From: Actinomycetales bacterium | Lineage (GTDB): Bacteria > Actinomycetota > Actinomycetes > Nanopelagicales > Nanopelagicaceae | Assembly: GCA_007280395.1 (NCBI GenBank) | Contig: QYQH01000070.1 | Span: 1 to 38,977, forward strand | DNA length: 38,977 nt | Direction of reading: 5' to 3' | Shown: positions 1 through 38,977 of the stretch, in pieces | Position numbering within the stretch: the stretch's first letter is position 1 | Layout: every line of letters starts with the position of its first letter | Translations under genes and position numbers: made by a program | Notes under the pieces: generated by a model | Seen by the model: only the letters and a program-made list of their open reading frames with translations | The model's database searches: none | What the model was told of the DNA's origin: nothing

Positions 1-666
1 AAATCCCAAAAAGCCGGTTCAGATCGAACCGTGGTTGGGCTCTTTACTTACCCAATCTTGCAGGCCGCAGATATCTTGCTCTATCAAGCAAATAAAGTTC
101 CAGTTGGTGAAGATCAACGTCAACATATTGAATTAACTCGAAATCTTGGACAGCGGTTCAACTCTAAATTTGGTGAAACATTTACGATTCCTGAAGGCTA
201 TATTTTAAAGGCAGGAGCGAAGATAAATGATTTACAAGATCCAACAGCAAAGATGAGTAAATCAAGTTCATCTGGCGCTGGAGTGATTGAACTGATGGAT
301 AGTCCAGAAGTTAATACCAAGAAAATTAAGAGCGCGGTAACTGATACTGGTCGCGAAGTAATCTTTGATGAGAAGGAAAAGCCCGGTATTTCAAACTTAT
401 TAAGTATTTATAGTGCACTAACTGGCAAGAATATTGAAGTATCGCAGAAAGATTTTGAAGGTAAAGGGTATGGAGATTTCAAAGGTGCGGTTGCCGAAGT
501 TGTGGTTGATTACCTGAAACCAGTTAGAGATAAGGCGAATGAACTTCTTCAGGATGAAACGCATCTAAATAAGCTTCTCAAAATTGGTGCAGAAAAAGCC
601 GACGCTGTTGCATCTAAAACTCTCAAAGATACTTACAACGCCCTAGGGCTTATTTCTCGTGGCTAA
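1..666 (+). CDS. trpS: Tryptophanyl-tRNA synthetase, C-terminal part (5' end outside window)
   Basis: Class I aminoacyl-tRNA synthetase charging tRNA-Trp in the cytoplasm. The reading frame is open from base 1, so the gene begins before the window. Visible family features are the GLFTYPILQAADILLY segment of the catalytic domain, VPVGEDQRQHIELTR (Trp and ATP site region) and the class I signature AKMSKS near base 265. The helical anticodon-binding C-terminus follows. About 221 codons are present against roughly 330-340 for the family, so the N-terminal Rossmann part with the HIGH-like motif is missing only because of the window edge. The stop codon lies inside the start of the next gene (8-base overlap), which suggests translational coupling. 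Confidence 0.96.
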   Translation, partial: KSQKAGSDRTVVGLFTYPILQAADILLYQANKVPVGEDQRQHIELTRNLGQRFNSKFGETFTIPEGYILKAGAKINDLQDPTAKMSKSSSSGAGVIELMDSPEVNTKKIKSAVTDTGREVIFDEKEKPGISNLLSIYSALTGKNIEVSQKDFEGKGYGDFKGAVAEVVVDYLKPVRDKANELLQDETHLNKLLKIGAEKADAVASKTLKDTYNALGLISRG

Positions 667-1666
667 ACGTCTCTTAGTTTTTCTCGCTTTAGTTGCGCTC
701 TCTCCATTAATCACAGTACCTGCGAAGGCGGCACCAGCGAAGGTAAAAATTGGAATTGTTTATGAAGTTGGTGGGCGAGGTGATAAGTCTTACGACGATG
801 CAACCGCTATCGGCGTTGATGCAGCGAAGAAGAAATTTAGCTTATCTGATTTCGACGTCCGCGAATTAGTAACTACCGGAATAGATTTTGATCGAGAGAA
901 CCGCATTGAATTCTTAGTCAAGGCTAAGTACGACTTAGTAATAGGAATTGGGCCATTCTTTGATGAAGCAATGAGCTTTATGTCGAGAAAATACCCGGAA
1001 TCGCAATTCGCAATTATTGGAAGTTCCGGAGTTGAATCCATAAATGTTAGTTGTATGGCATTTGCCATTGATCAAAGTGCATATTTAGCGGGCGTGATGG
1101 CTGCCTTAAATTCTAAGTCAGGAAAGATCGGCTACTTGGGCGATAGCGCTAATTCAAAGAACGGCCTGATACTTCGCAATTTTGAGGCCGGAGCAAAATA
1201 TGGCTTGGCAACAGTTAAAGTATTTTCACGGGATCCAATTTCTAGCGCAACAAGTGATGTTTCAGCTCTGTCGGCCCAAGGCGTGGATGTAATTTTCTCT
1301 ACCTGGTCACGGGATGGAAGTGTTCTAAATTCAATTACTAAATTAGGTAAGGATAAAAAAGTAATTAAGTTAATTGGGGTACGACCAGATCAGTTTTTCT
1401 TAGCTAGTAAAGCGGCACAAAAATATTTGATTGGCTATGTAAATCAACGATATGACAGCGCTTTGATTGATCTTTTCAAAGCTGCTATCTCCGAAGAGAT
1501 AATCACTGAGGAAGTTGATGTGGAAAACGGAGTATTTGGCCGCGCTTATAACCTACAAAATAGCGGCATTGATCTGGTCGCAACAATTGCTAATCAAGCA
1601 TCAAAGAGCGCAGTAGCACGCGCAAAGAGCGCAATTATTGCAAAGAAAATTAAGGTTGTTAAATAA
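659..1666 (+). CDS. BMP/PnrA-family substrate-binding protein, secreted
   Basis: The 335-residue protein has an N-terminal signal peptide (basic MAKR, hydrophobic residues 5-18, AKA-A cleavage site near residue 25) and then a basic membrane protein (BMP, PnrA-like) binding fold. The first strand carries GIVYEVGGRGDKSYDDA, matching the family pattern GxxxDxSF. Characterised PnrA proteins bind purine nucleosides for ABC import, so a nucleoside ligand is plausible but unproven. The start is GTG at 659, overlapping the trpS stop. Oddities: there is no lipobox cysteine, although binding proteins of Gram-positive bacteria are usually lipoproteins, and no permease or ATPase gene is adjacent. It ends 3 bases from the convergent ALDH-like gene. 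The deoxyribose genes next door fit nucleoside scavenging, which is inference. Confidence 0.85.
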   Translation: MAKRLLVFLALVALSPLITVPAKAAPAKVKIGIVYEVGGRGDKSYDDATAIGVDAAKKKFSLSDFDVRELVTTGIDFDRENRIEFLVKAKYDLVIGIGPFFDEAMSFMSRKYPESQFAIIGSSGVESINVSCMAFAIDQSAYLAGVMAALNSKSGKIGYLGDSANSKNGLILRNFEAGAKYGLATVKVFSRDPISSATSDVSALSAQGVDVIFSTWSRDGSVLNSITKLGKDKKVIKLIGVRPDQFFLASKAAQKYLIGYVNQRYDSALIDLFKAAISEEIITEEVDVENGVFGRAYNLQNSGIDLVATIANQASKSAVARAKSAIIAKKIKVVK

Positions 1667-1669
1667 ACC

Positions 1670-2509
1670 CTAGATTCCGATTGGGTGCCAAACTGTTTTA
1701 ACTTCCATAAAATTAGTCATTCGCTTAGTTGTCTGCAATTCGTTAAATGAGTAAATACGCTTCAAATTTTCAGCACCTAGCTCTTTAAGTTCTGTTAAAT
1801 CGTTCTTGCTGACACCTGTGGCATCTATTCCATCAATATCCATATGAGAACCAGCCCAAGATACAAATTGATCGAATTTTCCGGTAAGAACATTTACGAC
1901 GCCGGCAGGTACATCGCTAGTAGAAATGCACTCCGCCAAAGTTATTGCGCATAACGGGCTCTTCTCATTTGCAATCAAGATTGCAGTATTACCGCTAGCG
2001 ATAATTGGTGCCAGGCTCGCGACAAGATTTAAGAGTGATGGCTTGGCATCAGCAAAGATTGCAACCACGCCAAGGCTCTCTGGAATTGAGAAGTTGTAGT
2101 ACGGACCAGAGACTGGGTTAGTAGATCCTGAAATTGAATCAATCTTGTCGCACCAACCCGCGTACCAAACCCAGGTATCTATTGCGCTCTGAACCTGAGT
2201 TTTTGCGGAAGTAGGTGATGCTCCTTCTTGCGCAATAATTTCAGCAATAAACTGATCAATTCGGCCTTGCATTATTTCTGCAACGCGATAAAGAATCTGT
2301 CCTCTGTTAAATGCAGTAGCGCTAGCCCATCCATGGTGAGCAGTTCTCGCTGCCACAACTGATTCGCGTAAATCTTTTCTCGATCCAAGACATGGATTGG
2401 CTAAGAATTTTCCTTTGGAATCTTTAACTTCATAAACGCGACCAGATTCACTGCGTGGAAAGCTTCCGTTGATAAATAACTTATAAGTCTTCATTACATC
2501 GATGCGCAT
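1670..2509 (-). CDS. ALDH-like non-catalytic subunit (ALDH16 C-terminal-domain type)
   Basis: The 279 residues resemble the N-terminal (coenzyme-domain) part of an aldehyde dehydrogenase. They start with a YKLFINGSF motif and include NFSIPESLGVVAIFAD, PIIASGNTAILIA and VPAGVVNVLTG. The catalytic domain with the nucleophilic Cys is absent, and the usual FTGSTxVG and ELGGK motifs are not present. The end FMEVKTVWHPIG looks like a genuine C-terminus rather than a truncation, because the same ending is typical of the pseudo-ALDH domain of bacterial ALDH16 (recalled, not searched). The ATG lies one base after the stop of the full-length ALDH, so the two are translated together. Probable role: structural or oligomerising partner of the upstream enzyme. 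An alternative start is Met6. Confidence 0.8.
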   Translation of the reverse strand: MRIDVMKTYKLFINGSFPRSESGRVYEVKDSKGKFLANPCLGSRKDLRESVVAARTAHHGWASATAFNRGQILYRVAEIMQGRIDQFIAEIIAQEGASPTSAKTQVQSAIDTWVWYAGWCDKIDSISGSTNPVSGPYYNFSIPESLGVVAIFADAKPSLLNLVASLAPIIASGNTAILIANEKSPLCAITLAECISTSDVPAGVVNVLTGKFDQFVSWAGSHMDIDGIDATGVSKNDLTELKELGAENLKRIYSFNELQTTKRMTNFMEVKTVWHPIGI

Positions 2510-2510
2510 T

Positions 2511-3953
2511 TTAGTATTGGCCCTTCAGATAACCGGATAGACCATGTCTTCCGCCTTCACGTCCCCAACCGGATTCTTTGTAACCTCCGAATGGGCTTGC
2601 TGGATCAAATTTATTAAAGGTATTTGCCCAAATCACACCGGCTCGTAACCGCTTTGCCGTCCAGAGAATTCGGGAACCTTTATCACTCCAAACACCAGCA
2701 GATAAACCGAAAGGCGTGTTATTAGCTTTATCAATTGCTTCTTGTGGAGTTCGGAATGTTAGTACAGATAGAACTGGTCCGAAGATTTCTTCGCGAGCAA
2801 TTCGATGTGATTGCGAAACTCCAGTAAAAATAGTTGGGGCATACCAGAAGCCTGATGATGGGAGAGTGCAATTAGGACTCCAACGCATAGCACCTTCGAT
2901 TTCACCAGAATCTACGAGATCCTTGATTCGACTAAGTTGAGCCGCGCTATTGATTGCACCTAGGTCGGTATTTTTATCCATTGGATTTCCGATGCGAATT
3001 AAATTCATTCGATTCTTTAGCTTTTCTAAAACTTCATCTTGAACGTTCTCTTGAATTAATAGCCTTGATCCTGCACAACATACGTGACCTTGATTAAAGA
3101 AGATTCCGCTCACGATTCCTTCGACTGCCTCGTCAATCGCAGCATCCTCAAAGACAATGTTCGCACCTTTACCACCAAGTTCAAGAGTTGCACTCTTCTT
3201 CGTCCCAGCGATTGCTTTTGCAATCGCCTTGCCGACACCAGTGGATCCAGTAAATGCGACCTTATCTACATCTGGATGGCTAACTAAATGTGAACCGGTA
3301 GCGCCATCACCAGTAATAATATTTACGACGCCTGCTGGCAGACCAGCTTGTTGGCAGACTTCAGCAAACAAGAGCGCAGTTAGTGGCGTGGTTTCGGCAG
3401 GTTTTAAGACGACAGTATTTCCAGTAGCAAGTGCTGGTGCAATTTTCCAGGCAAGCATAAGCATTGGAAAGTTCCACGGAATTATTTGTGCGGCAACTCC
3501 ATATGGTTTCGGATTTGCGCCATGACCAGCATATGAAAGTTTGTCGGCCCAACCTGCGTGATAGAAGAAGTGTGCTGCTGCTAGTGGAATATCAGTATCT
3601 CTAGTCTCGCGAATCGGCTTTCCATTATCTAAAGTTTCAAGAACTGCAAATTCACGGCTTCTCTCCTGCAGGATTCTGGCAATTCTAAATAGGTACTTTC
3701 CACGCTCCGCTGGTGGCATCTTTGACCAGACCTTAGTAAAAGCGTTACGTGCTGCAGTTACAGCGAGGTTTACATCGGCTAGCTCGGCATATGCAATTTT
3801 TGCAAGGACTTCTTCAGTTGCTGGATTTATAGTCGTGAAGGTCTTGCCCGCCTTAGGTGCAATAAATTTTCCATTAATGAATAATCCGTATTGACTCTTA
3901 ATATCGACGAGCGCAGCAGATTCTGGTGCTGGGGCATATTCGAACTTATTCAT
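2511..3953 (-). CDS. NAD(P)-dependent aldehyde dehydrogenase
   Basis: Full-length (480 aa) aldehyde dehydrogenase oxidising an aldehyde to the acid with NAD(P). Catalytic residues are in place: Asn161 in PWNFP, the Rossmann FTGSTGVG near residues 234-241, general base Glu258 in LELGGKG, and nucleophile Cys292 in FNQGHVCCAG (His replaces the more common Gln before the VCC). EEIFGPVL and the C-terminal SPFGGYKESGWGREGG are also present. It lies 16 bases downstream of deoC and directly upstream of the ALDH-like partner, so the likely substrate is acetaldehyde released by DeoC, giving acetate. Substrate assignment is inferred from context. Confidence 0.93.
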   Translation of the reverse strand: MNKFEYAPAPESAALVDIKSQYGLFINGKFIAPKAGKTFTTINPATEEVLAKIAYAELADVNLAVTAARNAFTKVWSKMPPAERGKYLFRIARILQERSREFAVLETLDNGKPIRETRDTDIPLAAAHFFYHAGWADKLSYAGHGANPKPYGVAAQIIPWNFPMLMLAWKIAPALATGNTVVLKPAETTPLTALLFAEVCQQAGLPAGVVNIITGDGATGSHLVSHPDVDKVAFTGSTGVGKAIAKAIAGTKKSATLELGGKGANIVFEDAAIDEAVEGIVSGIFFNQGHVCCAGSRLLIQENVQDEVLEKLKNRMNLIRIGNPMDKNTDLGAINSAAQLSRIKDLVDSGEIEGAMRWSPNCTLPSSGFWYAPTIFTGVSQSHRIAREEIFGPVLSVLTFRTPQEAIDKANNTPFGLSAGVWSDKGSRILWTAKRLRAGVIWANTFNKFDPASPFGGYKESGWGREGGRHGLSGYLKGQY

Positions 3954-3969
3954 CTCTGATTCACTCTCT

Positions 3970-4917
3970 TTAATCTAGCGTCACATAGTTTGGACTAGCG
4001 TAATACCCATCACGCATCTTCATGCGCTGCATGAGCAGGTCATTTAGAAGCGCACTTGCACCAATTCGAAATAGCGATGGATCAAGCCACTCCGGGCCAG
4101 CGATTTCATTTACCAAAACCAGTTGTTTCATTGCATCTTTAGTATTTCGAATTCCACCTGCGGGCTTAACTCCAATTCGGACCCCGGCCATCTTATAAAA
4201 ATCCCTAACGGCTTCGAGCATTACATAAACCACAGGAGCGGTAGCGGCAGGCGAAATTTTTCCAGTACTAGTCTTTATAAAATCGCCACCTGCAAGCATT
4301 GCAAGATAACAGGCTTTGCGAACGTTATCTAAAGTAACAAGTTCTCCGGTCTCCAGAATAACTTTAAGGCGAACGTCGTTGCCACAAATTTCTTTTATGG
4401 TCCTTATCTCATCAAAAACTAAACCGAGATTTCCCGCTAAGAAAGCTCCGCGATCAATAACCATATCTATCTCACTCGCACCATTTGCGATTGCATCTTT
4501 AGTATCTTGAATCTTGACTTCCATGCTTGCCCGACCAGAAGGGAATGCAGTTGTAACGGCAGCAACAGGAATGTGTTTTCCGCCGCCATTATCAAGTGCA
4601 TCTCTCGCGATTTTCACCATATCGTTATAGACACAAATTGCACCAACAGATGGAATTGATAAATCAGTTGGATCGGGATAAACACCCTTTGCGCAGAGCG
4701 CCTTAACTTTTCCTGGAGTATCTGCACCTTCAAGAGTGGTTAGGTCCACCATCCGAATTGCCAGATCAATCGCCCAATTTTTACTAGAAGTCTTAATGCT
4801 TCGGGTTGCCAACATCTCAACGCGCGCACTTGCTCCCACGGCATCAACAGGAGCTAAGGTCTTGAGGAATTTCTTAAGCGAAGCTTCGCTGTTATCTGCG
4901 AGTAGCGTTGAATTCAC
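3970..4917 (-). CDS. deoC: Deoxyribose-phosphate aldolase
   Basis: Class I aldolase cleaving 2-deoxyribose-5-phosphate to acetaldehyde and glyceraldehyde-3-phosphate, the last step of deoxynucleoside catabolism. Of 315 residues, the Schiff-base Lys215 sits in GGDFIKTSTGK, the second active-site Lys251 in GVKPAGGIR and the catalytic Asp151 in EIDMVID. The first (N-terminal) 40 residues are an extension relative to the E. coli enzyme, as is common in long-form DeoC. The start is GTG (4915-4917), supported by a TAGATT element six bases upstream, which suggests a leaderless transcript. It is the first gene of an operon with two ALDH-family genes downstream. Confidence 0.95.
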   Translation of the reverse strand: MNSTLLADNSEASLKKFLKTLAPVDAVGASARVEMLATRSIKTSSKNWAIDLAIRMVDLTTLEGADTPGKVKALCAKGVYPDPTDLSIPSVGAICVYNDMVKIARDALDNGGGKHIPVAAVTTAFPSGRASMEVKIQDTKDAIANGASEIDMVIDRGAFLAGNLGLVFDEIRTIKEICGNDVRLKVILETGELVTLDNVRKACYLAMLAGGDFIKTSTGKISPAATAPVVYVMLEAVRDFYKMAGVRIGVKPAGGIRNTKDAMKQLVLVNEIAGPEWLDPSLFRIGASALLNDLLMQRMKMRDGYYASPNYVTLD

Positions 4918-4929
4918 GCCACAAATCTA
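4918..4929 (-). promoter_or_regulatory. Candidate leaderless -10 promoter of deoC
   Basis: On the minus strand TAGATT (4924-4929) is followed by six bases and then the GTG of deoC. This matches the actinobacterial -10 pattern TANNNT at the distance that puts the transcript start on the start codon. No Shine-Dalgarno sequence is present. Confidence 0.6.
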
Positions 4930-4958
4930 GCACTTTAGAGTTAATCCTCAATAAGACA

Positions 4959-6674
4959 TTAGTCTTCTATGAGACATAAGGTCGCACCACTAGCAACGGT
5001 TTGACCAACGCTTACTTGCAATTTAGAAATGGTTCCGGCCTTATGAGCAATCAGTGGCTGCTCCATCTTCATCGCTTCTAGTACAACTATTAAATCGCCA
5101 ACTTCAACTCGATCGCCATTTCCCTTAACAACTTTAACAACCGTCCCCTGCATAGGGCTCTCCAAAGAATCTCCGGCAAGAGCAGTAATTGCATTGCTCC
5201 TTACGCGGTGTCGTTTTTGAATTGGTTCAGGGGTATGGAGAAGAACTTCAAAGCGATGGCCATCAACTTCCGCAATAATTTTCTGGGATGCAGCCTTTGA
5301 ATCTGCCGTTCCCTGCTTAAATGAAAATGGTGGAATCTCATTCTTAAATTCGTTTTCAATGTAACTGGTATATACCTTGAAATCTTTAGTGAAATTTGGA
5401 TCTTCAACAATTGCGCGATGAAATGGCAGCGCAGTCGCTAGGCCGCCGATATGAAATTCACGAAGTGCGCGACGAGCACGATCAATCGCTTCCGCGCGGG
5501 TTGAGCCAGTGACAATTAACTTTGCAAGTAGCGAATCAAAGTGTGAACCAATTGTGTGCCCATGATCAAAGCCAGCATCGATTCGAACACCAGGTCCTGA
5601 TGGAACTTCCCATTTAGTAATCGTTCCTAGTGAAGGTAGGAAACCCTTTCCTGGATCTTCGCCATTAATTCTAAATTCAATACTGTGTCCACGAATTGTT
5701 GGGTCGACCGGATTAATAGTTTGACCATCCGCAATTCTAAATTGTTCACGAACGAGATCTAGGCCAGTCACTTCTTCACTTACTGGGTGTTCTACTTGCA
5801 ACCTGGTGTTAACTTCCAAGAACGAGATAGTGCCATCAGAACCAATTAAGAATTCACAGGTACCGGCGCCTACATAGCCGGCTTCTTTCATTATCGCCTT
5901 ACTTGAGGCATAAAGTTGATCGATCTGGGCTTGAGTCAAGAATGGAGCAGGAGCCTCTTCAACTAACTTCTGGTGGCGACGTTGTAGCGAACAGTCGCGA
6001 GTACTTACAACAATTGCATTTCCTTTAGCATCAATTAAAACTTGAGTTTCAACATGTCGTGGCTTATCTAGATAGCGTTCGACGAAACATTCACCGCGGC
6101 CAAAGCCGGTAATAGCTTCACGTACGGCTGATGCAAAAAGTTCTGGAATTTCCTCGATTGTGTGTGCAACTTTTAAGCCGCGGCCACCACCTCCGTGCGC
6201 TGCCTTGATTGCAACCGGCAGGCCATGTTCTTTTGCAAATGCAACAATCTCTTCAGGCGTATCAACTGGGTCAGTTGTTCCAGCTACAAGTGGAGCGCCA
6301 ACTTTCGCAGCAATCTTTCGGGCGGAAACTTTATCGCCAAGCAATCTAATTGCGCTTGGTGGGGGTCCGATCCAAATTAAACCGGCTGCAATAACCCGAT
6401 CAGCAAAATCTGCATTCTCTGAAAGGAATCCATATCCAGGATGGACCGCATCTGCTCCAGATTTTTTTGCAATCTCAATAATTTTATTCTGGTCTAAATA
6501 AGTTTCGGCTGCAGACAATCCTTGTAGGGCGTAGGCCTCATCAGCGGTCGCAACATGAAGTGATGTTCGATCTTCATCAGAATAGATAGCGATTGATTTA
6601 ATGCCATGGTCACGAGCGGCGCGGGCCACACGTACCGCAATTTCACCTCGGTTCGCAATTAGAACGGCTTTCAT
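4959..6674 (-). CDS. accA3: Acyl-CoA carboxylase alpha chain (biotin carboxylase + biotin carrier)
   Basis: A 571-residue fusion of biotin carboxylase and biotin carboxyl carrier domains. It carboxylates its own biotin with ATP and bicarbonate, for transfer by the beta subunit onto an acyl-CoA. The BC domain starts [19 protein letters not shown]. The ATP-grasp glycine loop is [10 protein letters not shown], and [14 protein letters not shown] is in the active site. The biotinylated lysine is Lys536 in EAMKMEQ, 35 residues from the C-terminus. It is the last gene of accD-accE-maf-accA3, with its ATG overlapping the maf stop (ATGA). Its biotin ligase is encoded divergently by birA. By synteny it corresponds to mycobacterial AccA3, which serves several beta subunits. 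Confidence 0.95.
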
Positions 6675-7291
6675 GCACTCACCGCCGCCTTAGAAATTGC
6701 ACTCCAAGAAAGTCCAAGTGAATTAACTGCGCGCCTAAGCAAGGGAAGTGAGAGCCCAATGATTCCTGAGGGATCTCCTTCGATTCTAGAGATAAATGGC
6801 GCACTTAAGCCATCTAACGTGAAACCACCTGCAACGTTTAGTGGTTCACCTGTCGCAACATAGCCAGCAATTTCGGCATCTGTCATATCGGCAAAAAATA
6901 CCTTTGAAGTCGAAACGTCGCTAATTTCAATACCTTGTTTAGTATCGATTATGCAGTGTCCCGTATGTAAATATCCGTAATTTCCACGCAGCTCTTTGCA
7001 GCGAGCAGTTGCCAGTTCTGGTGTCATTGGCTTTCCAAAAGATTTTCCATTGAATTCAAAGGTTGAATCGCAACCAATAATTAAATGTTCGTTGCCAACT
7101 AAATTTTTAATTGTGTGAGCCTTTAGAATTGCTAGTGCGATAACCATTTCGCGTGGCGCTAGCGCGGTTAACTTTGTATCTTCTTCATCAACTCCGCTAA
7201 TCATTACTTCCGCAGAAATCCCACTTGAGTCCAAGAGACGTTTGCGCGAAGGGGAGGCAGATGCCAAAACAACATATCTAGATTCAGACAT
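6671..7291 (-). CDS. maf: Maf-family nucleoside triphosphate pyrophosphatase
   Basis: House-cleaning pyrophosphatase that hydrolyses non-canonical or modified NTPs to NMPs. The N-terminal nucleotide-binding motif [12 protein letters not shown] and the [16 protein letters not shown] catalytic segment are present, as is [14 protein letters not shown] near the C-terminus. I place the start at the ATG at 7289-7291 (206 aa), which overlaps the accE stop in a TAATG. A start six codons further upstream would run into accE. The gene's position inside the acyl-CoA carboxylase operon is conserved in actinobacteria and does not by itself imply a role in carboxylation. Confidence 0.92.
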
Positions 7292-7458
7292 TAGAAACTT
7301 TGACCCCACTTACGTGGCAAGGGTTGGCGAATCTGAGATTTGCGCCAAAGATTTGCGGTATCAACCTTCTTTACGACTGGCGTGGGAAGTGCTTTCTCTA
7401 AGGCAATCAACTCTTTTTCAGATGGTGTGCCATTTAATATTGTGAATTTAGAATTCAT
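7291..7458 (-). CDS. accE: Acyl-CoA carboxylase epsilon subunit
   Basis: A short frame of 55 codons translated by hand between accD and maf. It begins [20 protein letters not shown] and ends with a basic tail containing LWRKSQIRQPLPRKWG. Actinobacterial epsilon subunits are small (60-90 aa) and have this same plan: an N-terminal xxGxPxxEELAAL segment, then a Trp and an R-x-P-(x)n-G-x-W end. Here the tail reads RQPLPRKWG. Epsilon binds and activates the beta subunit. Both junctions are TAATG overlaps (with accD and with maf), which fixes start and stop. At 55 residues it is at the small end of the family. It is easily missed because of its size. Confidence 0.82.
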   Translation of the reverse strand: MNSKFTILNGTPSEKELIALEKALPTPVVKKVDTANLWRKSQIRQPLPRKWGQSF

Positions 7459-9029
7459 TAGAGTGGAATATTTCCATGCTTGCGTGGTGGGAGTGCAACG
7501 CGCTTATTGCGGAGGGCATTTAGCGCCTTAACTATTTGATGACGAGTTTCTTGTGGTTCGATAACAGCATCAATGAAGCCACGATCGGCGGCAATATATG
7601 GATTTAGCAAGGTCTCTTCATAATCTTCAATTAGCTCTTTACGTCTACCTTCAACATCTTTAGCGTCAGCTAACTCTTTGCGATGGAGAATATTTACCGC
7701 ACCCTGGGCTCCCATTACTGCAATTTGTGCTGTTGGCCAAGCAAGGTTTACATCAGCACCAAGGTGCTTTGAACCCATAACTATGTAGGCACCGCCATAT
7801 GCCTTACGAGTGATGACTGTTATCAATGGCACTGTTGCTTCACCATATGCATAAAGTAATTTAGCCCCGCGGCGAATAATGCCGTTCCATTCTTGTTCAG
7901 TGCCAGGTAGGAATCCTGGAACATCAACCAAAGTTATTACTGGAATTCCAAAAGCATCACAGGTGCGCACAAAACGTGCAGCCTTCTCACTTGCCGCAAT
8001 ATCTAACGTGCCAGCTAGCGCTTGTGGTTGGTTAGCAATAATTCCAACCGAACGGCCTTCGATTCGCCCAAAGCCAACCAGAATATTTGGTGCATAGAGC
8101 GTATGAACTTCTAAGAAATCTGCCTCATCCAAGATTGCTTCGACTAAAACTTTCATGTCATAAGGCTTATTTGGATTATCTGGAATTAGCGAATCAAGCG
8201 CGCGATCCGACGGTGCGATGTCGCTACTTTCGGTCGCGGCAAGAACAGGGGGCTCATCCATATTGTTACTTGGTAAATATGAGAGCAAGGCTTTTACATA
8301 ATCAAGAGCATCATCTTCACTATCTGCAAGGTAATGCGAATTTCCAGTCTTGGTGTTGTGAGTACGAGCGCCACCAAGTTCTTCCATGCCAACTTCTTCG
8401 CCGGTAACAGCCTTAATTACATCTGGACCAGTAATAAACATTTGAGAAGTCTCATTAACCATAATTACAAAGTCAGTAATTGCAGGTGAATAAACTGCGC
8501 CACCAGCAGTTGGACCAAGGATTAAAGATATTTGAGGGATAACGCCTGATGCCCGAACATTTCGTTTAAATATTTCACCATATTGGCTAAGTGATGCAAC
8601 GCCTTCTTGGATACGAGCGCCACCTGAATCATTAATTCCAATAATTGGGATTCCACTCTTAAGTGCGAACTCCATAACCTTTACAATTTTCTCGCCAAAT
8701 ACTTCACCCAAGCTCCCACCATAAGTTAAGAAATCTTGAGAATAGATAGCGATTGGGCGGCCATCGACTGTTGCATGTCCGGTTATGACACCATCCCCAT
8801 AAACACGGTTCTTTTCCATCCCGAAATTTGAAGAGCGATGTCGCGAGAAGGCATCCATTTCAACGAATGAGCCTGGGTCTACAAGGCGGGCAATTCGTTC
8901 GCGCGCAGTTAACTTTCCTTGCGCATGGCGCTTCTCGATTGCTTCTGGCGATCCGTTCGTTTCGGCTTGCAAACGACGTCTGCGAAGATTAGCAATCTTT
9001 CCGGCTGTTGTACGAATATCATCAGTCAC
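7458..9029 (-). CDS. accD: Acyl-CoA carboxylase beta chain (carboxyltransferase)
   Basis: Carboxyltransferase of 523 residues that moves the carboxyl group from biotin to acetyl- or propionyl-CoA. The N-terminal crotonase-like half contains [13 protein letters not shown] and [12 protein letters not shown] (oxyanion holes). The C-terminal half contains [21 protein letters not shown] and [20 protein letters not shown]. Overall it looks like PccB/AccD5, but Ile416 in YGGAYIVMG stands where propionyl-CoA-specific PccB has Asp422. That position sets acyl-chain choice in the Streptomyces enzymes. The start is GTG (9027-9029), with TAACCT six bases upstream. It is the first gene of the carboxylase operon and divergent from birA. 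Confidence 0.95.
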
Positions 9030-9041
9030 GGTCGTAGGTTA
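9030..9041 (-). promoter_or_regulatory. Candidate leaderless -10 promoter of accD
   Basis: Minus-strand TAACCT (9036-9041), six bases, then the GTG of accD. The same hexamer and spacing occur before the small gene at 16501. No Shine-Dalgarno sequence is visible, so a leaderless transcript is likely. Confidence 0.6.
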
Positions 9042-9098
9042 CTAGTTCCAGCAGATTTTTCCTACAAATGTAAATGAAACGAGTCATGAAGTGATGCC

Positions 9099-9128
9099 AG
9101 AGTTATGACAGAGTTATGACAGAGTTAT
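9099..9128 (+). repeat. 11-base tandem repeat across the birA start
   Basis: AGAGTTATGAC occurs twice in tandem (9099-9109, 9110-9120), and a third copy (AGAGTTAT) continues into birA codons. Each full copy carries an ATG. The first ATG (9105) opens a four-codon frame whose TGA overlaps the birA ATG at 9116. The unit is not a multiple of three, so only the second ATG reads into birA. Confidence 0.85.
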
Positions 9129-9874
9129 TGAACGCCGATGCAATTGCAGGCGCATTAGCGAGCGGCTACTGGCGGGTATCGGTGATTGATGAGATTGATT
9201 CAACTCAAAATTATTTACGCATCAGTAATCCAAAACCCGGTGATTTAATTACTGCCGAGTATCAATCTGCAGGGCGTGGCCGATTAGATCGCAAATTTGT
9301 TGCCACAAAATCGAGTGCACTTTTATTTTCTTTTTATATCGAACCAACTATTGCAATTAAGAATCTCGGTTATTTATCGCTGCTTGTTGGTGCAAGTATT
9401 ACTAATACTTTAAATGAAATAACTGAATCAGAAAGCTTCAAATGCAAATGGCCAAATGACATAGTCTTTGGAGATCGAAAGATTGCTGGTCTGCTCGCCG
9501 AGAAGTTTGGGTCTGGTGTAATTGTTGGTGTTGGAATAAATGTTTCAACCTCCAAAGAGCAATTACCTGTTCCACATGCTTCATCGATTTTTCTTGCGAC
9601 CGGAACCGCCTTAAATCGAAATCTTTTGTTAGTCCAAATTTTAAATAGTTTAGAGTTAACGCTGAAAGATTGGGAGAGTGACAAGGATTTGACTCCCGTT
9701 TATCGAAAGCTAAGTGCAACTCTTGGAAGAGAAGTTCGAGTCGAGCTTCCTGGAGGCGTAAATATTGAAGCAATTGCCCTGGATATTGATTCCACTGGTG
9801 CGCTTCATCTCGATAATGGCCAGGCAATCACAGTTGGAGATGTGATACATCTGGACAGTAAACTTTCCAAGTGA
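9116..9874 (+). CDS. birA: Biotin--[acetyl-CoA-carboxylase] ligase
   Basis: Attaches biotin to the carrier lysine of AccA3 through biotinyl-AMP. The 252-residue protein has EIDSTQNYL, the biotinyl-AMP loop SAGRGRLDRKF, CKWPNDIVFGDRKIAGLL and GVGINVS, and ends in the small SH3-like C-terminal domain. There is no N-terminal winged helix, so it is a group I ligase without repressor function. It faces accD across an 86-base gap and is followed by purK with a 4-base overlap. The birA-purK-purE order beside the carboxylase operon is conserved in actinobacteria. Confidence 0.94.
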   Translation: MTELLNADAIAGALASGYWRVSVIDEIDSTQNYLRISNPKPGDLITAEYQSAGRGRLDRKFVATKSSALLFSFYIEPTIAIKNLGYLSLLVGASITNTLNEITESESFKCKWPNDIVFGDRKIAGLLAEKFGSGVIVGVGINVSTSKEQLPVPHASSIFLATGTALNRNLLLVQILNSLELTLKDWESDKDLTPVYRKLSATLGREVRVELPGGVNIEAIALDIDSTGALHLDNGQAITVGDVIHLDSKLSK

Positions 9875-10983
9875 GCTTTCCTAGAGTCGGTGTAATCGGT
9901 GCCGGTCAACTAGCCCGAATGATGGCAGTACCAGCAAATGATTTGGGAATAAATTTTAAAGTATTCGCCGCAATCCGAAATGATTCGGCTGCCCAGGTAA
10001 CCCACTTCGTCTTAGGTGATTACACCGATGTGAATTCCGTTCTGGCATTTGCCAAAAATTGTGACGTTCTAACCTTCGAGCACGAACTTGTTCCGCAAAG
10101 TGTGATTAAAGCAGTGGAAGCTGCCGGTATAAAGGTTTATCCAAAGTCTGAATCTTTTACCTTTTCACAAGATAAGTTAGAGATGCGCAAGAAGATCGTT
10201 GAATTAGGTCTACCAAATCCTAATTGGCAGAAATATCAGGGTGGTAAATCTGATATTAACTTCCCACTAATAGCAAAACTTCCTGCCGGAGGTTATGACG
10301 GTCGTGGCGTTCATGTGATTAATAACGAAGAAGAGCTAGTGGAACTGCACAAAAAAACCGGAACTCTTCTCCTAGAAGAGAAACTTAACTTTGATTATGA
10401 GATTTCGGTCATGGTTGCAAGATCTCCACATAACCAAGCGGCAACCTGGCCGGCCACACTGACGATTCAAAGTGATGGAATTTGTACTTCAACTATTACA
10501 CCAGTTCCTGATTTTTCAGAGTCACTAAGTGAAAAAGTGCAGGCAGCCGCTTTAGAAATTGCAGCAGGAATATCGCTGGTCGGAGTAATGGCTGTCGAGA
10601 TGTTTATTATTGGTGAAAATTTTTATATAAATGAACTTGCACTTCGCCCTCACAATTCAGGTCATTGGAGTATCGAAGGTTCACTTACAAGTCAGTTTGA
10701 ACAACACCTACGTGCAATTTTAGATTTACCACTTGGCGATACTGCGATGCGAGATAAATTTGCCGTTATGGGAAATGTCTTAGGCGGCCCCAAGAGCGAT
10801 ATGTATCGCCCCTACTTACATCTAATGGCTCGCACACCAGGACTCAAATTCCACCAATATGGCAAGGAAGTTAAGCCTGGTCGAAAGATTGGCCATGTAA
10901 CTATGTGCGGTGAAAATCTTCTACAATTGCGAGAAGAAGTGGCCCATGCAGTTGACTACATGAATGGAGTAATTGATGAGTGA
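9871..10983 (+). CDS. purK: N5-carboxyaminoimidazole ribonucleotide synthetase
   Basis: ATP-grasp enzyme of de novo purine synthesis. It converts AIR, bicarbonate and ATP to N5-CAIR. The N-terminal Rossmann-like part has [14 protein letters not shown]. The ATP-grasp glycine loop is [11 protein letters not shown], and the metal-binding segment is [18 protein letters not shown]. The 370-residue length is normal. The GTG start overlaps the birA stop (GTGA), and the gene overlaps purE downstream, so the three are co-translated. Confidence 0.96.
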
Positions 10984-11482
10984 TGTAGCGATAATCATGG
11001 GATCTGATTCAGATTGGCCAGTAATGGAAGATGCCGCAAAAGTTTTAGATTCGCTAGGTATTACCTATTCCGCAGATGTTGTTTCCGCGCACCGCATGCC
11101 ACTTGAGATGGTTGAATTTGCCCAGAGTGCGAAAGCTAAGGGTTACAAAGTAATAATTGCAGGTGCTGGTGGCGCTGCACATTTACCTGGGATGGTTGCT
11201 TCACTTACCTCGCTTCCAGTTATCGGGGTCCCGGTTCCACTTAAGAATTTAGATGGAATGGATTCACTGCTTTCAATTGTGCAGATGCCAGCCGGAATTC
11301 CAGTTGCGACTGTCGGAGTTGGAAATGCGAAGAATGCCGCTCTACTTGCTGCGCGAATCCTTGGAATCAGCGATGAAGAAGTTTCTAAGAAGGTAAGCGC
11401 CGAGCTTGCCAAGATAAATGTTGAAGCAAAAGAGAAGGGCGCAAATCTAACCTCGCGCCGAAATCAAAAAACCGGGTTTTAA
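10976..11482 (+). CDS. purE: N5-carboxyaminoimidazole ribonucleotide mutase
   Basis: Converts N5-CAIR to CAIR, the step after PurK. The 168 residues contain [12 protein letters not shown], the catalytic-His segment SAHRMP and the [15 protein letters not shown] loop, typical of class I PurE. I chose ATG at 10976 over the TTG three bases earlier because [13 protein letters not shown] is the usual N-terminus. It overlaps purK by 8 bases. Its TAA shares bases with the stop codon of the convergent ugd gene. Confidence 0.95.
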
Positions 11483-12792
11483 ACTTCGCTTCGCCCAAGT
11501 GCTCTAAATTTCCAACCTGCTGCAATCCAGGCCTCACGATCTAGGGCATTTCGACCATCAATAATTATTGGGTTTGCAACTAGTGATTTCATCTTAACTG
11601 GATCGAGTTCGCGATAAACCTTCCACTCAGTTAAGTGCAGAACTAAATCAGCGCCACTTAGCGCCTCCTCAATACTTTCTGAGTAATTAAGAGTTGGAAA
11701 ACGCTTTCTTGCCGGTTCGATTGCTTTTGGATCGTGAATTGTTACGGTTGCACCGGCAGCTGCAATTTGCACAGCAATATCAAGTGCAGGGGAGTCGCGA
11801 ACATCATCGCTGTCAGGTTTAAATGCCGCACCTAAAACTGCAATCTTCTTACCACTCAAGTTATCGGTTAAATCTTTTCGGACTAATTCAATTACGCGTT
11901 GCCTTGCGCGCAGATTTATTGAATCAATTTCACGTAAAAATTCAAGTGCTTGATCAGCGCCAAGCTCTCCGGCTCGTGCCATAAATGCGCGAATATCTTT
12001 GGGTAGGCAGCCGCCACCAAAACCAATACCAGCTTGCAAGAATCGGCTTCCAATTCTTGGGTCATAGCCAATTGCTTTAGCCAGAACTGTTACATCGCCA
12101 CCGGCAGCCTCACAAACTTCAGCCATGGCATTGATAAATGAAATCTTTGTTGCAAGAAATGAGTTTGCTGCGACCTTAACAAGTTCGGCGGTAGGCAAAT
12201 CGGCGCGAACCCAAGGGGTATTTGCCTCAAGATTTACTCGGTAAATTTCTTTTAACTTTGCTTCAGCGGCATCGCTTGTTACACCGACAACCAATCGATT
12301 TGGGTGCAAGGTATCTTCAACTGCGAATCCTTCACGTAAGAACTCTGGGTTCCAAGCTAAGTCAACTTTAGGATTTACTTTTAATAGCCGCTCACGGAGC
12401 CTGGCCGCAGTTCCAACTGGAACCGTAGATTTACCAACAACTAGCGAGCCGGGCTTACAAATTGGAGCGATTGCATCAAGTGCAGCATCTACAAATTTAA
12501 GATCGGCCGCAAGTGAATTCTCACTCTGCGGGGTTCCAACACAAATAAAGTGAACATCGGCGCCGGCAATTGCGCGCAAATCGGTGCTGAAAGTTAGCCG
12601 CCCGGAGGCGAGCTCCTGCTGTAGTAACTCTTCCAACCCAGGTTCGTAGAATGGAACTGTTCCAGATGATAAAAGTGCAATTTTGGCGGCATCAACATCT
12701 ACGCCAATTACTTCAAATCCAAGTGTGGACATACAGGCTGCGTGGGTAGCACCCAGATATCCAGTACCAATTACGGAAACTCTAAGCTCCAT
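11479..12792 (-). CDS. ugd: UDP-glucose 6-dehydrogenase
   Basis: Oxidises UDP-glucose to UDP-glucuronate with two NAD+, supplying uronate for surface polysaccharide. From the start at 12792 the protein is 437 aa. The N-terminal Rossmann motif is [13 protein letters not shown], Lys216 lies in [14 protein letters not shown], catalytic Cys262 is in [10 protein letters not shown], and the C-terminal UDP-binding domain has [17 protein letters not shown]. The frame is open further upstream, but ATG 12790-12792 gives the conserved N-terminus and has TAGTAT seven bases before it. It is divergent from a glycosyltransferase gene, which fits a shared role in glycan assembly. Confidence 0.93.
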
Positions 12793-12805
12793 TTGCCCGA
12801 TACTA
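12793..12805 (-). promoter_or_regulatory. Candidate leaderless -10 promoter of ugd
   Basis: Minus-strand TAGTAT (12800-12805), seven bases, then ATG. The 40-base gap to the divergent glycosyltransferase leaves no room for a long leader. Confidence 0.55.
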
Positions 12806-12819
12806 GTGCGAGGTAACGC

Positions 12820-12832
12820 TACCGTTGGAGAT
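12820..12832 (+). promoter_or_regulatory. Candidate leaderless -10 promoter of the glycosyltransferase
   Basis: TACCGT (12820-12825), seven bases, then ATG at 12833. A GGAG ends only two bases before the ATG, too close to act as a Shine-Dalgarno site, which favours leaderless initiation. Confidence 0.5.
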
Positions 12833-13819
12833 ATGAGCCAGGTTTCTAGTGAATTAACGGGGATTTCCGTTGTTCTGCCCATTCTCAATGAGGAGCGACA
12901 CCTATCTCAAACGATTTCCGCAATTTTGGCTCAGGAGTACGTGGGAGGTTTCGAAGTAATATTGGCGCTCGGACCATCTAGTGATCGAACAAATGAAATT
13001 GCATCAGCGCTTGCGGCGAAAGATTCTCGTGTAGTACTAGTTGATAATCCAACTGGCAGAACTGCAAATGGTTTAAATGCTGCAATCGCTAAGGCAAAAT
13101 ATCCAATTATTTCGCGCATCGATGGGCACGCTGAAATTTCACCAACTTATTTATCACAAGCAGCAGCAATTCTAGAAAAAACCGGCGCAGTCAATGTTGG
13201 TGGAATCATGGCGGCAGTTGGTACAACAAAATTTGAAAGTGCAGTGGCTACTGCGATGCGCTCGCCATTAGGAGTTGGTTCATCACGTTTTCATACCGGC
13301 GGTGTTGCTGGGCCAGCTGACACTGTTTATCTAGGAACTTTTAGAAAGTCAGCACTGCTAGAAGTTGGTGGTTATGACGAACGATTTACTCGTGCTCAAG
13401 ATTGGGAGTTGAATTTTCGCCTCCGCAAGAGCGGTGGAAAAATTTGGTTTGATCCTTCGCTAATTGTTACATATCGACCAAGGTCAACAATTAAAGCGCT
13501 CGCTAAACAGTATTTTCAATATGGAACTTGGCGACGTGCGGTATCGCGAAGCCACAAGGGCAGTGTTAATTTTCGCTACTTGGCGCCACCAACTGCGCTT
13601 GTAATAAATACAATTTCCCTGATCTTCGGTCTGGTAATTACACCACTGTTTTTTATTCCGCTAGCAACTTATGTATCTGCGATTATTCTGGGATCTCTTG
13701 TTATCGGAAAATCTTTTGCCGAGAAGTTATTTCTTCCCGTTGTTCTGGCCACAATGCATATGATTTGGGGTGCTGGATATCTATCTTCACCAAAAGGGCT
13801 ATTGGCTGAAGAGCAATGA
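12833..13819 (+). CDS. Family 2 glycosyltransferase, membrane-associated
   Basis: Inverting GT-A glycosyltransferase of 328 aa. ISVVLPILNEERHL opens the nucleotide-sugar domain. Asp97 in RIDGHAEI lies at the DxD-like site, and AQDWELNFRLRKSGGKIWF carries the acceptor-side ED-type motif. The last 80 residues hold three likely membrane helices. The donor is unknown. UDP-glucuronate from the divergent ugd is possible but unproven. The frame is open upstream into ugd, but the start at 12833 gives a normal GT2 N-terminus. The stop overlaps the next gene (ATGA). Confidence 0.88.
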   Translation: MSQVSSELTGISVVLPILNEERHLSQTISAILAQEYVGGFEVILALGPSSDRTNEIASALAAKDSRVVLVDNPTGRTANGLNAAIAKAKYPIISRIDGHAEISPTYLSQAAAILEKTGAVNVGGIMAAVGTTKFESAVATAMRSPLGVGSSRFHTGGVAGPADTVYLGTFRKSALLEVGGYDERFTRAQDWELNFRLRKSGGKIWFDPSLIVTYRPRSTIKALAKQYFQYGTWRRAVSRSHKGSVNFRYLAPPTALVINTISLIFGLVITPLFFIPLATYVSAIILGSLVIGKSFAEKLFLPVVLATMHMIWGAGYLSSPKGLLAEEQ

Positions 13820-14994
13820 GACGTTTTGTAATTGCGCTAGCGCTCTTTAGTTTTACAATAACTTCGCAGGCAAGCGCGATACCCCCAAAATCATTTACCT
13901 TTATCGGCTCTGGCTATGGACATGGCGTTGGACTTAGCCAATACGGTGCAAAAGGCCAAGCGTTGGAGGGAAAGAGCGCGACTGAAATTCTTAATTATTA
14001 TTTTCCAGATGCTCAAGTAACACCGGTCCTAGACTCCAGAACTATCAGTGTAAATGTGGCTCATCAAGTATTGAGCCTTTCATTAGCAATTCCTGCAGAG
14101 GACTTCTTCACAATTCAAGGGGAAGGTCTTATAGAAACGCCGCTTGCCCCCGACACGAACCTTAATTTTGCAATATTAAATAACTTAATCTCAGGCGCTA
14201 ATGCAAGCGCCAAAAGTTGGATTATTAAGTGGAGCAACCCAACTTCTGTTGTAACTTTAAATTACGGAACTACTAATTTTCTAGTTAGCCATGGATATAT
14301 CAAGCTTCGAGCGGTCAAAGCCATCGGTCTTGGTTATCGCATTGAAGCCACAAATTTATTGCGCCTGCACGATGAATATTTATATGGAATTGCAGAAGTA
14401 CCATCATCATGGCCGACTGCGGCCTTACAAAGCCAGGTAATTGCCTCGCGCACATATGCACTTATGCGAATGAACTCAATTAAGAAGGCTTGTGATTGTC
14501 ATGTCTATAACTCTAAATATGATCAGGCATTTGTTGGGTTTTCAAAAGAGGGCGAAGCTAGATATGGCCAACTTTGGAAAGCAGCCGTAGATGCAACAGC
14601 GGTCGATGCAGATAATGGACTTGCGATAACAATTGATGGGGCACCAATAAGTGTCTTTTTCTCATCATCAACTGGTGGCGCGACGCAGCGAGCGGTCGAC
14701 GTTTGGGGAACAGATATTCCGCATTTAGTAAGCGTTCCTGATCCTTGGAGTATCGACCCGGCAATAAATAAGAATTATGCGAGTTGGACAAAGAAAGTTT
14801 CACAGAAGGCTATGGCAAAAGCATTTGGATTACCTGATGTCGAGCGCTATGAAATAGTGTCTAGAACCGCAACAAATAGCGCCTTATTTATCACTGGATA
14901 TTCAAGTGCTGGAGTTTCTAAAACTTTACCTGTTGCAACACTTAAAATAGCAGTTAAATTACCTTCATCATGGTTTGATTTACCAATTAATTAG
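13816..14994 (+). CDS. Secreted SpoIID/LytB-domain protein
   Basis: The 392-residue exported protein has a signal peptide (MRRFVIALAL, cleavage near ASA-I at 21). Residues 33-45 carry GYGHGVGLSQYGA. The central SpoIID core has LYGIAEVPSSWPTAALQSQVIASRTYA, and later SSSTGGATQ and PHLVSVPDPW. B. subtilis SpoIID is a lytic transglycosylase for denuded glycan strands. In a non-sporulating actinobacterium a general wall-remodelling role is more likely. In the Bacillus protein the HGVGxSQ motif lies near the C-terminus, whereas here it is N-terminal, as I recall for other actinobacterial members. Translationally coupled to the glycosyltransferase. The 3' end overlaps convergent dapD by 8 bases. Confidence 0.85.
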   Translation: MRRFVIALALFSFTITSQASAIPPKSFTFIGSGYGHGVGLSQYGAKGQALEGKSATEILNYYFPDAQVTPVLDSRTISVNVAHQVLSLSLAIPAEDFFTIQGEGLIETPLAPDTNLNFAILNNLISGANASAKSWIIKWSNPTSVVTLNYGTTNFLVSHGYIKLRAVKAIGLGYRIEATNLLRLHDEYLYGIAEVPSSWPTAALQSQVIASRTYALMRMNSIKKACDCHVYNSKYDQAFVGFSKEGEARYGQLWKAAVDATAVDADNGLAITIDGAPISVFFSSSTGGATQRAVDVWGTDIPHLVSVPDPWSIDPAINKNYASWTKKVSQKAMAKAFGLPDVERYEIVSRTATNSALFITGYSSAGVSKTLPVATLKIAVKLPSSWFDLPIN

Positions 14995-15904
14995 CATGAA
15001 GAACTGAATTTAAGCCGCCCCAACTTCCAGTTTTTGGAAGTGCTTCTAGCGCGCCACTCTTGGAATTGCGACGGAAGAGCAAATTGTTTGCACCAGATAA
15101 TTCACTAGCCTTGACGACTTGACCATCTGGGAGAGTTATCTTTGAACCAGCAGTTATATAAGTTCCGGATTCAACAACGCAATCATTTCCAAGTGAGATT
15201 CCAACTCCGGCATTTGCACCAAGTAAAGAGCGTTCGCCAATAGAAATTACTTGTTTGCCACCGCCACTTAGGGTTCCCATGATCGAAGCACCACCACCAA
15301 TATCACTTCCATCACCGACTACAACGCCAGCACTAATTCGGCCTTCAACCATAGATTTACCTAAAGTTCCGGCATTAAAGTTAACAAAGCCTTCATGCAT
15401 AACTGTCGTGCCACTTGCAAGGTGCGCACCAAGTCGAACGCGATCGGCATCTGCAATCCGAACACCTTCTGGAACAACGTAATCAACCATTCTTGGGAAT
15501 TTATCTACCGAAAAGACGGTAAGAGTTCCAAACTTCGCACGCAACTTTGGCCCAACCAAATTAAAAGTTGAAACTGAACAAGGTCCAGCAGATGTCCAAA
15601 CAACGTTATTTAGAATTCCAAAGATGCCTTCTAACGATTGGCCATGTGGTTTAACAATCCGATGTGAAAGTAGATGAAGACGAAGATAGGCATCAGCAAC
15701 GTCTTTCGGCGCCGCATCTAGATCTATTTCGATAGCAACTTTGCTCTTCGTGACCTCGCGAATTGAATCGGTGCCAGTAAATTCAGATAGATCGGGCCCA
15801 TTATTCTCTGCGAGCTTGCCAAGCCCAAGGGAATCAAACCAGACATCCAAAACTTCACCAGTGTTTGAAGTGCTGGCAATTCCAAATCCAAAGGCGCTTC
15901 TCAT
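14987..15904 (-). CDS. dapD: 2,3,4,5-tetrahydropyridine-2,6-dicarboxylate N-succinyltransferase
   Basis: Succinylates tetrahydrodipicolinate in the diaminopimelate/lysine pathway, feeding DapC (also in this window). The 305-residue protein is the actinobacterial DapD form. The N-terminal alpha/beta domain is followed by a left-handed beta-helix of hexapeptide repeats (RIADADRVRLGAHLASGTTV and on). The segment VMHEGFVNFNAGTLG contains the probable catalytic Glu, and VEGRISAGVVVGDGSDIGGG is the helix core. ATG 15902-15904 is preceded by TAGCGT at six bases. The 3' end overlaps the convergent SpoIID gene. Confidence 0.95.
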   Translation of the reverse strand: MRSAFGFGIASTSNTGEVLDVWFDSLGLGKLAENNGPDLSEFTGTDSIREVTKSKVAIEIDLDAAPKDVADAYLRLHLLSHRIVKPHGQSLEGIFGILNNVVWTSAGPCSVSTFNLVGPKLRAKFGTLTVFSVDKFPRMVDYVVPEGVRIADADRVRLGAHLASGTTVMHEGFVNFNAGTLGKSMVEGRISAGVVVGDGSDIGGGASIMGTLSGGGKQVISIGERSLLGANAGVGISLGNDCVVESGTYITAGSKITLPDGQVVKASELSGANNLLFRRNSKSGALEALPKTGSWGGLNSVLHAN

Positions 15905-15916
15905 GAGATAACGCTA
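15905..15916 (-). promoter_or_regulatory. Candidate leaderless -10 promoter of dapD
   Basis: Minus-strand TAGCGT (15911-15916), six bases (TATCTC), then ATG. There is no purine-rich Shine-Dalgarno site. Confidence 0.6.
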
Positions 15917-15934
15917 CCAAAACCATTTAACCTC

Positions 15935-15949
15935 TAGACTTCTTTTATT
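15935..15949 (+). promoter_or_regulatory. Possible -10 element of the LOG-family gene
   Basis: TAGACT (15935-15940) is nine bases before ATG 15950. The spacing is longer than in the clear leaderless cases, so transcription might start two or three bases upstream of the start codon. Confidence 0.35.
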
Positions 15950-16483
15950 ATGCGAATAGCCGTTTATTGCTCAGCCTCAACGAGTATCGACCAGAAATAT
16001 CTCGACCTGGCCTTTGATATTGGTGTTGCGATTGCAAATATTGGTGCTGACCTGGTTTGGGGCGGTGGCCAAATTTCCATGATGGGTACGGCAGCAAAAG
16101 GGGCGCGCGAACACGGTGCAAAAACATTTGGTGTTATTCCAGAGAAACTTGTAACTGTTGAATTTGAAGATCCAGAAGCAACAGAGATGTTCATTGTCTC
16201 AAACATGAGAACTCGGAAAGCGAAGATTGAAGAGTTAGCAGATGCCTTCATTATGTTGCCAGGCGGGATCGGAACCTTAGAAGAATTTTTTGAAATTTGG
16301 GTTGGGCGGAAATTGGGTTATCACTCAAAACCTGTTGTGGTCTGTGATCCCTATGGAACATTTGCGCAATTGCAAAGTGCCCTTGATCACCTAAGTGATG
16401 AAGAGTTTATCGGCGCTAATCCAAATGAATTAGTCGCTTGGTGCAGTGATATTCCAAGCACAATTCTTGCCTGCACAAAGTAG
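15950..16483 (+). CDS. LOG-family (TIGR00730) nucleoside 5'-monophosphate phosphoribohydrolase
   Basis: The 177 residues contain the LOG signature GGGQISMMGTAAKGA and PGGIGTLEEFFEIW with the catalytic Arg/Glu pair around SNMRTRKAKIEELADAF. Members release a free base from a nucleoside monophosphate and are known as cytokinin-activating LOG proteins in plants and mycobacteria. In free-living bacteria the physiological substrate is often unclear. The gene stands alone between divergent dapD and the small sigma-like gene. That neighbourhood is also found in mycobacteria. Confidence 0.9.
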   Translation: MRIAVYCSASTSIDQKYLDLAFDIGVAIANIGADLVWGGGQISMMGTAAKGAREHGAKTFGVIPEKLVTVEFEDPEATEMFIVSNMRTRKAKIEELADAFIMLPGGIGTLEEFFEIWVGRKLGYHSKPVVVCDPYGTFAQLQSALDHLSDEEFIGANPNELVAWCSDIPSTILACTK

Positions 16484-16488
16484 CGGAG

Positions 16489-16500
16489 TAACCTTCACCC
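16489..16500 (+). promoter_or_regulatory. Candidate leaderless -10 promoter of the sigma-like gene
   Basis: TAACCT (16489-16494), six bases (TCACCC), then ATG 16501. It is identical in hexamer and spacing to the accD promoter. Confidence 0.6.
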
Positions 16501-16689
16501 ATGGGCGCACTCTCGCAACTTCTAGCAAGCCTGCCTGAGGAAGAGCGCTTTATTCTCACAATGCATTACATCCGCTCGATGTCGCCCGAAGAGATTGCCC
16601 AGACCCTTGGGGTGCCTGAACGCGCAGTTCAAAGCGTTATCACGAGTGGCAAATCTCGTCTACTTTCCGCGTTAAATCCGGAGCAATAA
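16501..16689 (+). CDS. Small sigma-70 region 4-like HTH protein
   Basis: The 62 residues contain a single helix-turn-helix resembling sigma factor region 4.2: LPEEERFILTMHYIRSMSPEEIAQTLGVPERAVQSVI. There is no region 2, so it cannot be a complete sigma factor. It could contact the -35 element or RNA polymerase, or be a stand-alone regulator. It has its own promoter-like TAACCT and precedes DUF3117 by 94 bases. Whether it is an ancient small regulator or a remnant of an ECF sigma gene is open, but the intact frame and promoter argue against a pseudogene. Confidence 0.75.
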   Translation: MGALSQLLASLPEEERFILTMHYIRSMSPEEIAQTLGVPERAVQSVITSGKSRLLSALNPEQ

Positions 16690-16783
16690 GGAGCTTTTCT
16701 CAATTTCCTTTCATAAGCGTTTTTGCGAGATACTTAGCCACTGAATTCCCCTGTTTGATTTAGATTTCTAAAGGAGTAACAAC

Positions 16784-16963
16784 ATGGCAGCCATGAAACC
16801 TCGTACCGGTGATGGACCCATGGAAGTTACCAAGGAAGCTCGCAGTTTTGTAATGCGTATCCCACTAGAAGGCGGCGGCCGTCTGGTTGTAGAACTAAAT
16901 GTTGAAGAAGCCACAAATCTTGGCAATGCACTTCAGGCAGCGGTATCCCTCGTTAAGAAGTAA
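16784..16963 (+). CDS. DUF3117 protein
   Basis: A 59-residue frame found by hand translation: MAAMKPRTGDGPMEVTKEAR, then FVMRIPLEGGGRLVVEL and a C-terminal helix. This is the highly conserved actinobacterial DUF3117 family, of unknown function. A strong Shine-Dalgarno site AAGGAG lies at 16771-16776, which fixes the ATG at 16784 and contrasts with the leaderless neighbours. Being short, it is easily overlooked. Confidence 0.93.
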   Translation: MAAMKPRTGDGPMEVTKEARSFVMRIPLEGGGRLVVELNVEEATNLGNALQAAVSLVKK

Positions 16964-16995
16964 TTAAAACTTAATTTGCTGGAATTGTTACATCC

Positions 16996-18513
16996 GTGAA
17001 AATAGTGAAACTAGTTCCAAGAATTGATTGTCATACACAATCTGAGATTGATTACTCGACTGTTGAAGCCATAGCCATTCCATTCGCTAAACCAGAAGAA
17101 GCTAGCGCTTTAGAAATCGGTAATCCCAAATTAGCTTCGCAAATTTCCAAGTACTTCGGATTAGATCTCACAGGCTTGCTTTCACAGTGGCCGGATGCAA
17201 CAGGCAAGGCCGGTGAATTAATTGAAATCCCGATTGAAAGTTCAAGCGGCAAATTATCCAGAATCTATTTAATCGGTGTCGGCGCTAATGGACCCGATGA
17301 CTTACGCAAGGCTGGTGCAGCTCTTGCCCGAAAAGTTAAAAATAGCGGAGCTCAAGTTCTAGATGTACTTGTTACAAATAAGCAAAGCGCACGAGTTCAT
17401 GCAGTAGCACTAGTTTTGGCAAGTTATTCCTGGAGTGAAAAAAGCGCACCAGCTAAAGAGTTAAAGGCTGCGCACTTCATAATTGTTGGAAATTTTGCAA
17501 AAGAAATAGTCAGCGCAAATTCTCTGGCTTTGGGAGTCTGGCGCGCAAGAGATCTAATTCATACGCCTTCAAATATTAAGAGCCCATTATGGATTGCAGA
17601 TCAAGCAAAGACATTAGTGGCACGAGCAAAATCACCTGAATTAAAGATTGAGATTAAGAGTGGTGCCGCGCTTGCAAAATTTGGTGGCTTACTAGCAGTC
17701 GGAAACTCAGCTCCAAAACCTGGGCCGCGATTTATTCAAGTTTCATACGCACCTAAGGGATCAAAGAGTTGGCCTCATGTAGTCCTAGTAGGTAAAGGAA
17801 TTACTTTTGACACTGGTGGCGTTTCGCTCAAACGACCATATGAATCGATGGTTGGAATGAAGAGCGATATGGCAGGTGCGGCTGCAGTTCTTGCCACAGT
17901 AATTGCAATTGCTGAAATGGGCGCGGATGCCCCAAAGGTTCGCATTACCTCGCTATTAATGTGTGCCGAAAATGCACTTTCATCTACATCTCAACGTCCT
18001 TCAGATGTAATTACGCATTTTGGTGGAACTACAGTTGAAGTTATCAATACTGATGCCGAAGGTCGTTTAGTTCTTGCTGATGGTCTGGCATATGCAGATG
18101 CTGAATTAGATCCAGATTACCTAATCGATGTTGCAACACTTACAGGTTCTGCAACTCTTGGCCTTGGTCGCCAATATGCAGCAATGTATACCCGTGATGT
18201 TTCACTCGCTCAAGATCTTTATGACTCTGGTCAAAACGTTGGTGAACGTGTTTGGCATATGCCACTAATTGATGATTACAAAGTTGCACTCGCAAGTGAA
18301 GTTGCAGATTTTAATCACACCGCTGAGAAACCCGATTTCAACGGGGGTTCAATTACGGCCGCTCTCTTCTTAGAACACTTTGCCGGAGATCGCAGATGGG
18401 TGCACTTAGATATTGCTGGTCCAGCTCGCTCCGAGAGTGATTCTGGTGAAAATCCAAAAGGCGGTACTGGCTTCGGGGTTAGATTGCTTACAGAGTGGTT
18501 GACTTCGCTATGA
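16996..18513 (+). CDS. pepA: Leucyl aminopeptidase (M17)
   Basis: Cytosolic dinuclear-metal aminopeptidase removing N-terminal residues from peptides. The 505-residue protein has a variable N-terminal macro-like domain and an M17 catalytic domain. Metal ligands Lys267 and Asp272 are in VGKGITFDTGG, and the signature NTDAEGRL starts at residue 351. GMKSDMAGAAAV and the C-terminal GGSITAALFLEHF complete the set. The start is GTG 16996. No clear Shine-Dalgarno or TANNNT site precedes it, so an alternative GTG at 17005 is possible. Its stop overlaps the ATG of the methyltransferase (ATGA). Confidence 0.94.
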   Translation: MKIVKLVPRIDCHTQSEIDYSTVEAIAIPFAKPEEASALEIGNPKLASQISKYFGLDLTGLLSQWPDATGKAGELIEIPIESSSGKLSRIYLIGVGANGPDDLRKAGAALARKVKNSGAQVLDVLVTNKQSARVHAVALVLASYSWSEKSAPAKELKAAHFIIVGNFAKEIVSANSLALGVWRARDLIHTPSNIKSPLWIADQAKTLVARAKSPELKIEIKSGAALAKFGGLLAVGNSAPKPGPRFIQVSYAPKGSKSWPHVVLVGKGITFDTGGVSLKRPYESMVGMKSDMAGAAAVLATVIAIAEMGADAPKVRITSLLMCAENALSSTSQRPSDVITHFGGTTVEVINTDAEGRLVLADGLAYADAELDPDYLIDVATLTGSATLGLGRQYAAMYTRDVSLAQDLYDSGQNVGERVWHMPLIDDYKVALASEVADFNHTAEKPDFNGGSITAALFLEHFAGDRRWVHLDIAGPARSESDSGENPKGGTGFGVRLLTEWLTSL

Positions 18514-19166
18514 CCTTTGATAGGACCGTTGATAAGACATCAAACAACCGTGGCGATATGTCAGCTTTTGCTGAAAATTTTCCGCATGAAGATTTCTTTA
18601 TGCAACAAGCCCGTAAGAATGGCGCCGAAGTTGGTGCACCTGATCCAACAGTCGGAGTCGGTGGATTAATTAATTTTGTTGTCGGCTTAATCTCTGCGAA
18701 ATCTATTGTAGAAATTGGAACTGGGTCTGGGGTTAGTGGACTCTGGATTTTTAACGGAGCGCCAAAAGAAGCAACTTTTACCTCGATTGATTCCGAACGC
18801 GAACATTCGGCAAGTGCAAAAGAGATCTTGGAAGAAGCTGGAATCTCTGCCCAAAGATTCAGATTAATTACCGGAAACATTATAGAAGTCGTTGGAAAGT
18901 TGGCCGATGCAAATTATGACTTGATGATTGTGAGGTCACCAGAAGATATGGTCGATGTGGTTCAAGAGAGTCACAGATTATTAAAGACCGGCGGGGTGTT
19001 AATTATTGATAATGCACTTGACGGTGGCAAGGTCGCAGACCCAACGCAACGAGATTTTGAAACCATCGCCCGGCGCGATTCGGTAAAAGCAATTCGTGAA
19101 GATTCCAGATGGAGTGCAACGGTACTTCCAATTGGCGGTGGCGCCCTTGTCGCCCGTAAAATTTAA
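18510..19166 (+). CDS. O-methyltransferase, class I SAM-dependent
   Basis: A 218-residue COMT/CCoAOMT-like methyltransferase. The SAM-binding loop is VEIGTGSGVSGLW, the acidic residue after strand 2 is in SIDSERE, and metal-site-like IIDNALDGGKV follows. The substrate is unknown. I chose ATG 18510, which overlaps the pepA stop, over an in-frame GTG 15 bases upstream inside pepA. In mycobacteria the orthologous position is next to sigE-rseA-htrA, but here htrA follows directly with a 2-base gap. Confidence 0.85.
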   Translation: MTFDRTVDKTSNNRGDMSAFAENFPHEDFFMQQARKNGAEVGAPDPTVGVGGLINFVVGLISAKSIVEIGTGSGVSGLWIFNGAPKEATFTSIDSEREHSASAKEILEEAGISAQRFRLITGNIIEVVGKLADANYDLMIVRSPEDMVDVVQESHRLLKTGGVLIIDNALDGGKVADPTQRDFETIARRDSVKAIREDSRWSATVLPIGGGALVARKI

Positions 19167-19168
19167 CC
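19157..19168 (+). promoter_or_regulatory. Candidate leaderless -10 promoter of htrA
   Basis: TAAAAT (19157-19162), six bases, then ATG 19169. The element sits inside the last codons of the methyltransferase gene, so htrA may have its own transcript despite the tight spacing. Confidence 0.5.
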
Positions 19169-20305
19169 ATGACTAAAACTCCAGATACCCCTTGGTGGAT
19201 CTCTGAACATCCCGTAGTCACTGCCCAGGATGTTAAGAAGCGAAATACCAGAACTGTTGGTTTCGGAGTTGCAATCACAATGGCGCTTATCGCCGGAGTC
19301 GTGGGGAGTATTGCCGGACGCACTACAGCAAATATTGATTCAAAAACTAATTTAGTAACTACAAAGAGCGTTATCGAACGCAAGCCTGATTCAATTGCTG
19401 GAATTGCCGGAAGGGTTTCGCCTTCAGTAGTTTCAATTGATGTACGGAATGGAAATTCTGGTGGAACTGGATCCGGATTCTTTTTAGATAGTTCGGGATA
19501 CATTCTTACTAATAACCATGTGATTTCAAGTGCGGCCACTAATAGCGCAACAATTACAGTGATGTTAGCCAATGGTAAGAATTATGATGCGAAGTTAATT
19601 GGGCGCGATATTGCTTATGATCTTGCCGTTATAAAAATCGCGGTTACAGATGCACCCGCACTTCAGCTCGGCGACAGTGATGAAGTTCAGGTAGGAGATG
19701 GGGTTATCGCAATTGGCTCACCACTTGGCCTTACAGGAACGGTAACTTCCGGAATCATAAGTGCAAAAAATCGCCCAGTTACATCTGGTGGTGGAACTAG
19801 TGAAAGTTCATTCATAAATGCAATTCAAACCGATGCTGCAATAAATCCAGGCAACTCTGGTGGGCCACTGGTAGATCTCTCCGGCGCAGTTATCGGAATT
19901 AATTCTGCAATCGCCACAACTAGTTCTGGATTTGGTGGTCAAGGCGGTTCAATCGGATTAGGTTTCGCGATTCCGATAAATCAAGCGCGAAAGACTGCAG
20001 ATCAACTGATTAAGAACGGTAGTTCAACCTATCCAATTATGGGAGTGTCACTTGATACGCGATACCCCGGGAACGGTGCAAAAATTTCTACTGAACCAGG
20101 ATCGATCACGCCAGGTGGACCAGCAGAAAGCGCAGGAATAAAACCTGGCGATGTGATTATTGAAATTGATGGAAAAGCTGTTGGAACATCTAGTGAAGCT
20201 ATCGTAAGCGTACGCTCACATAGTGTTGGAGATTCAATAAAAGTTAAGTTTCAACGTGATGGAGTCACAAAAGAGGTATCGCTAAAACTCATTGCCGCGA
20301 AGTAA
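19169..20305 (+). CDS. htrA: HtrA/DegP-type membrane-anchored serine protease
   Basis: Extracytoplasmic protease/chaperone of 378 aa. A short cytoplasmic N-terminus is followed by one membrane helix (about residues 29-50), then a trypsin-like domain with His117 (LTNNHVI), Asp151 (YDLAVIKI) and Ser230 (NPGNSGGPL). A C-terminal PDZ domain contains GGPAESAGIKPGDVIIEIDG. All catalytic residues are present. In mycobacteria HtrA degrades or processes envelope proteins and sits beside sigE and the anti-sigma gene rseA, neither of which is here. Followed by tatB. Confidence 0.95.
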   Translation: MTKTPDTPWWISEHPVVTAQDVKKRNTRTVGFGVAITMALIAGVVGSIAGRTTANIDSKTNLVTTKSVIERKPDSIAGIAGRVSPSVVSIDVRNGNSGGTGSGFFLDSSGYILTNNHVISSAATNSATITVMLANGKNYDAKLIGRDIAYDLAVIKIAVTDAPALQLGDSDEVQVGDGVIAIGSPLGLTGTVTSGIISAKNRPVTSGGGTSESSFINAIQTDAAINPGNSGGPLVDLSGAVIGINSAIATTSSGFGGQGGSIGLGFAIPINQARKTADQLIKNGSSTYPIMGVSLDTRYPGNGAKISTEPGSITPGGPAESAGIKPGDVIIEIDGKAVGTSSEAIVSVRSHSVGDSIKVKFQRDGVTKEVSLKLIAAK

Positions 20306-20317
20306 CCAAGTTAGATA

Positions 20318-20329
20318 TAGAATTCGAAA
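20318..20329 (+). promoter_or_regulatory. Candidate leaderless -10 promoter of tatB
   Basis: TAGAAT (20318-20323), six bases (TCGAAA), then ATG 20330, within the 24-base gap after htrA. No Shine-Dalgarno site. Confidence 0.6.
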
Positions 20330-20635
20330 ATGTTCGGAATTGGTGGCGGAGAAATAGTTGGCCTACTTCTGTTGGCTCTGGTGCTTATTGGACCAGACAA
20401 GCTCCCACAATTTTCTACAGATCTTGTAAAGCTAATTAGAAAAATCCGAGATATTGCACAAGGGGCAACAAATGACCTGCGCGATAACTTAGGGGCAGGA
20501 TACGAGGATTTAAAGGTTACTGATCTACATCCAAAAAAATTCATCACAAAGCATATTAACGAAGCGTTAGCCGAGCCGACTGCACAAATCCAAGAATTAA
20601 AAAAATCGGCGAAAATAGATCCGGATCTCTTATGA
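20330..20635 (+). CDS. tatB: Sec-independent protein translocase TatB
   Basis: A 101-residue membrane protein of twin-arginine translocation. One N-terminal helix (FGIGGGEIVGLLLLALVLI) is followed by the GPDKLPQF hinge, an amphipathic helix and a polar charged tail. The length and FGIGGGE start fit TatB better than TatA. tatA and tatC are not in the window. The position after htrA matches other actinobacteria. The stop overlaps mrp (ATGA). Confidence 0.88.
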   Translation: MFGIGGGEIVGLLLLALVLIGPDKLPQFSTDLVKLIRKIRDIAQGATNDLRDNLGAGYEDLKVTDLHPKKFITKHINEALAEPTAQIQELKKSAKIDPDLL

Positions 20636-21756
20636 CTAGTGAAGTAATTGCAAAAATTAATCAAGCGCTACAAGGAGTTTCAGATCCAGAACTGCATCGC
20701 CCGCTACCAGAACTTGGAATGGTTAAGTCAGTCGAATTCATTAATGGGGTCGCTGCAATAACTATTCTGCTTACAATTTCGGGCTGTCCAATGCGCGATC
20801 GCTTGCAGAAAGATATATCTGATTCCTTAGAACCAATAGCAGAAGTTAAATCTCTAGATCTAACTTTTGGAGTTATGAATCAAGAGCAGAGAGATAACGT
20901 AAAGAAGTTATTAAATGGTGGCAAAGAGCGTTTTATTCCATTTGCCCAACCAGGCTCTTTAACAAGAGTTATTGGTATTGCATCAGGTAAAGGTGGCGTC
21001 GGAAAATCTTCAGTGACTGTAAACATAGCCGTAGCGGCTGCACAGAAAGGATTGAAGGTAGGTATTTTAGATGCGGATATTTATGGTCATTCAATCCCAA
21101 GGCTTATGGGGATTGTTGGAAAACGACCAACCGCAATCGACCAAACTTTTATTCCGGTCGAAGCCTTTGGGGTAAAAGTCGTTTCAATGGAGATGTTTAA
21201 GCCGGAGCGTTCTGATGCTGTTGCTTTTCGCGGCCCGATGCTGCACAAAGTTTTAGAGCAATTATTAAGTGATGCATATTGGGGCGATCTTGATCTTCTT
21301 CTTCTGGATTTACCACCAGGAACTGGTGATATCGCAATTTCTCTGGGCCAACTCTTACCAGCATCAGAAATAGTAGTTGTTACAACGCCACAGATTGCCG
21401 CTGCTGAAGTTTCTGAACGAGCAGGGCGAATTGCTCACCAATTAAAACAACACATCATTGGCGTAATTGAAAACATGTCCGATACATCTTGTCACAAATG
21501 TGGTGAGCCAATTGCAATCTTTGGAACTGGTGGCGGCTTAGAAACTGCTAAACATTTATCAACTTTGGTTGGGACAGATGTAGCGCTAATTGGGCAGATC
21601 CCGTTTACTGCTGCCCTTCGAGAGGGTGGCGATATTGGTCAGCCAATTGTTATAAGCGATCCAACATGTCCAGCAAGTGAATCTTTTGCAGCAATAGTCG
21701 AAAAAATAACGTTACGCCCTAAGTCTTTAGTCGGGGTTAGGCTCTCGGTTTCCTAA
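20632..21756 (+). CDS. mrp: Mrp/ApbC-type P-loop ATPase, iron-sulfur carrier
   Basis: The 374 residues comprise an N-terminal MIP18/DUF59 domain (about 1-85, with GCPMRD) and a MinD-like ATPase. The deviant Walker A is GKGGVGKSS (119-127) and Walker B lies in LLLLDLPPGTGD. The conserved Cys287-x2-Cys290 (SCHKC) binds a bridging Fe-S cluster in the dimer. It delivers Fe-S clusters to apoproteins in the cytosol. Translationally coupled to tatB. Confidence 0.94.
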   Translation: MTSEVIAKINQALQGVSDPELHRPLPELGMVKSVEFINGVAAITILLTISGCPMRDRLQKDISDSLEPIAEVKSLDLTFGVMNQEQRDNVKKLLNGGKERFIPFAQPGSLTRVIGIASGKGGVGKSSVTVNIAVAAAQKGLKVGILDADIYGHSIPRLMGIVGKRPTAIDQTFIPVEAFGVKVVSMEMFKPERSDAVAFRGPMLHKVLEQLLSDAYWGDLDLLLLDLPPGTGDIAISLGQLLPASEIVVVTTPQIAAAEVSERAGRIAHQLKQHIIGVIENMSDTSCHKCGEPIAIFGTGGGLETAKHLSTLVGTDVALIGQIPFTAALREGGDIGQPIVISDPTCPASESFAAIVEKITLRPKSLVGVRLSVS

Positions 21757-21774
21757 CTTTCTAGAGACATCGCC

Positions 21775-21786
21775 TAAGATTGGGCT
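21775..21786 (+). promoter_or_regulatory. Candidate leaderless -10 promoter of the MgtE-like/NRAMP operon
   Basis: TAAGAT (21775-21780), six bases (TGGGCT), then ATG 21787. It heads a five-gene overlapping operon. No Shine-Dalgarno site. Confidence 0.6.
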
Positions 21787-23124
21787 ATGAAAAAGCCACC
21801 AGTAAAGAGCATCAATACGGTGGCCAAACGACTTGTAGGCCGCAGTGAATTGGTCCTACAGCGGAAAAATATTCGAGAATCTTTAGTTTCAGTTGCAGGA
21901 CTTATTGGTCGCCCAGTTAGATATCAAGGCGGAAATGAAATTGGTCGTCTTGTAGATGTCGTTGTAAGACATGGCGAAGATTCTTATCCGCCAGTTTCAG
22001 GATTGATCGTAAAAGTTGGTCAGAGTAAATCCTTTATTGATGGCGCAAGAATTGCAAAGTTAACTCAGAGCGAAATTCAACTCTCATCAGCGAGAGTAGA
22101 TCTAACTGAATTTGTTAGGCGAGAAGGCGAATCCCTTCTGGATGCTGATGTTTTAGATCACCAAATTGTTGATGTAAACGGCCTTCGAGTAGTTCGCTCC
22201 TCAGATCTTTACTTAGCACCTCTTGATCGCGAGATTCGAGTTGTTGGAGTAGATATTTCATTTAAAGCATTTATCCGCAGAATTTTTCCTGGTGCTCTTG
22301 GGCGCGGGCCAATTCCAGAACATGTAATTGACTGGGCTAACGTTGCCTCACTTGCTCATGGAACAGGAGTTGTTCGTTCAACTGAATCTCGGGCGGCACT
22401 AGGTCAACTTCGCCCTGCAGACTTAGCAGATTTAATTGAAGATTTAGCTGGCCGGGAACGAAGCGCACTTATTGAAATGCTTGACCCAGATCTCGCTGCA
22501 GATGCTCTGGAGGAGATGGAAGACGATGAACTACAAGGTTTGTTGCGCGGATTATCGGCGCAACGTTCTGCAGAATTAATTTCTCGAATGGAACCTGATG
22601 AAGGTGCTGAAGTTTTGCGTGATCTGAATGACGATCACCGAGAGAGCATTTTCATGGAGATGGATTCTTCAGTTGCAAAACAACTTAGAAAACTAGTTGA
22701 GTTCGATGAGACTTTAGCTGGTGGAATTATGACTTCACATATGTTGATTACTCACGAATCAGATACCGTAGCATCTGCACTTCAATTATTGGTTGAGCAT
22801 AAAAGTCGTGATATTTCAGATGGCGTAGTAGTTGTTGATGCAAAGGGTAAGTTGCTGGATCACATTCAAATTATCGAATTAATTGCTGCTAAACCAGGGG
22901 CCACACTTTCAACTTTAATCGGCCCCCCATATCCAACTTCGGTTAAAATAAATACCAGACTTGATGCAGTTATTGATGAGTTTGCAAATAACCGTGGCTC
23001 ATCAATCATTGTCGTTGATGAGAAGAATAAACCAGTGGGCAGAATCCTTGCTGATGACCTAGTAGACGCTCTAGCTTCAGTTTCTGGTTCACCTGGTTTC
23101 GCGCAAGGAAGTGGTGTGCTCTAA
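21787..23124 (+). CDS. Soluble MgtE-N/CBS protein with PRC-barrel domains
   Basis: The 445-residue cytoplasmic protein has PRC-barrel-like beta segments (about 35-170), then an MgtE N-terminal helical superhelix (about 208-308, LRPADLADLIEDLAGRERS) and a CBS pair (about 315-435). It has no membrane helices, so it holds the sensor half of a magnesium channel without the pore. In MgtE these domains bind Mg2+ and close the channel. The next gene starts inside its stop (TAATG) and encodes a transporter, so it probably gates or senses for that protein. The pairing is seen directly and the regulatory role is inferred. Confidence 0.88.
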   Translation: MKKPPVKSINTVAKRLVGRSELVLQRKNIRESLVSVAGLIGRPVRYQGGNEIGRLVDVVVRHGEDSYPPVSGLIVKVGQSKSFIDGARIAKLTQSEIQLSSARVDLTEFVRREGESLLDADVLDHQIVDVNGLRVVRSSDLYLAPLDREIRVVGVDISFKAFIRRIFPGALGRGPIPEHVIDWANVASLAHGTGVVRSTESRAALGQLRPADLADLIEDLAGRERSALIEMLDPDLAADALEEMEDDELQGLLRGLSAQRSAELISRMEPDEGAEVLRDLNDDHRESIFMEMDSSVAKQLRKLVEFDETLAGGIMTSHMLITHESDTVASALQLLVEHKSRDISDGVVVVDAKGKLLDHIQIIELIAAKPGATLSTLIGPPYPTSVKINTRLDAVIDEFANNRGSSIIVVDEKNKPVGRILADDLVDALASVSGSPGFAQGSGVL

Positions 23125-24368
23125 TGGCAACCAAACAGAGTATTTCACCAAAGAAGATTCGAATTGCTGCGCTCCTTGCAGTTATGGGGCCAGGAGTTAT
23201 TGCTGGGCTTTCAGATGATGACCCAGCAGGTATCACTACTTATTCCGTGCTTGGTGCGAAATATGGTTATCAACTTCTCTGGGTTCTTGTTGCCTCTACA
23301 GCCGCGCTTATTGTTTTCCAAGATCTTGGTGCACGAATTGGTGTTGTAACCCGGCAGGGGATGATTGGCTTAATTCGTCAAAAATATGGCGCAAGATCAG
23401 GAACACTCAGCGCTGGCGTACTAATCCTGGCAAATATTGGAACTATGACTGCAGAATTTGCAGGCATCGCCGCAGCAGGACAATTATTTGGTCTCAGCAA
23501 ATATTTGACCGTTCCGGTAGCCGGCATAGCTGTCTCTTTCCTAGTACTACGAAATTCATTTGCAAAAGTTGAGAAAGTTTTTTTTCTTATTTCTGGAGTA
23601 TTTATCGTCTATGTAATTGCTGGATTTATGGCACATCCGGATTGGGGAAGTGCGCTACGCGGTGTTGTTGTACCGAGTATGCCATTTACTCAAGATGCGG
23701 TCTTCATCGCTACTGCAACTTTTGGAACGACGCTGGCGCCTTGGGGCCTGGCATTCATTCAGTCGTATGCTGTAGATAAGCGGTTAACTCGCGATGATTT
23801 AAAACTGCTTCGAGTAGATGTCTGGACTGGATCTCTTCTAACTGGAGTTATCGGCTTCTTTGTAATTGTTACTTGCGCCGCAACGCTTAATAAAAATGGC
23901 ATTCAAATAAATGACGCGGCAGACGCTGCAAAAGCTCTTGAACCACTTGCGGGAACGCTTGCTAAGGAACTTTTTGCAATTGGTTTAATCGGAGCAGCGC
24001 TTCTAGCGGCCTCAATTTTGCCACTCTCAACTGCTTATTCTGTAAGTGATTTAACGGGCCGACCAGCGGCGCTTGATGACTCACCACGTGAAGCACCACT
24101 TTTCTATGCGACATTTGGCGTGATCACAATGCTCAGTGCGATTTTGATTTTAATCCCAGGTGCGCCTCTAATTAAGATTTTGGTTTTAACTCAGATCTTA
24201 AATGCAGTTCTCCTGCTGCCTTTACTTGTATATATGTATGGCATCTCTAAAGATGAGAGGCTGATGGGTGAATTTGTTGCAACCCGTACCATGAAAGTTA
24301 TTTATTCAATTATTATCACTGTAGTTGCTGTCGCGATTGCTTGCATGCTCTGGTTTACGATTAATTAA
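23124..24368 (+). CDS. NRAMP-related divalent metal transporter, probably Mg2+
   Basis: A 414-residue integral membrane protein with about eleven helices in the NRAMP fold. The helix-1 motif reads DDDPAG (31-36) instead of canonical DPGN. The helix-6 motif reads GTTLAPWG (201-208) instead of ATVMPH, so the methionine that selects transition metals is lost. NRAMP-related magnesium transporters (NRMT) described in Clostridium and Eggerthella carry comparable changes. Together with its translational coupling to the MgtE-like sensor, magnesium uptake is more likely than Mn2+ or Fe2+ uptake. Confidence 0.85.
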   Translation: MATKQSISPKKIRIAALLAVMGPGVIAGLSDDDPAGITTYSVLGAKYGYQLLWVLVASTAALIVFQDLGARIGVVTRQGMIGLIRQKYGARSGTLSAGVLILANIGTMTAEFAGIAAAGQLFGLSKYLTVPVAGIAVSFLVLRNSFAKVEKVFFLISGVFIVYVIAGFMAHPDWGSALRGVVVPSMPFTQDAVFIATATFGTTLAPWGLAFIQSYAVDKRLTRDDLKLLRVDVWTGSLLTGVIGFFVIVTCAATLNKNGIQINDAADAAKALEPLAGTLAKELFAIGLIGAALLAASILPLSTAYSVSDLTGRPAALDDSPREAPLFYATFGVITMLSAILILIPGAPLIKILVLTQILNAVLLLPLLVYMYGISKDERLMGEFVATRTMKVIYSIIITVVAVAIACMLWFTIN

Positions 24369-25267
24369 TGAGTAAACACGACCACACCGCAATTCCTGCG
24401 CCTAAAGATCTTGGCCTATTAACTCTTGGGGTAATTGGAGTCGGTACGTCAGGTCCAATAATTGCCGCAAGTATTATGCCCGTGCCTTCACTTATTTTTT
24501 GGCGCAATCTTGGTGGGGCCCTGATGATGTTGCCCTTTGCGCTCAAGAATGGTGAATGGAAGTCACGTGAAGAGCGGCGTGCAATTCTTTTATCCAGTTG
24601 CGCTGGAGTTTTTCTAGCAGCGCACTTCATATGCTTTTTTCTAGCAATGCGATTCACAAGTGTTGCGGCAGGTACCGCACTTGCCGCTCTGCAGCCAATT
24701 TTTACCGCAATTTATTTTAAAACACGTGGTGGCGTAATTCCAAGACGTGCCTGGGGTGGAATGTTTATCGCCTTTCTCTCCGTGCTTTTAATTACCGGAA
24801 TTGATTTTCAAATAAGTTTGCGCAATTTTGCAGGGGATATGCTCGCACTTTTAGGTGCGGCCCTAGCGGCTGGTTACATGTTAATTGGGTCTAAAGCCCA
24901 GCAGAAACTTTCAACATCTACTTATACGAGCGCTTGCTACCTAACATGCGCTATTACAGCGTTATTAATCGCGCTTGCTACCGGAAGTCAATTTTTACAT
25001 TTTGAAGCACGTCAATGGTGGCTAGTCATTGCACTAATTCTTGGTGCTCAATTTCTTGGACACACAATGTTCAATATGGCACTTCGCCGAGTTTCTCCAG
25101 TATTTGTTGCGCTAATTGTTTTCTTTGAAGTTCCCGTTAGCGCGCTAATCGCTTACTTTTGGATCGATCAAGTTCCTCCTGCGGGAATCATCCCAGGAAT
25201 CATTGGTTTATTGGTTGGCTGCGGTATCTTCGTATCAAGAGCGAAGGTTGTGCCAATAAATGATTGA
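24368..25267 (+). CDS. DMT superfamily (EamA) transporter
   Basis: A 299-residue membrane protein with two EamA repeats and about ten helices. LAALQPIFTAIYF ends the first repeat, and RVSPVFVALIVFFEVPVSALIAYF ends the second. These are small-molecule exporters or permeases of unpredictable substrate. The start lies inside the stop of the NRAMP-related gene (TAATG), so it belongs to the same operon. Confidence 0.85.
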   Translation: MSKHDHTAIPAPKDLGLLTLGVIGVGTSGPIIAASIMPVPSLIFWRNLGGALMMLPFALKNGEWKSREERRAILLSSCAGVFLAAHFICFFLAMRFTSVAAGTALAALQPIFTAIYFKTRGGVIPRRAWGGMFIAFLSVLLITGIDFQISLRNFAGDMLALLGAALAAGYMLIGSKAQQKLSTSTYTSACYLTCAITALLIALATGSQFLHFEARQWWLVIALILGAQFLGHTMFNMALRRVSPVFVALIVFFEVPVSALIAYFWIDQVPPAGIIPGIIGLLVGCGIFVSRAKVVPIND

Positions 25268-26105
25268 TCTACATACTCATTCATCCGCTAGTGACGGCAC
25301 TGATACACCAGGTGAATTAATTAATAAGGCTCATGCTCGCGGGATTACTGTTCTTGGACTGATGGACCACGACACGGTTGCTGGTTGGGACGAAGCTATT
25401 GCTTATCTTCGCCCGGGACTTTCGTTAGTACTTGGTTCCGAAATTTCAGCACAAACTCCTGATGGAATAAGCGTTCATATGCTTGGAGCGCTCTTTGATC
25501 GAAATAATAAGCCACTTATGGGGGCGCTGGCCAAGACCCGGGAAAGTCGTTATGGACGAATGGAAAAAATTGTTGGCCGGTTAAATGAAGTCGGAATTGA
25601 AATCACGATTGAAGAAGTTTTAGCCCAGCTTTCTGATGGTGCAACACTTGGCAGACCACATCTTGCAGATGCTTTAATTGTAAAGAAGATTGTAAAGAGC
25701 CGTGAAGAAGCATTCGAGCTTTACTTAAGTAACAGTTCAAAGTTCTATGTTTCTCATTATGCACCGACGCCCGAAGAAGCCATTCGGTTGATTAAGGAGG
25801 CGGGGGGAGTAGCCGTTATTGCTCATCCACTTGCCTCATTGCGCGGGCGAATAGTTTCGATAGATAGTTTCAAATCGATGGTCGATGCGGGAATGGATGG
25901 AATTGAAGTTTCACATCGAGACCAAACACCAGAAGCGCAAGAATTACTCGCCGCGGTTGTTAAACAATATGGCATCATTGCTACCGGTTCCAGTGATTAT
26001 CATGGCAATGGCAAAATGAATGAGCTAGCTGAATTCACTACAACATCGGAAGCCTTCGCTGAATTAGAGGCAAGGGCTAATGCACGAAGGGTGGTTCGGA
26101 AATGA
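25260..26105 (+). CDS. PHP-domain phosphoesterase (RNase AM/YciV-like)
   Basis: A 281-residue metal-dependent phosphoesterase with the PHP motifs in order: DLHTHSSASDGT, GLMDHDTV, GRPHLADAL, VIAHPLA and GSSDYHG. Relatives hydrolyse 3',5'-bisphosphonucleotides or short RNA 5' ends. It overlaps the EamA gene by 8 bases and marC by 4. Confidence 0.88.
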   Translation: MIDLHTHSSASDGTDTPGELINKAHARGITVLGLMDHDTVAGWDEAIAYLRPGLSLVLGSEISAQTPDGISVHMLGALFDRNNKPLMGALAKTRESRYGRMEKIVGRLNEVGIEITIEEVLAQLSDGATLGRPHLADALIVKKIVKSREEAFELYLSNSSKFYVSHYAPTPEEAIRLIKEAGGVAVIAHPLASLRGRIVSIDSFKSMVDAGMDGIEVSHRDQTPEAQELLAAVVKQYGIIATGSSDYHGNGKMNELAEFTTTSEAFAELEARANARRVVRK

Positions 26106-26722
26106 AAGACATACTTCTAATCTCAACCGCCACATTTGGAATTCAAGCATTCGTAACCCTCTTCGTAATTATGGATCCACCAGGTGCAACCCCAATTTTT
26201 CTAGCCCTAGTGAAAGATCAACCAAATCGGAGACGAATTCGGATGGCATGGCAGGGCGCTGGCGTCTCACTTATCGTAATTGTTACCTTCGCAATCTTCG
26301 GAAAATTTATTCTTGATTACCTGCACATTTCAGTAGAAGCACTACAAGGTGCAGGTGGCTTGCTGTTGTTACTGATTTCTCTCGAGTTATTAACCGGAAA
26401 AGATAGTGGTGGCGATAAGACTAAAGATGTAAATGTGGCGCTTGTTCCGCTTGGTACTCCGCTCTTAGCAGGACCTGGTGCAATTGTTACAACGATTGTT
26501 TTCGTGCAACATGCTTATACCGTTGAGATGAAACTCGCCTTAGCCGCGGCAATAGTCGCCGTTCACTTGGCAATTGGCTTAACGCTTATGTTCTCAACGA
26601 AGGTTGTTGGCTTGATTAAGGAATCTGGTGTTACTTTAATCGCAAGAATTGCCGGCTTACTTTTAGCAGCAATCGCAGTAGAAATGATTGTTCAGTCGAT
26701 TAAAGGATTCTTCGAACTTTAA
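26102..26722 (+). CDS. MarC-family integral membrane protein
   Basis: A 206-residue protein with six likely helices. VIMDPPGATPIFLAL and PLGTPLLAGPGAIVTTIVF are the duplicated conserved loops of the MarC/UPF0056 family, whose function is not established. It is the last gene of the overlapping five-gene run, and its TAA shares the sequence TTAA with the stop of the convergent DUF3107 gene. Confidence 0.88.
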   Translation: MKDILLISTATFGIQAFVTLFVIMDPPGATPIFLALVKDQPNRRRIRMAWQGAGVSLIVIVTFAIFGKFILDYLHISVEALQGAGGLLLLLISLELLTGKDSGGDKTKDVNVALVPLGTPLLAGPGAIVTTIVFVQHAYTVEMKLALAAAIVAVHLAIGLTLMFSTKVVGLIKESGVTLIARIAGLLLAAIAVEMIVQSIKGFFEL

Positions 26723-26976
26723 GCGGTTGCAAATCCAACTTTACGTTCTTCACTCTGGCCAACTTCAACGAAAGATATTTTGTTATTGGCAATAATTGTC
26801 TGACGGCCACGAGTATCGGTAAGAGACAAAGCCTTTCCAGAATCGAGCGCGGTAGTAACCGCTTCGATTACTTTCTCGGGAGTTAGTTCACACTCAATAT
26901 GAAGCTCTTGAGTTGAATCTGCAATTCCGATTCGGACTTCTGTGGTTGCACCTGTTGAACTCTTCTTAGTTGACAT
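26719..26976 (-). CDS. DUF3107 protein
   Basis: A small 85-residue protein with the actinobacterial DUF3107 core: VRIGIADSTQELHIECELTPE, a mid helix and the SFVEVGQSEERKVGF end. The function is unknown. It sits downstream of a TetR regulator as in mycobacteria, and has its own leaderless-type promoter. The 3' end overlaps convergent marC by four bases. Confidence 0.9.
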   Translation of the reverse strand: MSTKKSSTGATTEVRIGIADSTQELHIECELTPEKVIEAVTTALDSGKALSLTDTRGRQTIIANNKISFVEVGQSEERKVGFATA

Positions 26977-26988
26977 ATTTGTAGTTTA
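26977..26988 (-). promoter_or_regulatory. Candidate leaderless -10 promoter of the DUF3107 gene
   Basis: Minus-strand TAAACT (26983-26988), six bases (ACAAAT), then ATG. It lies in the 17-base gap behind the TetR gene. No Shine-Dalgarno site. Confidence 0.6.
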
Positions 26989-26993
26989 ATCCT

Positions 26994-27611
26994 TTAGTTT
27001 GCTTTAGGGAATCCAGAAATTCCACGCCAGATTAAATTTGATACAAGTTCTACGGCTGTCTCGCGATCTAGCTTCCCATCACGTTCTAGCCAATGGCGAG
27101 CCGAAGTTTGAGCAGTTCCAATTAAACCAACAGCAAGCATCATCGAGGCTTCTTTGCTTAATCCAGTGTCGAGTGAGATAACTGCGCTAAGCGCCGCGGC
27201 TGAGTCGTAAGTCATGTGATTCAAGCGCTCACGAACTTGTGGTTCAACGCTCATGTCACTTTCAAATAACAATCTAAATGCTTCACCTTCGCGATTTATG
27301 AATCCAAAGTAGGCATCTACTGTTGCATGAACACGAGCAGCGTTATCTTGAGTTGATGCAATAGCTCTTTGAATGTCAAAGACCAGCGAATCAATATGTA
27401 AATCAAGGACTGCAAGATACAAATCTAACTTTGATGGAAAGTGCTGATAGAGAACAGGCTTACTAACCTTCGCGCGATCAGCAATCTCATCCATCGCGGC
27501 AGAGTGATATCCGGCTTGAGTGAAGACTTCCAAGGCTGCGGCTAGCAATTGCGCGCGCCGCTCATCTCGAGGTAGGCGTCCCTTATTTGCTGCGGTTGAT
27601 TCTGAGCTCAT
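26994..27611 (-). CDS. TetR-family transcriptional regulator
   Basis: A 205-residue repressor-type protein. The N-terminal helix-turn-helix spans about residues 14-60 with RRAQLLAAALEVFTQAGYH and VSKPVLYQHFPSKLDLYLAV. The C-terminal ligand and dimer domain is helical. The target is unknown. The divergent moeZ, across a gap with inverted repeats, and the downstream DUF3107 gene are the obvious candidates. The TetR-DUF3107-moeZ neighbourhood is shared with mycobacteria. Confidence 0.92.
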   Translation of the reverse strand: MSSESTAANKGRLPRDERRAQLLAAALEVFTQAGYHSAAMDEIADRAKVSKPVLYQHFPSKLDLYLAVLDLHIDSLVFDIQRAIASTQDNAARVHATVDAYFGFINREGEAFRLLFESDMSVEPQVRERLNHMTYDSAAALSAVISLDTGLSKEASMMLAVGLIGTAQTSARHWLERDGKLDRETAVELVSNLIWRGISGFPKAN

Positions 27612-27624
27612 TGGGCTAATCGTA
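27612..27624 (-). promoter_or_regulatory. Candidate leaderless -10 promoter of the TetR gene
   Basis: Minus-strand TACGAT (27619-27624), seven bases (TAGCCCA), then ATG. Confidence 0.55.
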
Positions 27625-27682
27625 GGGTCAATCAGACCAATAAGGCGACTTTATGCGAGTTCTTTGCAAAAAGTATTTAACG

Positions 27683-27697
27683 TTCAATTTTGAATTG
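27683..27697. promoter_or_regulatory. AT-rich inverted repeat between tetR and moeZ
   Basis: TTCAA-TT-TTGAA (27683-27694) overlaps CAATT-TTG-AATTG (27685-27697). It lies between the divergent TetR and moeZ genes and could be an operator. Being AT-rich and short, it could also arise by chance. Confidence 0.25.
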
Positions 27698-27720
27698 CGA
27701 GGAATATCCGCGAAAATTGG

Positions 27721-27737
27721 GGTGTTGTAAGAACACC
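27721..27737. promoter_or_regulatory. Inverted repeat GGTGTT-N5-AACACC upstream of moeZ
   Basis: Perfect 6-base arms with a GTAAG spacer, 29 bases before the moeZ GTG. It could be an operator for the neighbouring TetR protein or a hairpin in the moeZ leader. No T-run follows, so it is not a typical terminator. Confidence 0.4.
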
Positions 27738-27766
27738 ACTAAAAATAATTAAAGAGATGAGTATTT

Positions 27767-28954
27767 GTGTCGGTCAATTTGAAGCCACTCGTAGAGCAAG
27801 GAGCAGAGCTCACGGTTGACGAGGTTCGTCGCTATAGCCGCCACCTAATTATTCCTGATGTCGGAATGAGTGGACAGCGAAGGCTGATGAATGCGAAAGT
27901 GTTATGTGTCGGCGCTGGCGGACTTGGTTCACCTGCACTTATGTATTTAGCTGCAGCAGGAGTAGGAACACTTGGAATTGTTGAATTCGACACCGTCGAT
28001 GAATCCAATTTGCAACGTCAAATAATCCACGGCCAATCAGATATTGGTAAGAGCAAGGCTTTAAGCGCAAAGGAAGCTATCTTTGAAATAAATCCATATG
28101 TAAATGTGGTCTTGCATGAAACTAGGCTTGATGTAGATAACGTTATGGAAATCTTTGCACAATACGATTTAATTGTTGACGGCACAGATAATTTTGCAAC
28201 AAGATATTTAGTTAACGACGCAGCAGTACTTTTAAAGAAGCCGTATGTTTGGGGGTCAATCTACAGATTTGATGGTCAGGCAAGTGTGTTCTGGTCCGAA
28301 TATGGTCCTTGCTACCGCTGCTTATATCCAGAGCCACCACCACCAGGAATGGTTCCAAGTTGTGCTGAAGGTGGCGTGCTCGGAGTTCTCTGTGCCTCCA
28401 TTGGTTCAATTCAAACAACTGAAGCGATTAAATTAATTGCCGGAATTGGCGAACCACTCATCGGCCAATTAATTGTTTACGATGCACTTGAAATGGAATA
28501 TCGCAAAGTAAAGATTCGCAAAGATCCTGCCTGCCCTATTTGCAGTGATAATCCAACTCAGATGCAATTGCTTCCAGATTATGAAGCTTTCTGTGGGGCA
28601 CTTTCGGATGGTGCGGTAGAAGCAGCATCTGGTTCAACAATTGCAGTTACCGAGCTCAAGGCAAAGATGGATAGCGGCGAAAAATTTATGTTAATCGATG
28701 TTCGCGAACCTGGCGAATTTGAGATTGTTCGGATTCCCGGCTCAGTCTTGATACCTAAGCAAGAATTCTTAAGCGGTTCTGCTCTCGAAAGATTGCCACA
28801 AGATGTACCAATTATTCTGCACTGTAAATCTGGTGTTCGCTCTGCCGAGTGTTTAGCTGTGCTGAAACAAGCTGGATTTGCTGATGCAACTCACGTTGCT
28901 GGCGGCGTTGTTGCTTGGGTGAAGCAAATAGATCCCGCACTTCCAATTTACTAA
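27767..28954 (+). CDS. moeZ: MoeZ: E1-like adenylyltransferase/sulfurtransferase with rhodanese domain
   Basis: Adenylates the C-terminal glycine of small sulfur-carrier proteins and transfers sulfur through its rhodanese domain (molybdopterin, thioamino acid or tRNA thiolation pathways). Of 395 residues, about 20-250 are the ThiF/MoeB domain, with the nucleotide loop GAGGLGSP (49-56). Two CxxC zinc pairs (CYRC, CPIC) are present, and the C-terminal rhodanese domain has active-site Cys353 in HCKSGVRS. The start is GTG 27767. A purine-rich AAAGAGATGAG lies just upstream and may act as a ribosome site. mshB follows after 16 bases. Confidence 0.93.
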   Translation: MSVNLKPLVEQGAELTVDEVRRYSRHLIIPDVGMSGQRRLMNAKVLCVGAGGLGSPALMYLAAAGVGTLGIVEFDTVDESNLQRQIIHGQSDIGKSKALSAKEAIFEINPYVNVVLHETRLDVDNVMEIFAQYDLIVDGTDNFATRYLVNDAAVLLKKPYVWGSIYRFDGQASVFWSEYGPCYRCLYPEPPPPGMVPSCAEGGVLGVLCASIGSIQTTEAIKLIAGIGEPLIGQLIVYDALEMEYRKVKIRKDPACPICSDNPTQMQLLPDYEAFCGALSDGAVEAASGSTIAVTELKAKMDSGEKFMLIDVREPGEFEIVRIPGSVLIPKQEFLSGSALERLPQDVPIILHCKSGVRSAECLAVLKQAGFADATHVAGGVVAWVKQIDPALPIY

Positions 28955-28970
28955 AAGAAAAGGTTTATAA

Positions 28971-29840
28971 ATGTCAGATCGCTCATTACTACTTGTGCAC
29001 GCCCATCCGGATGACGAAACTATTAATAATGGGGCGACAATGGCTAAGTATGTAAATGAGGGGGCTCGTGTAACTCTTGTTACTTGCACTCGCGGCGAAG
29101 AGGGGGAAGTCTTAGTTCCAGAACTTGCTGAACTTGCCAGTACAGCGAGCGACCAATTAGGAAAACATCGTGAAAGTGAATTAGCTGATGCGATGGCCGC
29201 TCTTGGTGTTAGTGATTTTCGCTTTCTAGGTGCGCCTGATCGCATGTGGCGAGATAGCGGAATGATGGGAACCGGACCAAATAACCGTAGCGATGTTTTT
29301 TGGCAAGCAGGTTTAGATGAAGCTGCTGGGTATTTAGTAAAAATTATTCGCGAAGTTAAGCCCCAAGTTCTAGTCACTTATGATGAATTTGGCGGATATG
29401 GCCATCCAGATCACATCCAAGCCCATCGAGTTGCAATGCGAGCGGCTGAACTAGCAGGGGATTCCAAATTTGGCGAAGGTGAACCTTGGGAAATTTCCAA
29501 GATTTACTGGAACACAATGCCAAGGTCAGTTATCCAAGAGGGTATCGACAAAATGAAGGAAATTGGTTCAAACTTCTTTGAAGCAGAAAGTGCGGATGAT
29601 CTGCCCTTTGCTAAACCAGATGAACTCGTTACAACTCTTATCGATGGAACAGATTATGTTGATGCGAAGATGAAAGCCATGGCAGCGCATCCAACTCAGA
29701 TCGAATTAGATGGCCCATTTTTTGCCCTTTCAAATAACTTAGGAACCCAAGTTTGGGGACATGAGTATTACACCTTGGTGAAAGGCAAAAAGAGTTCAAG
29801 GGTTGATGCCAAGGAGCGCGAGGTAGATCTCTTTGCTTAA
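28971..29840 (+). CDS. mshB: GlcNAc-Ins deacetylase MshB (mycothiol synthesis)
   Basis: Zinc deacetylase making GlcN-inositol for mycothiol, the actinobacterial thiol. The 289 residues have the PIG-L motifs AHPDDE (zinc ligands His12 and Asp15) and GGYGHPDH (His148). The sequence around TCTRGEEGEV and RMWRDSGMMGT follows MshB more closely than the conjugate amidase Mca, which has a different insert. A Shine-Dalgarno AAAAGG precedes the ATG. It lies in an operon with moeZ, and a small membrane-protein gene overlaps its 3' end. cysS, from which mshC evolved, is convergent next door. Confidence 0.92.
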   Translation: MSDRSLLLVHAHPDDETINNGATMAKYVNEGARVTLVTCTRGEEGEVLVPELAELASTASDQLGKHRESELADAMAALGVSDFRFLGAPDRMWRDSGMMGTGPNNRSDVFWQAGLDEAAGYLVKIIREVKPQVLVTYDEFGGYGHPDHIQAHRVAMRAAELAGDSKFGEGEPWEISKIYWNTMPRSVIQEGIDKMKEIGSNFFEAESADDLPFAKPDELVTTLIDGTDYVDAKMKAMAAHPTQIELDGPFFALSNNLGTQVWGHEYYTLVKGKKSSRVDAKEREVDLFA

Positions 29841-30147
29841 AGCACTTGGTGCGCTATTACTTGGTGCGTTGATTAGCTTTGTTGGCGTTGTACTCCACAA
29901 TTCATTTCACCCATTTGGAATATTGTTAGCGCTTTTAACAACGGCGGTTGGAATTAGCTTTGCCGGACAGTTATTTGGTGCCCGTAAATTCAAAATCATT
30001 GCGGCAACGGCCTGGTTGCTTGTCGCTTTGCGTGCCGGTTCATATGGTTTAAGCCAGGAGATATTAATTATCTCCAACCTTTATGGAAACGCATTTCTAC
30101 TTGGTGGATTTCTAATTGCAATTTTTGCCGCGTTAAAGAAGGCTTAG
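29833..30147 (+). CDS. Small four-helix membrane protein (DUF6113-like)
   Basis: A 104-residue hydrophobic protein with about four membrane helices, starting at TTG 29833 and overlapping the mshB stop by 8 bases. A small integral membrane gene after mshB is conserved in actinobacteria, and no function is known. Its TAG is embedded in TTAG shared with the cysS stop on the other strand. Confidence 0.75.
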   Translation: MLKALGALLLGALISFVGVVLHNSFHPFGILLALLTTAVGISFAGQLFGARKFKIIAATAWLLVALRAGSYGLSQEILIISNLYGNAFLLGGFLIAIFAALKKA

Positions 30148-31553
30148 AGCCAATCCCAATCTTGGCCAGCAGGAGAATCCTTTACTCCAACTCCTAATTT
30201 ACTTAATTGGTCTCGCAATTTGTCACTGAGTACAAAATCTTTTGAGGCTCTGGCACCACTTCGTTGCTCAAGTAGCTCCAATATTTCTTTACTTGGTTCT
30301 GCCTTGGCTTTAGGTGCTCGCGTGACATCTAGCGCGAAGATGGAGTCCATAATTTGAAAACATTCTGCTTTGGTTGCGCCGGATAGAAATCCATCTTTCT
30401 CTAACTTTCTAAGCTTTTGCATCGCCCGAGGTGTATCTAAATCGCGTTGGATATCAGCGAGTGCACCTTGCGAAAATTCAGCAACAAATTTCTTATCTAT
30501 TTCTCCGTCGCTCTTCCATTGTGCATATTTAACTCGCCAGCGTTCAATCGTAGAACCTGCTGCTTTTAGTGAGTCCCAAGTTAGATCCATCTGACTTCTG
30601 TACCGGTTCTCTAAGAAGCAGAGACGAAGGGCAAGTGGATCAAGGCCTTTAGCAATAACATCACTCAACAGAACGACATTCCCAGCGCTCTTCGACATCT
30701 TGCGTCCTTCGAATAGCAGGTGTTCACCATGTACCCAATTTTCAACGACCTCATATCCAGCCGCAGCATTAGATTGGGCACGCTCATTTTCGTGGTGGGG
30801 GAATCTCAAATCTATTCCACCTAAATGTAAATCAACGTTGCCCTCTAAAAAGTGAAGTGACATCGCCGAACATTCAATATGCCACCCAGGAAAACCCGCA
30901 CCCCAAGGTGAATCCCAAATCATCTCTGTTCGATTATTTGCAGCTTTCCAGAGCGCCCAGTCAGCATGAAATTTCTTGGCGCCATCTTCGATGTGTTCGT
31001 GACGATGACCAGGCTTCAACGAGTCCAAACGATTGCCAGAAATATCTCCATAAGATGGAAAACTCTCTGCTGAAAAATAGACACAACCATCAGAGCCAAT
31101 ATATGCGTGATTTGTCGCTATCAACTTTGAAATAAGGTCAAGCATCAAATCAATAGTTTCGCTCGCTTTTGGATATGCCGCCGCCGGAATAACACTGAGT
31201 TGCGCAAGATCATTATGAAAATTGGCCTCATATTTGCGGGCGATATCAAAGGGACCAGTTGCTTCAGATTTGGATTGGGCAAGCATTTTATCTTCGCCGA
31301 TTTCATTTCCAGCCAGATCCTCGGCCATATGTCCGACATCAGTTATATTTTGGATGAGATTTGAAGCAATTCCAGAGAAATCCAAGGTCCGTTTAATTAA
31401 GTCACTTAGTAAGAAAGTTCGCAAGTTACCAACATGTGCATCTCGATAAACAGTAGGCCCGCAACAATAAATTTGAACCTCAAAACCATTCCTCGCTGAA
31501 ATTTCCTTTAGTTCGCGCGCCTTCGTATCGAAAATGAAAAGCCCGGTATTCAT
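30144..31553 (-). CDS. cysS: Cysteinyl-tRNA synthetase
   Basis: Class I synthetase for tRNA-Cys. In 469 residues the zinc ligands Cys31 (YCCGPTVY) and Cys228 (GWHIECSAMS) are present with the HHENE segment, HVGN (40-43) is the HIGH motif, and KMSKS is at 285-289. The C-terminal DALR/anticodon region has SGARASKDFVLSDKLRDQL. MshC, the paralogous mycothiol ligase, is shorter and lacks this C-terminus, so CysS is preferred even though mshB is adjacent. The ATG overlaps the stop of the small upstream gene (ATGA). Confidence 0.93.
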   Translation of the reverse strand: MNTGLFIFDTKARELKEISARNGFEVQIYCCGPTVYRDAHVGNLRTFLLSDLIKRTLDFSGIASNLIQNITDVGHMAEDLAGNEIGEDKMLAQSKSEATGPFDIARKYEANFHNDLAQLSVIPAAAYPKASETIDLMLDLISKLIATNHAYIGSDGCVYFSAESFPSYGDISGNRLDSLKPGHRHEHIEDGAKKFHADWALWKAANNRTEMIWDSPWGAGFPGWHIECSAMSLHFLEGNVDLHLGGIDLRFPHHENERAQSNAAAGYEVVENWVHGEHLLFEGRKMSKSAGNVVLLSDVIAKGLDPLALRLCFLENRYRSQMDLTWDSLKAAGSTIERWRVKYAQWKSDGEIDKKFVAEFSQGALADIQRDLDTPRAMQKLRKLEKDGFLSGATKAECFQIMDSIFALDVTRAPKAKAEPSKEILELLEQRSGARASKDFVLSDKLRDQLSKLGVGVKDSPAGQDWDWL

Positions 31554-31741
31554 TTTTCGATCACAACCTTCCAGAGGAATATTGAACTGGGGTCAAATTT
31601 AGCAAGCGTTCCATCTTTCTTTCGAACCGCATCGACCTCCTCCAAAGTGCCCAGTAAATCCCGAAAGCCGCCTTGTGGGTCATGCAGGCGAATTGAAACC
31701 CGCTTGCCAATCTCATTCGCGGAAGGAGTGGGATTTCCCAT
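31550..31741 (-). CDS. Stand-alone SH3-like (tudor-type) small domain protein
   Basis: A 63-residue protein with a beta-rich pattern: GKRVSIRLHDPQGGFRDLLG, then TLEEVDAVRKKDGTLAKF and SSIFLWKVV. It resembles the small N-terminal barrel that precedes the GNAT acetyltransferase domain in several actinobacterial proteins near this locus, but no acetyltransferase domain follows. The similarity is from memory and unsearched. A strong Shine-Dalgarno AAAGGAGGGAG stands seven bases before the ATG, so it is well translated and heads the operon with cysS. Confidence 0.65.
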   Translation of the reverse strand: MGNPTPSANEIGKRVSIRLHDPQGGFRDLLGTLEEVDAVRKKDGTLAKFDPSSIFLWKVVIEK

Positions 31742-31832
31742 AATTCAACTCCCTCCTTTCCGCTAGCGATATCGCACCTATTCGCTATCCTAGGCGCATT
31801 AGAATATTTGAATAAATAAGAAAGGTAATCAA
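31742..31832. promoter_or_regulatory. Divergent promoter region of the SH3-like/cysS operon and fdxA
   Basis: In this 91-base gap the minus strand has TAGGAT (31787-31792 in plus coordinates) as a likely -10 for the cysS operon, giving a leader of some 40 bases. The plus strand has TAGAAT (31800-31805) as a likely -10 for fdxA, followed by an AAAGG ribosome site. Both operons look leadered, unlike many others here. Confidence 0.4.
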
Positions 31833-32153
31833 TTGACTTACATAATCGCGGAACCTTGTGTAGATGTTAAGGATAAATCCTGTATTGAGGAGTGTCCTGT
31901 TGATTGCATCTACGAGGGTGGACGAATGCTTTATATCCAACCCGATGAATGTGTTGACTGCGGGGCCTGCGAGCCAGTTTGCCCCGTAGAAGCGATTTAC
32001 TACGAGGATGACATACCTTCGGCATGGAAAGAATTTGGTAAAGCCAACAGCGAGTTCTTCGTTGAGATTGGTTCACCTGGTGGTGCTGCAAAAGTTGGCG
32101 CAACCGGTACTGATCACATAATTGTTAAAGCGCTTCCACCCAAAGCTGAGTAA
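31833..32153 (+). CDS. fdxA: 7Fe ferredoxin (3Fe-4S + 4Fe-4S)
   Basis: A 106-residue electron carrier. Eight cysteines (9, 17, 21, 25, 40, 43, 46, 50) match the FdxA pattern: 9, 17, 21 and 50 would hold the 3Fe-4S cluster and 25, 40, 43 and 46 the 4Fe-4S cluster. The start is TTG at 31833, because the conserved N-terminus [10 protein letters not shown] begins there and a Shine-Dalgarno AAAGG lies just upstream. dapC follows after its stop. Confidence 0.95.
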
Positions 32154-32161
32154 GTAAAACC

Positions 32162-33229
32162 CTGAAGCTTCCAGATTTTCCGTGGGACGCATTGGCGCCA
32201 TTTGGGGCACGCGCTCGGGAATTCGCTGGGGGAATAATAGATTTATCTCAGGGCACACCAGTTGATGCAACTCCAGAATTTATTCAAAGCGCGCTAAGAG
32301 AATCTTCAAATGCCCCAGGTTATCCCTTAACAATTGGAACTCCAGAGCTTCGTGCCGCCATGCGCAATTGGGCTACAAAAATTCTTGGAGCAACAGGTGA
32401 ATTCGATGTGCTTCCAACAATTGGTTCAAAAGAATTAGTTGCTTGGTTGCCTTCAATTCTTCGAGCGAAAACTGTTTTATATCCCAAGGTTGCATACCCA
32501 ACATATTTAGTTGGTTCGATGATTCACGAATCACAAGCGATTGCTGTAGATATCGATGCAACTACCTGGCCGGCCAGTGATATCGCTTGGATCAATTCAC
32601 CTTCTAATCCAACTGGGCGCGTTCACAGCATAGATGAGATGCAAGCCGTAATTGCATATGCCAGAAAGAATAATTCACTTGTCGTTAGCGATGAGTGTTA
32701 TCTAAGTTTTCCAGCGAAAGGCAACGAGCCACTTTCAATACTTAAATTGGCAGCAGGAAATAATAAGAATTTGCTCGCAGTGCATTCGATGTCTAAACGT
32801 TCAAACTTGGCTGGATATCGTGCCGGATTAGCGGTTGGCGATCCAGAAGTAATTGCCGAAATACGTGAAGTCAGAAAGCATGCAGGAATGATGCTGCCAC
32901 TTCCCATTCAAAGCGCCATGACAGCCGCGTTGGCAGATGAAGCGCACGTGAAAGAACAGGCGAAACGATATGCCGCACGTCGCGAAGTATTAAGCGCAGC
33001 GCTGGTGAAAGTTGGCTTTAAGATTGAGTTTTCAGACGCTGGTTTATATATCTGGTGTACGCGCGATGAAGATTGTTGGGATTCAATTTCCTGGCTTGCA
33101 GAACTTGGAATACTCGCTACACCCGGAATCTTTTATGGCGAAGCCGGCGCAAAATATATCCGTATTGCAATGACTGCGACAGATGCACAAATTGCTGATG
33201 CTGCAGACCGAATTTCGAAGAGTATCTAA
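32162..33229 (+). CDS. dapC: N-succinyldiaminopimelate aminotransferase
   Basis: PLP-dependent class I aminotransferase of the succinylase diaminopimelate pathway, acting after DapD. GTPVDATPEF, INSPSNPTGRV, SDECYLSF and HSMSKRSNLAGYR are present, with the PLP lysine 212 in the last. The conserved N-terminal motif LPDFPWDALAPF is encoded upstream of the first conventional start (TTG 32192). The only initiator-like codon in that stretch is CTG at 32162, eight bases after the fdxA stop. I therefore place the start there. A TTG start would remove the conserved motif. The next gene begins right after its stop. Confidence 0.85.
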   Translation: MKLPDFPWDALAPFGARAREFAGGIIDLSQGTPVDATPEFIQSALRESSNAPGYPLTIGTPELRAAMRNWATKILGATGEFDVLPTIGSKELVAWLPSILRAKTVLYPKVAYPTYLVGSMIHESQAIAVDIDATTWPASDIAWINSPSNPTGRVHSIDEMQAVIAYARKNNSLVVSDECYLSFPAKGNEPLSILKLAAGNNKNLLAVHSMSKRSNLAGYRAGLAVGDPEVIAEIREVRKHAGMMLPLPIQSAMTAALADEAHVKEQAKRYAARREVLSAALVKVGFKIEFSDAGLYIWCTRDEDCWDSISWLAELGILATPGIFYGEAGAKYIRIAMTATDAQIADAADRISKSI

Positions 33230-34417
33230 ATGGCTACCGAGCTTGATCTTGCAATAACTAAAGCCTGCGAGGTTATTTCAGATACTTCGACTCTAGTTCG
33301 CGTAGTTCTATCGGGGCGCAGGCGAAATATGACCGTTCCATTTGAGCGTATCGATCTTCGCCCAGTATTAATTAAAGATGAAATTGCCTTACAGATTTCT
33401 CAGAGTGATGGGCGTGTTACGACCGTTAAGAATGTTGCGCCTAAAGATTTCCAAGCACGGAGCTATTTAGAGCTGGGTTACGCAAATATTTTAGTTGAAC
33501 ACACGAGCGGTGCGCTTTCAATTCGTATTACCAAGAAAGGTGAGGCACAGGTTCATGAAGAGAAGGGCACACGTGAACAGAACCTCGATCATGATCGCAA
33601 AAAAGCTCGGCTACTCGATTCTTCAGATCCATTCTTAATTGAAGTTGGTATTTCAGATTCCGATGGGCGAGTTAAGCCATCGCGTTCAGATAAATATATT
33701 CAAGTTGAAGAATTCTTACGCTTGCTCGTCCCAACGCTTAATTCAGCTATTGAAGCCAAACAAATCAGTAAACCAACGCTAGTGAACCCACTTGTAATCG
33801 CAGATCTTGGCTGTGGCAGCGCATATTTAACTTTTGCGGTTCATCAATACCTTAGGAGTATTGATATGCCGGTACACGTGATTGGTATTGATATCAGACC
33901 AGAATCATTGAAGCGAAATACTGAAATCGCTAAGAAGCTAGGGATTGCTGAGACTATTGAATTTAAGGCAGAGGCGATTGATCAAACCTCACTAACATCT
34001 TGCGATATTGCAATCGCACTGCATGCCTGTGATACCGCAACAGATGATGCAATTGCTTGGGCAGTAAATGGTGGTGCGAAATTGCTGTTGATTGCACCAT
34101 GTTGCCAACATGATCTTCAAACTCAGATGAGCCAAGTGCCGGAACCTTGGAACCTTCTAACAAAGCACGGATTGATGAAGGAACGTCTCGGTGATTTAAT
34201 GACAGATGCACTGCGAGCCCAAATTTTAAAGCTTGTTGGTTATCGCACTGAAGTTATTGAATTTATTGGGGGAGAGCACACACCAAGAAATATTATGATT
34301 CGCGCAGTTTTAACTAGCGCTAAGGCAGAAGCCAAAGATATTGAAAATTACAAGAAGATGTTAGAAGAATGGAAAATTGATCCAGCCTTAGCCAGCAGAC
34401 TTAACATAATCAAGTAG
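33230..34417 (+). CDS. SAM-dependent methyltransferase (Methyltransf_32/TRMT13-like)
   Basis: The 395 residues comprise an N-terminal beta-rich region (RVVLSGRRRNMTV) and a class I methyltransferase domain. The SAM loop is IADLGCGSAYLTF (about 190-202), IGIDIRPESLKRN carries the ribose-binding Asp, then come ALHACDTATDDAI and the distinctive IAPCCQHDL. The HACD and PCCQ motifs are typical of the family related to tRNA methyltransferase TRM13 and GSTCD. The substrate is unknown, RNA being possible. It starts immediately after the dapC stop and overlaps the convergent CBS gene by 30 bases. Confidence 0.8.
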   Translation: MATELDLAITKACEVISDTSTLVRVVLSGRRRNMTVPFERIDLRPVLIKDEIALQISQSDGRVTTVKNVAPKDFQARSYLELGYANILVEHTSGALSIRITKKGEAQVHEEKGTREQNLDHDRKKARLLDSSDPFLIEVGISDSDGRVKPSRSDKYIQVEEFLRLLVPTLNSAIEAKQISKPTLVNPLVIADLGCGSAYLTFAVHQYLRSIDMPVHVIGIDIRPESLKRNTEIAKKLGIAETIEFKAEAIDQTSLTSCDIAIALHACDTATDDAIAWAVNGGAKLLLIAPCCQHDLQTQMSQVPEPWNLLTKHGLMKERLGDLMTDALRAQILKLVGYRTEVIEFIGGEHTPRNIMIRAVLTSAKAEAKDIENYKKMLEEWKIDPALASRLNIIK

Positions 34418-34819
34418 GGCAATTCGTTCAAGGTCCATTTCAGAAACATAGGATTTAACTACATCTCCTATTGAAACAATCGAGATTAGCTCCCCAGTTT
34501 CATCGACAACCGGAATATGGCGAATACGTTTTTCAGTCATTAAGGCCATTAACTGTGCAACTGTTGCATTTTTCTTACAAGTCATAACATTTACAGTCAT
34601 TATGTCTCGAACATGTATTTTTTCAATTTCATGCATATGAATAGGAAGAGCTTGGACGATATCCCGTTCTGAAACTATGCCATTTATTCTCTTGCCATCA
34701 GATGAAACGACCAAAGCTCCAATTTTAAAAGAAGCAAGTGCCTGGCTTAACTCCTTTATAGTTGCGTCAGGCTTTATTGTTTGAACTTGCTTTCCGGGTA
34801 ATAAACTTGAAATCTGCAT
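34388..34819 (-). CDS. CBS-pair domain protein
   Basis: The 143 residues form two tandem CBS motifs (about 10-60 and 72-130) and nothing else. GALVVSSDGKRINGIVSERDIV and IRHIPVVDETGELISIVSIGDVV mark them. Such proteins bind adenine nucleotides as energy or metabolite sensors. The partner is unknown. A Shine-Dalgarno AGGGG precedes the ATG. The start region faces the AroE-like gene across a 17-base inverted repeat. Confidence 0.88.
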   Translation of the reverse strand: MQISSLLPGKQVQTIKPDATIKELSQALASFKIGALVVSSDGKRINGIVSERDIVQALPIHMHEIEKIHVRDIMTVNVMTCKKNATVAQLMALMTEKRIRHIPVVDETGELISIVSIGDVVKSYVSEMDLERIALLDYVKSAG

Positions 34820-34827
34820 CAGGTTCC

Positions 34828-34844
34828 CCTATCTAATTGATAGG
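34828..34844. promoter_or_regulatory. Inverted repeat CCTATC-TAATT-GATAGG between divergent genes
   Basis: Perfect 6-base arms around a 5-base spacer (34828-34833 and 34839-34844), in the 75-base gap between the CBS and AroE-like genes. Position and symmetry suggest an operator bound by a dimeric regulator. No regulator gene lies alongside. Confidence 0.4.
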
Positions 34845-34894
34845 TGAATAATTAACCCATTAGAGTCAGATAGCAATAGAGAGGCGTCAAATAT

Positions 34895-35746
34895 ATGAGC
34901 GAACTACATTTCTTGAGCCAGCTAACCGGATGTTTTGCCCAGCCGGTAGATGAGAATCCGACAGTAGTTATGGTCGAAGCCGCCTATCGCCACCATGGTT
35001 TGAACGCACGTTATATAAATATTGAAGTCGGCCCAGAAAATTTAGGTGAAGTAGTTGCTGGAGCAAAGGCGATGGGATGGATTGGATTTAACTGTTCGAT
35101 CCCAAATAAATTGGCAGTTATCAAACATTTAGATGGGATAGGGGAATCGGCTTCAGTAATTGGCGCTGTTAATTGCGCAGTTCTTCGAGATGGCAAATTT
35201 ATCGGTGAAAATACCGATGGTAAGGGCTTCTTGAAATCTCTTGAAGGTGTAATTGATCCAGCCGGCAAAACAGTTGTGATGTTTGGTGCAGGTGGCGCAG
35301 CTCGAGCGGTAGGAGTAGAACTTGCTCTGGCTGGGGCCAACAAAATCATCGTAGTAAATCGTGACGAAGGTCGAGGCAGAATTTTAGTTGAACTAATTAA
35401 TACCAAGACAGAAACTGAAGCAGTATTTATTTCCTGGAGCTCTAAATTTTCAATTCCCATAGGCACCGACATTGTTATTAATTCAACGTCTATTGGGTTA
35501 TTTCCAGATGTAGATGCTCAGTTAAATATTGATTTTGAAACTTTGCGCAGCGGAATAGTTGTGGCTGATGTAATTCCAAATCCTCCCAAGACTCACCTAC
35601 TACGCGAGGCGAAGGCTCGAGGTTGTGTAACTCTTGATGGCTTGGGGATGTTAGTGAATCAAGGAGTTATTGGAATTAAGTATTGGACAGGTATTGATGC
35701 CGATCCTGGCGTTATGCGGAAGGCTTTAGAAGAGGTCTTTGGTTAA
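34895..35746 (+). CDS. Shikimate dehydrogenase-like oxidoreductase (AroE family, altered substrate motif)
   Basis: A 283-residue two-domain dehydrogenase. The catalytic Lys72 (NCSIPNK) and Asp108 (ENTDGKGF) and the NADP loop GAGGAARAVG (131-140) are kept. The usual N-terminal SxSPxxHN shikimate-binding motif is replaced by PVDENPTVVMVEAA, so the two serines that grip the substrate carboxylate are gone. It is therefore probably not the biosynthetic AroE. Its neighbours (UxaA-like dehydratase, lldD) point to a catabolic hydroxy acid. A ribosome site GAGAGG lies upstream. The stop shares TTAA with the convergent gene. Confidence 0.82.
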   Translation: MSELHFLSQLTGCFAQPVDENPTVVMVEAAYRHHGLNARYINIEVGPENLGEVVAGAKAMGWIGFNCSIPNKLAVIKHLDGIGESASVIGAVNCAVLRDGKFIGENTDGKGFLKSLEGVIDPAGKTVVMFGAGGAARAVGVELALAGANKIIVVNRDEGRGRILVELINTKTETEAVFISWSSKFSIPIGTDIVINSTSIGLFPDVDAQLNIDFETLRSGIVVADVIPNPPKTHLLREAKARGCVTLDGLGMLVNQGVIGIKYWTGIDADPGVMRKALEEVFG

Positions 35747-36906
35747 CGAATAATCGTGTTGTACATGCGGGATAATGAGAACTCGTGATGCAGACCTTTT
35801 TCAGCCTTAGTTAATTGGCCATTTGCTACTTCGAGGATCAAATCAAAGAGTTCGCCGCCAACATCGCTCAAGGTTTTTAAACCATCAGCAATAGTTCCTG
35901 CATTTAAGTCAATTAAATCTGGAATTGCATCTGCCATTGTGGTGTTTGTTGCAACCTTGATTGTTGGGACAATCGCAGAACCAGTTGGAGTTCCTCGCCC
36001 TGTTGTGAAGACAATTATATTTATACCGCCAGCACCATAACCAGTTAGTTGTTCGGTGTCATGGCCAGGAGTATCCATAAAATAGAGACCTGGCTTGGTA
36101 ACTTGATCTGCAAATTCAAATACGCCGGAAAATTGTGCGCTGCCAGCTTTCTTTGCCGCGCCCAGTGATTTCTCTTCAAGAGTTGTTAGGCCGCCTTCAA
36201 TATTTCCACGGGATGGTTGCGCGCCACGCATATCAATACCTTCATAGTTAATTGAACGTTCGTACCTGGCAACGGTTTCAACAATTCGAGCACCAATTTC
36301 AGGTGTAATTGCACGAGCCGCAAGTAAATGCTCAGCGCCTAAGATTTCAGTTGTTTCACCGAGTACGGATGAAGCACCAAGTTCTACTAAACGATCACTT
36401 GCAACGCCAAGTGCGGGGTTTGCAGTGATACCGGAGAGCGCATCTGATCCACCACATTCTTGGCCAAGTTTGATTGCACTCCAAGGTGCGCTGATTCGCG
36501 AAACCGCCTTCGCCTCTTTCAACAATGAATTAGCCATCTGTAGGCCGATTTCTGCAATCTTGCCCATCGAACCAAGTTCGGCAACGTTTAGAACCTCTGC
36601 TTTAGAAAGCCCGAGCTTTCTTGCTAGTTCAATGATTCCTAATTCATTTGGCGTACCGATGGTGATAAATATTGTTGCAAAGTTATTTGGATTTGCAGCA
36701 AATCCAGAAATAGTTTTAACTATGCGATCAAAATCGCCATCAACCTCGCCAGACCAATCGTGGCTTACTGCCACAGCGCCATTTGATTCATCGGCAATCT
36801 TGCGTGCAGTTGCCGAGAAAGCGGAGTGGAGCGGAAGAATTAAAACGTGATTACGCAGGCCCCATCGACCATCGCTTCTTTCAAATGCCGTTAATTCTTT
36901 AGACAC
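35743..36906 (-). CDS. UxaA/SuyB-family dehydratase large subunit, C-half intact
   Basis: A 387-residue member of the altronate/galactarate dehydratase family. It keeps the C-half signatures: GQECGGSDALSGITANPALG (148-167), GETTEILGAEHLL, FMDTPGHD and TTGRGTPTGS. In the N-half the expected HQHGCG reads SHDWSG and the expected GLGCE reads TIGTPNE, so those metal or catalytic residues are lost. The start is GTG 36904-36906, with AGGTG upstream; it overlaps the previous gene's stop by 8 bases. A longer frame exists but runs through the previous gene. It probably acts together with the 270-residue paralogue upstream. Confidence 0.85.
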   Translation of the reverse strand: MSKELTAFERSDGRWGLRNHVLILPLHSAFSATARKIADESNGAVAVSHDWSGEVDGDFDRIVKTISGFAANPNNFATIFITIGTPNELGIIELARKLGLSKAEVLNVAELGSMGKIAEIGLQMANSLLKEAKAVSRISAPWSAIKLGQECGGSDALSGITANPALGVASDRLVELGASSVLGETTEILGAEHLLAARAITPEIGARIVETVARYERSINYEGIDMRGAQPSRGNIEGGLTTLEEKSLGAAKKAGSAQFSGVFEFADQVTKPGLYFMDTPGHDTEQLTGYGAGGINIIVFTTGRGTPTGSAIVPTIKVATNTTMADAIPDLIDLNAGTIADGLKTLSDVGGELFDLILEVANGQLTKAEKGLHHEFSLSRMYNTIIR

Positions 36907-37711
36907 TTCGCACCTCGCGGCCGGCAATGATTTCGCCAGCGCCGATCGCCTCGACCTTAGTGAGTTCACCATTTACTACGGAGTTAATCTTCTCCATGAT
37001 CTCTTCTGGTGAAGAATCTGCGGACAGATCAAAATCCTGTGAAATGGCCGTATGCAAGGGCGAGCCACTTGCAACATTGATTGTCGGGATAAGTGGAAAG
37101 CCTGATGGTGGTTGGTTTCTATCTGGGAAGGAGAGAATGACGTGAACTCCTGCCTCCATCAAATCTGAGAAATTTAGGCCAGAATTTTTATGGGATGCCG
37201 CAACGGTAATATCGACGCCAACCTCGGTAAGCGCAGAGACAATTTCATCAACCTTTATATTGTCATCTGAAAGATCAATTCCAAGATGCAATCGGGGTAG
37301 CACAACTTGAGGTGTTGGATATTTTGCTTTTAACTCCGTTGCGGCAGCAACGCCAGAATTAACAGTTCCTTGCACACCGCCACTCTCTTGAGTCACGAGG
37401 TAATTAGTGGATTTATTCTTGGAGAGTAATTTAGCTGCGAGTTCATTTCCTTGAAGCGTTTCACAACCAAGTCCAACAACGAGCGTTGAACTTACATTTG
37501 GATGATTTGCAAGAGCAGCGAAGAAATCAGTAATGCGACCAACATCATTACCAATAAATCCACAACCATGTTGGTGGGCAAAGGTAATTGCATCCATCTC
37601 TTTTGCGATTCGACTTGAGACACGAGTAGAACAGACAACAGAAGGCAGAATTAATTGATGATTCCGAATTCCAATTCCACGATTACCGTGATCAAAGCCC
37701 TTCATGCTCAT
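36899..37711 (-). CDS. UxaA/SuyB-family dehydratase paralogue, N-half intact, C-half shortened
   Basis: The 270 residues keep the N-half signatures of the UxaA large chain: GIGIRNHQLILPSVVC, AHQHGCG (45-51), VVGLGCE (78-84) and TQESGGVQGT. Where ECGGSD is expected it reads DLSDDN, and about 100 residues between there and the GGANxxxFTTGRG segment are missing. The end (PLIPTINVASGSPLHTAI, then VVNGELTKVEA) still aligns with the family C-terminus. Its own ATG overlaps the SAF gene stop (ATGA), and its stop overlaps the next GTG, so it is an intact co-translated gene and not a frameshift product. Confidence 0.82.
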   Translation of the reverse strand: MSMKGFDHGNRGIGIRNHQLILPSVVCSTRVSSRIAKEMDAITFAHQHGCGFIGNDVGRITDFFAALANHPNVSSTLVVGLGCETLQGNELAAKLLSKNKSTNYLVTQESGGVQGTVNSGVAAATELKAKYPTPQVVLPRLHLGIDLSDDNIKVDEIVSALTEVGVDITVAASHKNSGLNFSDLMEAGVHVILSFPDRNQPPSGFPLIPTINVASGSPLHTAISQDFDLSADSSPEEIMEKINSVVNGELTKVEAIGAGEIIAGREVRSV

Positions 37712-37986
37712 ACAACTTGCTCCGTAGATAATCGGTCACCTAGAACATTGTGGGTATGAACATGTTCGCCAACTTTAATATCAGTTGTCGCATGGCCCAT
37801 GCGTTCACCATATTTAATGATGCCCTCATTCTTTGCGATCGCGGTTGTCGCTACTTTATGACCACGAGGGATGAGGCTTTGAATAGTGAGATTTAGGCCA
37901 TCTTGTCCGATAACTTCGCCAATTGCCAACTCAACTAAGCAGACGGCAATATTGTCTTTCTCGTTAAGAATCAGGACCTTACGCAT
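37708..37986 (-). CDS. SAF-domain small subunit of UxaA/SuyA type
   Basis: A 92-residue SAF domain, equal to the N-terminal domain of UxaA or the small subunit SuyA. RGHKVATTAIAKNEGIIKYG and VGEHVHTHN are the family signatures (His42 and the HVHTHN end). In galactarate and altronate dehydratases this domain folds over the active site. It is the first of three overlapping genes, divergent from lldD across a 47-base gap. Confidence 0.88.
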   Translation of the reverse strand: MRKVLILNEKDNIAVCLVELAIGEVIGQDGLNLTIQSLIPRGHKVATTAIAKNEGIIKYGERMGHATTDIKVGEHVHTHNVLGDRLSTEQVV

Positions 37987-38021
37987 AAGGATTCAAAGCA
38001 TACTCTTCTAATATGGATGTG

Positions 38022-38033
38022 TAGTATTTCCCA
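38022..38033 (+). promoter_or_regulatory. Candidate leaderless -10 promoter of lldD
   Basis: TAGTAT (38022-38027), six bases (TTCCCA), then ATG 38034. No Shine-Dalgarno site. Confidence 0.6.
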
Positions 38034-38977
38034 ATGGGTCAATTAAAAGTTAAGCGCCGTTTTCCTGGAGTCAAAGAGCTAGCCGCTTTGATGCAATTTC
38101 GGAAGCCAATATTTAATGGTCGCAAACGTCGTCTGACTCGTGCACTAACTATTTATGACTTACGAGATATTGCGAAACGTCGCACGCCACAAGCACCATT
38201 TGATTACACAGATGGCGGCGCAGATACCGAATCAAGTTTGATTCGTGCCCGCGAAACATTTGAAAAAATTGAGTTCCAACCAAGAATTCTCCGGGATGTC
38301 TCAAGTGTTGATACATCAGTAACAATGCTCGGAGAACTCACATCAATGCCGATTGGAATTGCTCCAACTGGATTTACTCGAATGATGCAGACCGAAGGTG
38401 AATATGCCGGAGCAACAGCGGCTCGCGATGCTGGAATTCCTTTCACACTTTCAACAATGGGCACGCGTTCTATCGAAGATGTTGCCGCAATCGCACCTGA
38501 TGGTCGCAACTGGTTCCAGTTATATATGTGGAAGGACCGCGATCGTTCAATGGCTTTGGTTGATCGTGCAAAGGCTGCGGGCTTCGACACCTTAGTTTTA
38601 ACGGTAGATGTCCCAGTCGCAGGAGCAAGACTTCGAGATGTTAGAAACGGAATGACAATTCCACCATCACTAACGTCTAAGACAATATTAAATGCACTTC
38701 CACGTCCGGCTTGGTGGCTGAATTTTTTAACTACCGATCCACTTAAATTTGCTTCACTTGATAGTTGGAAGGGCACAGTTGCTGAACTGCTAGATTCAAT
38801 GTTCGATCCAACTGTAACTGTCGAAGATCTAAAATGGATTCGCAAGCAATGGGATGGCAATCTGCTCGTTAAGGGAATTCAGAGCGTTGAAGATGCTGTC
38901 ATGGTACAAAAAGCTGGCGCAGATGCAATCACGCTTTCAAATCATGGTGGCCGCCAATTAGATCGCGCACCCGTTCC
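38034..38977 (+). CDS. lldD: FMN-dependent L-lactate dehydrogenase (3' end outside window)
   Basis: Alpha-hydroxyacid dehydrogenase oxidising L-lactate to pyruvate at the membrane. The frame from ATG 38034 is open to the window end (314 codons of an expected 400 or so). [56 protein letters not shown] and the active-site SNHGGRQLD (His304) are present. The segments [19 protein letters not shown] and [11 protein letters not shown] are characteristic of the actinobacterial LldD2 type. It is divergent from the UxaA-like genes, suggesting that they share a catabolic role. Confidence 0.94.

Follow-up and report, generated by a model that had tools for sequence, protein, structure and literature searches.

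A pore-less MgtE-like protein encoded beside an NRMT-type NRAMP-related transporter in Nanopelagicaceae and in many other bacterial lineages

INTRODUCTION

NRAMP-related Mg2+ transporters, termed NrmT or NRMT, were described as Mg2+ importers by Shin et al. in 2014, in a study which also noted that most nrmT genes adjoin a gene for the N-terminal cytoplasmic domain of MgtE and which proposed feedback regulation (PMC4072509). In that work, the NrmT of A. capsulatum, whose gene lies next to an MgtE-like one, gave full rescue of a Mn2+-uptake mutant but weak Mg2+ rescue and behaved as a Mn2+ importer, Clostridium NrmTs were functional without an MgtE-like partner, and the only co-expression test, done with the partial MgtE of A. 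capsulatum, brought no better Mg2+ rescue (PMC4072509). Ramanadane et al. (2022) subsequently found that EleNRMT, the transporter of Eggerthella lenta, carries both Mg2+ and Mn2+ without protons, with an affinity that is tighter for Mn2+ (~100 uM) than for Mg2+ (~400 uM); the protein, studied without any partner, is rather unstable in detergent on its own (PMC8806188). The same paper defines NRMTs by DxxG in TM1 and TxxA/T in TM6, instead of the DxxN and A/CxxM of classical NRAMPs. Within the literature searched, NrmT together with MgtE was found in these two papers only.

The present analysis concerns such a pair in an Actinomycetales bacterium of the family Nanopelagicaceae (assembly GCA_007280395.1, contig QYQH01000070.1), within a stretch of 38,977 nucleotides that is called the window hereafter. 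A first-pass annotation of the window had proposed that an NRAMP-related pore is regulated by a detached MgtE domain, the gating module having been 'swapped in' from another family. Since both the pairing and the feedback idea were published in 2014 (PMC4072509), that regulatory idea is a rediscovery, and its implied local novelty falls away. The pair itself is real, conserved, widespread and of a known kind, and its feedback mechanism is treated here as a hypothesis. New points are the breadth of the pairing, which extends over many phyla, and its correspondence with the NRMT signature, along with the findings set out below on the Mg2+ importers of the genus, on the sensor residues, on the PRC-like part and on the pseudo-channel partners.

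GENE ORDER AND GENOMIC SETTING

The two genes of the pair are as follows.

21787..23124, + strand, MgtE-like partner gene, 445 aa (open reading frame list, Pfam, AlphaFold, Foldseek)
23124..24368, + strand, NRMT-type NRAMP-related transporter gene, 414 aa (PF01566, match to 7qia, DxxG/TxxA)

They overlap by one base in the sequence TAATG, such that the final A of the partner stop codon TAA is also the A of the transporter ATG; the second gene does begin in the stop codon of the first, as had been noted. The pair lies within nine tightly packed same-strand genes at 18495-26722, in the order methyltransferase-htrA-tatB-mrp-partner-NRMT-eamA-PHP-marC, and other junctions in this run overlap as well (at 24368, 25260-25267 and 26102-26105). 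Because neighbouring genes overlap too, the overlap in the window is by itself weak evidence of the translational coupling that the first-pass annotation had assumed. Among actinobacterial relatives, however, a possible NRMT start overlaps the partner stop by 1 or 4 nt in 18 of the 18 examined, so the coupling is conserved, if not distinctive in the window genome; this uniformity, together with the recurrence of the pairing across phyla, excludes chance. Compared with the operons of PMC4072509, the window pair shares the same two genes, the usual order and the proposed cytoplasmic feedback role; it differs in lacking a detectable M-box Mg2+ riboswitch, in its setting within an actinobacterial htrA-tatB-mrp run and in the start codon that overlaps the partner stop. 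No M-box or other Rfam element was found in 20600-23300 at E <= 1.

The same genome holds a second full pair (locus L016, positions 4058-6636, contig C20), whose partner and transporter are 72% and 79% identical to those of the window. This pair is flanked by an amino-acid-permease-like gene on one side and by murT/gatD-like genes on the other, and it has a GTG start and a 4-nt overlap. That it is a mis-binned orthologous region of another strain is ruled out because its flanks differ from those of the window pair, the origin of the contig itself being unproven. Elsewhere in the window, a small CBS-pair protein of 143 aa is encoded at 34388-34819 on the - strand.

THE TRANSPORTER

The protein encoded at 23124-24368 matches PF01566 (E 4e-81). 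Its best match in the PDB is EleNRMT (7qia), over the full length, with 312.7 bits and E 3.7e-92, and the next-best, another NRAMP, reaches 102.9 bits; hence in sequence it is closer to a characterized NRMT than to classical NRAMPs. Both halves of the NRMT signature, DPAG and TTLA, are present.

23214..23231, + strand, TM1 motif DDDPAG (DxxG of NRMTs)
23727..23744, + strand, TM6 motif TTLAPW (TxxA of NRMTs), in which Ala and Trp replace the classical Met and His

With DPAG and APW where DPGN and MPH would be expected, as had been read from the sequence at the outset, identity as a classical MntH/NRAMP is rejected. The counterparts of D131, H232, R352 and R353 of DraNramp, which we take to be proton-path residues, are M, W, A and G in the alignment. 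EleNRMT, the closest solved relative, shares the DxxG/TxxA site class and likewise misses the proton-path residues, and differs in having DAGG in TM1 where the window protein has DPAG (7qia, PMC8806188). By sequence, therefore, the window transporter is an NRMT, that is, an NRAMP-related Mg2+ transporter, for which transport itself is predicted.

THE PARTNER PROTEIN

The partner (21787-23124) is composed of a PRC-like part (~33-190), MgtE_N (~201-305) and a CBS pair (~306-432). Pfam recognizes MgtE_N at residues 208-308 (E 5e-21) along with two CBS domains, and the MgtE pore domain, PF01769, is absent from the protein, from its own genome and from 40 relatives. Without a pore, the partner is rejected as an MgtE channel. 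An AlphaFold model built from 57 sequences (pLDDT 84, pTM 0.54) has mostly strands at ~43-156, followed by the helical MgtE_N and the CBS pair, and its ten best PDB matches by Foldseek are all MgtE, the closest being crystal structures of the cytosolic domain, with a TM-score by target of ~0.8. The fold of the MgtE cytosolic sensor, MgtE_N plus CBS pair, is thus borne out, as is the lack of a pore. The suggested PRC-barrel-like additions fared less evenly: the N-terminal part is mostly beta in the model and 52 of 57 homologues match PF05239 (PRC-barrel), but the window partner itself has neither a PF05239 match nor any other Pfam match before residue 200.

When the metal sites of TtMgtE (PMC5882242) are mapped onto the partner by alignment, and conservation is counted over 57 partners, the following residues correspond.

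22501..22503, + strand, D239 = TtMgtE E59 (Mg7); D/E in 47/57
22597..22611, + strand, D271 to E275 = TtMgtE D91 (Mg4) and D95 (Mg6); D in 50/57 and D/E in 57/57
23056..23067, + strand, D424 and D427 = TtMgtE D247 (Mg4) and D250 (Mg5); D in 49/57 and D/E in 37/57

Acidic residues of Mg4, Mg6 and Mg7 are therefore present (D239, D271, E275, D424), and Mg5 is half kept, D427 being there and the counterpart of TtMgtE D226 being R403. In comparison with the cytosolic region of the MgtE channel (2yvy, 2zy9, 8gpv), the partner shares the MgtE_N superhelix, the CBS pair and the Mg4/Mg6/Mg7 acidic residues, and adds the N-terminal PRC-like domain. It lacks, besides the pore, the plug helix with its Mg2/Mg3 residues (TtMgtE E258/D259), since the protein ends ~13 residues past the last CBS helix and none of these is acidic. 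The ATP contacts of MgtE, F227 and N203 (PMC5529423), have no counterparts in it, and those counterparts are lost in most of the 57 partners. The missing plug helix, by which MgtE shuts its pore, and the half-lost Mg5 mean that the MgtE mechanism is not transferable as it stands; judging from its residues, the partner appears to keep Mg2+ sensing in outline, with a signal route to the transporter that would have to differ from that of MgtE.

DISTRIBUTION OF THE PAIR

A sample of 296 genomes from the phylum yielded 100 NRMT-like loci. A gene of the partner family occurs in the fetched stretch for 78 of the 84 NRMTs with the signature and for 3 of the 16 without it (Fisher 2e-9, with related genomes not being independent). 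Transporters of the DPSG/TTISPY and AVIM types are unlinked and serve as a natural control. The pairing of a pore-less MgtE-type sensor with an NRAMP-related Mg2+ transporter, as first annotated, holds; the linkage is conserved when viewed from the transporter, and the Mg2+-site residues are kept. As to whether the two genes also occur apart in relatives, the picture is split: members of the partner family often occur in the absence of NRMT and then form a distinct clade of paralogues, but signature-bearing NRMTs rarely lack a linked partner (6 of 84). Three NRMTs with DPAG/TTLAPW (L036, L037 and L038) have no adjacent partner and none listed elsewhere in their genomes.

A scan of a genome collection gave 80 loci across phyla that include Actinomycetota, Nitrospirota, Bacillota, Acidobacteriota, Omnitrophota, Myxococcota and Bacteroidota. 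The partner lies upstream in 59 (within ~350 bases in 55), downstream in three and on the other strand in two; seven loci have no partner, and nine are too close to a contig edge. The pair also occurs in large genomes, and in isolation from the window's neighbour genes (L016, L022). The distance matrices of partner and NRMT correlate (Mantel r 0.78; cross-phylum r 0.50), which fits joint inheritance, reflects shared ancestry too and is no proof of contact. Among ~200 loci there was no natural partner-NRMT fusion; a long open frame of 921 aa in G056 proved to be a stop-free stretch holding two genes in different frames.

PARTNER VARIANTS AND THE DOCKING QUESTION

In a tree of the family, 20 unlinked copies are split from 141 linked partners, the window's included, by a branch with SH-aLRT 100, and copies of both kinds coexist in some genomes (G039, G346). 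Conservation that is confined to linked partners points to one stretch in particular.

22162..22281, + strand, candidate NRMT-docking stretch, partner residues 126-165 (Q126, D129, G132, R137, R164, R165)

Q126, D129, G132, R137 and R164 are kept in 88-96% of the 141 linked partners and in 0-20% of the 20 unlinked paralogues, and seven of ten linked-only conserved columns fall in the PRC-like part (Fisher 0.006). Moreover, the PRC-like part alone (~190-215 aa; profile positions 1 to ~164 of 396) adjoins NRMT in ~15 loci, i.e. ~15 of 78 linked neighbours. Because the linked-only residues cluster there and because of these PRC-only neighbours, the PRC-like part is the likely dock by which the partner is held onto NRMT. 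The PRC-only neighbours also imply that the gene for a sensor may lie apart from that for the transporter; longer homologues, with open frames of 600-670 aa, are found elsewhere in several genomes that have a PRC-only neighbour. PRC-only neighbours downstream of the transporter were seen at L079, L080, L082, L084-L088, L093, L094, L096, L097, L207 and L210. Two further loci (L017, L035) have a partner of ~300 aa, with the PRC-like part and MgtE_N and apparently without the CBS pair.

An artificially joined pair from Pelotalea, in which the stop was read as a glycine linker, folds with a pTM of 0.73, compared with 0.54 for the lone window partner; as a sign of direct contact, this modelled figure, which comes with neither an error map nor a control pair, is a hint only. 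Reading through the stop serves solely as a linker and carries no implication of recoding.

MG2+ IMPORT IN THE GENUS

The genus to which the window belongs is poor in recognizable Mg2+ importers. CorA is missing from 24 of its 25 genomes, none of the 25 has the MgtE pore, and MgtA scores above its cut-off in none of 16. ZnuA/MntC-type binding proteins are likewise found in 0/16 genus genomes, and a classical MntH was not found in the window's own genome. NRMT matches occur in every genus genome. Each genome also has one copy of a CNNM/CorC gene, a family usually tied to export or regulation. Over 41 relatives, CorA and NRMT are nearly mutually exclusive, CorA being present in 2 of 27 genomes with NRMT and in 13 of 14 without, although a p-value for this exclusion overstates independence because 25 of the 41 genomes are from one genus. 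With the other families missing, NRMT is the only recognizable Mg2+ importer of the genus, and possibly its Mn2+ importer too. We infer that Mg2+ is its main cargo.

M-boxes were found upstream of the pair in eight of 14 loci and upstream of a lone NRMT in one of 14, and in a further 17 actinobacterial loci upstream of the pair in two; overall, the 31 loci scanned gave ten for the pair and one for a lone NRMT. One locus from Pelosinus (L164, 3010-3499) has two tandem M-box aptamers upstream of the pair.

PROPOSED ROLE OF THE PARTNER

With the gene identities, the signature, the linkage, the Mg2+-site residues, the lack of other importer families in the genus and the linked-only conservation of the PRC-like part observed, the reading that we favour, and hold to be reasonably probable, is that the pair provides regulated Mg2+ import, with NRMT as the main Mg2+ entry route and the partner as a dedicated cytosolic Mg2+ sensor that slows import. 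NRMT would import Mg2+ without proton coupling, would very likely pass Mn2+ as well, and would be the main Mg2+ entry of a streamlined actinobacterium. The partner, presumed to be an MgtE-family derivative that senses cytosolic Mg2+ and is dedicated to NRMT, would be held on the cytosolic side of the transporter by its PRC-like domain. At high cytosolic Mg2+, MgtE_N and the CBS domains would bind Mg2+ through the conserved acidic residues and become compact as in MgtE, and the compact state would slow import. We infer that regulation takes the form of inhibition when Mg2+ is high. Several observations speak against this reading: the negative co-expression test, the Clostridium NrmTs that work alone and the Mn2+-importer behaviour of the A. 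capsulatum protein (PMC4072509), the characterization of EleNRMT with no partner (PMC8806188), the lack of fusions in ~200 loci, the six signature-bearing NRMTs that have no linked partner, the ~15 PRC-only neighbours, and the missing plug helix with the half-lost Mg5.

Three other explanations deserve consideration. NRMT might be mainly a Mn2+ importer, or a mixed Mg2+/Mn2+ importer, with a partner that senses Mn2+ or total divalent cation. This we consider unlikely, given that other Mg2+ importer families were not found in the genus while Mg2+ import is needed by every cell, that M-boxes lie upstream of the pair in other genomes, and that the partner's metal-site residues match the Mg2+ sites of MgtE. 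The idea nevertheless draws on the full Mn2+ and weak Mg2+ rescue by the A. capsulatum NrmT with its MgtE-like neighbour (PMC4072509), on the tighter affinity of EleNRMT for Mn2+ (PMC8806188), and on the lack of MntC-type binding proteins in 16 genus genomes and of a classical MntH in the window's own genome. A little less likely still, the partner might be an assembly, stability or localization factor for NRMT rather than a gate, with CBS and MgtE_N secondary. Such a role would suit the linked-only conservation in the PRC-like part, the existence of PRC-only neighbours, the loss of the ATP contacts and the plug helix, and the instability of EleNRMT alone in detergent (PMC8806188); yet NRMTs function without a partner in other hosts (PMC4072509, PMC8806188), and the Mg2+-site aspartates, which a scaffold would not need, are kept in linked and unlinked homologues alike (D at both D271 to E275 and D424/D427 in 20 of 20 unlinked paralogues). 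That the genes adjoin solely because a streamlined genome is tightly packed, and are functionally unrelated, is very improbable: the nine same-strand genes with several overlaps at 18495-26722 are what would be expected of it, but packing is already refuted as a general explanation, because the pairing recurs across numerous phyla, occurs in large genomes and is also found away from the window's neighbour genes (L016, L022).

If regulated import through a gating partner is correct, then one Mg2+-sensor architecture serves two unrelated pores, MgtE and the NRAMP fold. Gating would also account for the way in which importers uncoupled from the proton gradient escape Mg2+ overload, and would identify the principal path of Mg2+ into a genus of streamlined actinobacteria. 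The role of the MgtE fragment, a question from 2014, is now testable through the named docking and Mg2+-site residues, the PRC-only pairs and the pseudo-channel partners described below.

POSSIBLE ORIGIN OF THE PARTNER FAMILY

Of 82 actinobacterial full partners, 26 continue beyond the CBS pair into a membrane domain of ~200 aa, and for one of these (L059) the alignment with TtMgtE runs over the whole length (E 5e-49). Both the GGNTGNQ motif and D432, which binds Mg2+ in the pore, are lost from all 26 (e.g. L049, L059). On these sequence grounds, the 26 look like retired MgtE channels, pseudo-channels kept as partners. They resemble the window partner in lying next to NRMT and in their arrangement of PRC-like part, MgtE_N and CBS pair, and differ from it in retaining the MgtE-like membrane domain. 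The family may accordingly be read as an NRMT-specific PRC dock joined to a sensor that derives from MgtE and whose pore is either defunct or missing.

The unlinked MgtE-like protein of Actinomycetia shares its domains, its Mg2+-site residues and the mrp/tatB/htrA neighbourhood with the window partner, and differs in having no adjacent NRMT, in forming a separate clade and in lacking the PRC-part residues of linked partners. In Actinomycetia without NRMT, this unlinked homologue adjoins mrp, tatB and htrA, which is the window's own chromosomal address. The htrA-tatB-mrp site (window 18495-26722) thus holds the linked pair in the window lineage and the unlinked sensor in other Actinomycetia, an apparent replacement in place. 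A broader scenario, possible if on balance doubtful, is that the partners are retired MgtE channels which lost first the ion site and then the pore, and which now act as an exchangeable Mg2+ brake on an unrelated fold, and that the unlinked paralogue may do the same for CorA. As a hint of the latter, the unlinked MgtE-like gene lies <10 kb from corA, on the same strand, in seven of 16 Actinomycetia genomes (L235, L237, L238, L240, L243, L249, L250), so the protein might act on CorA.

Follow-up and report, generated by a model that had tools for sequence, protein, structure and literature searches.

Division of the four conserved cysteines of the UxaA/GarD superfamily between two paralogous chains in Actinomycetota and haloarchaea

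Escherichia coli UxaA (D-altronate dehydratase) and GarD (galactarate dehydratase, PDB 6u7l) have the SAF, second, and C-terminal domains, four cysteines, and the CGGSD, PGN, and TGRG motifs, all in one chain. The four cysteines are conserved in UxaA/GarD enzymes except SuyAB and were proposed to be iron ligands after cysteine mutagenesis (Watanabe et al., PMC6336799), in a report that also mentions a heteromeric L-fuconate dehydratase. In two-gene UxaA-family dehydratases, a separate SAF subunit accompanies a large chain of about 390 amino acid residues with the second and C-terminal domains. SuyAB (3-sulfolactate sulfo-lyase) also has a separate SAF subunit, and its large chain lacks the three cysteines of the second domain. 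In other protein families, heteromers of complementary degenerate paralogues keep a site through obligate pairing; to our knowledge, no such heteromer is known in the UxaA/GarD superfamily, and we found no description of the arrangement reported here in the open-access literature that we searched.

We analysed a stretch of 38,977 nucleotides (contig QYQH01000070.1; hereafter, the window) from a small-genome bacterium of the family Nanopelagicaceae (Actinomycetota). Three overlapping genes, which we call S, A, and B, lie on its minus strand. S (37708..37986) encodes a 92-residue SAF-domain subunit (Pfam SAF, 37 bits, above the cut-off), a counterpart of the UxaA N-terminal domain or of SuyA as inferred from sequence alone. 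A (36899..37711, minus strand) encodes a 270-residue UxaA-family chain with a GD_AH_second domain (100 bits) and a weak C-terminal piece of GD_AH_C (19 bits, below the cut-off). B (35743..36906, minus strand) encodes a 387-residue UxaA-family chain with GD_AH_second (54 bits) and GD_AH_C (308 bits), both above the cut-off. S and A overlap by ATGA, and A and B by 8 nt (GTGTCTAA), with the GTG start of the 387-residue B over the stop codon of A; the longest B reading frame begins upstream, at the ATG at 36972. The coordinates, the open frames, and the three overlapping cistrons given in an initial annotation of the window thus held. The domain set of the superfamily (COG2721), SAF plus GD_AH_second plus GD_AH_C, is met by S, A, and B jointly. 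The cut-off of the galactarate dehydratase model TIGR03248 (731 bits) was not reached by B (227 bits), A (24 bits), or S (36 bits).

A has the motifs HQHGCG (residue 46) and GLGCE (residue 80) and has lost CGGSD and most of the catalytic C-domain residues. B has the reverse: ECGGSD (150), a PGN-type motif, FMDTPGHD (276), and TTGRG (301, in TGRGTP) are kept, and HQHGCG and GLGCE are absent. This complementary distribution of motifs had been claimed in the initial annotation and was confirmed; the annotation had overlooked a third cysteine of A and the exact cysteine counts. A contains exactly three cysteines, all in its second domain, and B contains exactly one. In our alignment to UxaA and GarD, with each codon checked, A Cys27 (in LILPSVVC; 37631..37633, minus strand) corresponds to UxaA Cys132 and GarD Cys144 of E. 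coli, A Cys50 (in HQHGCG; 37562..37564, minus strand) to UxaA Cys166 and GarD Cys179, and A Cys83 (in GLGCE; 37463..37465, minus strand) to UxaA Cys199 and GarD Cys215; all three are lost in B, as they are in SuyB-like chains. B Cys151 (in ECGGSD; 36454..36456, minus strand) corresponds to UxaA Cys264 and GarD Cys288, and its motif is lost in A. The presence of four cysteines in one chain, characteristic of the superfamily, is therefore not met; three are in A and one is in B.

The two chains are paralogues, because they share an N-terminal G-[IL]-RNH-x-LILP motif and can be aligned over both the second domain (30% identity, E 2e-8) and a C-terminal stretch (31%, E 5e-7). Paralogy had already been proposed from the common start motif, and this claim held. 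A pseudogene or a frameshifted single gene was considered and rejected, since both chains have the start motif, dN/dS is low, and 53 copies are conserved. The second domain of B is not simply dead, because it retains an invariant His-Asp/Glu-Trp.

The arrangement recurred in 53 actinobacterial systems from two families of different classes, 49 in the source family and four in the second; loci L021 and L022 are the same as L100 and L099, and each was counted once. A candidate at L037 was discarded as a chance match. In the source family, A adjoins B in 49/49 loci carrying B, in the order S-A-B, and S adjoins them in 48 of these, the contig of the remaining one ending inside A. A lies beside B in all four loci of the second family, and among 146 genomes of that family the B profile matched exactly the four that carry A. 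In 396 genomes of the phylum, the B profile (E <= 1e-90) gave only two B-type matches, at 451 and 714 bits, each accompanied by A; eight other matches scored 344 bits or lower, and the seven that were retrieved were ordinary forms. The initial annotation had named genomes with one chain alone as grounds for refutation, and profile searches in both directions, with A and with B, met neither an orphan A nor an orphan B. A profile scan of viral contigs found no relative of B and two single-chain relatives with all four cysteines, which were used as alignment rows.

The three second-domain cysteines are present in all 52 actinobacterial A chains with a readable N-terminal half and in none of the 53 B chains. 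Conversely, the fourth cysteine is present in 53/53 B chains and 0/53 A chains. Exactly three cysteines occur in 34/52 A chains and exactly one in 35/53 B chains; four of the 53 B chains have a cysteine within four columns of the first site. For A, cysteines were counted without L098, where the contig end cuts the gene; L097, with a truncated B, contributes gaps to some of the B columns; and the B cysteines were counted after motif-based trimming of upstream extensions of the reading frames.

For comparison with ordinary, uninterrupted large chains, 15 stretches were taken and, with the truncated L181 left out, 14 proteins used (8 two-gene and 6 single-chain); the totals are 10 two-gene and 7 single-chain forms, with E. 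coli UxaA and GarD kept apart. All four cysteines are in one chain in 17/17 of these relatives. The ten two-gene forms (e.g., L177-L180, L182-L185, Salmonella L198, and Priestia L202) share a separate SAF subunit with S-A-B but have all four cysteines in the large chain, and no A chain was seen alongside. As 16 of the 17 relatives came from searches with A, the sample is biased toward chains that keep the three cysteines.

These relatives bear on the possibility that A binds its own iron, through its three cysteines and another ligand, apart from the B pocket in the same complex, as a metal store or a structural iron. In its favour, His46 and the three cysteines of A are all invariant in a 23-row alignment. 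However, in the 17 ordinary relatives these cysteines always accompany the fourth in one chain, and in the published work all four are taken to form a single site (PMC6336799). We consider this explanation unlikely.

Both A and B are under purifying selection, with dN/dS of 0.014-0.083 in six close pairs. Either 24 or 17 systems out of the 53 entered the various trees reported here. A and B each form one clade, divided alike by family, and the pairwise identities of A and B are correlated (r = 0.95; 0.82 within the source family). Among 20 systems, the mean identity of A is 0.61 in the second domain versus 0.45 in the C-terminal part, and that of B is 0.48 versus 0.79. Constraint thus crosses over, being strongest in the N-terminal half of A and the C-terminal half of B, the halves that bear the motifs. 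The chains had been described as degenerate; "specialised" is the better word, given the strong constraint on the half that each retains. It could be argued that S+A and S+B are two separate enzymes, or that the pair is decaying toward loss, since canonical motifs are gone from both chains. Against this stand the 53 actinobacterial and 16 archaeal pairings without an orphan, the low dN/dS, and the matching trees, and we regard this explanation as very unlikely.

The main rival explanation, which remains possible, is that B and S form a complete SuyB-like enzyme, and that A is an accessory chain without a part in the site, serving stability, regulation, or iron delivery. In its favour, the SuyB-like chains at nine retrieved loci are without these three cysteines in every case (9/9) and are not accompanied by an A chain, and a haloarchaeal B chain (B', described below) joins the SuyB-like chains in the C-domain tree (98/93, on a long branch). 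Loss of the cysteines from B is therefore no proof by itself that A supplies them. However, D395 (UxaA numbering) is present in 52/52 readable B chains and 17/17 ordinary forms and is Ala in all nine SuyB-like chains (0/9). R416 is present in 52/52 B chains and is Gln in the nine SuyB-like chains (0/9), although some ordinary forms are also without it (present in 13/17; 8/10 two-gene and 5/7 single-chain). In the C-domain tree, actinobacterial B is apart from SuyB (93/95). With D395 and R416 retained as well, derivation of actinobacterial B from SuyB was rejected. Moreover, the three cysteines of A are invariant, and little else of a catalytic set remains in A to account for this. Nor does S-A-B belong to SuyAB by its surroundings, as it has a partner chain and a gene context different from that of the partnerless SuyB-type large chain with SlcC/ComC. 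The SuyAB-like loci of the source family are distinct from S-A-B, and at least two genomes (G286 and G300) have both.

Our preferred reading is that S-A-B is likely an obligate heteromer of the UxaA/GarD superfamily that dehydrates sugar acids (aldonates) and has an iron site common to A and B. Paralogy, gene order, co-occurrence, and the partition of residues and of constraint under purifying selection are shown. Physical assembly, its geometry, iron held jointly by A and B, a single live site in each pair, and the aldonate substrate (altronate in the clades with UxaC clusters) are inferred. An ancestral chain with the four iron-site cysteines would have been duplicated. A would have retained the second-domain half of the site with three cysteines and shed the catalytic C-domain residues, and B would have retained the catalytic C-domain (the fourth cysteine, Ser and Asp of CGGSD, PGN, PGHD, and TGRG) and shed the three cysteines. 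A and B would probably pair through their second domains, with iron and the substrate pocket between the A second domain and the B C-domain, and S would be the SAF component, as is usual. Of the ancestral homodimer's two sites, one would now be dead. The complementarity of the cysteines is strong evidence for a shared site, short of proof. The initial annotation had proposed a heteromer with an active site assembled from two chains, and this reading is supported by paralogy, complementary motifs, pairing in every system met, purifying selection, and the placement of constraint.

Structure prediction did not decide the question of a shared site. Only single chains were folded, and the AlphaFold models were too poor: that of A (pLDDT 42.8) was unusable and that of B was weak (pLDDT 59.6, pTM 0.64). 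At E <= 0.001, Foldseek matched the B model only to the four 6u7l chains (best E 2.4e-13, TM 0.51).

The split is a natural dissection, in a poorly understood family of iron dehydratases, of the putative iron-cysteine half from the catalytic half, and the two halves can be separately expressed, mutated, and mixed. If our reading is correct, it predicts for UxaA/GarD an active site between chains, which is not stated in the literature that we searched, and a heteromeric enzyme that complementary loss has fixed in two domains of life.

The second domain of life is represented by 16 sets on haloarchaeal plasmids, in the order B-S-A and with two near-full-length large chains. In 16/16 pairs, the A chain (A') has the three cysteines and lacks CGGSD, and the B chain (B') is the reverse; with 53 actinobacterial and 16 haloarchaeal sets, the split is beyond chance. 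Three of the 16 A' chains, near-identical and from Haladaptatus, have a lone cysteine in the column of the fourth one; three others have one within four columns of that position. As to whether the actinobacterial and haloarchaeal sets may share one origin, in addition to the grouping of B' with SuyB-like chains, constraining B and B' together in the C-domain gave a p-AU of 0.0495. The second-domain trees grouped B with B' (90/86) and A with A' (44/78), neither being starred. Annotation currently hides the split, since each of the three genes is called 'UxaA family hydrolase' in the haloarchaeal records. A bolder reading, toward which the balance of evidence does not quite tip, is that the split arose independently in Actinomycetota (S-A-B) and haloarchaea (B-S-A), each heterodimer having one dead site and one live site formed by the A second domain and the B C-domain. 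If so, duplication with complementary loss would be a repeated route in the superfamily, and the surviving pair would show that each site of a UxaA/GarD homodimer consists of the second domain of one chain and the C-domain of the other.

Gene context gave partial indications of the substrate. Among 42 loci with flanks, 13 adjoin genes for UxaC (uronate isomerase) and a reductase of the mannitol dehydrogenase family, which suggests altronate dehydration at those loci; two of the 13 were scanned against families and the rest were assigned by clustering. The neighbouring reductase scored best as fructuronate reductase, followed by D-arabinitol dehydrogenase and, third, tagaturonate reductase; none of these scores reached the cut-off. 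In the source genus, UxaC was found in 12/19 genomes with S-A-B versus 1/8 genomes lacking it (Fisher p = 0.033, with no correction for kinship). UxaC had no match in the window or in the source genome (82% complete), and seven of the 19 genomes with S-A-B have none; it is therefore unlikely that every S-A-B system acts on altronate. Two of three loci looked at in the second family adjoin a gene of the histidinol dehydrogenase family. The best solved relative of the one that was searched is sulfopropanediol dehydrogenase, and this neighbour may possibly belong to a sulfonate pathway there.

The genes for the SAF subunit (S; 92 aa, positions 37708-37986), the iron-cysteine UxaA-family chain (A; 270 aa, 36899-37711), and the catalytic UxaA-family chain (B; 387 aa, 35743-36906, with a GTG start at 36906) are consecutive on the - strand, with overlaps of ATGA at S/A and 8 nt at A/B. 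S matches Pfam SAF; A matches GD_AH_second and, only weakly, GD_AH_C (19 bits, below the cut-off); and B matches both GD_AH_second and GD_AH_C (308 bits). A and B are paralogues, as shown by their alignment to each other in the second domain (E 2e-8) and in a C-terminal stretch (E 5e-7). No further GD_AH_C gene was found in the window's own genome (1.22 Mb, 82% complete). The closest relatives with names are MAGs whose titles read Actinomycetota or Actinobacteria, including one 'Candidatus Nanopelagicales'; two are titled Bifidobacterium breve, probably wrongly.

The motif cysteines of E. coli UxaA are 132 (ILPxxxC), 166 (HxxGC), 199 (GLGCE), and 264 (CGGSD), equivalent to 144, 179, 215, and 288 in GarD. 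Watanabe et al. (2019, PMC6336799) described Cys 134, 173, 208, and 276 of a D-arabinonate dehydratase as conserved in all of the superfamily but SuyAB; they mutated Cys to Ser and proposed that one iron is bound by four cysteines. From their spacing, we infer that these are the UxaA/GarD motif cysteines. A Burkholderia relative has seven cysteines, including 142, 177, 212, and 280; the last three of these are each 4 higher than their counterparts in the D-arabinonate dehydratase, and aligning the first requires a small indel.

The window's A contains only cysteines 27, 50, and 83, the first three of the four, and the single cysteine of B, 151, is the fourth. Among the actinobacterial systems, the three cysteines are present in all 52 A chains whose N-half could be read and in 0/53 B chains, and the fourth is present in 53/53 B and 0/53 A chains. 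A cysteine lies at most 4 columns from the first site in 4/53 B chains and near the other two sites in none; one A chain has a cysteine near the fourth site. All four cysteines are kept in 10/10 two-gene and 7/7 single-chain relatives. As 16 of these 17 ordinary relatives came from searches with A, the sample is biased toward cysteine keepers. The complementary motif loss in two paralogues accompanied by a SAF gene, claimed in the initial annotation, thus held and was extended to 53 actinobacterial and 16 haloarchaeal systems; the heteromer that it proposed, with a site assembled from two chains, is supported but not proven. Separately, where A has HQHGC, B has an invariant His-Asp/Glu-Trp of unexplained role (His49-Asp50-Trp51, positions 36754-36762 in the window), which is HDW in the window's family and HEW in the second family, from another actinobacterial class.

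B relatives are present in 110 of the 296 genomes of the window's family, and are split into B proper (at least 61% identity, 49 genomes) versus a class at 32-40%. Every one of the 49 B loci was inspected, and A adjoins B in all of them. S is present in 48; in the remaining genome (G014), the contig stops before S and its end cuts A. In another (G197), B is cut. Two loci have unusual junctions. In L096 (G313, 409-2333), the A/B junction is apparently frame-shifted or mis-assembled, the A match stopping at residue 247 and the B match beginning at residue 61. In L090 (G108, 5208-7176), a single TAG codon is all that separates A from B, which share a reading frame.

The occurrence of either chain without the other had been regarded as a refutation of the heteromer, and profile searches with A (394 class, 396 phylum, and 146 second-family genomes) and with B (296 family, 396 phylum, and 146 second-family genomes) met no such orphan. 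Full-length A was found in 8/394 class genomes, all known to have B, and the 396 phylum genomes gave one additional full-length A, in G956. This genome belongs to the second family, in which 4/146 genomes have A, and all four show the gene order S-A-B. In the reverse search (B profile, E <= 1e-90), the phylum genomes gave two B-type matches, at 714 bits in the window and 451 bits in G956. Eight further matches (at most 344 bits) were ordinary forms; seven were fetched and kept all four cysteines, and the eighth (G898) is known only as a 390-aa frame. The second-family genomes gave exactly the four A-bearing genomes (445-471 bits).

The main rival to an obligate S-A-B heteromer is that B resembles SuyB and A is accessory. 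The 32-40% class consists of S and one large chain only in the nine loci fetched. These SuyB-like chains lack the three cysteines in 9/9 and have no A partner; by itself, cysteine loss in B is therefore no proof of a missing partner. However, SuyB-like chains differ from B in having Ala for D395 and Gln for R416, both of which B keeps in 52/52 readable chains (ordinary forms: D395 in 17/17, R416 in 13/17), and their C-domain is separate from actinobacterial B in the tree (93/95). No SuyB-like large chain was found in the window's genome (82% complete). All nine SuyAB-like loci, which lie in other genomes of the window's family (L101-L109), contain a 2-hydroxyacid dehydrogenase, an Ldh_2 dehydrogenase, and a PfkB kinase; seven contain a PF03601 (sulfate-exporter-family) gene and six a DeoC/LacD-family aldolase. 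Clustering assigned these neighbours, and a single representative of each was scanned. The best NCBIfam model for the Ldh_2 dehydrogenase was sulfolactate dehydrogenase, below the cut-off. This gene context fits SlcC/ComC/SuyAB as described in PMC12421959, and these actinobacteria may break down a sulfosugar to sulfite.

In 20 systems of the family, the mean pairwise identity was 0.61 in the second domain and 0.45 in the C part for A, and 0.48 and 0.79 for B. In uninterrupted chains, the C-domain was higher in three groups (second/C: 0.82/0.87, 0.58/0.69, and 0.47/0.64) and equal in one (0.84/0.84), each group having only 3-6 members. Thus, the usual ranking of the two domains is inverted in A and accentuated in B. 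In six pairs drawn from four close relatives, dN/dS ranged from 0.036 to 0.083 in A and from 0.014 to 0.023 in B. The A chains make up a single clade, as do the B chains, and both clades divide alike by family. The pairwise identities of A and B are correlated (r = 0.95 for 276 pairs from 24 systems; 0.82 for 190 pairs within the family), but this is no test of contact because the pairs have common ancestry.

The AlphaFold model of B was weak (pLDDT 59.6, pTM 0.64; 15 shallow alignment rows), and that of A was unusable (pLDDT 42.8; 13 rows). In Foldseek, the B model matched only the four chains of GarD 6u7l at E <= 0.001. The second domain of GarD is reported to form the dimer interface, in which case A and B would pair via this domain. 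A could complement B, which retains its own second domain, only if the site were across-dimer or rearranged. What matters most is which C-domain the second-domain cysteines face, that of their own chain or that of the other, and either is possible.

Haloarchaeal counterparts were matched by tblastn of A against plasmids. At least 16 records, including the query's own, have about 48% identity or more to one haloarchaeal A chain; this count rests on the best 40 of 259 records, and all 16 were fetched. In 16/16, the order is B' (the counterpart of B, 393-398 aa), SAF, and A' (that of A, 364-403 aa), unlike the actinobacterial S-A-B, and the ends mostly overlap. The three cysteines are present in 16/16 A' chains and CGGSD in none; B' has CGGSD in 16/16 and HxxGC or LGCE in none. 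A lone Cys occurs at the fourth position (VCSDL) in three near-identical Haladaptatus A' chains, and within 4 columns of it in three others. In the C-domain tree, B' joins the SuyB-like chains (98/93) on a long branch, and constraining B and B' together gave p-AU 0.0495. The second-domain tree joined B with B' (90/86) and A with A' (44/78), neither starred. The two splits may share one origin or be separate, and the trees do not decide. Many of the records have sugar-acid gene neighbours (dihydrodipicolinate-synthase-like, FAH-family, enolase-family, dehydrogenases, and transporters). In L197, L199-L201, and L203-L214, all three genes of the operon carry the annotation 'UxaA family hydrolase'. 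The annotated A' start of Halostagnicola larsenii (L197) is apparently too late, and a doubtful hypothetical-protein gene overlaps the probable true start.

The open-access (PMC) literature searched, which excludes subscription papers and preprints, yielded no account of a UxaA-family enzyme whose two large chains are paralogues; in the passages covered, PMC6336799 names only two-subunit forms. S-A-B is likely a new variant inside a known superfamily, and its clean 3+1 division and archaeal recurrence would surprise specialists.

The flanks of 42 S-A-B loci (two sets, 31 + 11) bear on the substrate. By clustering, 13 loci from five genera are convergent to a mannitol-dehydrogenase-family reductase and UxaC. 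In the two of the 13 scanned, UxaC scored 505 and 482 (NCBIfam glucuronate-isomerase cut-off, 387), and the reductase ranked as fructuronate reductase, D-arabinitol 4-dehydrogenase, then tagaturonate reductase, all below cut-off. With these two genes adjoining, D-altronate dehydration is, from context, the likely function at the 13 loci. UxaC was found in 12/19 genomes of the genus with S-A-B versus 1/8 without (Fisher p = 0.033, uncorrected for kinship), and was not found in the window's own genome (82% complete). Two FGGY kinases, a class II aldolase, and a HAD protein adjoin S-A-B in seven loci (one scanned). In the second family, a histidinol-dehydrogenase-family gene adjoins S-A-B in two of three loci examined (L192 and L193); the nearest solved structure to the L193 protein is sulfopropanediol 3-dehydrogenase, with histidinol dehydrogenase nearly as close, and L193 also carries glycerate kinase. 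A different substrate is conceivable at these two loci. From the differing neighbourhoods and the UxaC distribution, we infer that the substrate probably varies among S-A-B systems. An FMN dehydrogenase lies near S-A-B in 15 loci, including all 11 of the window's genus. A gene divergent from S runs off the end of the window (38034-38977, + strand); the sister locus L023 has an FMN-dependent dehydrogenase at this position, and clustering placed a homologue there in 11/11 named genus loci with flanks.
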